Assembly: GCA_015179125.1 (NCBI GenBank)
Contig: WHVA01000212.1
Location: 1 to 64,000, forward strand
Source of the DNA: Gautieria morchelliformis
Lineage: Eukaryota; Basidiomycota; Agaricomycetes; Gomphales; Gomphaceae
DNA length: 64,000 bases
Reading direction: 5' to 3'
This document shows positions 1 through 64,000 of this stretch, piece after piece. Numbering within the stretch: position 1 is the stretch's first letter; the number at the start of each line of letters is the position of its first letter. The notes beneath the pieces were generated by a model. That model had not been told where the DNA came from, did not search any database, and saw only the letters and a program-made list of their open reading frames with translations. The position numbers and the translations under genes were made by a program.

Positions 1-2
1 CC

Positions 3-1346
3 TCATCGTTTCCGCCTCTTCGTTTCCACTTCCACACCCTCTTCCGCATTCACTATCTCCACACTGACCAACTCGGTCCCCACCCTCGTATCCGCCACCT
101 GACTCGGACCCGCTTCCGCCCCATTCTCCTCCTGCATCCGCAAGTCCATTCTTTCCCGGACCATGTCATTCCGCCACCGGTACTCCCGCTTGAACTGCTC
201 CAAGACCGCCGACATAACGGTCATCTGGTTCTGGAAGGACAACAACTGTTGTTGTTGAACTTCCGCCATCTCCTCAAGGGTGTTCCGGATCCCGCGCTGG
301 GATCTCCGGATACCCCTCAACGACCTCGTGATGTTGAACAAACGGTGACACCATGGAGAAGCGGTTGAGCACCGCAGTCTCCGAGGTTCCAGTCACCGGA
401 AATCCCTCCGGCTTCTTTCCGCTCGGTCCCGGTTTCGACTTGGGGGGTTCAGGCCCCTTGTCCCGGTTTCGACTTGGGGGTTTCAGGCCCTCGGTCTCAA
501 CCCTGCGCCGTTTCCGCTCCACCCTCGCGGCACACCCATCCACCACACAACGACGCTTCTTGTCCCGGCACTGTTCGCAGGCCGTCTCCCGCGGATTTTC
601 CGACCACACACACTCCAGGCCCTTGACCTCGCACGTGTCGCTAGGAGCCTTCTCCTCCTCGCCGTCCCTGGTTTTCCTTTTCCGGGTCGCGGGATTCTCC
701 GGCCCCAGCTCTCGCAATTCCGGTATCCGGGCCATCTTCTCCTTCCGAGCCTGCTGGAACTCGTCCGCCCTCCGTTTCCACTCCGCAACGATGTTTGGCA
801 TGGGAGCACCTTCTTTCTGCTTCCCATTGCCCTCTGGAGTCGGTGTGCTTTCCGCACTGCTTTCCGCACTGCTTTCCGCACTGCTTTCCGCACTGCTTTC
901 CGCACTGCTTTCCGCACTGCTTTCCGCACTGCTTTCCGCTTCTGACTCCCCCTCGGATTCTACGACTCTCTGGCAGTTTTTCTGTGAGCTCCGGAACACC
1001 CCACACAACATTTCCGACTCACCCGGGATTTTCCTGCCTTCTCCGCCGTGGCCTTGTCTTCCGCAGCTTTTTTGGCCGCATCCCGTTTCCGCTGTTCTTC
1101 GCGGACACGCGACTCCTCCTCATGACGTTTACGGTCACGATCCTCCTTCTCCTTCCGCTCCTGTTCCCGACGCTCCAGTTCCTTGCGCTCTTTCTCCTTG
1201 CGCTCCTCCTCCAGTCGCTCCTTCTCTTTCCGCGCAGCTTCCTCGGCCGCCTGTTTTTCAGCCTGCTTCTTCTGCGCAAGAAGGTCGTCGAAATACTTCT
1301 CCATTTCAGCGCTGGACATTTTACTGAGGTCGGTTTGGGAGCTCAT
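3..1346 (-). CDS. antisense accessory gene of gypsy A: cysteine-cluster/coiled-coil protein
   Basis: Unnamed gene, antisense to its host element. The model has exons 1346-1023, 981-352 and 296-3, all joined in phase 0, giving about 415 codons. Intron 1 (982-1022, 41 nt) has GTGAGT...CAG; intron 2 (297-351, 55 nt) has GTGTCA...CAG and is less certain. Order in the protein: a charged Glu/Lys/Arg coiled coil (residues about 25-100), a tandem Ser-Ser-Ala-Glu stretch, a cysteine cluster C-x6-C-x10-C-x2-C-x6-C, a basic Pro-rich linker, and a C-terminal coiled coil ending in a basic tail. The cysteine spacing matches five of the six positions of a fungal Zn2Cys6 cluster; the first position is Ser. 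The gene starts 120 bp from the LTR and reads away from it. Nuclear or nucleic-acid-binding function is inferred, not shown. Confidence 0.6.
848..940. repeat. 12-bp tandem repeat inside the gypsy A antisense gene
   Basis: Seven direct units of ctttccgcactg plus a partial one. On the minus strand they encode a repeated Ser-Ser-Ala-Glu tetrapeptide. The unit length is a multiple of three, so expansion or contraction keeps the reading frame. Confidence 0.9.
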
Positions 1347-1453
1347 AACGGATAAGGATGAAGACGCGTTTGTTTCCCGCCTATCTTTCGAACTCCGACA
1401 CGTTTGTTCACAGGTCACGTGATCCGACTTGTGGTCTCGCGGGGCTCAACCTT

Positions 1454-1466
1454 AGAAGGGAGATAC
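1454..1466 (+). promoter_or_regulatory. polypurine tract of gypsy A
   Basis: The purine run agaagggagatac directly abuts the LTR start tgttacg. This is the expected primer site for plus-strand DNA synthesis and fixes the element's sense direction. The related elements B and G2 have similar tracts ending in gatac or gtac. Confidence 0.7.
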
Positions 1467-2156
1467 TGTTACGACCGTTCATTTCCGACTTCTGACCCTC
1501 AGTTCCGCAATACCTTCCGCCCCTACGATATTTCCGCAACACGTTCCGCCCCTCTGATATTTCCGACATTCCGCCCCTTGTACATTTCCCTTGTTCTTTC
1601 GACTCTATTACTCAGACCCACCGGACCCACCTTATCGTTCATCAAGACCATATGTCCGACCCTCCTTGTGTTTCGTTGTCAGATATGTTTTCCCAACCCC
1701 TTGTTCTTTGCCATTGTTCTACCTTACCCTGAACCCCCCTTGTAGTCCCATTGTTCCCAATAGTTAGTTCCCATGCATTGTCTACTCGACTTCCGCTTCC
1801 TCCGGAATTTGCTTAGTACCATATCATTACCTGTTGTCTCAGCTCTTTGTATAAAAGCCTGTCATGTATGTCTCTTATTCTGCAATCAGATAATCGCCTT
1901 CGATACTTGATTTCCTTCGCTCCATCTCCTGTTCTTAGCACAGCGAGTCTAGCAAGATCTCAGTCTCTCCGCCTTCCGTCTTCCACCTTCCGCCTCAGTT
2001 CTGACTCAAGTTCCGACCAAACCTTTGGTTCAGTACTTTCCGACTTCCGACTCAGTTCCGAAATACTTAGGACGATAGTTCATTGGGGGCGCAACCTACA
2101 AGTTGAAGCCGCTGTCCTTTCCAGTTCCGACTTAGCGGAAATCTCGATACGTAACA
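1467..2156 (+). repeat. 3' LTR of gypsy A (690 bp)
   Basis: Begins tgttacgacc and ends gatacgtaaca. It matches, in reverse orientation, the 694-bp solo LTR at 49162-49855. A TATA-like sequence (tataaaa) lies near 1851, about two thirds of the way through. The first base after the LTR resumes LINE coding sequence. Confidence 0.85.
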
Positions 2157-2481
2157 CCCGGGCCCAAACCAGTCTGATCACGCAACTACGGACGGGCCAC
2201 ACCCCCCTCAACAGCCATCTCCACAGAATCAAGAGGGCCACGTCACCCCTATGCCCGGCGTGCTCATCAGCTGACGAAACAGTGCACCACTTCTTGTTTG
2301 ACTGCTGCACCTACGAGCATGCCAGACACAAACTTCGTTGAAAGATGGGATGCAGGTCCAAGTCGGCGAAGATGCTTCTAGGGAGCACCAAGAGGATGAC
2401 AGCGCTCTTATTCTACGTGGCAGAGACAAAGCGATTAGAGGGCACTTTCGGTGATGTCACCCCCCGTTTACCTGCCAGATG
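2157..2481 (+). pseudogene. LINE ORF2 C-terminal tail fragment
   Basis: Translates as the RNase H-distal tail of a LINE reverse-transcriptase polyprotein: a QLRTGH motif, a zinc-finger-like C-P-A-C...H-H-F...C segment, then the terminal helix region. One stop (2341-2343) interrupts it and the same frame resumes afterwards. The matching region of another LINE copy is at 41690-41844 joined to 43099-43320. The upstream part lies beyond gypsy A, outside the window. Confidence 0.8.
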
Positions 2482-3185
2482 ACGAGATCACATCCACACA
2501 GACAGGACCAGCGATTATTGTTATGAATAGGAAAATCAATCTATGCATTCATATTCATCACTAACAAACCCCTAACGACCTTCTGACTCCATATCTACAT
2601 CCATATGCAATGCCGGCGCACTCTAGGGCATGTACGCGCGTTGTCACTCGCGCGTGCCTCTAACCGGCGGCTTTGACCCTGAGCCCGGTTCCAGGGCCGA
2701 CCGAGGACTAGATCTGAGATGGAGCACGGGAAGCGCTCCATCGTTCCTGACGCATATATTAGGCTACATATGATCAGGTACAGCCTTGGCACCGGTGCAT
2801 GCATTGCGCACCGGCGGCACTCGCTGCTCCATAAACCCCTATTATATCTAGTTTAGTACGGGCTCGCTCCAAACACATAAATAGCTAGCAATGTATGATA
2901 GAAACACTAGGCAGTAAATCTCCAGTATTGTGTTCTTATTCGAGCCCATGAGGCTTATGACTGGACGTTGATGTCAGTCGGTGTTTAGTGTCGCTGTCAC
3001 TGCACATGGTGTTCGTGCATACAGCCGTAACTGTTTTCCCATCTCATATTCCCTTTCTGCTTTTCTACGAACCTCACGAACTCCTCATACGTACGCAACG
3101 TTCTCCCATCTCTATCCTACCCACATCTCTCTACGACCTTACGACTCCCCCACACGTACGCAACCTATCCTGCAGACCTTTTAAC
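2482..3185. other. no gene recognised
   Basis: Probably starts with LINE 3' untranslated sequence (to about 2540), then mixed-composition sequence with no recognisable protein. The end is pyrimidine-rich, with imperfect repeats of acgtacgcaac. Confidence 0.4.
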
Positions 3186-3719
3186 AATTATGATTATGAC
3201 TATGACTATGACCGGAAAGGACAGCGACACAGCACTATGCTTGCCGATACCTCTACCCATCAATCCACCTAGCTCGAGCAATGACATGATAAGACTCGAC
3301 ACAGCAGGGAATGCGGGATCGGGTTCAGGACCAGACGGCCGGGCGACACGGCGCAACAACACACTCCGGACCCTTTTCTTTTATTCTCTTATGGCTGCGG
3401 CCCTCCCACATGTCGTGCAGGCCCGCTCCGGTGGCCGAGCACTTAGCATGACAGACCAACCACATGGGATGTAACAACCAAGCGGAGAGCGGGAGTACCT
3501 TATCTCACAACAGAGGGGGGCGGTAAACGACCCCAAGGGGGCCGGGCCGGCGGGGGAGAGGGTCCGTCGCCGGTGCCACCGCCCACTCGAGAACGCAGTG
3601 GGCGGGAGCCTCATGGAGCGAGGAGGAAGGCCCGCCCTTTCTAGGTACAATGCGTGCAGCGACCATCATAGGTACACCTGCGGTCGAATAAAATGACTTA
3701 AAAAAAAAAAAAAAAAAAA
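3186..3719 (+). mobile_element. short LINE derivative ending in poly(A)
   Basis: Begins at an (atgact)-like microsatellite. It carries an ORF (3190-3474) whose middle resembles the leader of LINE ORF2 proteins of agaricomycetes (a hydrophobic LMAAALPHVV segment). It then passes straight into a LINE 3' end with an aataaa signal and about 20 A. The 3' part (about 3480-3719) is homologous to 44595-44886, which also ends in poly(A). The endonuclease and RT regions are absent, so this is either an internally deleted LINE or a non-autonomous derivative. Its poly(A) abuts the broken exon 4 of the membrane-protein gene. Confidence 0.55.
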
Positions 3720-3720
3720 G

Positions 3721-4990
3721 AGCCGATGGAGCACTCTGGGTGATATACCTGGCATTCCGTAGCAGCGACGTAGGTATGCGCAGACAGCTTGACTCCAGTA
3801 CTACTCTTCAGAGATGCAGGTCCAATGTATGCGACACTCTTTGACCGGGCAGGATCTTCTGCTCCATGTTCATACACCCGAAATGATGCAGACTGGTTGA
3901 GACCCCCCAAGCTAGCTTCTTGCGTGCGGTTGATAACATCGCATCTGTTGATTACCGCGTCCAGGCAATCGGCACGAATGGAGGCATTTGCGGGATATGT
4001 AGTTGTTGATCCGTTGACAAAGAGGATTGTGGAAACGATCTGGTCGTGTAGTGCGACGTCGACAATTTTGATTGCCCATGAAAAGGTGAGAATGATGGTG
4101 GCTCCGAGGACGGCCACCATTAGCAGAGGAGTGATTCTTGTCCGAGTGCGGAGAGAAGTGCGAGGTTGGAAGGGGACCTGTGGATCCTGCACAGACCTCC
4201 AAAGACAATAGGATAGAAAACGAACGATGGAGATAGGTGAAACAAGCGAGACCAGCTCGAGGGTGAGGTGATACTGGAATGGAGTTGGAAGGTTGGCGGG
4301 ACGCGAGTGTGAAGCCTTCAGCCACAGGTGCCCTAGTTGATATGCGAATAGGCACATGACGAGGGGGGAGATGACGCCGCTATAAAAAGCGTGGGTTATT
4401 GAAGTGACGTCAGACGTTAGCAGGACTTACACGAGGGAGCTTGCGATTGTCGAGACCAAGAGCGGAGTAAAGTGTGTAGTCACAACCGAACTGTTACCGC
4501 CGATACTGGCACCTTCGTCTATGGGTCTCGCATATGTCCCGTCCGGAAGAAATATACCGTCTGGTGCTCCAAATCCGATCGAAATGTAAAACAGTGCACC
4601 CATCACGGCTGGCAGAAGGGCGCACAAGGTAAGAAGCACTACGGGTGCTGTAATAGTCTTCCTCTTGGGAAAAGAGAAGGGTGTTTTTGCCTACATTCAT
4701 GGAATCGATCAGGCGCGGTACTCAACAGGAGGACTCAATGACTGGACTACCTTGAGTTCTGTGGTCAAAGTAGGGAGCTCCTCTACCCCCCTTTGATCTG
4801 ACGACTCGTCTGAGAGGTAGGGCGTAGGGACATACTCCTTGGAGTCAACCGTCTGCTAATTGGTGCAGCCATTCAGCCAACAAAACCACCAGAATGTGAT
4901 GAAAGGACTGGAAGAACGCACGGGAAAGTGATAGGAAATTTCATTGAAACTACTGCCATACTCTCTCAACGGGACTGTTTCGCTGTCCAT
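3721..4990 (-). pseudogene. truncated copy of the membrane-protein gene (5' half)
   Basis: Paralogue of the intact gene at 28815-31301. Exons 4990-4922, 4855-4751, 4690-4431 and 4379-3721 correspond one to one, with the same phases and nearly the same intron lengths (66, 60, 51 nt). Exon 4 is cut in the extracellular domain at the poly(A) of the neighbouring LINE; everything downstream, including the last transmembrane segment, is missing. The retained reading frame is open and would run into the poly(A), adding a phenylalanine run. It was probably functional until the truncation. Substitutions against the intact copy are scattered and mostly conservative. Confidence 0.8.
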
Positions 4991-5448
4991 GTCTGTTCAA
5001 CAGATGGGGTGCTGTTTTATCGGTTATTTCCTAGACCCTGCCCAGACACCGTAGTGACAGCAACATGAATTTGTCGGAGGCGTTAGTGTCCGAGGCAAAA
5101 GAGACACAAAGAGTCAGGATTCTTTTAGCTCTTACTGAATCATTTAGATTAACGGAAATGAGATAGCACAGTGAGATGAGGTGAGGGAATCAGATATAGT
5201 AGTGATTGTTGGCCACGTTGATGGGTGAAGCAATTTGTTCACCTGCCACGGGTATGTTCAGCAGTGAGAAGTGACGGCAGCATTATAACACTGATCTTGA
5301 TGCCGGACTCACACGTGCGGTTAGTTTTGGTCGCAGATCCCCGGTTGTGTACCACTCATAAGTTGTTTACTACAGAACGATTTCCTAGGCCCCGCGCACG
5401 GTGGAAACAACTTAGCTTCAATAGAAGCCAATATCACATGGTGCCAAA
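3721..5448. repeat. segmental duplication, copy 1
   Basis: The gene half and about 450 bp of upstream sequence match 30035-31400 plus 32037-32285 in the same orientation. The match resumes for about 20 bp after the copia element (10305 onward). Copy 2 lacks the copia element; copy 1 lacks the MITE at 31401-32036. Each copy therefore gives the empty site for the other's insertion. Confidence 0.85.
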
Positions 5449-5752
5449 TGTAGCGGTTATGCGCAGTAGCTAGATATAGAAGCTCAGCGAACGAGGTAGT
5501 TCACTGAGTATGTATTAGTACTGTACCTAGATATAGAAGCTATCAACATAGTGAGTACTTCTATATCTAGACGTCGATAGAAAAGAGTACGCACCTCAGC
5601 GAACGAGGTAGTTCACTGAGGTGCCGCTAACTACGATGTTGCACTATATACGGCCTCGGGCATATGCCTGAGGCTGCTGACATGAAACAATACTCTGCCC
5701 GACCTCCCCTCTACCCTGCCTGCATTCTAGCTTATCCCCGATAACCCCAACA
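5449..5752 (-). repeat. copia 3' LTR (left)
   Basis: 304 bp. It contains three strong inverted repeats: 5527-5570 (ctagatatagaag arms), 5592-5623 (cacctcag arms) and 5653-5674 (gcctc arms around gcatatgc). A polypurine tract lies just inside at 5753-5764 (cttaagggggag on the minus strand). Confidence 0.95.
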
Positions 5753-5759
5753 CTCCCCC

Positions 5760-8700
5760 TTAAGCGGAATGCATCCCTACCAGCGCGTTCAGGTGTTCCA
5801 CCTTGTGCCGGGGTAGGGGTTTAGTGAACATGTCCGCCGCCATGTCATCCGTAGGGATGTAGTCGACGTGGATGAGCCTCCTGGGGACGGCGTCTGATAT
5901 GAAGTGGTAGCGAATGTCGATATGTTTGGTACGGGGATGGTACGCGTCATTCTTCGTGATAGAGATGGCAGAAATATTGTCTAAGTGAATGGTGACGGGC
6001 TCCTTGAGTGGTCGCACTATTTCCGCAATAAATGTCCGAATCCAAAGAGCCTCCTTTGCAGCGTGCGTCGCCACGATGTACTCAGCCTCCGTCGTCGAGA
6101 GTGCAACGATAGGCTGCTTCTTCGAGCTCCAGGAGCCCGCTCCTCCATCGATCGTGAACACATAACCAGAAATAGAATGCCTGTGTTCTTGTGAGGCCCA
6201 ATCCGCGTCTGAGAATGCCTCTAGGCCCTGTCTCGTCCCTCCAATGACGGGACACGTGTCTTTCGTTCCCTTCAGGTAACGAAAGACTCTTTTCACCACT
6301 TCCCAATGTGCCCTCCCCAGATTCTGCATGAATTGCGCGAGGAAGGAGACGGCGAATGATATGTCTGGGCACGTGCCTAGCGCCGTGTACATCAGGGAGC
6401 CGATGGCCTCCCTGTAGGGGACATTATGCATATCGTCGCTTTGTCGAGGTGTGGACGGGGATTGCGACAAGGACAGTTTATGGTGGGGATCGAGTGGCAT
6501 GGTCAAGGGATTGGCGTCCTGTAGGCTGAACCGCTCGAGGATCCTCTCGATGTAAGCTCGCTGTGAGAGAGAGAGAGTTCACAGCTCACGGTCCCATTTG
6601 ACTTCAATCCCTAGTAACCAATGTAGATCCCCCATATCCTTGATTTTGAGGATGGTGTGCAACTCGTCCTTGAATCTTCGGATCGCGGCCTTCGAGTTAC
6701 CGGCCATAGTGAGGTCGTTGACATCAACTGCGACGATGAGCGCGTCCTGGTCGGCGTATCGGTAGAACACAGCGTGCTCCATCTCGCACTGTGTGAAACT
6801 GAACCTGTACATGATTCCACACAACATGTCATACCACTCCCTCCCCGACTGCTTTAACCCGTAGATTGCATGGTTAAGGCGGCAGCCATGGTTTTCCCTG
6901 CCAGCGACTTCATAACCCTTGGGTTGACACATGTAAACTGTCTTGGTGATTGGCGCGTTGAGGTATGCGCTGTTGATATCGATTTGCTCCAGCTCCCAGT
7001 CGTTCCTGACTGCTATGGCAGCTATAATACGGATGGCGGAGAGTTTGGCGGTGGGTGAAAAAGTCTCGTTGTAATCAATCCCTTCGGTTTGTGAGAACCC
7101 TTGCGCGACAAGTCTGGTCTTGTGTGCCACGACCTGACCGCTCGCGTCGCGCTTGTAGTGGAAAACAAGCCTACTTCCCATGATGCTCGCACCATCTGGC
7201 GGTTCCACCAGGTCCCAAGTGCCTAGATCCACATGCTGGCGCAGCTCGCGCTTGATCGAGGCGTCCCACAGTGGCCGGTCGTCGCAGGAACGTGCGTCAG
7301 CCATGCTGACTGGGTCATCCCCCGCATTGCGTGCCGCTGCTGCCATCGAGTACTCGAGGGGACGGCACGTCTCCCCCTCGGGCTCAGCGGCGATGCGACT
7401 GACCAGTTCTTCCAGGGCAGCCAATGCCGTGCCGTCCGTGGGTAGCGGCAATCCTCGCGGGTAGGCAGGCGCGTTTGCACGGCCTGTACTGCTGCCTGCG
7501 CCGTCCACGATCCCTGGCATGTACGCAGAGGGTTTTTGTGTGTGCTGGCCCCTACTCTGTGGCAGGTCTGGCGGTGCGTCCGCCCTCTCTAACCCTTCGA
7601 GTGGGTCGATCCACGCGGTCATTTCTGGCAGTGCTGGCGGTAGCGGCAGTGGTCTTTGGGCCTGATGGATGCTGCTGGCGCCCTGGCTGCCCTGAGGGTC
7701 AGACTCCCCCTCAGCCAGTGCATCAGCAGGAGTCACAAGGACAGGGTCGTCGAACGTGACATTACGTTCAGCCGTGACGCGGCGTTTTCCGGGCCAGTAA
7801 ACCCTGTGCCCTTTACTCTCGTCGCTGTACCCCATCCACCTGCCCTCTTCAGACTTCGCATCCAGCTTGCTGGAGTGTTCCTTCAGCACAAAGACTATTG
7901 TGCCCCACTCAGGTAGGTCCGTGAGATCGGGCTTTGCGCCGTGTACCAGCTCATACGGTGTTTTGCCATCGAGCGCGCGCGTCGAGGTACGATTTTTCAA
8001 CCAGACCGCATGCTGCACTGACTCGGTCCATAGGAACTTGGGCAAGTCCGCTGTCAGGAGCATGGCTCGCGCGTGCTCTAACAGCGTTCTGTTCAGTCGT
8101 TCCGACACCCTGTTCTCCTCTGGCATGTCATGTACGGTAAGACTCGGTACCGTCCCTCTTGACTTAAGGTGCGTCGTGAATTCCTGTGAAAGATACTCAC
8201 CGCCGCGATCCATTTGCAGGCGTTTTATTTTCACGCCGTGCTGGGTCTCGACCCACGCCTCATATTGCCTATAGCAGCCGAACACTTTGGCCTTCCTTGC
8301 CATGGGGATGAGGTAAGTCCACCTATTGTGGTCATCAGTAAAACTGACAAAATACTCCTTGCCATCGTAGCTCTGGGGCTTCACCGGCCCCCAGACGTCC
8401 GAGTGGACTTTTTCACCGAAGGTGGAGGCCCACGGTCCATCCTGCGCCTGCGGGACCGGCTTGCGTGTAGGCTTAGCTTGCGCGCATGCCTTACAAAAGC
8501 TCGGCTGACTGGAAGCATCCAAGTCTAGCCCTGTTATTGTACCATCCCGGACGAGTTTCCGGGCGATCAGCGGGGATATGTGGCCCATGCGCCAGTGCAG
8601 CTCGTCGATGGTGAGCATTTTTCTTACTACATTTGCCGGCGCAGCCACGGACTTATGCTCTACCTTGTAGAGCCCGTTCGAGAGTGGGACCTGCCCCAGC

Positions 8701-9996
8701 AGCGCCCCTCTCAAATCTCGGATCAGGCATTGTCGGTCCTTCAGGAGGACCGAGTAACCGGCTGTGTCGCAGCGCGTGAGGTATATCAATGTGAATGCCA
8801 GATCCGGGCAATACAGCACGTCACGCAAGGTAACGTGCGTCGTTGTTTTCCCGTTGGGGATGCCTATCCTCATGTTCCTTATCCCAGTAGCCTGGAATAT
8901 TGTCTTGTCCACGGCGTTGATCGCACGCAGGGCGATCTCTTTGAAGGTAATGAACCGGTGCCAGTCTGGTGACATGTGTCCTGACGCTCCTGAGTCGTAG
9001 ACGTCGACCTCGTGGCCTGTTAATGGACTTGTTCCTAGTGCGAGTGTGGTCCCGGCGCATCATTGTGAAGGTGAATTCCTCGCCTCCCGTTGCTGTGTTC
9101 GCCGAGTCAGTGCCCTTCTTGTCAGTGTCACCCTCCTTTTTGTCCTTCTTCTTGGCCTTAGAACGGCACTCTGCCTTCTTATGCCCCTTTTTTCCGCAGT
9201 TCCAACATTCAACGTCAGTCCTAGCGCTGCTGGAGGTACTGCTGCGTGGCTGTGGTTTTCCGTGGCCCTTCGCTGCTGCAAGTGCGTTCTCACCTGCCTT
9301 GAGTTGACGTTCTTCGATGGTAAGTCATTCGAACTCATCAATCAGCATTTCTACCACCTGATTGGGTTCCAATTTGGCCTTCGCGTGTGTTGCAGACATT
9401 GTGATGGCGTTTATCAGTGGGCGATAGGACTTCAGGAGCGAACCGAGGATGATGGTTACTAGATCGTCGTCGGTGAGTGCCGCGTTCATGCTCGCAAGTT
9501 GTTCGTGCATTTTCATGAGCGACTCTAGGTGAGTGCGGACATTCGAGTCATCCTCACCACATTTCATTTCGTACATGCGTTGACACATGTCGACTTTGAC
9601 GGTGAGGGCCTTCACCTTGTGCTTCGTGCACACGGCGTCCCAGACCTCCTTCACGGTGTCCAGGTTCCATACCTCTATGAGGACGCTGTCGGGCACAGTA
9701 GTGAAAATCTGTACCTTGATAGTCGCCTCGCGCTGGTGATAGTCGTCCCAGCATTTTTCCAGTTCTTCTAACTCCTCCTCCTCCTTCTCCGTCAAGGTGT
9801 GGCTGATCGGGTAAGTAGGGAGCGTTGGGGGGATCCTAGCAGTCCCCTCTAGGTGCCGTCTGGCACCCCGAGTCGTCGCTAGCATAGCTAGCGTCTGACT
9901 CTTCCAAGTTACCCAGTTTGTGCCATCCCGAGCCAGCTTTGGGATGGCGAACGACTTCGAGGTGGAGGATGGCATGGTGGGCTCTGTGGGGCCCAT
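5760..9996 (-). pseudogene. copia gag-pol polyprotein, inactivated
   Basis: A single reading frame of about 1410 codons, broken three times. From the N-terminus: gag (9996-9328); TGA at 9325-9327; zinc knuckle C-x2-C-x4-H-x4-C (around 9180); protease DSGASGHM (around 8990), reached only after a one-base frameshift near 9020; integrase with an HHCC finger and D, D, E residues; RT; TGA at 6579-6581; RNase H with an ADIF-like ADMFTKPLP tail ending at 5760. Both TGAs stand where the family has arginine. The RT active site reads DVND instead of the expected Y/D-V-D-D, so one catalytic aspartate is asparagine. The copy cannot make an active enzyme. The gag start lies directly inside the right LTR, overlapping the presumed primer-binding site. 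Confidence 0.9.
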
Positions 9997-10000
9997 AACC

Positions 10001-10304
10001 TGTAGCGGTTATGCGCAGTAGCTAGATATAGAAGCTCAGCGAACGAGGTAGTTCACTGAGTATGTATTAGTACTGTACCTAGATATAGAAGCTATCAACA
10101 TAGTGAGTACTTCTATATCTAGACGTTGATAGAAAAGAGTATGCACCTCAGCAAACGAGGTAGTTCACTGAGGTGCCGCTAACTACGATGTTGCACTATA
10201 TACGGCCTCGGGCATATGCCCGAGGCTGCTGACATGAAACAATACCCTGACTGACCTCCCCTCTACCCTGCCTGCGTTCTAGCTTATCCCCGATAACCCC
10301 AACA
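10001..10304 (-). repeat. copia 5' LTR (right)
   Basis: 304 bp, nearly identical to 5449-5752. Here the central palindrome cctcgggcatatgcccgagg is perfect, whereas the left copy has one mismatch. The presumed primer-binding site is the minus-strand sequence starting at 10000 (ggttatgggcccc), which runs into the gag start codon. Confidence 0.95.
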
Positions 10305-10475
10305 CCAAACTCTAATGCATGGTGCCAAATCTACACGGCCAATGAGATCGTACACGCACATTATGAAGATCTTACCTGAAAGAAGTGTGTTCTTCCGTCA
10401 AACTCAGACACCATATTAGGGATGATCATGTGATATCTCCCAGTCACTCGGGACCCTGACATGGCCCATAGTGCG

Positions 10476-10730
10476 TCAGTGACATTCTACTAACTCGTGG
10501 CGAAGTGCCTTCGTTAGTGGGGCATGCAGTTCGTAGGTACGTATCTGATCTGGATAACTTTCTGGATGACCTTCTCTCGCAGCCAGAAGTATCTGAGACC
10601 CTGGGTGCTTCATCTGCCACTGATGCACCGGGTTTTTGGCGACTGAGAGGGCAGATTGATTATTGATGTAGAGAGGTGAGATGATTTCTCGAGTCCTGAG
10701 CTGAGTTCACCAAAAAGATTCCATAGCCAT
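10476..10730 (-). pseudogene. copia RNase H fragment, second family
   Basis: Minus-strand translation shows NNQSALSVAKNP...MKH followed by a degraded LTKAL tail, the signature end of copia RNase H domains. It is short, carries an in-frame stop near 10715 and has no LTR nearby. It differs from the complete copia next to it, so it is an older relic. 10310-10475 and 10731-11048 show nothing recognisable. Confidence 0.6.
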
Positions 10731-11048
10731 ATGATCTGGGGACAGGGAGGTGTGGCGTTCGCAGGTTTGACGTCAATCATGTTGCCTTGGCTGTCCAGAT
10801 CCAGTGATGAGATTCGGGTGACCTTCGACGCTTCTGGGGGCCAGAGGTCATGGTGGTTGGACTTTTTGGGTGTAGCTGGTGAATGCGATGAAAGAAGTAT
10901 CTACTCGGTGAGCTACAAGGAGATGGATCATGGTGGTAGGTGAGATCTGAGAGAGCTCTTCGAGAACGACATAAAGAGTGATTAAATTACTACCAATAGA
11001 TATTAGCTGAATTGAAAATATTAGGGTCACCATTCAGTTGAGCTAATA

Positions 11049-13122
11049 TTACCAGAAAGGATACTCCACTCGCCTGGGACGCGATGCAGCAGGAGGCTTT
11101 CGAAGCACTCAAAGCCGCGTTCTCACAGGCCCCAGTCCTCATCCACTTCGACCCGAGTAACCCGATCGTCATCGAAACAGACGCCTCCGACTACGCCATC
11201 GCCGCCATCATCTCCCAGATCACCCCCTCCAATGGTGATATCCACCCGATCGCCTTCTATTCGCGAGGAATGGCACCTGCTGAAATGAACTATGAGATCT
11301 ATGACAAGGAGCTGCTCGCCATCTTTTGTGCCTTCAAGCAATGGCGAAACTACCTCGAAGGGGCATCCCATGTCATCCTCATCCTCTCTGACCACAAGAA
11401 CCTTGAGTACTTCGCAACTACAAAACAGCTGACCCGACGACAGGTCCGTTGGTCTGAACACCTGTCAGGGTTCAACTACATCATTCGCTACCGAGCTGGG
11501 CGACTTGGCACAAAGCCGGATGCATTGACCCGTCGGGGCGACATGTACCCTAAAGGGGGGGATGGTGCTTATGCATTGGTGAATCCCCACAACTTCCAGT
11601 CGATGTTTAAAACCGGGCAACTCATTCGCGCCATCATCCTTGACTCTGCATCACTGTTGACATCCATCCAACAGGGCCAGTTGACCGATCCCTTGTCCTC
11701 AGCCCACATCACCCATCTCCAGTCTCAGTCAATGGCGGTCCCCTTCCGAATGTGAATCCAGACCCTTGGTCACTTGGAGAGGATGGCAAAATGCTGTTAT
11801 ACAAACAGCGAACATATGTCCTCGATCATAATGGTATTCGCTTGGACATCCTTCGCTCGCTGCATGATCATCAGTTAGCAGGCCACCCAGGGATCAGCAA
11901 AACGATGAAGAACATTCGGAGACAGTATCATTGGCTGAACATGTCCACCTTCGTCACCAACTATATTGGCTCCTGTTCCAAATGTCGCCACGCTAAATCC
12001 ATTCATCACAAACCCTTCGGTCCGCTTCGCTTTCTGCCCATCAGCCAACAACCTTGGGATTCGATCTCCATGGACTTCATCGAGGGGCTCCCCCAGTCGG
12101 ATGGACACGATATGATCCTCGTCATTGTCGACAGGCTAACAAAGATGGCCCTGTTCATTGCGACATTCTCAGACATCGATTCAGGGGACGTCGCCATGCT
12201 CTTCCTGCGCCACGTATTCACTAAACACGGTAGCCCCAGCGACATCATCTCCGATCGAGGGAAGCACTTCACATCCCGATTTTGGACCTCTCTCTGCGAA
12301 ATCCTCGGCATCAAAGGCAATCTTTCTACAGCCTACCACCCCCAAACCGATGGACAGACCAAATGAGTAAACCAGATCCTCGAGCAGTATCTCCGAGTCT
12401 ATATCAACTACCAGCAGGATGATTGGGTTGACCTTCTGCCTTGCCAAATTCGCCTACAACAACACAGCCCATTTGGTGACCCAGGTCACACCCTTCTTCG
12501 CCAACAAGGGTTTCCATCCAAAGCTCGAAGCATCGCTCACTTCGGTTGCTTCCGAGGATGCTTATTGCCAGTCGGCAGATCTCAAGGACCTTCACCAGTA
12601 CCTTCGAGATCAAATCAAGAAATCAATTATCCAGTACACTTCAGCCACAACCAGTCGCTGCATTCCGATCCCTGAGTTTCAGGTCGGCGACAGAGTATGG
12701 CTTGACTTGCGAAATATTCGCACAAAAGGCCTTCGAAGAAACTCGACCACCGAAGACTTGGCCCATATCCCATCACGGCTAAAATATCTTCTCATGCGTT
12801 TCGCTTAGGCTTACCATTGGACCTTCGCCAGATCCACCCTGTGTTTCATGTATCCCTTCTCGAACCCGCCACAACATCTACCATCCCAGGTCGACATGCA
12901 GACCCCCCACCTCCTATCAAAATTGACTCTGCCGACGAGTACGAGATCATGAAAATCCTCGATAGTTGCATTCACCGAAAGCGATTGGAATACCTAGTAG
13001 AGTGGAAGGGATATGAACACACTCCCGACGCTAGGTCTTGGGAACCCTCTTCGAATGTTACTAATTCTGCTCGCAGACTTGCCGAATTTCATGCGAAGTA
13101 CCCCCAGAAACACAAGGCTTAG
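11049..13122 (+). pseudogene. G2 pol: RNase H, integrase, chromodomain
   Basis: RNase H (ETDASDYAI, DKELLAIF) spans about 11160-11560. The integrase has an H-H-C-C finger (about 11860-12000), SMDFIEGLP, SDRG and YHPQTDGQT. An in-frame TGA at 12364-12366 stands where the family has the arginine of the TER motif, and the adjoining Glu is Lys. Frameshifts lie near 11730, 12420 and 12800. The chromodomain (YEIMKILD...YLVEWKGY...SWEP) spans about 12940-13080 and would target integration to modified chromatin in intact relatives. The copy is dead. Confidence 0.85.
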
Positions 13123-13230
13123 ATGTTTACCAAACCCCAAGAAAACGACACTCTGTTCACATTCTACCTATCAATTCAACTCCCTTAATCAATCTCCTCT
13201 CAATCCTCATCCAACTCCCTTCGACTCATT

Positions 13231-13966
13231 CTACTCCTGCAACCAACGCCTCGTCAGACACTCCGAGCTCCCCATCAACCTCTTCGCTCCCCCTCGATGG
13301 CTAGTGAGAGTACCCGAGGGTTGTGGGTCGTACTTAGCCATCGCCTCGACCATACCCCTCGCTCTCTGCGCCCTCTTGCCTTCCCCATCAGGAGCGAAGC
13401 AGATGCGCAGTGGCCTCACTGTCACAGGCTCTGCAGCTTTCGCCGACCTAGGTGCACCCCCGGCCGACTGCGAACCAGAAAGGGGGACTTTGCCGAATGC
13501 ATCACCGGGTTAGCATAGTCGTCACAGGAATAATTGAGAAAACCATACCTTCCAGGTCCTTCCTAGTCACCTCCCTTCCTTCGCACCCCTTCGACGTCAG
13601 CATAAAGATCGGAGCCGGAGTCGAATCAATATTCGCTTCTGCGGGTACTGGTTCCAATGTCGCTGCCGAACTCTCCAACAACACCCTCGCTTTCTGGATC
13701 TCCTTCGCCAGCTCGTCTACTTCGGATGGTCTTTCAAACGTTTGGCCGACCACCTCCTCGACCTGCAGCATTTTCCGAAGCTCCTCCTAGACCTCATCAT
13801 TGAGTGAATGAAAGCTAATAGAAGAAAGAGCGGTACTCACTTGAACTCCTGCCGCATCAACCAACCACTGCTCCACATCCCCACGCAACTCTCCCCGAAG
13901 CTCCGGCCTAACCCTCGACACGGTCTGCGATCGATTGAGGAGAGCTGAGTACCCAGGTCTTGTCAT
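13231..13966 (-). CDS. antisense three-exon gene of gypsy G2, intact
   Basis: Unrecognised protein of 206 residues. Exons are 13966-13841, 13786-13549 and 13487-13231 (126, 238 and 257 nt). Introns of 54 nt (GTGAGT...CTAG, phase 0) and 61 nt (GTATGG...CTAAC...AAAG, phase 1) restore one uninterrupted frame from ATG to stop. The N-terminal part is basic, then acidic/amphipathic (WLVDAAG, EELRKMLQ, VDELAKEIQKARVLLE; possible coiled coil), then a Pro/Ala/Ser-rich middle and a basic C-terminus. There are only three cysteines and no zinc-cluster spacing, so it is unrelated to the A and B genes. It starts 212 bp from the 3' LTR and ends 108 bp from the convergent pol stop. Pol next to it has four lesions, yet this frame and all four splice sites are intact. 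Expression is not shown. Confidence 0.65.
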
Positions 13967-14165
13967 AGGGGCAGTACGCTTGGCTGGGGTGCTTAGATGG
14001 GTCCCATAGCCCCATTCCGCGCCGCGTTTTTAAACAGAAAAAGAAGTCGTGCATGGGCCACGCAGCTACGCAGGGCCCAGACTTCAGAGATCCCATCTGG
14101 GGACCCATTACATCTTTAACGGTTCCGCCCCGCCATAGGACGCAGCGTCGTTGGACTCCGAAGCT

Positions 14166-14178
14166 AGGAGGGGGGTAC
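14166..14178 (+). promoter_or_regulatory. polypurine tract of gypsy G2
   Basis: The purine run aggaggggggtac immediately precedes the LTR start tgtcatgacc. It links the abundant tgtcatgac...cttgaca repeats to this gypsy family. Confidence 0.8.
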
Positions 14179-15212
14179 TGTCATGACCTGTCTATTTCTC
14201 TTACCCCACTGCCTCTATGTTCCCCCTCATCACTCCCTAGCATCTTCGCCAGAGTTTGCCTCACCCTCCGACCACTCCTCCTCTACGTCCACTCTATTCG
14301 CTGTTCGTCCCATTCTCCGAACCGCTATTCACTGCTCACACACTTTGCCAGCAGGCACGCCATCAAATACGATCGATACCATTTACCCGGCGCGATGGTT
14401 CATCACTAACCCCATCATCTTCTTAATCCAACCCCTTTGGCTTTGGGTGTTCATATGGCCAAAGTGTGTTCGCGGGACGTCCCTTCCGTAGGTCGTGCGG
14501 GATCAACCCAGTAGACGAAGAGTCCATGTAGGGTAGCATGTATGCAGGTCCCAAGACATGGTTTTGTACATAGGTGCCTTCGCCACGTTTACTCTCTGTC
14601 GTTTCATGTTTGCACTCTTCCCTCACTCTATTGTATGTTTATTCCATCTACTTAGTATCATGACTGCGCACCCCTATCCAACCCTGACTCACGACGGCCT
14701 CTTTCCTATTCGCTGATCCCTTACGAGCATTCAATATAAGTAGTTTACATTCACATGTATATTCTCCAGTTCAATTATCATACGTCGTCCATCTTGTGCA
14801 AACTTGACCTCACTGTGATCATCGTCTTGAGCCTCCTGGAGATTTCTATCTTCGACCAGAAGAGGAGTTAGGCATCACTGGTGAGTTCTCATGCTTCATC
14901 TTCGTTACCTTAGACTTCGAACTATTTTCTGTGCTGATGGCAAAGCGCTTCGAAGGAGCACCTTTGCCGGCGAAGGGATTGTTGCTACTTAGACAACCCT
15001 TCCGTGACACCTTGTATGTTACATCGTCAAGTGCCACAGGCTATTTCGCTATGACTGTAGATAGGGCGAGCTCCGCTCAGGCTGCCCTCTTATCTTGTGA
15101 ACATTTATTGGTTCACCTATTCACCAAACGGCATACTTATTCGCAGAAGTTATTCGGGCATTCGCTGTGTTCACTAATACACAATATTAACGCCTAAAAA
15201 CCAATCTTGACA
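14179..15212 (+). repeat. 3' LTR of gypsy G2 (1034 bp)
   Basis: Begins tgtcatgac and ends atcttgaca, with short terminal inverted tgtca/tgaca. Shared by all family members are a conserved internal hairpin (ggcgaagg...ccttcgcc in the best copies), the motif gatataagtagtttacatt in the middle, and an antisense ORF of about 62 codons (14846-15037 here). Confidence 0.9.
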
Positions 15213-15980
15213 AGGCCATTGTGCACTAGAAACTGACCATTGTTCAAAGAACTCACGTTTGTCATTACAGGAGGAGACTTCTATATTTATTATCAGATCT
15301 CCTATTTTAACAACAGACCTGTCTCCAGTTGTCTTGGTACTACCAAAAAAGGTAGATATCTTACAAACAATGCTTTTGATAACCATGGTTCGTCTATATG
15401 AATTGACAACTTTGTGAAATCAGTTTTTATGTAGTATGTCATGGTATTATATCATCAAACCTGATAGAAATGCATTTATTTACATGCCCATAGTTGCTTA
15501 GTGTATAATATTATGTCATTCTGTGATAATAGGCACTGAACAAATATTATCTACAGCGCTAAGATACTCTTTACTATCAAACAAGGCCATGCAAAAAGGT
15601 ATGTTAATAAACTATAGATAAGAAAGAAACCCTTACACATATCAGCAGACACCAACACATATACAGTAACTGAACATGACAGCATCTTACTGTTTGATAT
15701 TATTGCCGTTGGGTCACGTATTCCTCCACCTCATGGAAAGAGGACTACCACGATTTATAAGAAATGTCAGTCTGAAACTTTAGGTCCTTCATGCTGACTG
15801 ATCTCATAATTAGCTACTTACAAGCTGAAATATATAGCAAAAGGCATACAAAAACACGTCAAGTCTATTCTGCGACTGTAGAATAATCATATGATTCTAT
15901 GACTAATAGAGGGTAGGAGCTGAATCCTGTCAAAACAAAAAATGAATACAAACTGAGTTTAATATAATATACAAGCTGGA

Positions 15981-16217
15981 TTGACAATGACATATATCCC
16001 TACAGCAGGAGATAAAGTGATATTTATACATCCAGTGACTGGGGAGGAGATGAAGGGTGTTGTTACAGTAGTAGATATTCCAGGGAGGACAGCAACTATT
16101 CTTTATGATAAAAAGGGGTGGAGAGCGGGACCTTATCAGTTAATGCATCGAATACCAATAAACCAAAATTTTGAACCACTAAAACAATTGACTAGACTAA
16201 CCCTGTTTATATACTAG
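15981..16217 (+). CDS. small hypothetical protein, possible SH3/KOW-like fold
   Basis: 78 residues, ATG start, AT-rich codon use. The first 55 residues look like a small beta-barrel (GDKVIF...GVVTVVDIPGRTATILYD), the pattern seen in KOW/Tudor-type domains; this is a structural guess only. The C-terminus is short and hydrophobic. It may be the first exon or partner of the ORF that starts 155 bp downstream. Not identified by family. Confidence 0.35.
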   Translation: MTMTYIPTAGDKVIFIHPVTGEEMKGVVTVVDIPGRTATILYDKKGWRAGPYQLMHRIPINQNFEPLKQLTRLTLFIY

Positions 16218-16371
16218 AAAAGAATAAATTTTCAGGTTGGTGAGCTTTGAAAAACCTCTTTATACAACTATATTTTTGTAAGGTGATATGCTATATAGAA
16301 TGTTATCACAATATGTATCATTTTTCAAATATATTGAATGATAAGAGTAGAGTGTTTTGTAGAAGATAGAG

Positions 16372-16995
16372 ATGGATATAAAGGCTCTTTTGAGAACCTC
16401 TATTGAAGTTGCTATAGACCAGTAGACTAATTCCAATAACTTGGAGTGTTACTGGTATGCTCCTTGGACCATAATTCTCATGGGTTACTTTGCCAATACT
16501 ATGATAATAACTCCTCAACATGCATTTGTTTATGCTGTTGAAAATAGAGATGGAGAGGATAATGTAAGACATTTAATCCCTGATTTTACTGTTACTAAAT
16601 ATACTAAGAATAATAACACTATAAATAGTACTACATTTTTAATAGTGGAAATAAAAAGAAGTGTTAAAACTACAGAAGAACTTGAAAAGATCTTCAAGGA
16701 TACTCAGGAGCAACTGATAAATCAGGTGACAGTACTATTCCTAGATACCAATTATGAGAGTGTATATGGTATAGCTGCTATAGGGGAATATTGGAGACTT
16801 ATTAAATATAAAAATTTAAATCATAAGCAGAAACCCCAAAAACCTAGAAGTTCTTGGGATAGTGAGAGTTATGGTAAAAAAGTGGAGGTAGTAAAAATAG
16901 TACAAGTATATGGACCGTTTGATATTTACAGGGGTACATATAAGGAGGATCTTGATAAGTTGAAAAGATTGGTTATGCGCTTAGAAACAAATTGA
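16372..16995 (+). pseudogene. PD-(D/E)XK-nuclease-like protein with early amber codon
   Basis: A 207-codon frame from ATG 16372, interrupted only by TAG at 16423-16425 (codon 18), where a tryptophan would fit. Downstream it is open to 16995. Visible are a WYAPWTII start of the folded domain, then IPDFTV and, about 20 residues later, FLIVEIKR. The D...ExK arrangement followed by a Gln-bearing helix (TQEQLINQV) is the core pattern of PD-(D/E)XK nucleases. Agaricomycete genomes carry many uncharacterised proteins with this PDF...EIK layout. Codon use is AT-rich like its two neighbours. Whether the stop is a true lesion, is edited or is read through cannot be told here. Confidence 0.5.
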
Positions 16996-17026
16996 TATAG
17001 CTACAATTCTTTAAAAGATATTAGAT

Positions 17027-17377
17027 ATGTACTTCAGGACTCTAGTAGGATGGAAGGTAACAGAAGAAAAGATGGTGGAACAATGTACTAGATTAGGAAT
17101 GAAAGATGTTGAAAATGATTCCAATTATCTCAGTAAGCTAGCTGGAGTCATAAAAGGTCTTGACTGTCCTATATTAAGATTCTCTTTAGAAAGACAAGAA
17201 GACAGAAAAGAAAAAGGTAAAGATATCCCTTTTATATTGACAATATATGAAGGTCCCAAAGGAAAAGGAGAAATAGATGTGAATAAGATACTAAGTACAT
17301 TTCCTGACATATTTGAAACAATAAAAAGAGATCTTGGAATAAAAGGTGAACCTCAATTCTTTTTAGGAGAGCCTTAG
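17027..17377 (+). CDS. hypothetical protein, 116 aa
   Basis: Open ATG-to-stop frame 31 bp after the nuclease-like ORF, on the same strand and with the same AT-rich codon use. It is charged and soluble-looking, with no membrane segment and no family recognised. The end (DIFETIKRDLGI) is probably helical. Close spacing suggests it belongs with the preceding ORF, either as a partner gene or as a separated C-terminal part. Confidence 0.4.
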   Translation: MYFRTLVGWKVTEEKMVEQCTRLGMKDVENDSNYLSKLAGVIKGLDCPILRFSLERQEDRKEKGKDIPFILTIYEGPKGKGEIDVNKILSTFPDIFETIKRDLGIKGEPQFFLGEP

Positions 17378-17853
17378 AATATAATATTCATACTTTTTAA
17401 AATATTTTCCTAGGGGGATGGTTGTAACTGTCATATATATGTATATATAACTTAGCTCACCTATATTTCATAAAATATATCACAATTGAGACAGTTGCCA
17501 GCATTTGTAAGGCATGCTTAATCCTAGTCCTAAAGTTCTTTCTCACAGTCTGCTGCTCCCCCAGGAAAAGGTGTATACCCCATTGTCTAAACATCAATAG
17601 TTACATATCTTTGTACTATACATGCATATTATTTTAAACATACCTTCTAATCAGATCTCTCAACCATATATAATAATATAGTACAGGTATTGTCCATACT
17701 TGCTTCTATATTCTGTGATTGTACATCTAACATGTACTCATATGGTCCATACTTGCCTCTACATTCTATCATCATACATGTAACAAGCTTCATATATACT
17801 TTTAATATATAGTCATCCAAATCCTATCTGAAATTGCTCTGTTATATCAATAC

Positions 17854-18262
17854 TGTCAGGGTTCACGTGTTTCCTTCCACAAGTTTCTATTTCCTTCCAT
17901 GAGTTTCCGTCACCTTCTGTCAGTTTCCATAACCTTCCGTCACCTTCTGTCACATGTCACTTTCTGTCACATGTCACCTTCCATCACATGTCACTTTCCG
18001 TCACTTTCCGTAACCTTCTACAAGTTTCCATCTCCCCTATTATGTAAGCCTTGCCAGCGCTATAAGACTGTAGCCCGTGTGGTGGCGTTTCCTCAGCTTG
18101 ATCTCTGAGGATACCCACTACACAGGCAAGTCCCCATGTATCTATCGTTGGTAGAGTTATAAACTGAGGATACCCACTACACAGTTGGTCATTGTCCTAG
18201 TATCGGCTCTTATCTCCTTGAGTATCTTTGGTTGTGGCTTCGTCATTAGTGTTGCCCTCACA
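17854..18262 (+). repeat. gypsy C 5' LTR (409 bp)
   Basis: Begins tgtcagggtt and ends ttgccctcaca. It carries a run of degenerate units around gtcacatgtcactttc and a duplicated ctgaggatacccactacacag motif. The right LTR (426 bp) has one more gtcac unit, so the tandem array is length-variable. Confidence 0.95.
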
Positions 18263-18322
18263 GAAGATCAAGCTCATAGGACGACCCCACACACTTTTCT
18301 TAACCAGCCTTCATCTCAGCCT

Positions 18323-19429
18323 ATGGCAGACCAACTCCCAGACGCATACTGGGACGCCCTGGGTGACCATGGGCCATTTCTTCGAGGCCTCCTTTCCAGC
18401 CAAGCACAGCAGTTGCAGCAACTTCAACTGCAGAATCAGGAACTGCACAATCAGATTGCTAACGGTCACGACCACTTAGCCAATGCTGCCACCAACGCTG
18501 CTGTTGCTGCTGCTCAAGCCCTTGCGCCCTCAGTACCTCACAGTGTCCCTCCATCTACTCGCTCTATCAAAGCAGCAGAACCGGAGAAGTTCAATGGAGA
18601 CCGTGCAGAGACTGAAGGGTTTATCAGGTCTATCAAGTTGTCCATCGCTGTCCAGCCAGCATCCTTCCCAGATGAACACACAAAGATCCTATACGCTCTT
18701 TCCTTCATGACGGGAGGCTCTGCGGAGATATGGGCACACAACGAGACACAGGCTGTCATTGATGGCACCTCCTCTATATCCACTCTGGAGGGGTTTATTA
18801 AACGTGTGGAGGAGGCCTTTGGTGACCCAGATCGTGCCAGAACGGCTCACACTAAGCTGCATGACCTTAGGATGGCGTCAGGAATGTCGGCAGATGAATA
18901 CACGGCTCAATTTGAGATCCTGGCAGGCAGGACAGGCTTTAATGATGAGGCACTCGAGGATGCCTATGCTCGTGGCCTTCCAGCAGGTATCCTTGACAAG
19001 ATCCACGCCCAGCCCTTTCTTCCATCCAACCTCAAAGCCTGGAAGGAAGCAGCCTGTCAGATTGACCGCAATCATCGCCGTCTGTTAGAGGTCAGGAAGG
19101 CACAGACACCTCATGTCCCTAATTGCCCTCCTCCTGCCCGACCACTCCACACTCCTGCTATGGCTCCTGTTGCCACAGCATCACCCAGTAACGCGACACC
19201 TATGGACATTGACTCATCCCGCCGCCGCACCGAAACACGAACCTGCTACAACTGTAAGAGACCTGGTCACATTTCACCAGACTGTCCTGAACCTCGCAAG
19301 CCACGAATCCGTGCAAACCTCACAGAGGCAGACATTGCAGCAATTGTCTCTAAATCTGTAGCAGCGGTGATAGAGGAACGCAAAGAGAAGGTGGAAGCCC
19401 CTGTCCAAGAGGAAGGAAAGGGTTTTTAG
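18323..19429 (+). CDS. gypsy C gag
   Basis: Capsid/nucleocapsid protein of about 368 residues from ATG 18323. An in-frame extension reaches back into the LTR but is unlikely to be used. N-terminal Gln-rich region, central capsid fold (SIKAAEPEKFNGDRAET...), and zinc knuckle C-x2-C-x4-H-x4-C (CYNCKRPGHISPDC) near 19240, followed by a Lys/Glu-rich tail. No internal stop. A T-rich patch at about 19466-19550 separates it from the protease and may be a small insertion. Confidence 0.85.
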   Translation: MADQLPDAYWDALGDHGPFLRGLLSSQAQQLQQLQLQNQELHNQIANGHDHLANAATNAAVAAAQALAPSVPHSVPPSTRSIKAAEPEKFNGDRAETEGFIRSIKLSIAVQPASFPDEHTKILYALSFMTGGSAEIWAHNETQAVIDGTSSISTLEGFIKRVEEAFGDPDRARTAHTKLHDLRMASGMSADEYTAQFEILAGRTGFNDEALEDAYARGLPAGILDKIHAQPFLPSNLKAWKEAACQIDRNHRRLLEVRKAQTPHVPNCPPPARPLHTPAMAPVATASPSNATPMDIDSSRRRTETRTCYNCKRPGHISPDCPEPRKPRIRANLTEADIAAIVSKSVAAVIEERKEKVEAPVQEEGKGF

Positions 19430-19592
19430 GCCAGTCAGCGGTGAAAGACATGCCCCGCATATTATATTTTTTTTTTCATAAAAGTTTTCACTTTATAGGT
19501 TGACAATCTATAATTATTCATAGTGTAAGAAAGTTGTAACGACAAATCTGTTTTCAGTTCTCGAAACATGTACAATAGGGATCACAGGCGAT

Positions 19593-22500
19593 ATGATGCA
19601 TCCTTCTCCTATCCCTGATCGAACTGAAACCAAACCAGCCATGCCGAAAACCCAACCCATCACTCCAGTTGCTAATGCAAACATTCCAGTCCCTCTATAT
19701 GTCCGTACTGCTGACCTCCGCCGATGCACCAAAGTACCTCTCAAGGTCCACTCCATTGACACAGGGCATCCACTTGCAATTGACTCCCTCCTTGACAGTG
19801 GTGCTACAGGGATGTTCATCGATGTGGAGTTTGTGAGGGAACACAGGCTTCGGACCCGTCCCCTACCCCGTGCCATCCCCGTCTACAATATTGATGGTAC
19901 CCCAAATGAGGCTGGCTCAATCAAGGAAGAAGTCGACCTCATTTGCACCTTTGGGGATCATACGGAACGTGCCACATTCTCTGTCACAAGCCTTGGATGA
20001 CTTGCCATCATTCTTGGTCACACATGGCTTGTTGAACACAACCCAGAAGTTGACTGGCATACAGGAGATGTGAAGATGACACGCTGTCCCAAGTCATGTG
20101 GGGGCAGACCTGTTGTCAGAGGGCCCACAGTCGAAACTGTTCCAGAAGAGAGTGTAAATCAAGAGGAGGTTCCCATACAGCACACCCGCTCCCTACTTGA
20201 GGAAGGAGACAGGACCTTTGTCATCTTTGTGAATGAGAGTCCTGAAATGATTGGCGCAGGCCGGACTGTCTCCCAACAGCTTGCTGAATGGGCCAGCAAG
20301 TCTGCACCAGTCAGATCCTTCGAGGACCTTGTCCCTAAACCATACCAGGAGTTCAAGGATGTGTTTTCTAAGGAGTCATTTGACCAACTGCCTCCTCGAA
20401 AGCCCTGGGACCATGCAATTGGGCTCACTCCAGGTGCACAACCCTTCAGCACAAAGGTTTACCCAATGTCACCGGTTGAGCAAAGGGAACTGGATAACTT
20501 CCTTGAGGAGAACCTGAAGAGCCATCGTATCCGTCCCTCCAAGTCACCTATGGCATCTCCAGTCTTCTTTGTGAAGAAAAAGGACGGCAGTCTTAGATTT
20601 GTGCAAGACTACCGGAAGCTCAATGATATAACAATCAAGAATGCCTATCCTTTGCCCCTTGTTCCAGACATCATGAATAAGATTGCTTCTGGAAGGGCTA
20701 AATACTTCACAAAGCTTGACATTCGCTGGGGATATAATAATGTACGCATAAAAGAGGGAGATGAGTGGAAGGCAGCCTTTCGGACAAATAGGGGCCTGTA
20801 TGAACCTCTAGTCATGTTCTTTGGACTCACGAACAGCCCAGCAACATTCCAGACGATGATGAATGACATCTTCAAGAGTCTCATCGATGAAGGGGTTGTG
20901 GTGGTGTTCATGGACGACATTCTCATCTTCACAGAGTCGCTTGAAGAACATCGTAGGATTGTACGACGTGTCCTTGAAATCCTCCGGGCCAACAACCTGT
21001 ACCTCAAACCTGAAAAATGCCTATTTGAGCAACTAGAGGTGGAGTATCTCGGCCTCATCCTCTCTCAAGGACAGGTTGCCATGGACCCAGTCAAGGTTGC
21101 AGGGGTGCGGGACTGGCCAATACCACGTAACGTCACTGAAGTCAAATCATTCCTTGGTTTCATCAACTTCTACCGTAGATTTGTGGAAGACTTCTCACAC
21201 ATTGCAAAGCCCCTCAACCAGTTGACAAAACAGGATGCCCAATGGTCTTGGGATCCAAATGGCCCAGAGCAAGCGTCCTTTGACAAGCTCAAACTCCTCA
21301 TCACCTCAACACCGATCCTTGTCCTCCCTGATCAAGACAAACAGTTCCGTCTTGAAACAGATGCTTCAGCCTATGCCACAGGAGCAGTACTGTCCCAGAT
21401 ATGTGATGATGGCAAATGGCGGCCTGTGGGGTTTGTCTCCAAAAGCCTCAATGATGCTGAACACAACTATGCCATCCATGACAAGGAGCTTCTTTCTGTG
21501 ATTCAGGGATTAGAGGAATGGCGCCACATCTTAGAGGGAACGAAGCACAAGATTGAGATTCTCAATGACCATCAGAATCTCACCTACTTCCGCACTGCAC
21601 AAAACCTGAACCGTCGTCAAGCACGCTGGTCACTCTACCTCTCTCGCTTTGATTTTGAGCTGATCCATCGTCCTGGTCGTCATTCGGTCAAGCCTGATGC
21701 ACTCTCACGACGCGTGGATCATAAGCGGGGGGAGGAAGACAACCAAAATCAAGTCTTACTTACCCCTGACTTGTTCCACATCAAGGCGAATCCCCCAGAG
21801 GCTGGTGCGCAGTTAGTCCCAGGTGAAGGTGATGCTTTCCTCAATCGAGTAAGGAACTGTGTAGACCGGGATGAAAAGGTTGTCAAGGCTCTCAAAGAAC
21901 TGGGCTCCTCTGGCAATTTACAAGGAGAAGAGTGGTCTGAACAGGATGGGCTTGTCCTCTATCACAACAAAGTGTACGTGCCGCTTGATGCAAAACTACG
22001 ACATGACATAGTGAAAGCGCACCATGACATGCCTCTCACCGGTCACCCTGGTCATTGGAGAACCACTGAACTAGTTGCTCGGAGTTACTGGTGGCCTGGG
22101 ATGGGACGTTACATTGCAAAATATGTGAAGGCCTGTGACCTGTGCAACCGGACAAAAACCTTCCCTGCTTCTCCCATTGGCAAGCTTTGTAGAGGACAGG
22201 AATTATAGGCAGTAGGTATGGACTTGTTATTCAAAAGAATAGACTAGAAATCAATTCACTCTCTCAGTGAATTTAGTGGTCACTGTAAATATATTATACA
22301 CTACCTAGAAATCAATTCACTACAGAGGATTTCTAGGTCAATAAATGCAAAGACTACTAGACTAATTTACTTGCCTCTCTCAGTGAATTTAGTGGTCACT
22401 GAGAGAGGGGGAAATGTGTTCCACTGCGCATGTACTACTACCCGGCCCTTTAGCGCCCAAGAGCTCGCGCGTCGAAGTCATTTCAGACTCCGCTGGGTGC

Positions 22501-23986
22501 AGCCGCTTGTGAAAGTAGGAATAACAAGATGAAATAGAGAGATAAGGAATGAGTGGAAAATTTCGAAAATAACCAGAGAAATGGATGCATAATACAAGAA
22601 CAATGTGAGAAGAAATTGGAAGGCCACACAACAAATTGGATATATTATGCTTGATTTTGGTGCAGGAGCATAAATGCACCCAACAAGCTTCTACCAAACC
22701 GTATCCCAGACCGTATATGGCAGGTTATGTCTGTTGACTTGATTGTAGAACTGCCTACCAGTCATGGCTATGATGCTCTCCTTGTTGTTGTCGATCGCCT
22801 CTCAAAGCGTGCACATGTCATTCCCACCACTTCAGATGTAACTTCAGTGGGAGTTGCCCGACTCTTCCGTGATCATGTTTGGAAACTTCATGGGCTCCCT
22901 GAAGAAATCATCAGTGATCGAGGCACACAGTTCATCTCCCAGTTCATGCGTGAACTGAACAAACTTCTTGGTGTCAAAGTCGCTGCCTCTACTGCTTATC
23001 ACCCCCAAACTGATGGACAGACTGAAAGGGTTAATCAGGAGATTGAGCAATACCTTCGACTATTCATCAACCAGCATCAGGATGATTGGTTCGAATGGAT
23101 ATCCTTGGCCGAGTTTGCCTATAACAACCGAATCCATGCCTCAACCCAGACTACACCCTTCATGTTGGACAGTGGCCAACATCCAAGGCTGGGACTGGAA
23201 CCAGTCCGGGAAACTCGACTCGAGGCCCTGGATGAGTTCACAACGCGGATGGAAGCGGCCATGAGAGAAGCTCGTTCAGCCCTGTCCAAGGCAGCAGAGG
23301 ACATGGCACGCTTCTATGACGTGCACCATAAAGCAGCCCCAGTTTATAAGCTTGGTGACAAGGTCTGGCTCAATGCACAAAACATCACAACCACTCGCCC
23401 AATGAAGAAGCTAGACCACAAGTGGCTAGGTCCCTACACGGTTAATAAGGTGGTCTCACGAAATGCCTATGGTCTAAATCTTCCTGCATCCTTTGGTCGC
23501 ACACATCCAGTGTTCTCTGTCGTCCTGCTTCGGCCATATGAAGATGACCCAATTCTTGAACGTCATGCCCCTCCACCACCACCCCCTGTCATACGGGATG
23601 GAGCCGAAGAATATGAAGTTGAAAGGATTCTAGACAGCAGGATGTTCCGTGGAAGGTTGGAGTATCTCGTGCGCTGGAAGGGCTATGGAGCTGCCGACGA
23701 TCTCTGGCTACCAGCAAAAGATGTCTCTGGGGCAAAGCGACTCATTAAGGAATTTCACCGGCAGAACCCAGAGGCACCTCAGCATATCTCAGCAGCCACA
23801 TACATGTCCCTCCCTTTCCAGAGATTTCAGAACTTCACAGAACCTTCCAGGCAAACTCTCTTCGACTGGACAGCAGGCAGGGCTTCTACTCATAATGTCA
23901 AGGGTCCAGGACCCAAAGATAAGCGATATCGGCCTCTGCCTAACCAATTCATTCCGATAAGCTATATATCCCCTCTCCACCTGTGA
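19593..23986 (+). pseudogene. gypsy C pol: PR-RT-RNase H-IN-chromodomain, interrupted
   Basis: One frame from the protease (DSGATG, about 19794) to the chromodomain. A TGA at 19998-20000 stands where the family has arginine; translation resumes in the same frame with ILGHTWL. RT has FMDD rather than YMDD/YLDD at about 20907. RNase H runs about 21340-21720. The integrase HHCC finger ends at 22187, where a 496-bp insert splits it; removing the insert and one 7-bp duplication restores the frame exactly. The core D-D-E region (VDLIVEL, SDRGTQF, YHPQTDGQTERVNQE) and chromodomain (YEVERILDS...YLVRWKGYG) follow to 23986. Confidence 0.9.
22188..22683. mobile_element. 496-bp non-coding insertion with 7-bp target duplication
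   Basis: Flanked by caagctt at 22181-22187 and 22684-22690. It has no ORF, no clear terminal inverted repeats and no poly(A). The left half contains two related hairpin units: ctagaaatcaattcact with a gatttctagg partner, and cctctctcagtga...tcactgagagagg at about 22374-22408. The right half has gcgcgtcgaagtc, faintly like a pol III B box. It is not a plausible intron because its ends are tg...aa. The class is unknown. Confidence 0.75.
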
Positions 23987-24028
23987 CCGCTCGCTTCCAC
24001 TGCATCGACCCCACCACATCCATCAACC

Positions 24029-24625
24029 ATGTCCTCGCCCGCCATTGAGCTTGTTGCCCTCCCCAGCTTCACCCAAAACCTCTCCGACCTGCCAAACATG
24101 TCATGTGTCGATCCCACCCTCCTGCACTTCTCCGGCTTCTCGTCATCCAGAGCAGCCAGTGAAGCCAAGCTACAAAGGATGCTTGACTGCCGTGATCTCG
24201 ACGTCGCATGGTCTTCAAAGTGGTCCGTCAGCTCTGAGGACCTCACACCAGCGAAGAGTCAGGCGCCCACTCGCCCTGCACTCGCATTCCTCAGACCCCA
24301 ACACAGACGAGAGAACACATACTACATCGGCGACCCTGTCTTCCTCAACAATGGAACCCCCCCGTGTGGAACCCCCTACACTTTCGAAGGCTGGGTGGGG
24401 CGACGTTTCCGTAACATGGCAGGAGAGCGAATACGTCGAGCAAGGTTCCGAGGGCTGCACTTGCCCATGGACCCCAATCCCCCTGAGCTCATCATTGACC
24501 TGTGTTACCAGGAAGGGAAGGGTCAGGAGAGATGGTGGTCCCGCCTGTGGCATACTTGGAAACGATGTCTCGGTGGATGTTGGGGGCTAGGTGGCAGCTG
24601 TGCTTGTCGGGACGACAAGCATTGA
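24029..24625 (+). CDS. gypsy C third ORF, sense strand, unknown function
   Basis: 198 residues between the pol stop (23986) and the polypurine tract; its stop codon overlaps the tract's first bases. Serine-rich N-terminus, then a segment YYIGDPVFLNN...FEGWVGRRFRNM rich in Gly/Arg, a WW-containing C-terminus and five cysteines among the last 24 residues. No signal peptide or transmembrane span, so it is not envelope-like. It occupies the slot that holds antisense genes in elements A, B and G2. An overlapping plus-strand frame of 181 codons (24045-24590) is open too, so coding status is not certain. Confidence 0.5.
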   Translation: MSSPAIELVALPSFTQNLSDLPNMSCVDPTLLHFSGFSSSRAASEAKLQRMLDCRDLDVAWSSKWSVSSEDLTPAKSQAPTRPALAFLRPQHRRENTYYIGDPVFLNNGTPPCGTPYTFEGWVGRRFRNMAGERIRRARFRGLHLPMDPNPPELIIDLCYQEGKGQERWWSRLWHTWKRCLGGCWGLGGSCACRDDKH

Positions 24626-24636
24626 GAGGGGGGTGA
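24624..24636 (+). promoter_or_regulatory. polypurine tract of gypsy C
   Basis: gagaggggggtga directly before the 3' LTR start tgtcagg. Confidence 0.8.
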
Positions 24637-25062
24637 TGTCAGGGTTCACGTGTTTCCTTCCACAAGTTTCTATTTCCTTCCATGAGTTTCCGTCACCTTC
24701 CGTCAGTTTCCATAACCTTCCATCACCTTCTGTCACATGTCACTTTCTGTCACATGTCACCTTCTGTCACATGTCACTTTCCGTCACTTGTCACTTTCCG
24801 TCACTTTCCGTAACCTTCTACAAGTTTCCATCTCCCCTATTATGTAAGCCTTGCCAGCGCTATAAGACTGTAGCCCGTGTGGTGGCGTTTCCTCAGCTTG
24901 ATCTCTGAGGATACCCACTACACAGGCAAGTCCCCATGTATCTATCGTTGGTAGAGTTATAAACTGAGGATACCCACTACACAGTTGGTCATTGTCCTAG
25001 TATCGGCTCTTATCTCCTTGAGTATCTTTGGTTGTGGCTTTGTCATTAGTGTTGCCCTCACA
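24637..25062 (+). repeat. gypsy C 3' LTR (426 bp)
   Basis: Same ends as the 5' LTR. It is 17 bp longer through an extra gtcacttgtcactttcc unit in the tandem array; elsewhere nearly identical, with a few transitions. Confidence 0.95.
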
Positions 25063-25250
25063 AATACACACCATGCTTTAGCACATACAACCATATTTTT
25101 AAAATATCAGAACATTCAAAAAAATTTAGGATGTCCACAATATACAAGTTGCTCAAAATGATGGATTATGAATTTGGTTAGGGTTGATATTTTAAAAGAT
25201 ATCTAATATATCCTAGAAGAATATACATTGTTGTCAATGTGAACATCCTC

Positions 25251-25926
25251 CCCAGTAGACGAAGAGTCCATGCAGGGTGGTGTATATGTGGGTCCCAAGA
25301 CATGGTTTCGTACATGGGTGCCTTCGCCACCTTTACTCTCCGTCATTTCATGTTCGCCCTCTTCTCTCACTCTATTGTATGTTTATTTCATCTATGTTGT
25401 ATCATGACTGCGCACCCCTATCCAACCCTGACTCGTGACGGCCTCTTTCCTATTTGCTGAGACCTTACGAGCATTCGATATAAGTAGTTTACATTTCCAT
25501 GTATATTCCCCAGTTCAATTATCATACGTCCATCTTGTGCAAACTTGACCTCGCTGTGACCATCGTCTTGAGCCTTCTCCTGTAGATTTCTATCTTCGAC
25601 TAGAAGAGGACTTAGGCATCACTGGCGAGTTCTCATACTTCATCTTCATTACCTTAGCCTTCGAACTATTTTCTGTGCTGTCGGCGAAGGGATTGTCGCT
25701 ACTTAGACAACCCTTCCATGACACCTTGCACGTTACATCGTCAAGTGCCACGGGCTATTTCGCTAGGACTGTAAATAGGGCGAGCTCCATTTGGGCAGTC
25801 CTCTTATCTTGTGAACATTTATTGGTTCACCTATTCACCGACCGGCATACTTATTCGCACAAGTTATTCGGGCATTCGCTGTGTTCACTAATACACGATA
25901 TTAACGCCTAAAAACCAATCTTGACA
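25251..25926 (+). repeat. G2 LTR, 5'-truncated
   Basis: Starts within the LTR at cccagtagacgaagagtcc and runs to the terminal cttgaca. 25068-25250, just upstream, is AT-rich with nothing recognised; it resembles the AT-rich block left of gypsy C and probably continues it. Confidence 0.8.
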
Positions 25927-26701
25927 CCCTTTAGGTGTTCATATGGCCAGGATGCATTCGCGGGATATCCTACCTGTAGGTCATGTGGGATCAACCCAGC
26001 AGACGAAGAGTCCGTGCAGGGTGGTGTATATGCAGGTCCCAAGGCGTGTTTTCATACATAGTTGCCCTCGCCCCCTTTCCTCTCTATCATTTCATGTTCG
26101 CACTCCTCTTCCATTCTATTGTATGTTTATTTCATCTATTTGTATCGTGACTGGGCACCCCTATCCAACCCTGACTCATGACGGCCTCTTTCCTATTCGC
26201 TGTTACCATATGAGCATTTGATATAAGTAGTTTACATTCACATGTATATTCCTCAGTTCAACTATCATACGTCTATCTTGTGCAAAGCTTGACCTCACTG
26301 TGATCATCGCCTTGAGCCCTCACCTGTAGATTCCTATCTTCGACCAGAGGAGGACTTGAGCACCACTGGTGAGTTTTCGTACTTCACCTTCGTTACTTTA
26401 GCCTTCGAACTATTTTCTGTGCTGTCGGCGAAGGGCTCCGAAGGAGCACATTCTCCGGCGAAAGGATTGTTGCTACTTAAACAACCTTTCTGTGACACCT
26501 TGCACGTTACGTCGTCAAGTGCCATGGGCTATTTCGCTACAACTGTAGATAGGGCGAGCCCCGTTCGGGTAGCCCTCTTATCTTCTGAACATTTATTGGT
26601 TCACCCTATTTGCCGAACGGCATACTTATTCACACAAGTTATTCGGGCATTCGCTGTGTTCACTAATACACGATATTAACACATAAAAACCAATCTTGAC
26701 A
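25927..26701 (+). repeat. G2 LTR, 5'-truncated, tandem to the previous one
   Basis: Begins in mid-LTR (ccctttaggtgttcatatgg) directly after the cttgaca end of the preceding piece and ends cttgaca. The antisense ORF of about 62 codons is present and open (26334-26525). Confidence 0.8.
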
Positions 26702-26864
26702 ACAAGTTCATTTTATTCATCTAAATCATGTTAAGGTCATCAAATATGAAATAGTATGTTGGTTATTTCAGTACACACTCCTGGTCATGAACAACCAGCA
26801 TGGCCCTGACCTTCCTCCCCAAGTCCAGCAAGCATTTTACGGCTGGTTAGAAGCAATTTACAAC

Positions 26865-27690
26865 CTCAAACCACCTCTTTCGCCAGACAAGGCATTCAGG
26901 CATTTGCTGTGTTCAGCATCCAAAACACAATACTAAGGGCCTGTTCGGCGCCCAGAAACTGACATCAGACACCAGCCAAATTTCAGAAACTGAGGGAGTT
27001 TCCGGAAATCCGGAAATTTCAAAAACTCTGACCGTTCGGTGACACTTTTTTTGAACGATTTCTGAAATCCTATTTCAAAAACTCCTATATAGTTTCAGAA
27101 ACTGCTTTTAGCTGTTTCTGCTTCTCATCATATCAGAAACTGCTCAAGGCTTGCCGGCACGGTCATTATAATCTTGAGTCAATTTATGTCATAAGCCCGC
27201 CGCTCGAAGGCACCCGCACTATTATACATGTTTGTGTCACCCCACATGCAGTCCCGCCATGTCATGTCTGCCGCCTGCCGCCCGCCGCCCGTCGCCACAC
27301 ATCCTCCTACTGATCTGCCACTCTCTTATCAGGGCATTCACACCAATATGGTATCTACTTAACAATGGGAGTGAGCGTAAGAGGAGTAGTATGGCAGTCG
27401 CTGTTGAGGTAAGGGGAGCCAACGAGTTGTACTCACTGCAGGAGGCGATGGGCGGGGATACTAAGTAACTAGTCACATGACAGTACTGATCAGCTGACAC
27501 ATAGAGCTGGCCTTAGCAAGCAGTTTTCAGAAATTGTAGAAATTTGTGCGTTCGGCGGCACATCAATTTCCAAAACAGTTGAAAAACCGTTCCAGTTTCT
27601 GCACCCTGAAAAAACCGAAACTACTTTTGGAAACTGGAACGGTTTCTGGGCACCGAACGGGCCCTAAACACCCAAAAACCATTCTTGACA
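26865..27690 (+). repeat. relic of a G2-type LTR end, split by a MITE
   Basis: Left part to 26936 (ggcatttgctgtgttcagcatccaaaacacaatac) and right part 27665-27690 (aaacacccaaaaaccattcttgaca) together resemble the last 75 bp of the G2 LTR, more diverged than the other copies. The MITE sits at a TAA in this relic. Confidence 0.5.
26937..27664. mobile_element. PIF/Harbinger-like MITE (728 bp)
   Basis: Terminal inverted repeats start gggcctgttcggcgcccagaaac and end gtttctgggcaccgaacgggccc, with a 3-bp duplication TAA (26934-26936, 27665-27667). Sub-terminal sequence has many repeats of ttcagaaactg in both orientations. No transposase is encoded. TAA/TTA target sites and gggcctgttcgg-type ends are typical of PIF/Harbinger elements. 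Confidence 0.85.
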
Positions 27691-28484
27691 AGAGTTTGAT
27701 TTCCAGATGGCTGGTGTCAAAAGTGTGAGCTGGATATTATGTAACAGTTTATAAACACGCTCATTGTCTGATATTCCTTTCACTTCCCTAGGACCCACTT
27801 GCTCCACCCGACCTGTAAGTAACTTGAGCACTAGGTTATCCTGCCTACATCAATAGATGAAGGATTGACAACACAAACATGTGGTGAGTGCCAGTGTTGT
27901 TGTTTCAGTCATGATATATAACATCCTGTCAGCATAAACTGGAGAACTGATGATTATTGGGGCTGTTTGTACCTCTGAATGACACTACACATTCGCAATA
28001 TTCTTAGCATGTAGTTTCTTCAACAAGTCCAAACCCATTGGTTAGTGTTGTCATCACCCAAGTTCTACCTCCCACCAACATCATCCTGGCATCTGTCTCT
28101 GAAAGTAAGTCTTACTGATTAGAATTGAGCACAACCCTCAATCATGCCTCTCTTCCATAGGTCAATTCCCATACACCATGGAAACATACAACAATCCACA
28201 GGGGATCTGGCAAGTCGCTTTTGTGATATGATGATCAACTAGTGTTCTATTATCATCATTTTAGGGAGTTTGTGTTCCCAGAAGTAATTACCAGAGCGGC
28301 ACAAGGAACTGAGTATATAGGTGAGCGAGAGAGGTGATAGGCGCTGAGTTGGGGACTGTCAGTTGATGTCAGGCTGTGCAGGGAGCCATCGGGTGGATGG
28401 GGTGAATATCTGGTCAGGTGGGTGATTGTTCTGTGGCATGTCATAGAGTACCATTGTATGTCGAGGTCTACCGAAAATGCCCAT
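27691..28484. other. no gene recognised
   Basis: Ordinary-composition sequence without a convincing ORF or repeat match; probably host intergenic DNA downstream of the convergent membrane-protein gene. Confidence 0.4.
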
Positions 28485-28527
28485 ACTGCTTGGTATCCAT
28501 TGGGCAGCCCAATGGATACCGAGCAGT
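28485..28527. repeat. near-perfect 21-bp hairpin
   Basis: Arms 28485-28505 and 28507-28527 are inverted complements with one mismatch and a one-base centre (actgcttggtatcc...ggataccgagcagt). It lies about 290 bp beyond the stop of the membrane gene. It could be a fold-back remnant or an RNA hairpin. Confidence 0.85.
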
Positions 28528-28814
28528 ACCAATGGGGCCCGGTCCATTGTAGCTTTTTCTGGCTTTATCTCATTTTCACTGCATCCCGAAATATAACTAA
28601 TACATTCCAAAGTGTTCTATAGTATTCCAAATCACAATCGGTCAGACTCTCATTTTGCGGGATACAGCAGAACGGAGCGGTGCGGATCATTCCAATATTT
28701 ACCTACAAATCCCGAAGTTCCCTGGGCGATTCTCACTGGGCTTCAGCGTCCAGATTGTCAAAGAGGTAGGCATCTACAATGTACAGCGTTGGGATACAAA
28801 ATGATTTATTCTAC

Positions 28815-31301
28815 TCAGGCCGTACGAAACGTCATGCCCAACACGCCGCCGTCTCTCTGCTTCTCAAGAGCAACCCTTAGATCGCCATCTTCCTCCCTTC
28901 CTTCACCATCAACCAGCCGTTGGCTTCCCACGATGCTCGGTATTCGTCTCCGCTCCAGCCTGTCTGTGTCTCCCGCCGCCCTCCCCAAAGCGCTATAGGG
29001 CCCGAAAGCGTTCCGCACGACAAGCTCGTGCACAAGCGTCGAGGTGTCTGAAAGCCTGATATGCGCAAGGCTCACATCCGGCACAAGAACCGGCGCGAGC
29101 TCAGTGGTCGGGTCGAACCGCGAGTTTCCTTTGACAGCTTCCACAACATCTGCGCCTGAAGGTCCGCCTTCCTTGGGGAGGAAGAGGCATGATATTCCGA
29201 GGAGAACTATCATGAAGGCATAGACGAAGTGCAGGATTGAAAAAAGGTAGGCGGTTGCCAGGGGTATGGAGAGAGCGAGTTGCGACCTTGTGATGGTTGC
29301 AGGGGCGTCATCGAGCTGTATCACCCCTGCAGTCCATCCAAGATAGCGATTCGAGAGTGCCTGTGCCCAGGCGGTGCCAAACCGCTGCGTGCTATTTCCG
29401 TAAGTGTTACCGGCTGTCGAGAGATCCAGCTGGATTTGGTCATCAATAAATCGTGATCCGTACTGATAATCGAGCGTGTCGGGGGTGCCTAAAAACATAC
29501 CGCTGCCTGAAACAGCCACGGCTGCAGAGGCGTTTGCGAGGGTAAAGGACGAGTTGTCGAGCGCTATGCTGCCGTTACTGAGATTATACTGGGCGTCATA
29601 GACCGTTGTGTTGCAGACTGAGATGGAGCACAGAATAAATGGCTGGTTTCCTATACCTGCGCCATCTGTTCAAGAGACTGCATTAACACCAATACCAGTA
29701 TATCAAAAAAGAGACCCGTCACCCACATGTCCACCAGTTGATAAACGGGGTTGAGAAGGAACTGTTCGCATCGCTATACTGTATGTTATTATAGTCATTG
29801 AAACAACCCCATTGAGCTGTTGTAAAAGGGTTTGCATTGGCGGCATTCGAAAGAGAGTATGGTGGTTTGGCGCCCGGCACAGTCAAATTACCTTTGCCAG
29901 TCAGAAACGACTGCAGTCGCATCTGCCACGTCGTTACGTTGAAACCCACGTTAAAGACGAATTGATTCCAGCCGCCAACATCGACGACTGTCGTGCTGGC
30001 CGGACCACAGACACGGATTGTTTCAGAAGAGTCGACGAAGCACTCCGGGTGATATACCTGGCATTCCGTAGCAGCGACGTAGGTATGCGCAGACAGCTTG
30101 ACTCCAGTACTACTCTCCATAGATGCAGGTCCAATGTATGCGATGCTCTGTGACCGGGCAGGATCGTCTGTTCCATGTTCGTACACCCGAAAAGATGAAG
30201 ACTGGTTGAGACCCCCTAAGCTAGCTTCTTGCGTGCGGTTGATAACATCGCATCTGTTGATTACCGCGTCGAGGCAATCAGCACGAATAGAGGCATTTGC
30301 GGCAAATGTGGTTGTTGATCCGTTGACAAAGAGGATCGTGGAAACGATCTGGTCGTGTAGTGCGACGTCGACAATTTTGATTGCCCATGAAAAGGTGAGA
30401 ATGATGGTGGCGCCGAGGACGGCCACCATTAGCAGAGGAGTGATTCTTGTCCGAGTGCGGAGAGAAGTGCGAGGTTGGAAGGGGACCTGTGGATCCTGCA
30501 CAGACCTCCAAAGACAATAGGATAGAAAGCGAACGATGGAGATAGGTGAAACAAGCGAGACCAGCTCGAGGGTGAGGTGATACTGGAATGGAGTTGGAAG
30601 GTTGGCGGGACGCGAGTGTGAAGCCTTCAGCCACAAGTGCCCTAGTTGATATGCGAATAGGCACATGACGAGGGGGGAGATGACGCCGCTATACAAAGCG
30701 TGGGTTAGTGAAGCGACGTCACTGACGTTAGCAGGACTTACATGAGGGAGCTTGCGATTGTTGACACCAAGAGCGGAGTAAAGTGTGTAGTTATAACCGA
30801 TCTTTTACCGCCGATGCTGGCACCTTCGTCTATGGGCCTCACATAGGTCCCGTCCGGACGAAATATACCGTCGGGTGCTCCAAATCCGATCGAAATGTAA
30901 AACAGTGCACCCATCACCGCTGGCAAAAGGGAGCACGAGGCAAGAAGCACTACGGACGCTGTAATAGTCTTCCTCTTGGGAAAAGAGAAAGGTGAATTTG
31001 CCTACATTGATCGAATTGATCAGACGCGGTACTCAACAGGAGGCTTCAATGATTGGACTACCTTGAGTTCTGTGGTCAAAGTAGGGAGCTCCTCAAACCC
31101 CCTTTGATCTGACGACTCGTCTGAGAGGTAGGGCGTAGGGACATACTCCTCGGAGCCAACCGTCCGCTAATTGGCGCAGCCATTCAGCTAACAAAACCAC
31201 CAGAATGCAATGAAAGGACTGGAAGAACGCACGGGAAAGTGATAGGGAGCTTCATTGAAACTACTGCCATACTCTCTCAACGGGACTGTTTCGCTGTCCA
31301 T
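28815..31301 (-). CDS. five-exon multi-pass membrane glycoprotein, unknown function
   Basis: Intact host gene of about 732 residues. Exons are 31301-31233, 31166-31062, 31001-30742, 30688-29727 and 29617-28815; introns are 66, 60, 53 and 109 nt, with GT...AG ends and CTAAC-type branch sites; phases agree throughout. Exon 4/5 splicing is the least certain part. The cytosolic N-terminus is acidic (YLSDESSDQRG). Hydrophobic segments lie near residues 68-95, 145-165, 175-200 and 220-245; then a large domain with about a dozen N-x-S/T sites and several cysteines, a last transmembrane span (SIPLATAYLFSILHFVYAFMIVLLGISCLFLP), and a cytosolic tail of about 120 residues. The layout suggests a surface protein. 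I do not recognise the family by name. A truncated duplicate is at 3721-4990. Confidence 0.8.
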
Positions 31302-32285
31302 GTCTGTTCAACGGATGGTTTATCGGTCGTGTTATTTCCTAGACCCTGCCGGGCCTGCCCAGAGACCGTAGTGACTGCAACAATTTGTCGGAGGCGTTAA
31401 GGGCGCGTTCGGTAACCAGACCAGGAAAATCTGATCTGGAGAAGTTACAAAATCTGCAACCCAGTCATTACCTGATCTTTTTTTGCGTGAAATCAGTATC
31501 GAATCGAGCCGAACGCTCTGTGATTTTCTGCGATCTCAAAATCGTAACTTCCGCTATGACTAAGTGTGCCTGGTCTTGGCAAAAGGTGTCAATAACACTC
31601 ACCCTAACCCTAGTCAGTCACTCGGCTTGTTACCCCATTACTGCAGCCAGATTAATAGATAAATATTACTTCTACATGTGTATAATTTAAATACATTGAT
31701 CTACAAGAAATCTCAACCAGCTGTAATAGCTGGCTCCCAGATGTGACATGTTGTGTGCACGGGACAGCGGTCGTGCGGTTGCCAAGACAGCAGCCAAGAG
31801 CACGGAAAGAAGACGGCAAGGCGTAGAGTCGAGAATATCATTTGAGATACAGCTCTGAGCTGTATCTCAAAAGTATAGGGAGATCACGCGTGGTCAAAAT
31901 CTTTTTATTGAGATTTCGTGTGCCGAACGCCCCAAAATCGAAAAAGATTTCGCAAGATTGCGATATCGTGGTTTCTTCACTTTTTGGTGAGAGATCACCA
32001 AAATCCATTTTCGTGGTCTGGTTACTGAACGCGCCCTAATAAAAGATGGTATCTAAGGCAAAAGAGACACAAAGAGTCAGTCAGGATTCTTTTACTCTTA
32101 CTGAATCATTTAGATTAACGGAGATGAGATAGCACCGTGACATGAATAATGATTGTTGGCCACCGTGCCGTTAGGTTTCAAACTGGTCGTAGATCCCCGG
32201 TTGTTTACCGATTTCCTATGTAGGCCCCGCGCACGGTGGAAACAAGCGCCAATAGAAGCCAATACCACATGGTGCCAAACTCTAA
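30035..32285. repeat. segmental duplication, copy 2
   Basis: Matches 3721-5448 apart from the MITE (31401-32036) and small indels. The duplicated block covers the 5' half of the membrane gene and its upstream region and ends near 32285, where gtgccaaactctaatgca matches the copia-flanking site. Confidence 0.85.
31401..32036. mobile_element. PIF/Harbinger-like MITE (636 bp)
   Basis: Inverted ends gggcgcgttcggtaaccaga/tctggttactgaacgcgccc (one mismatch over 23 bp) with duplicated TAA (31398-31400, 32037-32039). The paralogous site near 5085 lacks it. It lies 100 bp upstream of the start codon of the intact membrane gene, so it may alter that gene's promoter. No coding capacity. Confidence 0.9.
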
Positions 32286-32912
32286 TGCACGGAGTCTCCT
32301 TTCCCGAACCTCCCTCCGAGCTTTGACCAGCTTTGCAGTCGTGGGCGACTGTAGTCTGTGCCTGACCTCGCACCCTTTTCAGGTCGTCTGCCCCTTTACC
32401 GGGCGCTTTCCTCTCCCGGTCTCAGGCACGGACCTCCATCCCCTTCATCGTGCCTTCGCTCGCTGGTCGGTGCTGGATGTGCCTACCGACACTTGGTCTT
32501 CACGTCAACATACGTTCGTGAATCCTCATTCCGTACGACCTCCTTAATCTCCTGGTAACCCATGTAGCGAATAGGCGTCTGGCACACGACGTCGCGAGCC
32601 TCACGTCTCACCTCACGCTGGCTGGACAGTGTGGCCTCATTCGCAGCTGGACGGTGTGCCATCATTCGCACCGAAGGCGATACGGCCCCGGACTTTCATG
32701 AGTGATTTAATGTGCCCGCGTCCCGTCCTTTCTGCCCCCACCATCAGCCCTTGACCTTTCACGGCATTGGTACCCACATTATCTGCAACGGCTGCCAGAT
32801 ACGCCTCTGCCCTCTTTTGGCCTTCGAGCTGTCTCTTCACGTGCTGCCTCCATGTCTTTCTCTGTGGCCCATGTCTCTGACCGACTTCCGCCTCTGCACG
32901 GCGCTTCACCGC
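32286..32912. repeat. dispersed repeat and upstream region of the coiled-coil gene
   Basis: 32299-32420 (cgaacctccctccgagctttgacc...tctgtgcctgacc) resembles the arms of the inverted repeat at 35690-35800 and a piece at 45421-45476. The remainder shows no gene on its own. Confidence 0.5.
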
Positions 32913-35043
32913 ATGAGTGGACGACTGACCATCGACCAATCTGGTTCTGCTGATGACTCTGAGAAGGACGCAAGAATTGCCCGCAGAAGGTCAAGGTCCG
33001 CCGTTTCTCTCAGAAGAGCCCATGTAACCTGCCGGCATTGCATAATCGGGCGAAGACAAATCTTTATATTTCCTGCCGATTTTCCATCGTCCCTCAACAT
33101 CTATTACGCAGCTAAAGGAGCTCACTACGGAGAATGCAACTGTCATGTCTACACTGCATGCGGCGGAGTTGCGCCTGGCAGAGCTTTACGCTGATCAATC
33201 TCGAATGGAAGAAGACGTAGCTACACGTATGGAGATTGCAGAGAAACTGCGATCTCATGTGCGAGATCTTGAGAGAGAGAATAGAGAGGCCTTGCGTAGG
33301 TATATGGAGCAAACCGCCACTTTTGAAGCCGAGCGTCAAGCACTTTATGACAATGAGCAGCACCTTAAATCACGCATACAATCATTGATGGCGGCGAGAA
33401 AGGTTCTACAGGAAGCAGGAAGCTCCTGAACAGCAAGTTTCTCCCGCACCCTCCGTTGCCGATTCCATTGCGCTGAGCGAGGCTCACCCAACATCTCCAG
33501 CAACACCAGTCGCTCATCCTCCAATGAGAAATGATGTTGAAGTGCCAGATGGACCAGAAATTACTGCTCTGAAACTGGAGCTTTCAATATTCTCTACGAG
33601 CCACACATCTCTCCAGACAATGGTACAGATGCTGCGCACTGAGCTTGCCGATCTCAAATGGGTCAACAACAAGCTTCAAGAAGAGAACGAGAGTCATGGC
33701 CTATTGTTGATGGAACGTGCCATGAATGGTACGGGTGTTGAGATGCCCCGGAAGATGGGAGGCAATGCATCAAGCACTCTTTCGGGTATTTACGGGGATG
33801 AGAGGAGCATTACTGATGAAGCGGAGAGGTCAAGCTTGCGGTCAGGTGGGCGGTCGGTGCTATATCGAGTATCAGAAGACAAAGAATTCGTCCCCGAGGG
33901 AGGCCACCCCAGCCAAATTGAGTCAAACTCTTTAGTCTTGGAATTACATGCACGACAGGGTTTTAGAACCGCCATCCTCATCTCACCGACGTCGTACACA
34001 CCAAAGCTCTGCCTCTTTGTCTCCTCATGGCATACCTCTTGGCAAATCTCTCGCGGATCTTCCCATTACTGGTCCTGGGCTGGATCTCACTGCTAAGCTT
34101 GGTTGAGCAGAGACTAAGGACATTTTTTCGATGGTCGTGGCTCCTCCATGGGTACAGACCATTCACCATCCAAGTCTAGATCGGAAAAATATTGATCGCG
34201 TTATAGGACCCGGCAAGGATGCCCTGGAGGAGGTCACCGCCCTCAGACAGGAGGTCAAATCACTCAAGGACGCAAACAAAGTGCTATCATTATATGCTAG
34301 TAAGATTATTGACAGGATTATCATGCAGGAGGGTTTCGAGCATGTCTTGGCTGTGGACTACAATCCAGACAACTACATCCAAATCTCCTGGTGCGTTTGA
34401 AGAACTGCTGGTGAAGGCCAAACCGCCAAACCAGCCCACCCAAAGCAAGGCCACAGACAATGCTTCTGAGTCATTCATCATCCACAGTAACCAGTGGCAG
34501 CCCAGCCCTGAAATTTTTCAGGTTTTCTATATCTGGTAAACCTGAAAAACTGACGATGTTCAGCAACTCTCCACCTTCCCCTCGACCAGATGTCAAGAGG
34601 AACCACACGTCCTTATCATTATCTCACTGGAAGCCATTTGGTATGTTTGGAGGAAGCACACCACTGGACGGAAGGAAAAATCTAAGGCTGCTTATGCTTC
34701 AGCCTGGGGCTGGATCTGCCCTGGCTGGAGCACAAAAACTAGAGAGTCAGCAGGATGAAGAAGATAGAAGGAAGCAAGAGCGGTTGACTACCACCATGAA
34801 ACTGATGGGTATTGAAAAGCCATCACCTGTCTTGCCAGCTCCCCTGATGTTGAAGGCACAATCTGATCCTCCAGCTGTGAGTGTGACAGAGGAAACAAGG
34901 CCAATATTGAACAACCGCTTTTCATTTTTCCAGTCAAAGCCATTGACTTCAACAGACCTGACAAGCGAAGCAGTGGAGCAAGCTGAAGTGGAGACGACAC
35001 TTGCATCATTGGATGCTCGCGAGAAGGAGCCGACAGCAGCATA
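32913..35043 (+). pseudogene. decayed host coiled-coil gene
   Basis: Resembles an uncharacterised basidiomycete coiled-coil protein. Exon 1 (ATG 32913 to 33023) joins exon 2 at 33112 in phase 0 across an 88-nt intron (GTAACC...CAG). The coiled coil continues (LHAAELRLAELYADQ..., ESHGLLLMERA, EEVTALRQEVKSLKDANKVLSLYASKIIDRII). Frame changes are needed near 33400, 33965, 34395 and 34480, and TGA at 34104-34106 lies in the conserved frame. The conserved C-terminal block (GMFGG...AGAQKLE...EEDRRKQERL...MKLMGIEKP) is open to the stop at 35043. With these lesions a full product is impossible unless several are undetected introns. Probably cytoskeletal-type by coiled-coil character only. Confidence 0.7.
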
Positions 35044-35044
35044 G

Positions 35045-35667
35045 CCAAAGGTGGAAGTGGAGGCTTTACTGAACTCAGCGCTGAAGGGTGGATGAGCCTT
35101 GGGGTTCAGTGGTGAAGCCGAAGACCAAGGAGCATAAGTGTGAAAAGCCATGGCAGCAGCAGAGCCAGCTTGGTCTGGAGTGCAGGCATGAAGGGGGATG
35201 ACGAGTAATGCAATGTTGGTACTTCAGGATACCCTAGATTCATTCGGATTGCATCTCTTGCCAGGAACAGTAATAATTTTGGAGACTGGAGGACTCTTTC
35301 ACAATACGTATATATCACACATTGTTGTTTATTTCCTTGGGAGCCTCTTGCATACCCATTGTTTTTTCCACATGGAACATTAGGATGGGGTATTTACAAC
35401 TGTGATGGTGACCATGCTCTTTGTAAATAACCTATGTACATAGTTATTACCTAATACCAGTGGGCCCCTCAGGGACCCACTGTACAGTTCATGCGTGGGA
35501 ACCGGCCAGCGGTTCCCATCGCATTCAGAATACCACACCTTGGTCAAGTTCTGTTGTTCCCTTGTGACGAAAGGCTTAAGATCAACATCTTTACACTCTT
35601 GCCGGTCACCATCTTCAGAACGATGTGCCTACCACACAAATGTGGTATTATCCCTCACTGATCATAT
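35045..35667. other. 3' flank of the pseudogene, no gene
   Basis: Probable former 3' untranslated region and intergenic DNA. Includes two short palindromic patches (tgggcccctcagggaccca near 35461 and gggaaccggccagcggttccc near 35497). Confidence 0.4.
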
Positions 35668-36565
35668 GCAAGTCTATTCACTGTCTCCTTACCCAAACCT
35701 CCCTCCAAGCATTGACACTCTTTGCGGTTGTGGGCAAGCGTGGTCTGTGCCTGACCATGGCCCCCCTTATCCCTTTTCGGGTTGTCCCCCTTTCCCTCCC
35801 CCCTTCCCTCCCATGCCCCTGTTGGGTCCATCCCTGGAAGACCTATGGCAAGATGATTACCCCCTTTCCCACTAAGGGGTGTCCCCTTTCCTCTGCACCA
35901 CCTCCGGTTTTGCATACAAAAGGGTGGACGGGTCCCTGAGGATGGCAGACATCACCATCTCCCATCCCTTGCTGGTTTTCCCGGGTGTTGTCTCCCATGT
36001 TGAGGGCACGGGTGGTGGTCATGCCCCCTTCATTACCGATCCCCACGGATTTCTCTCCACATGAATAGTGGCAGGGGGCTTTTGAGGGGAGGGACGAAAG
36101 GGATAGGGGGGGCCGTGGTCAGGCACAGACCACGCTCGCCCACGACCTCAAAAGCCTCCCGCCCCTATTTGTGTGGAGAGAAATCAGTGGGGATTGGTAA
36201 CGAAGGGGGCATGACCACCACCTGCACCCTCAACATGGGAGACGACGCCCAGGAAAAGCGGAAAGGGACAGGAGATGGTGACGTCTGCCATCCTCAGGGA
36301 CCCGTCCACCCTTTTGTATGCAAAACCAGAGGTGGCGCAGAGGAAAGGGGACGCCCCTTAGTGGGAAAGGGGGTAATCATCTTGCCGTAGGTCCGCCAGG
36401 GATGGACCCGACAGGGGTATGGGAGGGAAGGGGGGAGGGAAAGGGTGACAACCTGAAAAGGGATAAGGGGGGCTGTGGTCAGGCACAGACCACACTTGCC
36501 CACGACCGCAAAGAGTGTCAATGCTCGGAGGGAGGTTTGGGTAAGGAGACGGTGAATAGACTTGC
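35668..36565. mobile_element. fold-back element: 394-bp inverted repeat
   Basis: Left arm 35668-36061 and right arm 36172-36565 are reverse complements with scattered mismatches. The 110-bp spacer itself holds a partial third copy of the arm and the small palindrome gtggtcaggcacagaccac. No ORF makes sense across it. It abuts a truncated minus-strand G2 LTR at 36569. It could be a fold-back transposon or the product of an inverted duplication; transcription would give a long hairpin RNA. Confidence 0.85.
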
Positions 36566-36568
36566 GAT

Positions 36569-37198
36569 AGTCACAGTGAGGTCAAGTTTGCACAAGATGG
36601 ACGTATGATAATTGAACTGGGGAATATACATGCAAATGTAAACTACTTATATCAAATGCTCATATGGTATCAGCGAATAGGAAAGAGGCCATCATGAGTC
36701 AGGGTTGGATAGCGGTGCGCAGTCATGATACAAAATAGATGGAATAAACATACAGTAGAGTGAGGGAGGAGGGCGAACATGAAACAATGGAGAGGAAAGG
36801 GGGCGAAGGCACCTATGTACGAAAACATGCCTTGGGACCTGCATCTACACCACCCTGCATGGACTCTTCATCTGCTGGGTTGATCCCACATGACCTACGG
36901 GTAGGACGTCCCACGAATGCATCCCGGCCATAGGAACACCCAAAGGGGGTTGAGTCGAGAAGATGATGGGTGATGAACCATCAAGCTGGGTAAAGGATGT
37001 CAATCATGTTTGATGGTGTGCCTACTGGCGAATGATGCAAGTAGCGAATGGTCATTCGGTGAATGCGGCGAAGAGTGAATGGAGCGAACGTAGAGGAGGC
37101 GTGGTGGAAGGGAAGGGTGAAGCCAAGCGAACATAGAGGAGGAGTGGTGAAAGGGACAATAGGGATAGCTGGGTACAAGAAATAAATGGGTCATGACA
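36569..37198 (-). repeat. G2 LTR, minus strand, 3'-truncated
   Basis: Reads tcacagtgaggtcaagtttgcacaagatgg to gggtcatgaca, the reverse of the G2 LTR. Its terminal 3' part is lost at the fold-back element. The sequence right of it (37199 onward) also follows the minus LTR at 63048, so both belong to one larger duplicated unit. Confidence 0.85.
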
Positions 37199-37230
37199 AC
37201 TGTGTAAAGTGAAAACTTCAGTGAAGCTAA

Positions 37231-38253
37231 TGTCATAACCCGTATATTTCCCTTACCCTGCTGTCTCTGTTCCCCCTCTCATTGTTCCTCTTGCATCTTC
37301 GCCTGAGTTTGCCATACCCTCCGACCACTCCTCCCCTATGTTCGCTTCATTCACTCTTCGCCACATTCGCCAAACAACCATTCGCTACTCGCATCATTCG
37401 CCAGCAGGCACGCCATCAAACACGATCAACACCCTTTACCCGGCGTGATGGTTCATCACTGGCCCCATCATCTTCTCAATCTAACCCCTTTGGGTGTTCA
37501 TATGGCCAGGATGCATTCGCGGGACATCCTACCCATAGGTCGTGTGGGATCAACCCAGCAGACAAAGAGTCCATGCAGGGTGGTGTATATGCAGGTCCCA
37601 AGGCGTGTTTTCATAAGGTGTCTTTGCCCCCTTTCCTCTCCGTTGTTTCATGTTCGCCCTCCTCCCTCACTCTATTGTATGTTTATTCCATCTATTTCGT
37701 ATCATGACTGCGCACCCCTATCCAACCCTGACTCATGATGGCCTCTTTCCCATTCGCTGATACCATACGAGCATTCAATATAAGTAGTTTACATTTGCAT
37801 GTATATTCCCCAGTTCAATTATCATACGTCCATCTTGTGCAAACTTGACCTCGCTGTGACTATCGTCTTGAGCCTTCTCCTGTAGATTTATATCTTCAAC
37901 CAGAAGAAGACTTGGGACTGGTGAGTTCACATACTTCATCTTCGTTACCTTAGCCTTCGAACTATTTTCTGTGCTGTCGGTGAAGGGCTCCGAAGGAGCG
38001 CCTTCGCGGATGAAAGGATTGTTGCTACTTAAACAACCTTTCCGTGACGCCTTGCATGTTACATCGTCAAGTGCCACGGGCTATTTCGCCACGACTGTAG
38101 ATAGGGCGAGCCCCGATCAGGTAGCCCTCTTATCTTCTGAACATTTATTGGTTCACCCTATTCGCCAAACGGCACACTTATTCGCACAAGTTATTCGGGA
38201 ATTCGCTGTGTTCACTAATACACGATATTAATGCCTAAAAACCAATCTTGACA
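37231..38253 (+). repeat. G2 solo LTR with target duplication gctaa
   Basis: 1023 bp, tgtcataacc...cttgaca, with perfect gctaa on both sides (37226-37230, 38254-38258). The uninterrupted site exists at about 63080 (gcgaagctaattcatactgcc), so this is an insertion with a paralogous empty site. It arose by LTR-LTR recombination of a full element. Confidence 0.95.
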
Positions 38254-38508
38254 GCTAATTTGTCCTGCCCTGCAGTGGTACGAGTCCCATTGAGTCCAAC
38301 CTGCACGGAGGCTGCAACTGACACTATCCGAATGTGTCCTGAGCATGTGGGTCTGTCATGGAGTGGGATTTTAGCAGATGATGGGTTCTATGGTGGATGA
38401 TGGCCCCAACACCTGGGGTCATGATAGGAATGATGTGAATAGTGAATGTGAAAGCAGTATGGTGACGAATATTTTGGCAAGGTAATCACTGGTTCAGGAA
38501 GTCGTTTG
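38254..38508. repeat. dispersed unit shared with 63049-63330
   Basis: gccctgcagtggtac...gattttagcagatgatggg and onward matches the right end of the window. No coding potential. Ends where LINE L1 begins. Confidence 0.7.
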
Positions 38509-38510
38509 CT

Positions 38511-39134
38511 ATGGACACCAACATGTGGTCACAAGTCTCATTCACTGGGACAAACGATGTGACAGTGATCCAGCTCAAGAACCCTTGGGGCAAGATAACG
38601 ATTTTCAACATCTAGAATGACTGCGAGCACTCGGCAACGCTGAGGGCCATCAACAGCTTTGTTGACTCAGAGCAAAATTATATCATTCAACATGAGACGG
38701 ATTCCATGATGTGGTGCGGGGACTTCAACCGACACCACCCCATGTGGGACAAGGAGAGGAACCATCATCTGTTCACAGCAGAGGTGACTAGGGCTGCAGA
38801 AGAGCTGATCTCCCTCCTAGCAGACTATAACCTGCTCATGGCATGGCCAAGGTGCCTGCCTACCCTACAGTCCATGTCCACAAAAAACTGGATGAGGGTC
38901 GACAATGTGTTCTGTACAGATAACATTGCCAACTCTATCATCACCTGTGATACCGCTCTGGGCAGGAGGGTACCCAGTACCAACCATGTGCCTGTCCTCA
39001 CGATGCTGGACATCAATGTAGAGATCAAGAAACCGGAGCCATTCCGCAACTTCTGGATGGTCAACTGGAATGACTTCAGGGAAAAACTGGCGGAGCAGCA
39101 TGCCAGATGCGAGGGAGCTGGATACTATAGATGA
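38511..39134 (+). pseudogene. LINE L1 endonuclease, C-terminal half
   Basis: AP-endonuclease-like (EEP) domain. Seen are the SQV...ITIFNI strand with an in-frame TAG at about 38612, GDFNRHHPMWD (catalytic D and N) at about 38720 and a SNHVPVL-like TNHVPVL near 38980. The frame is lost near 39115-39134. Confidence 0.85.
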
Positions 39135-40879
39135 TTTCAACAAGATGGTCAATGCACTAACAGCTGCCATCCAGGACACTATTGAAATAGCCATGCCACT
39201 GTCAAAGCCAGTGCCTCATTCGCGTTGATAGTGGACTAGGGAGGGAGCTGTCAGAGCTGAATAAGACAAAGAATGGGATAAATCATCAGTCTTATATACA
39301 CCAAGCCTCTGCTGATCACCCTTCTCATGAAGAACACAGGGAAATAAGCGAAAAATATGGCAAAGCGATCAGCAAAGCCAAGGCACAGCACTGGGCCAAT
39401 TGTCTGGAGGGCCTGGACGAGGGGCTGCTGTGGACAGCAAATAAGTACCTAACTCATCCGACCACTGATGGAGGGAGGTCCCAGATTCCCTCACTGCGCA
39501 CCATGGACAGCAACAGCACCGCACACACAGCAGAAACCAATGAAGAAAAAAGCAGGGCCCTTGCCATGGCCTTCTTTCGACCCAGGCCTGCTGAATCACA
39601 GGTGCTGCCAGACAGAAATGGGTGAACCACTCATTCCAGCTACACCAAGATCAGCTCAAGCATCAGATATGCAAGTTGAAGCCATAAAAGGCTCCAGGAG
39701 ACGATGGAATACCAAATGTAGTCCTGAGGGAGTGGGCAGACATCCTCGCTGAGTATCTCTTATGCATATTTCGTGCCACATTCACTCTGAACACCTACAG
39801 TGACAACTGGAAGTCGTGGATCACGGTAGTACTATAGAAGCCGGGCAAGGCCACCTATGACATCCCAAAATCCTACCGCACCATCACACTCCTCAACACA
39901 ATAAGAAAGTTGCTGATGGCAATAGTGGTGGAGGATGGTCTACCTGATGGAGAAGTACAACCTTCTCCTGGCAAACCACTTCGGCGGCAGGCCCGGAAGA
40001 ACAACAACAGACTCCATCCACCTAGTTGTCAACAAGATCAGGGGGGCCTGGTGCAGGAAGAAAGTTGTGGTCATGCTTTTCTTGGATATTGAGGGGGCGT
40101 TTCTGAATGCAGTCACAGATTGCCTGCTCCACAACATGAGAAAGAGAAAGGTCCTGGAGGCCTATGTGCTCTTCATGGAGTGGTTACTTGACAGCGGGCA
40201 CACCAGGCTCAAGTTCAATGACTTTCTGTCAGAATGGGTGCCAATAGACAATGGCATAGGACAGAGTGACCCCCTGTCCATGATCCTGTACCTTTTCTAT
40301 AATGCTGATCTACTAGATGTCGCCTCGGGCAAGGGCCAGGCGGCAGTAGCATATGTGGATGATGCCAACCTTCTCTCAGAAGGCGACACATATGAGTAGG
40401 CATATGATGGGCTGAGAGAGATGCTGCTGAAGGTAGGAGGGGTGAAGGAATGGACACAGACTCACCAGTCACGGTTCAAGAATTTCAAGTTTGCAGTGGT
40501 TGGATTCTCACGCAAGTGGGTCCCAGACCCCACACGGCCAGGCAAAACCTTGCATGAACAGAGGCCTGACTTCATTTACAAAGATGCAGTGATAAAGCCA
40601 TCATCATCTCACAAGTTCCTGGGAGTGTACCTTGATGAGGAGCTGCATTGGAGGACCCAGACAGAAAAGGCTGTGGCAAAAGCTGCTAAGTGGATGCTCC
40701 TGGCTTGTAGACTAACTAAACCCTCCATAGGCGTCCAGGCAACCTACATGAGACAGCTGTATTGTGCAGTGGCTGTTCCCAAATTCACCTATGCAGTGGA
40801 TATATGGTTCATGCCAGTTCAAAGGGTGGAAGGGAGGAAAAGAGCGACTGGAGGCCCACATGAATGTCTAGCCAATTGA
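39135..40879 (+). pseudogene. LINE L1 reverse transcriptase
   Basis: The linker region 39135-39700 is decayed. RT motifs follow: KPGKATYDIPKSYRTITLLNT (after TAG at 39835-39837), FGGRPGRTTTDSIH, FLDIEGAFLNAV (catalytic D), NGIGQSDPLSMILY, YVDDA (about 40352), then TAG at 40397-40399, and the thumb (KFLGVYLDEELHW) up to 40879. Several stops and frame changes; not functional. Confidence 0.9.
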
Positions 40880-41844
40880 ACTGCTGCTAGCCAGCATCCG
40901 CTACAGAGCCACCAGTTGACTTGCAACCCTCCCTAAGCCACACCCCCTCTACCTCCCATCACGTGTCTGCACTCGCTGAATAGTCAAGAGGCACCCTTCC
41001 CCAATGCACCAGCTATTCCACAGATTCCTCCTGACCCCGGATGCCTTTGAGGAGATCGCTCCCTTTGTACATCGGCGTGACGTCCCGGGGCTCTACTCAA
41101 CTGATATTGCGGACTCCAGAGAGGAGTCAAAGGAAGCTGCTGTGGATGACATGGTGGGCACACAGGTGTATGCAGACAGGTCCAGGATAGCCGCTCACAC
41201 CTTAGCAGCTTGAGGGCCAGAGCTACCCTGACCGCCTCGGCTTCAGATGTGGTGTGTCTGGTGAGTGGCCCGAGTTGGTACCACAACATCGCCATCCTCA
41301 TCCCCTGCCTGTACAGGACTGCTGAAGCCCCTGCACAACCAGGGAGTCATACGGGTGGTTAGGAATATCCAGCCCAGTCAGCACAGTACATCCCTGGGTC
41401 AGGTTCACAACCTGGCGAACAAGATTGCGACACCCTCACAATGAAGCAAGATGACACTAAAGATAGTGTGGATCTCAGGTCATGATGAGGTTGCTGGTAA
41501 TGAGGAGGCAGACTCAGAGGCGAAAAAAGCAGTGGCAGGGGAGGGCAGCCCAATAAGTACATTCTCCACCTTCTTAAGAGCTGACAAAATGCCATGTAGC
41601 CTGGCTGCAGCAAGGCAAGCCTTCAAAACGGGGCCTGCGGCACACCTGGATGCTGGAAACAGTCGCCACGCTATGCCCAGATGGTGAGAATATATGACAG
41701 CCTCCCCTGGCGTACATACCTAGGCGACATAGCAGGGTTTACAAGGGCACAACATAGCTTGATCATGCAGCTGCGGACAGGGCATGCGCCACTCAACAAA
41801 CACATGCACCACATTACAAGAGCACCATCCCCACTGTGCCCCAC
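40880..41844 (+). pseudogene. LINE L1 RNase H and tail, first part
   Basis: The most legible RNase H motif is IVWISGHDEVAGNEEADSEAK at about 41457-41520. The tail resumes at 41690 (LRTGHAPLNKHMH...PLCPT) up to the LTR insertion. The RNase H N-terminal half is heavily frame-shifted. Confidence 0.75.
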
Positions 41845-42084
41845 TGTCATGACGTGTTTATTTCTCATACTCAGGTGTTCTGTCCTGCCATTTATCACCC
41901 CATTCCCGTGTTCGTTCCGATCGCCATTGTCGTGTTCGGCAACCGATTCTCGCTGTTCGCGCCAATTACCATAGCCACGCCGCCAAAACGCACGATCAAC
42001 GTCTTTGGACTGACTTGGCAGTCATCGCTGGATCTCCCACCTCCTCTGCTCAACCCTCTTCCGATGGTGTTCTGGTAATTGGAT
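41845..42084 (+). repeat. 5' fragment of a G2-type LTR
   Basis: Starts tgtcatgacgtgtttatttc directly after the target duplication cccac and stops after 240 bp, where a complete LTR begins. It looks like the remnant of the 5' LTR of an element that lost the rest of that LTR and its interior. Confidence 0.7.
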
Positions 42085-43098
42085 TGTCATGACCTGTGTA
42101 TTTCCTGCACCTTGTCATCTCCATTTCCCCTTTCGCTACTCCTCCCCAGTGTTCGCTCGGCTTCGCCCTCCACCTCGACCTCTCCTCCTCTATGTCACCT
42201 CTGTTCGCCCTTCCTCGCATTTCGCCGAATGACCATTCGCTGCTCGCATCATTCACCAACAGGCACACCATCAAATCACGATCTACATCCCTATCAGGCA
42301 TGATGGCTCATCAGTAACTCCATCAGCTTCTCGATCCAACCCCCTTTTGGTGTTCATATGAGCAGGGTGCGTTCGCGGGACGTCCTACCCGTAGGTCGTG
42401 TGGGATCAACCCAGTAGATGAAGAACCCGTGCAGGGCAGTGTATATGCGGGCCCCAAGACATGATTTCGTACACAGGTGTCTTCGCCACCTTCACTCTCC
42501 GTCGTTTCATGTTCTCCCTCTTCTCTCATTCTATTGTATGTTTATTCCATCTATGTTGTATCATGACTGTGCACCCCTATCCAACCCTGACTCGTGACGG
42601 CCTCTTTCCTATTCGCTGATACCTTACGAGCATTCGATATAAGTAGTTTACATTCGCATGTATATTCCCCAGTTCAATTATCATACGTCGTTCATCTTGT
42701 GCAAATTTGACCTCGCTGTGGTCATTGTCTTAAGCCTTCTCTTGGAGATTTCCATCTTCGACCAGCAGAGGACTTCGGCGCCACTGGTGAGTTCTCCTAC
42801 TTCATCTTCGTTACCTTAGCCTTCGAACCATTTTCTGTGCTGTTGGCGAAGGGCTCCGAAGGAGCACCTTCGCCAGCGAAGGGATTGTCGAGACTTAGAC
42901 AGCCCTTCCCTGAGACCTTGCATGTTACACCGTCAAGTGCCACGGGCCATTTCGCTACGACTGTAGATAGGGTGAGCCCCGTTCGGGCAACTCTCTTACC
43001 TTGTGAACATTCATTGGTTCACCTATTCGCACAAGTTATCCGGGCATTCACTGTGTTCACTAATACACGATATTAACGCCTAAAAACCAATCTTGACA
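42085..43098 (+). repeat. complete G2-type LTR (1014 bp)
   Basis: tgtcatgacc to cttgaca, followed by the second cccac (43099-43103). It has the cleanest copy of the conserved hairpin, at 42845-42874. Confidence 0.9.
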
Positions 43099-43320
43099 CC
43101 CACCTATCACAAAGCAGATGAGACCACCCACCACTTCCTCATAGACTGCCGTGTGCACAAGCATGCACGATTCAAGCTGAGGAGGAGGCTGGGTAGGAAG
43201 GCGTCGTCCATCAAGGACCTACTGGGAAAACCAGATTCCATGATAGTGCTGCTCGACTATGTCACTGCAACAGGGTGGCTCAAGGGAACATCCGGTGATG
43301 TTTCAACACCGCCTTCTTAG
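43099..43320 (+). pseudogene. LINE L1 C-terminal tail, second part
   Basis: Continues the LINE frame after the LTR: H-K-A-D-E-T-T-H-H-F-L-I-D-C, then a basic helix and the natural stop at 43318-43320. Confidence 0.85.
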
Positions 43321-44594
43321 CTCAGGAACAGAATGACCAGTCTGACAGATCTGCATGTCAATATTGCCACAGCAACACTACATTTCCACATGCATACCCA
43401 TGAGACAAACTTATACATTTGCCTGCATTAAATCAACACACCACACCTCTGCAACCCTACTCAGCTCATGCAGCGGCGTGAATCAACTCGGTGCACCAAG
43501 GACATGAAGACCCCCAGTTCTTTATACTCTTTGACTGTGGCACTCCTTCTCATCGTGCTAGCCTGCTTATGCAGCCAAGCACTTATGAAGTCAGACTACC
43601 ATCATCAGCAAACTTTTATGATTAAAATGTTAGATTGGTGCCTTTAACAAATAATTCCTATTGCTCAGCGGTTGGGACTGCTATATCTGTCGCTTTCCTG
43701 TGTGCTGACTAAGCCTCCCAAGGCGCATCCAGCACTGATGGATGAAGGTCACGTGACTGTGTCGACGAGAGAATGGTCTCGATCTAGAGGATAACTATAT
43801 CAAAAGGCTTCACTTTTGAGGTAGTCTAGAGTAAACTATCAAGATTTAAGTTCTGTAGCTATCAAACAAGACTACAGTAACTTCAGGGGGTGAAACAGTT
43901 GATTCTGGATGATTGATTCATACATTCGTAGTAGCTACTTATACTGTACTAGTGGTAACTACTAGTGTTCGAGATAGTGAGTCAATGGGTCGAAAAACTA
44001 CATGTAACTAGAGGGGTGACTACTTATAGTCATAAAATCATGGGAGTGATGGGGATAGTGTCAGGGGTGTTAAGCTTTGGAATAGAGTCTTGTACCTATT
44101 ATACAAAGCCCCTGTCTACATGCTAGGCAGGAGGGATTTAATTTCTATTTTCTATTGAGCTCCATGACACGACCAGCTGACTACCAGCTGACTACTATCG
44201 GTGATGGGGCCGCTGTCTCTGTGCCTCTTCTGTGGGGCAGCTGATTGAGCACACATACTTGGAATGACATTCTGTAGTCATTCCACGACATCTGGTGCTC
44301 CTGCGCAGTCTATACTCCTCTGCGGTGTTTGGTGCCCGCACCTCCTCGGTGCCTGTGGCCTGGCGCCTGTCGACGTCATGGCCGATGCCATCAGTCGATA
44401 GGCGCGCTATCTCTGATCGGCCGCACGTGGTCGATGCCCGTGTCCCTGTATCTTATCTAATCTATAGATAAGATAGCTGCTCGTGATGTCATGTGTCTGT
44501 CATCTGTGTGTGTTGATGTCCGTTGTGAGTGTCATTCCTATCTTTTTAGTCGTTTTTTCTGTTTCTTTTATTAGTTCCTTTGTATACATAGATG
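43321..44594. other. LINE 3' untranslated region and unassigned sequence
   Basis: The first few hundred bases are probably L1 3' untranslated region. From about 43640 the sequence is unassigned, with short local palindromes (agataagatagctg near 44460). No ORF worth calling. Confidence 0.35.
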
Positions 44595-44886
44595 ACTCAA
44601 AATAGAATAGTTGCATGCATCACAACACAAACAACTAAGAGAAGAGAAGGAGTACTTGTCTCACAAGAGGGGAGCAGTAAACAGCTCAAGGAGCTGGGCC
44701 AGCGGGGGGTGTAGGTCCGTCGTCGGTACAGCTGCTCATTCAAGAACACAGTGGGTTTTGGGAGTCCCAGGGAGTGAGGGGAAAGTCCCACCCATTTCAA
44801 GTACAACACATGTAGTGACCACCATAGGCCAAGCCTGAGGTCAAATAAAATGATAAAAAAAAGAAAAAAAAAAGAAAAAAAAAAAA
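44595..44886 (+). mobile_element. LINE 3' end with poly(A)
   Basis: Homologous to about 3480-3719 (ggagcagtaaacagctcaaggagc...). It has an aataaa signal and ends in an A-rich tail interrupted by single G. A severely 5'-truncated LINE copy of the family that also hit the membrane gene. Confidence 0.7.
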
Positions 44887-45004
44887 AGCACCATGAGGAG
44901 ACGGTCCCCTAGCGCGGCATCTTGGTACAAGGCTCTCCTCTGGAGATGAAGTCGGAGCTTCAAGGCTTGCACTGAACCTAACAGGATCGGTATGTTGTAA
45001 TGAG

Positions 45005-45236
45005 CTGAGAACAAAAAAGACAAGTTTGACTGGTGGCTCATCTAGAAGAGCTGCCAGAGATCCTGCCACATAGGTTCTTGAACAGCCCATGCTCAGAGCT
45101 GTGGGTGTCCTCGGCCATTTTGTGATAGGTGGGGCACAGTGGGGATGGTGCTCTTTTGATGCGGTGCATGTGTTTGTTGCTGGAGATCAGCTCTTCTAGA
45201 TGAGCCACCAGCCAAACTTGTCTTTTTTGTTCTCAG
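45005..45236. repeat. 49-bp inverted repeat with 134-bp spacer
   Basis: Arms 45005-45053 and 45188-45236 are inverted complements with one mismatch (ctgagaac...gaagagctg). The spacer contains a minus-strand LINE tail piece (45117-45175), so the inversion happened within LINE debris. Confidence 0.85.
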
Positions 45237-45475
45237 GTTAATGATGCTTTGATAGACATTGGCCGCATGTTGGAAGAATTTGGTGTCAGCTTATCCCACC
45301 ATGGCCTACCTGAGCCTGTAATGCAAATTCCAGGTCTACGAGGAAGTGGTGGGTGGTCTCATCTGCTTTGTGATAGATGGGGCACAGTGGGGATGGTGCT
45401 CTTTTGATGCAGTGCATGTGTAAACCTCCCTCTGAGCATTGACGCTCTTTGTGGTCATGGGTGAGCGTGGTCTTG
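45117..45475 (-). pseudogene. LINE tail fragments (two partial copies)
   Basis: 45117-45175 and 45308-45421 both read, on the minus strand, H-M-H-x-I-K-R-A-P-S-P-L-C-P-x-Y-H-K, the tail seen in L1. They are partial and end abruptly. 45421-45475 is a piece of the dispersed repeat found in the fold-back arms. Confidence 0.7.
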
Positions 45476-45544
45476 TCATGGTTCATTTATTCTGTGAATC
45501 ATTCCTCAACACACAGCAAACAACCTCCCAAAAGAACGACCAGC
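45476..45544. repeat. LTR-like end fragment
   Basis: tgtcatggttcatttattctgtgaatcattcctcaacacacag resembles, in reverse, 63335-63395, where it is preceded by a purine tract. Probably the start of another LTR family; it truncates the endonuclease of LINE L2. Confidence 0.45.
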
Positions 45545-45833
45545 ACTCAGAACTCACCTCATTAGACTGTAAAACAAATGAGGCTGTGTTTACCAGTATC
45601 ACCGAATGCTTGGCAGCCGAGTCAGTAAGGTGGGAAGTAGGATACAGTACTTGCCAATTGTGATTAGCCTTCGTGTTTCCCAGCATGTCTATGTAGGGTT
45701 CTTGTAGCAGTATTAGGTCTTGCTCTGTGTGTATTGTAGAGTTGATGAGGTCATATTGGGCCTTGTCGGATTTATTGAGATTTTGTTGGTATATTCTCAG
45801 TCTCTTTGGGGATGGTTCTAGCATATAAGTCAT
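45545..45833 (-). pseudogene. LINE L2 ORF2, endonuclease N-terminus
   Basis: ATG at 45833-45831 overlaps the ORF1 stop as TGATG, an arrangement suited to termination-reinitiation. Motifs: LRIYQQNLNKS (catalytic N), DLILLQEPY (catalytic E), SVILVNT. Cut off at about 45545 by foreign sequence before the remaining catalytic residues. Confidence 0.85.
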
Positions 45834-47769
45834 CACGGCTGGGCTGGTGGGGGCGGCCCATTGTGTTCATCTATGTCACCCCTTCGAGCAGTGGGGCCTA
45901 GGCTGATGTTGTTGGGAGTGGTGGCAGGGCGGACATGTGGCTGTGGAGGTCCTGGCTGTGCTTGGCGTCCTTCCTGAGGGGGGGGTGGCCTGCACCTGAA
46001 GGGCAGGGTCACCTGCCTGTACCCACCTTTCCTGTGTGTGACTGTCTCCAAGTCCCAGGTGTATGTTGGCTTAAATGGCTGAGTGGTCGGCAGGATCATA
46101 GGGGGGGGGGTGGTTTGGAGGGCTGTGACATGTGAGTCCAGGCTTCTTCGGTGGGAAAATAGGGCATCTGATTCTCCAGCAGTTTAGCATCCATCTCCGC
46201 ACACTTACCTAGGAATGTGGGGCAGGCCCTGGCCCAACTGGTGTGGTCGTTCGTCCTGCTGTTTTGGAACCCTTCAAGACTTTGGTGTTATTGCTAACAC
46301 TTCAATCTATCAGAACGTGTCGTTTATGAGACTCAAAGAATATTAAACAATGCTGCAGCACAACTCCGGAAATAATTTAATATTTGTACCTTGGTTGCAA
46401 TCCGCATAAAAACTAGTCCAAGTTAATATGGATGGAAGGCAATACGTTTCTTAGCAGCACTGAACAATAAACTAAAAGAATGTAGGTTCAAGGACACTAT
46501 CGGGGTCCAAGCATATTCCAAAATATAAAGGAATGTACTTAGCAGGTGAGTTTATAAATGCACTGCCCTGATAATCTACCAGCGCACAGCAATAAAACGA
46601 GGGATGAATGAGTTTTAGAAGTGACTTGTGAAAGTCTCTAATCAGGAAAATCAACTGATCAGATCGTCTCGGGTATTGGAGTGCGAATGGCAAGACTATC
46701 AATTGACAGACTCACTCTGTAGAATTACACCCGGAGGATTAGTCCAAGTGGCTAAGCAGTAAAGTAACTACTTAACAAGGAATTAGACACTAAAGTAAGT
46801 GAATAACCCTAGCTGGGATTAGCAGCTTAGTAAGATGCAAGTCACATGAGGTCACGTGGATAGAAGATGTTAGATTGCTAGAATGATGATTCAAGGAGGT
46901 CAGAATGGCCTCCTTTTATATTGTAAAATACACAGGATTACATAAAATGGGGTTCTTCTATCTATTAGGCGAGTGATGTCATAAGTAAATATTTGCACTG
47001 CTGAAACACACCCTCGTAACTATTGCGGCGTGTTTGTGCAAAGAAATTGGAAATAGATAGCCAATCACCTTCCCTGGTTTGCACAGCCTTACACAGCCTT
47101 TCACAGCCTTGCACTGCTCTGCACAGACCTACACAGCCGCTATGACATCAAGGGGCCTATTTGGTGTCGTAGTGTTGCGTTTGGAGGATCCTTCATCCAA
47201 TAGGCTTTATCAAACCTGCACCCTAGTTTTGGCTTTGTACATCTTTGTGTGACTTTGTACGCAGCCTTCCACAGCCATGGTTGCTACGATGCAAGTCATG
47301 TGCCAGCTGGGTTTGAATTGCACAGGCTTGTGTAAGCGGTAGAGGACACATTCAGTCTCAGTGGCTGAGTTTGAGTGAGCCAAGGTACTGGAGTTGTAGG
47401 TGCTTGAGTGCCTGCAACTCCAAGTTTACGGTTCGTGGGAAGCTCCGGTCGGAGTTTGAAACTGAGCGGCTGTGGCAGAGTTGTGGACCTGTGTGGGTTT
47501 ATAACTCTGCCTGACAGAATAAGGAGTTTTTGAGCCAGGGAAGCCAAGTTAAATGGCAAAAAAATAAAAGGAAATTCAAGGAATATTTGAATAGAATTCT
47601 CCCAACAATAGCCACGTGTATTAGCTACTATCATCTGGGAAAACAAGGTTTTAAAGGGATTTTTATCCTTTTTTCATGAGGCTTTTTGTTAGCAACGGTT
47701 CCCACACACCTGCACAATGTACAGTATTGCTTCGTCTAGTCGCAGGGTGAGGTTTTCTGCCCACTGCAT
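45833..47769 (-). pseudogene. LINE L2 ORF1, C-terminal part, split by a solo LTR
   Basis: The zinc-knuckle end is C-x-G-Q-K-T-S-P-C (one stop after it), then YCTLC...DHTSWARACPTF, and the conserved PYFPTEEAWT block near 46170, followed by a Pro-rich tail ending at 45833. The 46260-47708 LTR interrupts the knuckle. Nucleic-acid-binding ORF1 protein of Tad-like LINEs by family resemblance. Confidence 0.8.
46260..47708. repeat. solo LTR, 1449 bp, duplication cctgc
   Basis: tgttttggaa...cacaca, flanked by cctgc at 46255-46259 and 47709-47713. A copy of almost the same length and sequence is at 61178-62627. Internal sequence has a run of cacagccttg-like repeats (about 47080-47140). No matching internal element lies in the window, so orientation is unknown. 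Calling it an LTR rests on the tg...ca ends and 5-bp duplication. Confidence 0.85.
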
Positions 47770-49039
47770 TGTCATGACTCATTTATTTCTTGTACCCAAT
47801 AACTCCATTCTCCCTTTCATCACTCCACTTCTATGTTTGCTCCGATCGCTCTTCGCCGAATTCACCGAACAGTTATTCGCTACTCACATCATTCACCAGT
47901 AGCCACCCCAGCAAACATGATCAACATCCTTTATCTGGCTTGATGGTTCATCACTGGTCCCCTCACCTTCTCAACTCAACCCCCTTTTGGGTGTTCCTAT
48001 GGCTGGAATACATTCGCGGGACATCCTACCCATAGATCGTGTGGGATCAACCCGTCATGACTCGTTTATTTCCCTTACCCAGCTATCCCTACTTTCCCCT
48101 TGACCACTCCTCCTCTATGTCCGCTCCATTTTCTCTTCACCCCATTCGCCAAACAACCATTCACTACTCGCATCATTCACCAGCAGGCATGCCATCAAAC
48201 ATGATCGACATCCTTTACCCGGCTTGATGGTTCATCACTGGTCCCATCATCTTCTCAACTCAACCCCCTTTGGGTGTTCCTATGGCCGGAATGCATTCGT
48301 GGGACATCCTACCCATAGATCATGTGGGATCAACCGAGCAGACAAAGAGTCTGTGCAGGGTAACGTGTATGCAGGTCTCAAGGTGTGTTTTCATACATAA
48401 GTACCTTCGCCCTCTTTCCTCCCCATTGTTTCATCTTTGCACCCTTCTTTCATTCCATTGTACGTGTATTTCATCTATTTGTATCCTGACTGCGCACCCC
48501 TATCCAACCCTGACTCAAGATGGCCTCTTTCCTATTCACTGATATCATATGAACATTCGATATAAGTAGCTTACATTCGCATGTATATTCCCCAGTTCAA
48601 TTATCATATGTCTATCTTGTGCAAAACTTGACCTCACTGTGACCATCGTCTTAAGCCCTCTCCTATAGATTTCTATCTTCGACCAGAGGAGGACTTAACA
48701 CCACTGGTGAGTTTTCGTACTTCACCTTCATTACCTTAGTCTTCGTACTATTATCGGTGCTGCCAGCGAAGGGCTCCGAAGGAGCACCTTCGCCGGTGAA
48801 AGAATCGTTGCTGCTTAAACAACCTTTCCATGACACCTTGCATGTTACATCGTCAAGTGCCATGGGCAACTTTGCTATGACTGTAGATAGGGCGAGCCCT
48901 GTTCGGGCAGCCCTCTTACCTTATGAACATTTATTGGTTTATCTTATTCGCCAAATGGCACACCTCTTCACACAAGCTATTCGGGCATTCAGTGTGTTCA
49001 CTAATACACGATATTAACGCCTAAAAACCAATCTTGAAA
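47770..49039 (+). repeat. G2 LTR 5' fragment plus full LTR in tandem
   Basis: 47770-48054 is a 5' LTR fragment; 48055-49039 is a nearly complete LTR whose last bases read cttgaaa instead of cttgaca. Outer flanks tgcat and tgcgt differ at one base. This is the same arrangement as 41845-43098. The antisense ORF of the LTR is open (48663-48869). Confidence 0.8.
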
Positions 49040-49161
49040 GTGCGTGGCTGCAGGTTTGGCTGGCAGTGTGGCGCTGTTTGGGCTTGATACACCTGGCCTT
49101 GTCGATCATGTTGAGGGGGAGTTTATTGTTCTCTTCCACCCCCCACCGCTCGCCCTCCCTC
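49040..49161 (-). pseudogene. LINE L2 ORF1, middle piece
   Basis: Minus-strand translation gives NNKLPLNMIDKARCIKP...QTCSHA, the conserved stretch of LINE ORF1 that follows the P-L-x-F block. It continues without a gap from 49861 once the LTR and one ccctc are removed. Confidence 0.75.
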
Positions 49162-49855
49162 TGTTACATATCGGAAATCCCAGAGGTCGGAACTAGAAAG
49201 GACAACGGCTTCAACTTATGTGTTGCGCCCCTGATGAAGTACCGTCCTAAGTATTTCAGATTTGACTTCCAGATGTCAGAGAAGGCGGAAGTCGAGAAGA
49301 GAGTGCTAAGGGTCGAGGGTCGGAGGACAAAGGTCGGAAGAGGCGGAAGACAGAGGATTGAGGGCGGAGAGAGACAAAGCTTGCAAGACTCGCTGTGCTA
49401 TGAACAGGAAATAGTGCGAAGGGATTCACGTATCAAAGTCAATTATCTGATTGCAGAAATGGAGGCATACATGAGGGGGTTTTATACAAAGAGCTGAAGC
49501 AACAAGTAATAGCATGGTACTAAGCAAAATCCGGAGAAGGGGGGAATCGGATAGACATACGGGGTAAGTATCTAATGTGGAACAAGGGGATGACAAGGGG
49601 GGTGCAGGGTAGAGTAAGTACAATGGTGAAGAACAAAGGTGCGTAAGTAAAATGGGCATCAGAACAAACGGAATTACGGAAATGGTAACTTGCTGTGTTC
49701 AGGGTCGAGTACGGGGGCCGCTGACTGGAGGTGGCCAGGGGTACTGAAGAACAAGGGGTCGAGGTTGAGGGTTGCGGATGTTGCGGAATAGAGTCGGAGG
49801 TGGTGTGGAGGTGTTGCGGAGGTGGCGGAGATGGTTGAGCAGAACGGTCGTAACA
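49162..49855 (-). repeat. solo LTR of gypsy A family, reversed (694 bp)
   Basis: tgttacatatcgg...cggtcgtaaca, flanked by ccctc (49157-49161 and 49856-49860). Reverse complement of the 1467-2156 LTR. Confidence 0.9.
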
Positions 49856-50345
49856 CCCTCTCCAGCTTGAAGTGCAGTGGTATAAACTCGAGCATGAGTG
49901 GGAACAGCCGTGCCTTTATTCTGGCATTGGGTGCGAGAGCCTTCGTGAATTGGACTCTGTGCCACACTTCATTGAGCCACCTTGCCGCTCCCTCAGAGTT
50001 GAGCTCAAACAAAACACTGCCATTAGCAAGCCTCTTGGCACCAACGATGGCTTGGGTGCCATGCCAATGACCTCGTTGACCCTTAGTATGAGCTTGGTGT
50101 TGTCTAGGTCAGCTATAATACGCTACCCCAGGTTTGAAGCGTCGACAAGCACCTGCCTTTGCTTGATCCCTTCTCTTGCCCATACCCTGGCATTGAGGGC
50201 AGGCACTTCCCCTGGCATCCACTGCGACGCTGCTGAGGCCTTGATTATGGCATCCCGGTAGGTGGTTGTAGTCTCGTTGATCTGAGTGGCCATGGTGGCG
50301 ACTGTGGCGGACATGGTCTGCATTATTCCCCGGCTCCGACTGAAA
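49856..50345 (-). pseudogene. LINE L2 ORF1, N-terminal part
   Basis: TTTYRDAI and AREGIKQRQVLVD (50320-50130), a stop and frame change, then FELNSEGAARWLN...RLFPLMLEFIPLHF (50010-49862). These are the hallmark blocks of Tad-like LINE ORF1 proteins. The 5' start is missing beyond about 50345. Confidence 0.8.
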
Positions 50346-51021
50346 GGAGGGGAGGGTTTTGTTACAAGATGTGGTATGGATACCTAGTGTGCCTTGTCAG
50401 GTTTAACTCCTAAGAAGCCTATTTTGTATTACCCTGCCTTAATGACTACTATCCCCCTCATGTTCAGCCACCAATCTCTTATACCACTCGAACCCTTTCC
50501 TTTCGATCATTATCTCGGATTGTATGGCCCTCTTTGCCCTTCTTTGTTCTCCCTGCACAATATCACCTTATCTCAATCTCCGATATTGTATCCCATCAAA
50601 ATCTTGGGCTCATTGCCATCTTACATGCCTAATTAGTTTTGCCTGTTCTCTTTAAATGTCTTATTATATTCCTCTCCTTTTGCAGCTGCGTACCGTTCAC
50701 CTTTTCTCGTCTGCATCGCATCTACAAGGTATGTCCTTTTCACCCTCTCTGCTCTTCTTGGCTGACCATGTCTACTGCATTTTGTCCTGTGCCGTGCCGT
50801 TGCCTTGTTATTTTGATTTCTTTAGTGTTCCTCGTCCATATCTATGTCCCACATACCCTTTGTCTACATCTCCAGCAGTCTCTCCTCCATCTGTCCTTCC
50901 GCATTGGCACACTCCTCCTTACAAAATCCTCAGCTCCCTTCTCCTACGTCGCACTGCGTCCTTTTTGGAATCATTGACTTCACGTGTCGGTATTTCCCTG
51001 TCTCGTACCGATCTCCGAGTT
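50346..51021. other. no gene recognised; target region of gypsy B
   Basis: Pyrimidine-rich sequence with possible splice-like signals (tttttgcag near 50690) but no protein I can identify. Gypsy B inserted at gagtt (51017-51021); the same region continues at 58346. Confidence 0.4.
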
Positions 51022-51568
51022 TGTTACGATACGATCTGTCGTAAGGTTGACCAAGGTCGGGAGCGAAGCCCGAGGTAAGGTCGCGAGGCGAGGTTTGGAT
51101 GGGGAAGTCGGAGAGGGACTTGGCTTCAGCTTATGTGCTGCGCCGACCCTACGCACAAGTCCCAACTTCGGAGGCAAACGAATAAGAGGCGAGGTTTGGC
51201 TTAAGAGGCGAGGCTTAGAAACCAGCTAAGGATCGAAGGGATACGATAGTTGATTTTCAGACTGAGGAGTAGGAATGCATACAAGGGGGTTATATACGAG
51301 CGAGGGTACTAGTCAGGGGCGAACATATTGGTGGAGGTCAGGGCGAGGTCAGGAGGCCGAGGTCAGGGCGAGGTAATATACGAATGATGGAGCGGAATCA
51401 GTAACTAAGGGGATACGGGCATGGGATCAAGGTCGGATATGAGCTCAAGCTCGGGCTCGGGCTCGGGCGCGGATATGGATCATATGTACTCGGGCACGAA
51501 TATCACACGGCTCGGGCTCGGAAGAAGGTTTTACCGGTAAGTAACCGGCCAAAGGCCGGGTTCTTACA
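51022..51568 (-). repeat. gypsy B 3' LTR (547 bp)
   Basis: On the minus strand it starts tgtaagaacccggcc and ends atcgtaaca. The polypurine tract gaggggatac lies just inside (51569-51578, minus strand). Contains a short gggctc hexamer array near 51450. Confidence 0.95.
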
Positions 51569-51740
51569 GTATCCCCTCATTATGGCCGAGACCCTCGAGG
51601 CCGTAATGTGAACAAGGTTCGCCTATCCTCGAATCTAGATCACGGCCTGATGTTAAGTAGCCGGAAAGGCGAAGCTTAAATCGTAGCCGAGGTTAGATAA
51701 AAGGGTGGGTAGGAGGCAGCGAACCCAAGTGCCAACGAAT

Positions 51741-52864
51741 ATGGTGCGCCCGCAACCCCTCTTCAACTCAGCTGTCGACGAGAACAGCGCGAACAACGCG
51801 TTCGACCAGACATTGCTGTCTGAGGAGAACGGAGCCTCGGGCGAGGTTATGCCCGAGGATCGACCCGAGGTTGGCACATTGCCAATTGTTGAGACGGGGG
51901 CCATCGATATGCGGCAGCCGTGGCAGGAAGGGCCGAATGGCAAAAAGATGAGTCGTCGAGTAGTATCGTTTTTGCTGTTCACTGACTTGAGTAGTACAAG
52001 CGAATGTTATTCTCGTACCACCCGACCGACTTGTCCCTATACGGGTACAAGCTCGCCGACAGGGGACCTCGTGAGTGGCAACTCGCGACCAAGGCCGAGG
52101 CGAGGTGCGCGTGCTGCGAAGAGCGCGACTATACGTGCCTTCGGGCCGTTAGTCTCGACTTCGGCCTCGCCGACCAGGGTGCCTGCATGTGGTGCAGGAC
52201 ACGCTCCTTGGGCTGTAGCATAGCCCAAGGTCGCCGCAGCAAGGCGACCTCAGGAAAAGGTCAGGCGGGTGCCGGGGGCAAGAAGCGAGCGAGGAGCGAG
52301 GAGGCCGAGGATGGGCCGAGGCCGAGGAAAGAGGCCAAGGTTCAGGATGAGGTTGAGGATGACAACGACTCGAGCGACTGGGTCGAGCGGAATCTCGAGA
52401 CGAGGGTTGAGAGGATGGAAGCGAGGATGAGCGAGGAGAAGGGTAAGGGGACAGAGGGAGCGAGGCAGAGTGAGGAGAAGGAAACCGAGGTGGAGGAAAC
52501 CGAGGTGGAAGGTCAGAGGGCGAAGAAGGACAAGAAAGTGAAAAGGTCGGAGCGAAGTGCGGAGATGAGGGAGTTGATAGCGGCGGTGAGGGACGTGGGA
52601 CAGAAGGTTGGCGAGGTTGGGGAAAAGGTGTGTGAGTTGTTGGGGGAGTTTAGGGCGGCGAACGATAGGATGAATCGGGCGGATGTGGAGTTTATGAGGA
52701 TAAGGAGGAGGTGGAATTATCTGAAGCGGATGCAGGGGGCGAGGGACTTGGCAGCTTATGGAGGACATGGGGGTCTGGTGGAGCGAAGTAGCAGTAGTAA
52801 TGAGGAGGAGTCAGGCGAGGGTAGCGAGGAGAGCGAGGGAGAGGATATGAGGATGGTGGAGTAA
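51741..52864 (+). CDS. antisense accessory gene of gypsy B: Zn2Cys6-type cluster protein
   Basis: About 360 residues. Exon 1 is 51741-51959 and exon 2 is 52001-52864, joined in phase 0 across a 41-nt intron (GTAGTA...CTGAC...CAAG; an acceptor 6 nt earlier is also possible). The cluster reads C-x2-C-x6-C-x15/16-C-x2-C-x6-C (CACC...TC...CMWC...GC) at about residues 105-140, the spacing of fungal Zn2Cys6 binuclear clusters. A basic stretch, a long acidic Glu/Lys region, a predicted coiled coil (VGEVGEKVCELLGEFRA), an R-R-R-W-N motif and an acidic Ser/Glu tail follow. The gene starts 172 bp from the 3' LTR and ends 122 bp from the convergent pol stop. No lesion is seen although pol is broken. Unusually for a transcription factor, the cluster is internal. 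Confidence 0.65.
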
Positions 52865-52986
52865 CTACTAAGAGAATAATGGAATTTCTTGGATTTTATC
52901 GATTTTTTTGATTTTATTTTGTTGTTCGGTTGTAAGGGGATTTTGTTATCTAGCTAGTGGGTTCATGGGGTTTAAACAAGGAATGG

Positions 52987-55900
52987 TCATAGAGCAGTCA
53001 AAGGTCCTGGCTTGGCCGGGTAAGATTCGTGGAAGTCAGTGACCAGCTCCGAGGCATGATCGAGCTCGGAAGCGAGGATCCACGAGGTTTCTTCGTCGGT
53101 ACCTTCGTAACCAGTCCACCTAACAAGATAGAGTAACTTGCAGCTCTTGCATCTATTATCGATCTTCGAGTCGAGGATTTCGGAAACCTCGAACTCGGGT
53201 TCGCCGTCGATAACGATTGGGGGCGGAGGCGGCTGAACTCGGTTCGGGATGGTGTTGGGCGAGGCTGGTTCGAGCATAGATACGTGGAATACTGGATGGA
53301 CTGAATGCATGTGTTCTGGAAGTCGAAGGGTGAAGGAGTGAGTACCCGCTCGGGAAATGATCTCAAAAGGCCCCAAGAACTTCTCAGCGAGCTTTTTGGT
53401 AGGGCGAGTCGTTCTGAAGTAGTGTGCCTTCACAAAGGCGAGGGATCCTACTTGGAAATCAGGAGCGGGTTTGCGGCGAACATTGGCCGAGGCTTGGTAG
53501 GTCTTCTGAGCCTCGAGGATGGCGCGGCGAAGTTCTTGGTGAAGCTCGTCCAGGTCAACCATGAAGTCTCAAGCTTGTGCCGAGGCGAGATCATGCTTGG
53601 GGTGAACTGCGAGGTTCGGATGGTAACCCTTATTAGCAAAGAAGGGGGATATGCCGGTGGTTGCACTAGGCGCATTGTTGTAGGCGAACTCGGAACCCCT
53701 GTCCGAGGTGACGTGCGAGGGGACTCCATGCTTGGAAAAGACATGAAGGACGAAGAGATGAGCGAGCTCTTGCGAGGTTATCTTGTCGGTGGTTGGAATG
53801 AAGATAACCTGCTTAGTGAAGCGGTCAACAATCACTAGTATGGAGGTGAACTCGGATGAAGGGGGAAGCTGCTCAATGAAATCCATAGAGATGGAATTCC
53901 AAGGCTTCTTGGGAACGGGAAGTTGTTTGAGGAGACCATAGGGTTTGTGACGTTGTGGCTTGCTTCGCATACAAGTGGTGCACGTCTTGTAATACTCCTT
54001 GACAAAGGATCTAATCCCTGGCCAAGTGTAGTCTCGTCGGATCAGCTCCAAGGTCTTGTTGGCCCCGAAGTGTCCTGAGAGAATGTGGTCGTGCTTGTAT
54101 TGCAGGATGCGAAGTCGAAGGTCTTGGGCCGCTGGAACATAGGTTCGGTTGTCAAGCTTGAGAAAACCCTCAGGGTCTGTGGTCCACCTCGGGTCATTAA
54201 CCAAGCCGAGGTGTGACTTGGCTATGGGGTCCGAGGGGAGGTTTGCTAGTATGTCAGCTCGGATCTGCTCGGTATCAAGCAGTGAAGCGGCTCGGAGTAC
54301 GACGGGAGCGAGGTTAGTAGCTCTAAGGGACAATGCCAGCTGGTGTTGGGTAAACACTGGCCGTAGGTTCTGTGGGTTTATGGTGGCAGAGTCGCTATTC
54401 CCCTCTTTAAGGTAGACGTCCCTTCGTCTAGTGAGTGAGTCAGGCTTCGTTCCGAGGCGACCAGGTCGGAAACGTATGGCGAGGTTGAATTGGGACAGGT
54501 ATTCTGACCACCGAGCTTGTTGACGGGTCAAGAGCTTCGTTGTTGAAAGGTATTCGAGGTTCTTGTGGTTGGTGATAACGTCGACAGGGTCGCCAGAGCC
54601 CTCTAGGTAGTGTCGCCAGCGTTGAAAAGCTTCAAAAATGGCAAGGAGCTCCTTGTCGTGAACATCGTAGTTGAGCTCGGTAGAGGTGAATGTGCGGGAG
54701 TGGAAAGCGACGTGATGAAGTTCACCTTCCGAGGTTCGCAGTGATAAGATTGCCGCTAAGGCATAATCTGAAGCATCAGTCTCTACGATTAGTGGAAGGT
54801 CAGGAATCCAGTGGGTAAGGATAGGAGCAGGTAGTGAACGCCTTCTTCAACAAGTTGAAGGCCTGCCGACAATCCTCGGAAAAGTTCCAAGGGGTGCCCT
54901 TGCAGGTGAGTCAGGTGAGAGGAATGGTGATGTCGGAGTAGTTGTGAATGAAACGTCGGTAGAAGTTGGCGAAACCGAGGAAGGACTGGATGTCGCGAAC
55001 TTTGCGAGGTTCAGGCCAGTCTTGAATGACCTTTACCTTGTCGTCCGCCATAGTGAGGCCCTCGGGAGAGAGTATGTAGCCGAGGAATTCAACTGAGTCG
55101 CAATGAAACTCGCATTTGTCTTCTTTGGTGAAGAGGTTGTTGAGTCATAGTCGTCGCAAGACTTCCTTGACATGTTCAACATGTTTGGAGGGGTCACTGG
55201 AGTAGATTAGAATGTCATCCAAGTATACCACCACACAAACGTCCAAAAGGTCGGCGAAAATCTCGTTCATGAATCTCTGGAAAGCAGCAGGGCCGTTAGT
55301 GAGACCAAATGGCATAACCAACCATTCAAAAGACCCATAGCGAGTCCTGAAGGCGGTTTTCCATTCGTCACCCTCGGCCACCCGTACGAGGTGGTAAGCG
55401 TGATGAAGGTCAACCTTCGTATAGATGTGAGCATTCTTTGGAGCATCAAGTAAGTCAGCAATCAATGGCAATGGATACCGATCCTTTTTCGAGATTTTGT
55501 TAAACCTCGGAAGTCGACGCATAACCGAAGTGAGCCATCTTTTTTGCGAACAAACAATACCAGTGCACCATGAGGCGAGTGTGAAGGTCGGATGAAACCG
55601 ATGTTCAAGTGCTCGTCAATGAACTCGCGAAGTGCTTTGAGTTCGGAAGCCGAGAGGGAGTAGATTGGACCGATAGGTGGCGAGGTCCCTTCTTCGAGGT
55701 TGATTTTGATATCGTGGGGTCGGTGGGGAGCTAGAGTGTCAGCGCGTGCTTTACTGAACACATCTGCAAATTCGTGATATACTTCGGGAACATGTTTCTT
55801 AACATTCTCAGAAAGTTCGGAGGAACTTTCTCCCGATGTTGCCCCTCTGGCGAGGAGCCCAGGCGAAGCCAGATCGAGCTGAAACACTTCGGACCCTTCC

Positions 55901-56463
55901 AATCTAGACGCGTGCATGAAAGCGGGTGCATTGATTAGGGAAACGAGCGGTGCTTGCAACTTCGGAGGCGAGGTCGGAGGCGGGGGCGAAGATGCCGTAG
56001 GCGAGGTCGAAGTCGTAGCCGAAGCTGAGCGGGCTGACATCACCGTGGTCGCTGGAGTCATAGTTAGGTCGATGGTCTTGAAAGTAATACTGCCCAATAC
56101 CCAGTCAATCGACGGATTGTAGCGGGTGAGCCAGTTGTGGCCAAGTACCATCGAGCAACTTGAGTCGAGCGAGGTTACGTAGATGGTAACCCATTGTTGT
56201 TCGCCAGTCGGAAAGCAAATGCAGAGGTCTAGAGCTTGGGTAATGGTAGTGTTAGTACTACCGTCAAATAGTTTCAGAGGTATAGGGGAGACAGGATAAG
56301 CAGGCATAGAGTACTTCTGGACAAATCTGGATTCAATAAAACAATCTGAGGACCCGCAGTCAACTAATGCAACAAAAGCGACGTTGGGGAGCGAAGGCGA
56401 GGTTAAATCTACATTAAGGGAATCTTTGGACAATGAATGAGAAGCGGCACTGAGTCTGAGCAC
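52987..56463 (-). pseudogene. gypsy B pol, inactivated
   Basis: The protease reads D-C-G-S-S instead of DSGAS (about 56360). RT spans 55700-55150 with LDDILIY (about 55215); a one-base deletion near 55490 breaks it, and TGA at 55145-55147 stands at a family arginine. RNase H (ETDASDYAL...) is at about 54800-54550, with frame changes upstream. The integrase finger and first catalytic residues are present, but SDRGSEF jumps directly to AYNNAPS: about 70 residues containing the catalytic Glu and the GYHPxGDGQTER block are deleted in frame. TGA 53569-53571 follows, then the chromodomain-like end (FEVSEILDS...YLVRWTGYEG) to 52987. Confidence 0.9.
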
Positions 56464-56513
56464 ACGGGTGAGGTTACCGCAATCCTCGGATCGTGTGGTT
56501 CCGAGGTTGCTAC

Positions 56514-57743
56514 CTATTTTTTCACCTCCGTAATGGAGGCCGAAGTCCCCTCGTTAGGGGTCTTTGCTGCCCGACCTTTAGAACCGCTACCGCTGGTAGA
56601 CTTGTTCTTCGGGCAGTCCTTGACGATGTGGCCTTTGGTGCTGCAAAGCAGACAAAGGCCATGGTCGACCCGACGTTGGCGCTCCTCGGGAAGTAGTTTG
56701 CCATCCTTCCCGAGTTTGCTTGAAATGTCGGACTGACCCTTGTTGTTCGAAGAGTTGTTGTGGGAACCCTTGCCGTTGTTGTTAGTCTTGTTGTGGTTCC
56801 TATTGTTATTGGAACCGCTGGACGACTGGTTGTTGTTAGTGGCATTGCTGCTGGACTGATTAGCAGTGCGTGCCGGCTGGGAGCTACGACCATTGATCAT
56901 GGCGTCATATTCCTTACGCTCCCAGTAACGGCTGTCGCATTCCAGCGCGAAGTTCCTAAGCTCGGCGAGGCTGCAGAATCGAGGGAAGTGAAGCAAGTCG
57001 TCCTTGATTCTTTTGGCCAAGCCCTTGTAGGCGAAGTGTCGGAGGGCCGCATCGTTCCACTGAGTCCGAGTCGAAGCTTGGGCGAAATCGATAAAGAATC
57101 GCGCGGCCTTGTGGTGCTCTTTCATAACGATTTTCTCGAGGTCAATCTCGGCTTGGGCAGCGTTGTCGTATGGCCCGAAGTTGAGCTCGAGCTCGGCCTT
57201 GAAGCTGTCCCAGTCCTCGAGCCAATCTGGCTCGGGTTGGACTTCGCCGAGGATCGCCGGCTCAAAATACTGTAGAGCTGAGCCGGACAGGTAAGAAATA
57301 GCATACTGTACCTTCGAGGCCCCAGTCTTGAAAGCTGTGGGGCGATCTCGGAAGTTGAGTACGCATTGAAGGAAGAAGGTGCAAAGCTTGGCTTGGTCAG
57401 TACCGTCATAACTATCCGGTTCCTTGACCTTGGCTCGTGCTTCGGACTCGCGAGGTTTCACGAGTTTGATGAACACTCGACGCATAAGCTCATTGTCTTC
57501 GAGGTCACCGAGGTCCTCGGGTGGTAGGTTGGGGAGGTCCTGATCGTTGTCAGAACTTCCCGAGCCATCACCTGGATCACCTGAAGGATCACCGGGGTTA
57601 GCCCTACCTTTGCCTTTGTTACTAGGCTCGGCGGGGTCTGCGAGGGGTATCCCCGGGGACGGTGGAGAGTCGTCGGGGGCTTCCGAGAAACGTCGTTGTT
57701 CTGATATACCCCGAAGGGTGCGAGAACGAGTCATCATGGACAT
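56514..57743 (-). CDS. gypsy B gag, intact
   Basis: 409 residues. The N-terminus is Pro/Gly/Ser-rich, then a capsid domain (DSYDGTDQAKLCTFF...), an Asn-rich low-complexity linker (about residues 292-330) and a zinc knuckle C-x2-C-x4-H-x4-C (CLLCSTKGHIVKDC, about residues 365-378). No stop or frameshift. It ends 50 bp before pol in another frame, so pol would need frameshifting or a spliced/bypass mechanism in an active relative. Confidence 0.9.
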   Translation of the reverse strand: MSMMTRSRTLRGISEQRRFSEAPDDSPPSPGIPLADPAEPSNKGKGRANPGDPSGDPGDGSGSSDNDQDLPNLPPEDLGDLEDNELMRRVFIKLVKPRESEARAKVKEPDSYDGTDQAKLCTFFLQCVLNFRDRPTAFKTGASKVQYAISYLSGSALQYFEPAILGEVQPEPDWLEDWDSFKAELELNFGPYDNAAQAEIDLEKIVMKEHHKAARFFIDFAQASTRTQWNDAALRHFAYKGLAKRIKDDLLHFPRFCSLAELRNFALECDSRYWERKEYDAMINGRSSQPARTANQSSSNATNNNQSSSGSNNNRNHNKTNNNGKGSHNNSSNNKGQSDISSKLGKDGKLLPEERQRRVDHGLCLLCSTKGHIVKDCPKNKSTSGSGSKGRAAKTPNEGTSASITEVKK

Positions 57744-57786
57744 AGTGAAGAAAGGGATACGTAGGGTGTAAGCAGTCTGAAAATAC

Positions 57787-58340
57787 TGTTACGATACGAT
57801 CCGTCGTAAGGTTGACCGAGGTCGGGAGCGAAGCCTGAGGTAAGGTCCGAGGTCGCGAGGCGAGGTTTGGATGGGGAAGTCGGAGAGGGACTTGGCTTCA
57901 GCTTATGTGCTGCGCCGACCCTACGCACAAGTCCCAACTTTGGAGGCAAACGAATAAGAGGCGAGGTTTGGCTTAAGAGGCGAGGCTTAGAAACTAGCTA
58001 AGGATCGAAGGGATACGATAGTTGATTTTCAGACTGAGGAGTAGGAATGCATACAAGGGGGTTATATACGAGCGAGGGTACTAGTCAGGGGCGAACATAT
58101 TGGTGGAGGTCAGGGCGAGGTCAGGAGGCCGAGGTCAGGGCGAGGTAATATACGAATGATGGAGCGGAATCAGTAACTAAGGGGATACGGGCATGGGATC
58201 AAGGTCGGATATGAACTCAAGCTCGGGCTCGGGCTCGGGCGCGGATATGGATCATATGTACTCGGGCACGAATATCACACGGCTCGGGCTCGGAAGAAGG
58301 TTTTACCAGTAAGTAACCGGCCAAAGGCCGGGTTCTTACA
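57787..58340 (-). repeat. gypsy B 5' LTR (554 bp)
   Basis: Same ends as the left LTR. Seven bases longer through a ccgaggt repeat near 57850. Confidence 0.95.
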
Positions 58341-58653
58341 GAGTTAAGGTAAACATTGTTGAATTAATAATATCCACCTTTCACAATGATTGCATCTTCT
58401 TTGATACTGCTTCTCTCAATTCCCTTAAGCAGTGTTGTGTCTTGTACCATTCCACATCCCTCCTTTCCTCGTCGGTGTGTGATACATCATGTCATTTTCG
58501 GTTGGTTTTAGGATGTGTGCTTGCTAAGTATGGAGGTGACTCTCTTTCAATGGTACTGCACATAACATGTAACAAATATAACTGTATATAAATGCAAATC
58601 ATCACTTATGAAAGAATACTTTGTCTGAAACTGTAATGTCAACAACACAATCC

Positions 58654-59355
58654 CTATGAAAAATCAGCACCCCCCAACAGAGTCGGGGACTGGCGCCAAT
58701 GCGCCGCTATGGATTTCACTACTGCTGCAGCTTCTTCAGCAACTTGGTGGGACACCTTGGCCACATCTCTGGTGACCTCGGTTGCCTTGTCAACCAGGGC
58801 TGTGGCTTCTTGCAACATATCTGTGAGCGCAGCCCTCTCTGCTGTGATACTCTCCCCTACTAGCTTCACCATTCTCAAGCTTCTCATGTCATCCTCAACC
58901 TGCTCAATCACACAGGCTATGGACCTCATAGCGTTGACTTCTTGGCATGGCACCACCTTATACTGTGTGACTTGGAACAGCGCAGTGGAGAGTGCATCGG
59001 CAGACCATGAGGCACCTGGCACAGTCAGTAGGGTACACTCAAGGTAGTGCTTACCTTCTTCTGCATTTGTGATCTCCTGTCCCAGAAGTTCTCTACTCTC
59101 TTCTTGCATTAGCATCTCCATGTCCGTTGTGGCTCCCCTGGTGGCAGGGTGGTTCGCTGGCGCCCGTTTCCTGGGTGGGCATACCCTGCCTTTTGCTGGC
59201 TCTGTCTGTTTTTCTTTTGCTGCACCCGCCGCCGCTCTTGGCTGTATATGGCCCTGTGCATCAAGCTTCGCCTGAGCCATCATTGGGGTGGCTGTCGGAC
59301 ACTGTGTTGGGGTGTTTCTGCCCCTCTTCCTGCTCACTGACACATCATTTGACAT
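58654..59355 (-). CDS. LINE ORF1-like N-terminal protein
   Basis: 233 residues from ATG 59355; an in-frame extension upstream to 59532 is possible. Basic, Ala/Pro-rich start, then ALSTALFQVTQ...VNAMRSIACVIEQ and a long helical region (ITAERAALTDMLQEATALVDKATEV) like the N-terminal coiled-coil part of LINE ORF1 proteins. The later ORF1 blocks and zinc knuckles are absent and the frame closes naturally. Either a truncated LINE ORF1 or a stand-alone derivative. No frameshift seen. 58346-58653, downstream, has no coding sequence. Confidence 0.45.
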   Translation of the reverse strand: MSNDVSVSRKRGRNTPTQCPTATPMMAQAKLDAQGHIQPRAAAGAAKEKQTEPAKGRVCPPRKRAPANHPATRGATTDMEMLMQEESRELLGQEITNAEEGKHYLECTLLTVPGASWSADALSTALFQVTQYKVVPCQEVNAMRSIACVIEQVEDDMRSLRMVKLVGESITAERAALTDMLQEATALVDKATEVTRDVAKVSHQVAEEAAAVVKSIAAHWRQSPTLLGGADFS

Positions 59356-60221
59356 CGTGCCCTGGGGTTGTAGGGTTTTGATACGTGTGTGTGATAAAGA
59401 GAAATAAAGAGGAACAAAGGATGAGAATGGGATAGGAGTGTGTCTACTTGAGGTATTACGAGGAAAGTTTTTAGAACTGATTAAGCACCCTGCTAATGGT
59501 GGTGATTGGAGTGAAAAAGCCATTCTCCTCATGGTGCTGCATTGGCCACAACACCTCTCATGTCAAGGTTTCTTTAGATTATCGAAAAAGAGATGTATTC
59601 TGACAACTTGTCCTGTGTGAATAGCTAAGAATCAATTTAATTATGTCATGATGTATGTGCTTCTGGGACGAGTGACAAATGGCTTTTGAGGCATGTAGTT
59701 GAACCAGTCACTCAAGAATAATTTTTAAAAAATTATAACAATGACCTCTAGTATGTTTTAAAGTGATCCCATAAATTACTTTGTTGCTCGGTGACCGGTG
59801 GTGGCAGCACCAGGCACTTTTCTAGATGACAGTGTCGACAGTCCATTATGTCACATGACTTTAAGCATGCTCACACTTTACAGCAAAAATGGACATCGAC
59901 GTATGGTGGGGGGAATTCCTGCCGGTATCACACAAAGATGCTCTAGAGGACAGGCTTGGGATCATATTCTCTCTCATCAGTCATCTGGGAGTCTCATATT
60001 CTGAGCTATTATTGTTTCTCTTCTCTTCTCCTTTCCTGAAGGTTTGAAACCGTGTCGATCAATTCATGCATACCATTACTACCATAGCGATCAAGCTGTT
60101 CCATTTTCTGCCAAAAGTATTTATGATCTCTGGCATACATTTCCAACTGTAGAAGTCCTTAGAAATCAACGAGTGGCCATCTGTAATGCGCTGACAAGTG
60201 AGATAGCACAGTTGTGCCCAC
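59356..60221. other. no gene recognised
   Basis: Upstream region of the ORF1-like gene plus unassigned sequence. Short ORFs only; no repeat family recognised. Confidence 0.4.
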
Positions 60222-60295
60222 TGTCAAGATTGGTTTTTAGGTGTTAATATCATGTATTAGTGAACACAGCGAATGCCCGAATAACTTGTGTGAAT
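60222..60295 (-). repeat. terminal fragment of a reversed G2 LTR
   Basis: tgtcaagattggtttttagg...cttgtgtgaat is the reverse complement of the last 74 bp of the LTR. It is followed immediately by a forward LTR. Confidence 0.85.
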
Positions 60296-62781
60296 TGTCA
60301 TGACCTGTCTATTTCTCTTACACCACTGCCTCTATGTTCCCCCTCGTCACTCCCTAGCATCTTCGCCAGAGTTCGCCTCACCCTCCAACCGCTCCTCCTC
60401 TACGTCCACTCTATCCGCTGTTTGCCCCATTCTCCGAATCGCTATTCGCTGCGCGCACATTTCGCCAGCAGGCATGCCATCAAATACGATTGATACCATT
60501 TACCCGGCGTGATGGTTCATCACTAACCCCATCATCTTCTTAATCCAACCCCTTTGGGTGTTCATATGGCCAAAGTGTGTTCGCAGGACGTCCCTTCCAT
60601 AGGTCATGCGGGATCAACCCAGTAAAAGAAGAATCCGTGCAGGGTAGCATGTATGCGGGTCCCAAGACATGGTTTTGTCCATAAGTGCCTTCGCCCCCTT
60701 TACTCTCCGTCGTTTCATGTTCGCATTCTTCCCTCACTCTATTGTATGTTTATTCCATCTACCTAGTATCATGACTGCGCACCCCTATCCGACCCTGACT
60801 CACGACGGCCTCTTTCCTATTCGCTAATACCTTGCAAGCATTCGATATAAGTAGTTTACATTCGCATGTATATTCTCCAGTTCAATTATCATACGTCGTC
60901 CATCTTGTGCAGACTTGACCTCACTGTGATCATCGTCTTAAGCCTTCTCTTGAAGATTTCTATCTTCGACCAGCAGAGCACTTAGGCATCACTGGTGAGT
61001 TCTCATACTTCATCTTCGTTACCTTAGCCTTCGAACTATTTTCTGTGCTGTTGGTGAAGGGCTCCGAAGGAGCACCTTCGCCGGCGAAGGGATTGTCGAA
61101 ACTTAGACAGCCCTTCCGTGATACCTTGCACATTACATCGTCAAGCGCCACGGGCCATTTCTCTACGACTGTAGATATGTTTTGGAACCCTTCAAGACTT
61201 TGGTGTTATTGCTAACACTTCAATCTATCAGAACGTGTCGTTTATGAGACTCAAAGAATATTAAACAATGCTGCAGCACAACTCCGGAAATAATTTAATA
61301 TTTGTACCTTGGTTGCAATCCGCATAAAAACTAGTCCAAGTTAATACGGATGGAAGGCAATACATTTCTTAGCAGCACTGAGCAATAAACTAAAAGAATG
61401 TAAGTTCAAGGACACTATCGGGGTCCAAGTGTATTCCAAAATATAAAGGAATGTACTTAGCAGGCGAGTTTATAAATGCACTGCCCTGATAATCTACCAG
61501 CGCACAGCAATAAAACGAGGGATGAACGAGTTTTAGAAGTGACTTGTGAAAGTCTCTAATCAGGAAAATCAACTGATCAGATCGTCTCGGGTATTGGAGT
61601 GCGAATGGCAAGACTATCAATTGACAGACTCACTCTGTAGAATTACACCCGGAGGATTAGTCCAAGTGGCTAAGCAGTAAAGTAACTACTTAACAAGGAA
61701 TTAGACACTAAAGTAAGTGAATAACCCTAGCTGGGATTAGCAGCTTAGTAAGATGCAAGTCACATGAGGTCACGTGGATAGAAGATGTTAGATTGCTAGA
61801 ATGATGATTCAAGGAGGTCAGAATGGCCTCCTTTTATATTGTAAAATACACAGGATTACATAAAATGGGGTTCTTCTATCTATTAGGCGAGTGATGTCAT
61901 AAGTAAATATTTGCACTGCTGAAACACACCCTCGTAACTATTGCGGCGTGTTTGTGCAAAGAAATTGGAAATAGATAGCCAATCACCTTCCCTGGTTTGC
62001 ACAGCCTTACACAGCCTTTCACAGCCTTGCACTGCCCTGCACAGACCTACACAGCCGCTATGACATCAAGGGGCCTATTTGGTGTCATAGTGATGCGTTT
62101 GGAGGATCCATTCATCCAATAGGCTTTATCAAACCTGCACCCTAGTTTTGGCTTTGTACATCTTTGTGTGACTTTGTACGCAGCCTTGCACAGCCATGGT
62201 TGCTACGATGCAAGTCATGTGCCAGCTGGGTTTGAATTGCACAGGCTTGTGTAAGCGGTAGAGGACACATTCAGTCTCAGTGGCTGAGTTTGAGTGAGCC
62301 AAGGTACCGGAGTTGTAGGCGCTTGAGTGCCTGCAACTCTGAGTTCACGGTTCGTGGGAAGCTCCGGTCGGAGTTTGAAACTGAGCGGCTGTGGCAGAGT
62401 TGTGGACGTGCGTGGGTTCATAACTCTGCCTGACAGAATAAGGAGTTTTTGAGCCAGGGAAGCCAAGTTAAATGGCGAAAAAATAAAAGGAAATTCAAGG
62501 AATATTTGAATAGAATTCTCCCAACAATAGCCACGTGTATTAGCTACTATCAGCTGGGAAAACAGGGTTTTAAAGCGATTTTAATCCTTTTTTCATGAGG
62601 CTTTTCATTAGCAACGGTTCTCACACAAGATAGGGCGAGCCCCGTTCGGGCAACCCTCCTATCTCGTGAACATTCATCAGTTCACGTATTCGCCGAATGG
62701 CATACTTATTCGCACAAGTTATTCGGGCATTCGCTGTGTTCACTAATACACGATATTAACGCCTAAAAACCAATCTTGACA
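60296..62781 (+). repeat. G2 LTR interrupted by another LTR
   Basis: 60296-61177 and 62633-62781 join into a 1031-bp LTR (tgtcatgacc...cttgaca) once the nested LTR and one agata are removed. Its outer flanks (tgaat and caccc) do not match, so it lies at a recombination junction between the reversed fragments on either side. The antisense ORF is at 60960-61151. Confidence 0.9.
61178..62627. repeat. solo LTR, 1450 bp, nested, duplication agata
   Basis: Nearly identical to 46260-47708. Flanked by agata (61173-61177, 62628-62632). It is younger than the G2 LTR that contains it. Confidence 0.95.
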
Positions 62782-63048
62782 CACCCAAAGGGGGTTGAGT
62801 CGAGAAGATGATGGGACCAGTGATGAACCATCAAGCTGGGTAAAGGATGTCAATCGTGTTTGATGGCATGCCTACTGGCGAATGATGCAAGTAGCAAATG
62901 GTCGTTTGGCGAATGCGGCAAAGAGCGAATGGAGCGAACCTAGAGGAGGCGTGGTGGAAGGGAAGGGCGAAGCCGAGCGAACATAGAGGAGGAGTGGTGA
63001 AAGGGACAATAGGGATAGCTGGGTACAAGAAATAAATGGGTCATGACA
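62782..63048 (-). repeat. G2 LTR fragment, reversed
   Basis: cacccaaagggggttgagtcg to gggtcatgaca, the 5' quarter of the LTR in reverse, closely matching 36940-37198. Confidence 0.85.
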
Positions 63049-64000
63049 ACTGTATAGAGTGAAAACTTCAGCGAAGCTAATTCATACTGCCCTGCAGTGG
63101 TACAAGTCCCATTGAGTCCAACCTGCACGGAGGCTGCAACTGACACTATCCAAATGCGTCCTGAGCCTCTGGGTCTGTTGTGGAGTGGGAGTTTAACAGA
63201 TGATGGGTTCTATGATGGATGATGGCCCCAACACCTGGGGTCCTGACAGGAATGATGCGAATACCGAATGTGAAAGCAGTATGGTGACAAATATTTTGGC
63301 GAGGTATTCGCTGGTTCAGGAAGTCATTTTCTGGTTTGGGAGGTCATTCGCTGTGTGTTGAGGGATGATTCGCAGAATACATGAATCATGACACCACCCC
63401 CCCTACTCCCTACAGGATATAAGACAGCTGCTCACTGATCAAGCATTTCTAAGTAGCTAGGAAGCTCAAGAGATATATTAACTAGTAAATTCTTATAATG
63501 AGTGCAGTGGTAGAGAGTGTGTGGGTGGAGGTAGAGGCGGCAGGAGATGGCCCTGTTTCATGATCTTGGTACAAGCCCCTTCTCCTGAAGGTGCTCGCGG
63601 AGCATGAAGTTTGAGTCTGAGATGGGGCTTGTGCTGAAACTAATATCGTGTTTCATTTCAGTTGTCAGAACTGGGTAGCGTGATGTGTGATGCTGTTAAA
63701 TCTCAAACCTAAACTTCAGCCATAGATCTCGCTTCTGCTGCCGCTTGATGCCTGGACAGTGGCTCCGTGGGTGCCAGTGTTGTCACGGCACGGCTTTGGC
63801 TTAGCCCTGAGCCGCACTTATGAAAGCCGGCTACTATAATGCTCTAAGCCAAGCTGAGCATGGCTAAAAACAGGCTTTTAGCCTCCAGCTGGATATAGCT
63901 AAGGGAGATACCTGATTATTATTACATTATTTTAGTAGCGGTTCATGGCCAGTCTTGTGGCCATTTTAAAGTATCTTATCAATGTTATCAATGTTCTGAA
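63049..64000. other. duplicated unit and unassigned end
   Basis: 63049-63330 matches 37199-37230 plus 38254-38508 without the LTR insertion. 63335-63410 contains, on the minus strand, a purine tract (gtagggggggtgg) followed by an LTR-like start tgtcatgattcatgtattc. The remaining 590 bp show no gene; 63780-63900 has several imperfect copies of ggcttagcc/ggcttttagcc. Confidence 0.5.

Follow-up and report, generated by a model that had tools for sequence, protein, structure and literature searches.

A conserved, intron-bearing antisense gene with a zinc-cluster-like cysteine domain in a chromovirus-type Ty3/gypsy family of Gautieria morchelliformis

The window, which is the whole stretch of 64,000 nucleotides analyzed here (positions 1 to 64,000 of contig WHVA01000212.1 of Gautieria morchelliformis), contains a Ty3/gypsy element on its minus strand (51022-58340). 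The element is bounded by two LTRs of 547 and 554 bp, the 3' LTR at 51022-51568 and the 5' LTR at 57787-58340 (both minus strand), which form a direct repeat with seven mismatches and eight gap columns in an alignment where the 3' LTR was extended to 51569, one base too long. A 5-bp target duplication GAGTT, read from the sequence, flanks the element at 51017-51021 and 58341-58345. The pol end (52987-53568, minus strand) encodes an SH3_Tf2-1 domain (PF24626, 64.9 bits) and a chromodomain (PF00385, 31.7 bits), with the stop codon at 52987-52989. The remainder of pol (53569-56553, minus strand) is interrupted, leaving the pol of the window copy broken across several frames: a frame with Pfam matches to RNase H, H2C2 and integrase, a reverse transcriptase frame assigned by eye via the motif YLDDILIY, and a protease-like frame under the Pfam cut-off. 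With LTRs, RNase H, integrase and chromodomain all present, the window element is a chromovirus-type Ty3/gypsy element. A first look at the whole genome (122 Mb) yielded 3407 SH3_Tf2-1 candidates, 150 of which were scored, and the chromovirus load of this genome is apparently very heavy.

On the plus strand, the interval from the pol stop to the 3' LTR carries an ORF in the position and orientation that the sequence-only reading of this DNA had described. Following the boundaries found across the family, the antisense gene consists of exon 1 (51741-51947, plus strand), which starts with ATG in 69/70 copies, a phase-0 intron (51948-51994, plus strand) of 46-48 nt, and exon 2 (51995-52864, plus strand), which encodes 289 residues followed by a stop codon; the predicted product is ~360 residues long. 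A survey of 70 copies aligned over 2 kb revealed that the intron measures 46 nt in 59 copies, 47 nt in seven and 48 nt in three, in addition to a 38-nt deleted form in one. Its donor is GTGAGT in 66/70 copies and GTAAGT in 2/70 (GTRAGT in 68/70), the acceptor is TAG or CAG (YAG) in 69/70, and YTGAY is present within the final 22 nt in all 70. Since introns of 46 and 47 nt are unreadable in frame and both exon frames are kept in most copies, the sequence pattern argues for splicing. The earlier proposal that the element retains an intron-carrying gene agrees with this conserved intron, whose lengths are not all readable in frame. Once the exons are joined at the family sites, internal stops are absent in 53/70 copies; the length of exon 1 is not a multiple of three in 5/70, and exon 2 is open at 270-330 residues in 66 of the 78 copies fetched.

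The window copy itself has no canonical donor at the family position, and its earlier description as undamaged does not hold. Four in-frame alternative GT-AG pairs remain in this copy, one of which is the 41-nt intron (51960-52000) proposed earlier. That intron is compatible with the frame but was rejected as the family intron, because 69/70 copies have an intron of 46-48 nt at 51948-51994.

The protein can be divided into three parts. A six-cysteine domain (52106-52216, plus strand) has the spacing C-x2-C-x6-C-x15-C-x2-C-x6-C, in which both C-x2-C-x6-C halves seen by the sequence-only reading are present. Of the 66 open copies, 66, 66, 66, 66, 65 and 64 retain the first to the sixth cysteine, respectively, and 63 have the exact spacing. 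An extra cysteine at residue 40 of exon 2 occurs in the window copy only, among the 66. The domain is followed by a charged linker (52226-52549, plus strand), recognized by its composition and by its dN/dS, with basic clusters that are possible candidates for nuclear signals. The C-terminal part (52550-52762, plus strand) is predicted to be a long helix with the heptad spacing of a coiled coil, in line with the earlier assignment. In the single-sequence AlphaFold model, residues 158-256 are helical, with a pLDDT of 94-96 at residues 191-240, whereas residues 1-108 have a pLDDT below 50 and the model is uninformative on the cysteine part. Moreover, 13 of the 19 residues of the type L, I, V, M or F within residues 186-256 fall at positions i mod 7 = 2 or 5.

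Database searches with this protein returned few relatives. Structural similarity search of the PDB by sequence gave two chance-level matches and no relative of solved structure, and the search by fold, made with a model whose first 108 residues lie below pLDDT 50, gave no relative. A scan of NCBIfam produced a single match, far under its cut-off, and neither exon gave a Pfam match to a bZIP family. Against ~5.8 billion proteins, in a search that detects only relatives sharing short exact words, we obtained a 257-aa protein (P0003) that aligns with 79% of the query at 35% identity (E 1.3e-26) and has the exact cysteine spacing of the family. P0003 comes from a contig of 938 bases that bears the source label lgn and is probably of metagenomic origin, and the match suggests that the gene family extends beyond the genome of Gautieria morchelliformis. 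The first half of its cysteine domain, CAACRKRGDSC, is more classical. Apart from P0003, the sole relative reported is a stretch of 60 residues within a protein of Gautieria morchelliformis. With the same kind of short-exact-word search, the cysteine part alone found no relatives, and no protein of Botrytis was among the results of the three protein searches.

Within the same genome, exon 2 was matched at at least 135 places. Among the matches listed, an antisense copy lies no more than 1.5 kb downstream of 91 of the 150 listed pol ends, at a distance of 109-139 nt in 76 of the 91 pairs, and a further list adds 17 pol ends, which brings the antisense partners to at least 108/150. By contrast, a same-strand copy within 2.5 kb was found at 0 of 150 pol ends, among the matches listed. 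This single arrangement bears out the view that the gene is carried by the element. The other 42/150 pol ends have no partner among the matches listed; these may be copies that decayed, lost the gene or never had one.

Three aberrant copies were inspected individually. One of them (L079, C182:112900-113830) lies beside an open 1249-aa pol frame and has lost the cysteine domain in frame, its deletion junction sitting, by eye, in short GGCCGAGG repeats. Another (L081, C352:109300-109800) lies beside a 1063-aa open pol frame, its loss of the domain being out of frame, and the third (L080) is frameshifted, with the domain still present. A class of copies without the zinc cluster, considered on account of L079, was rejected: as one further near-full match to the L079 form is listed (C1103, query 2-206, open frame 281), L080 keeps the domain and the loss in L081 is out of frame, all three are read as decay. 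L079 and L081 are possible natural forms with the coil and without the cluster.

To describe selection on the gene, we used 35 representatives with less than 97% identity over the gene, drawn from the 70 copies and excluding eight more divergent ones (L071-L078). Pooled dN/dS was 0.25 for exon 1, 0.19 for exon 2 and 0.21 for the pol end, a comparison in which the copies are the best scorers against the window protein, which may depress dN, and the pol end was not so selected. These values, well away from 1, indicate purifying selection among the genome copies, the check that the sequence-only reading had proposed. Within exon 2, the pooled value is 0.14 for the cysteine part, 0.31 for the linker (52226-52600), 0.10 for the coil (52580-52783) and 0.13 for the tail. 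The median dN/dS is 0.11 for the pol end versus 0.19 for exon 2. A tree of 67 copies (L032, L055 and L070 left out) gave omega values on internal and terminal branches of 0.15 and 0.30 for exon 2, 0.18 and 0.39 for exon 1, and 0.07 and 0.30 for pol, compared to 1.92 and 1.09 for a +1-frame control; lower omega on internal branches is the pattern expected of selection on elements that are still jumping. Hence pol is somewhat the stricter by median dN/dS and on internal branches, and exon 2 is near pol when pooled.

The frame in which exon 2 is read stands out from the others. Four of its five wrong frames have dN/dS of 1.29, 1.20, 1.38 and 1.58, as opposed to 0.19 for the correct one, a comparison on which the chance ORF was rejected. 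The fifth wrong frame, whose codon phase is mirrored, has 0.33, an artefact likewise seen in the mirrored frame of pol (0.29). Stops occur in every minus-strand frame of exon 2 in 70/70 copies, and the true frame is stop-free in 60/70. Unique indels are multiples of three in 13/18 cases in exon 2, compared to 3/9 in exon 1, 1/10 in the 5' spacer and 8/46 in the 3' spacer; the exon-1 indels argue against a strict frame in that exon.

Upstream of the ATG lies a leader on the polypurine tract side (51569-51740, plus strand), a candidate antisense promoter or 5' UTR, with a TATA-like GATAAAAG at 51696-51703, ~40 nt upstream of the ATG. Over 34 copies, the column conservation of the leader (51590-51740) is 0.966, compared to 0.960, 0.969 and 0.899 for the first, second and third codon positions of exon 2, 0.852 for the third positions of exon 1, 0.805 for the inner intron and 0.922 for the 3' spacer. 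The U3 end of the LTR, near the polypurine tract, contains the palindrome CCGGCCAAAGGCCGG (51545-51559), which is perfect apart from its AAA center and is a candidate binding site. Over 31 aligned LTRs, its mean column conservation is 0.981, and that of the LTR as a whole is 0.942. As a few other 20-nt LTR blocks are equally or more conserved (0.984-0.990), the palindrome is not a unique signal, and its conservation could be explained by closeness to the LTR terminus, the site of integrase action.

The sequence-only reading had called the cysteine domain a Zn2Cys6 cluster. Against PF00172, whose gathering cut-off is 21 bits, 13 of 21 alignment members match weakly, the best at E 0.016 and 15.7 bits; 0/21 reach the cut-off, and the window copy has no match. 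The PROSITE-style Zn2Cys6 pattern has a loop of 5-12 residues and a basic first half, and it is matched by 0/66 open copies, nor is it matched by P0003. In the window family the loop has 15 residues, and EERDYT stands where the first half of Zn2Cys6 is usually basic.

When the whole genome was scanned with PF00172, 79 matches were obtained at E ≤1, one of which led to a second repeated ORF with the spacing C-x2-C-x6-C-x7-C-x2-C-x6-C. Its representative (L082) scores 19.7 bits alone, and its place scores 21.6 bits in the genome scan. ORFs of this second family were found at at least 40 places, and six of the 40 places listed are among the 79 matches, four over the cut-off (21.0-22.2 bits) and two under it. 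At G000:C149:407340-408530, this antisense ORF with its 7-residue loop and a chromodomain pol end (L083) lie on opposite strands, the pol end ~0.5 kb beyond the ORF and 79% identical over 58 residues to that of the window. Such ORFs and pol ends are paired in one relative orientation at 25/40 listed pol ends, 21 of the 25 pairs being 478-508 nt apart and none reversed, among the matches listed. Compared by eye, the second-family places are absent from the 150 scored PF24626 (SH3_Tf2-1) rows of the 3407 candidates. Thus this genome contains two or more chromovirus families with an antisense ORF of the zinc-cluster type in the same place beside pol.

Profile comparison by hhalign of the window-family domain against L082 gave an E of 1.3e-4 and a probability of 54, with the six cysteines aligned and the loop shortened. 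The window family resembles PF00172 in its C-x2-C-x6-C halves and in this profile match through the second family, but differs in its 15-residue loop, acidic first half, score below the cut-off and residence in a retroelement. As the family lies below the PF00172 cut-off and yet matches a second-family ORF of Zn_clus grade, we consider kinship likely, not membership; of the earlier Zn2Cys6 label, a likely relationship stands and the assignment to the family (best 15.7 bits) does not. Its sequence makes the cluster a probable relative of Zn2Cys6 that has diverged. The PF00172 scan also returned other groups of Zn_clus-like ORFs with similar lengths (C1026:83532, C495:6567, C526:92719 and C148:212295), as well as 46-aa Zn_clus-like frames (C609, C373, C272, C519, C143 and C1048). 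These further groups may be more element-borne families.

Antisense genes of Ty3/gypsy elements have precedents. The available parts of two sources describe the plant aORF-3R, including Grande gene23, RIRE2 and the Retand TRP28 ORFs; gene23 encodes a nuclear protein and has its own promoter, DNA binding is predicted for the TRP28 ORFs, and regulatory roles were suggested by the authors for the plant antisense ORFs (PMC7264820, PMC11963269). The function of gypsy antisense genes is not known, according to the review in its accessible text (PMC7264820). The word zinc is absent from the main text of PMC11963269, and no zinc cluster is reported there for the plant ORFs. Like the plant aORF-3R, the present gene is antisense, occupies the slot between pol and the 3' LTR and is retained in most copies; it differs from them in its fungal chromodomain element, its intron, its six cysteines and its coiled coil.

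A fungal antisense gene, brtn, was reportedly described originally by Zhao et al. 2011. It is the extra gene of Boty-like gypsy elements of Botrytis cinerea, as given in the consulted portions of the citing papers (PMC7264820, PMC8365987, PMC4227169, PMC5987419), and resembles the present gene as an antisense additional gene of a fungal chromodomain gypsy element. Its host is an ascomycete, and those portions of the citing papers report no zinc cluster for it. The sequence-only reading knew of no described fungal counterpart with a zinc cluster; this holds in part, since brtn of Botrytis is a described antisense gypsy gene of a fungus for which the citing text gives no zinc cluster. In addition, a figure legend of Novikova et al. 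2010, on gypsy elements from fungi and spikemoss, marks an extra ORF whose function is not known, and gives neither its orientation nor a zinc cluster in the part seen (PMC2864245). Our literature search, which covered titles and the starts of abstracts, with most subscription papers outside its scope, found no zinc-cluster gene lying antisense in a fungal gypsy element. Antisense gypsy genes are already known from plants and as brtn, and a zinc cluster in one of them is new within the literature searched.

A further parallel comes from HBZ of HTLV-1, a regulator of the dimerizing type. It is an antisense gene served from the 3' LTR, according to the part of the source consulted (PMC3185765). 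HBZ is a bZIP protein, whereas the gene in the window has a Cys6 cluster and its antisense transcription is putative; the likeness is one of placement, and no homology is claimed.

Altogether, the antisense gene is conserved, element-linked, intron-bearing and coding, and is an accessory of a chromovirus-type Ty3/gypsy family with many copies. Selection on it is almost as strict as on the replication enzyme, and its probable role is therefore that of a regulator belonging to the element itself. The explanation that we consider best, with belief and doubt in about equal parts, is that the spliced antisense gene encodes a dimeric, nuclear DNA-binding regulator of the element. We propose that either the conserved leader or the 3' LTR would drive transcription on the plus strand, and that the transcript would be spliced. 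The product would fold into a two-zinc cluster of the Zn2Cys6 type, dimerize through the C-terminal coiled coil and then enter the nucleus. There it might bind to element DNA, such as the CGG/CCG palindrome at the U3 end, and thereby tune sense transcription, promoter choice or targeting. By analogy, it would act like HTLV HBZ or Grande gene23, but with a DNA-binding domain of fungal type. Against this explanation stand an hhalign probability of only 54, PF00172 scores below the cut-off, a PROSITE-style pattern that fits 0/66 copies, EERDYT in place of the usual basic residues, the greater strictness of pol by median dN/dS and on internal branches, PDB searches that gave no relative of solved structure, the loss of the cysteines in L079, the 42/150 unpaired pol ends, the frame-breaking indels of exon 1, and a palindrome that is one among several conserved LTR blocks.

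The evidence of purifying selection would also fit a nucleic-acid-binding accessory protein selected by the element for a post-transcriptional task, such as RNA packaging, bringing the pre-integration complex into the nucleus, directing where integration occurs or counteracting silencing by the host. A six-cysteine domain with a charged linker suits RNA as well as DNA, and roles in the pre-integration complex or as accessories have been proposed for plant antisense ORFs in the available text of the review (PMC7264820). We regard this alternative as a less probable one that still deserves weight, since the likely kin of the domain, Zn2Cys6, is a DNA-binding type and the conserved leader adjoining the gene better matches regulation. 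Zn2Cys6 proteins are typical host regulators in fungi, and with 79 PF00172 matches in the genome the gene might instead be a captured host transcription-factor gene, either hitch-hiking or still serving the host. This origin, the carried host factor of the earlier reading, appears improbable: wherever a pol end is listed nearby (at least 108/150) the gene occupies one antisense slot, with no same-strand case listed, and its selection is relaxed on terminal branches as in pol. Moreover, 0/79 PF00172 matches lie within 2 kb of the 154 listed places of the window family, so no Pfam-recognized parent gene is seen in that family, and no single-copy host relative was seen among the matches listed in the source genome.

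The remaining two alternatives do without a functional protein. Antisense transcripts of retroelements can feed silencing, as the review states in its accessible part (PMC7264820), and the RNA rather than the protein might matter here, through dsRNA or interference with sense transcription; we give this little credence, as constraint specific to codon position and the conservation of the cysteines require a protein. Least credible of all is an open frame that only reflects constraint or composition on the opposite strand. The low dN/dS of the mirrored-phase minus-strand frame (0.33) speaks for it, but pol shows the like artefact and the true frame of exon 2 is lower still, and constraint from the minus strand is contradicted by the stops in all its frames.

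In its wider form, the favored explanation of an element-encoded regulator would mean that two or more chromovirus families of this genome each encode, in a spliced antisense gene, a Zn2Cys6-type transcription factor of their own, an independent counterpart of HBZ, the element encoding both the LTR and its reader; our confidence in this falls slightly short of even. If true, it would provide a case of a retroelement with its own regulator. The open question of what gypsy antisense genes do is directly testable here, because the family combines a likely DNA-binding module, a coil, a conserved intron and more than 100 listed copies with a nearby conserved palindrome as candidate target. The finding also suggests that some Zn2Cys6-like ORFs of mushroom genomes are retroelement genes.
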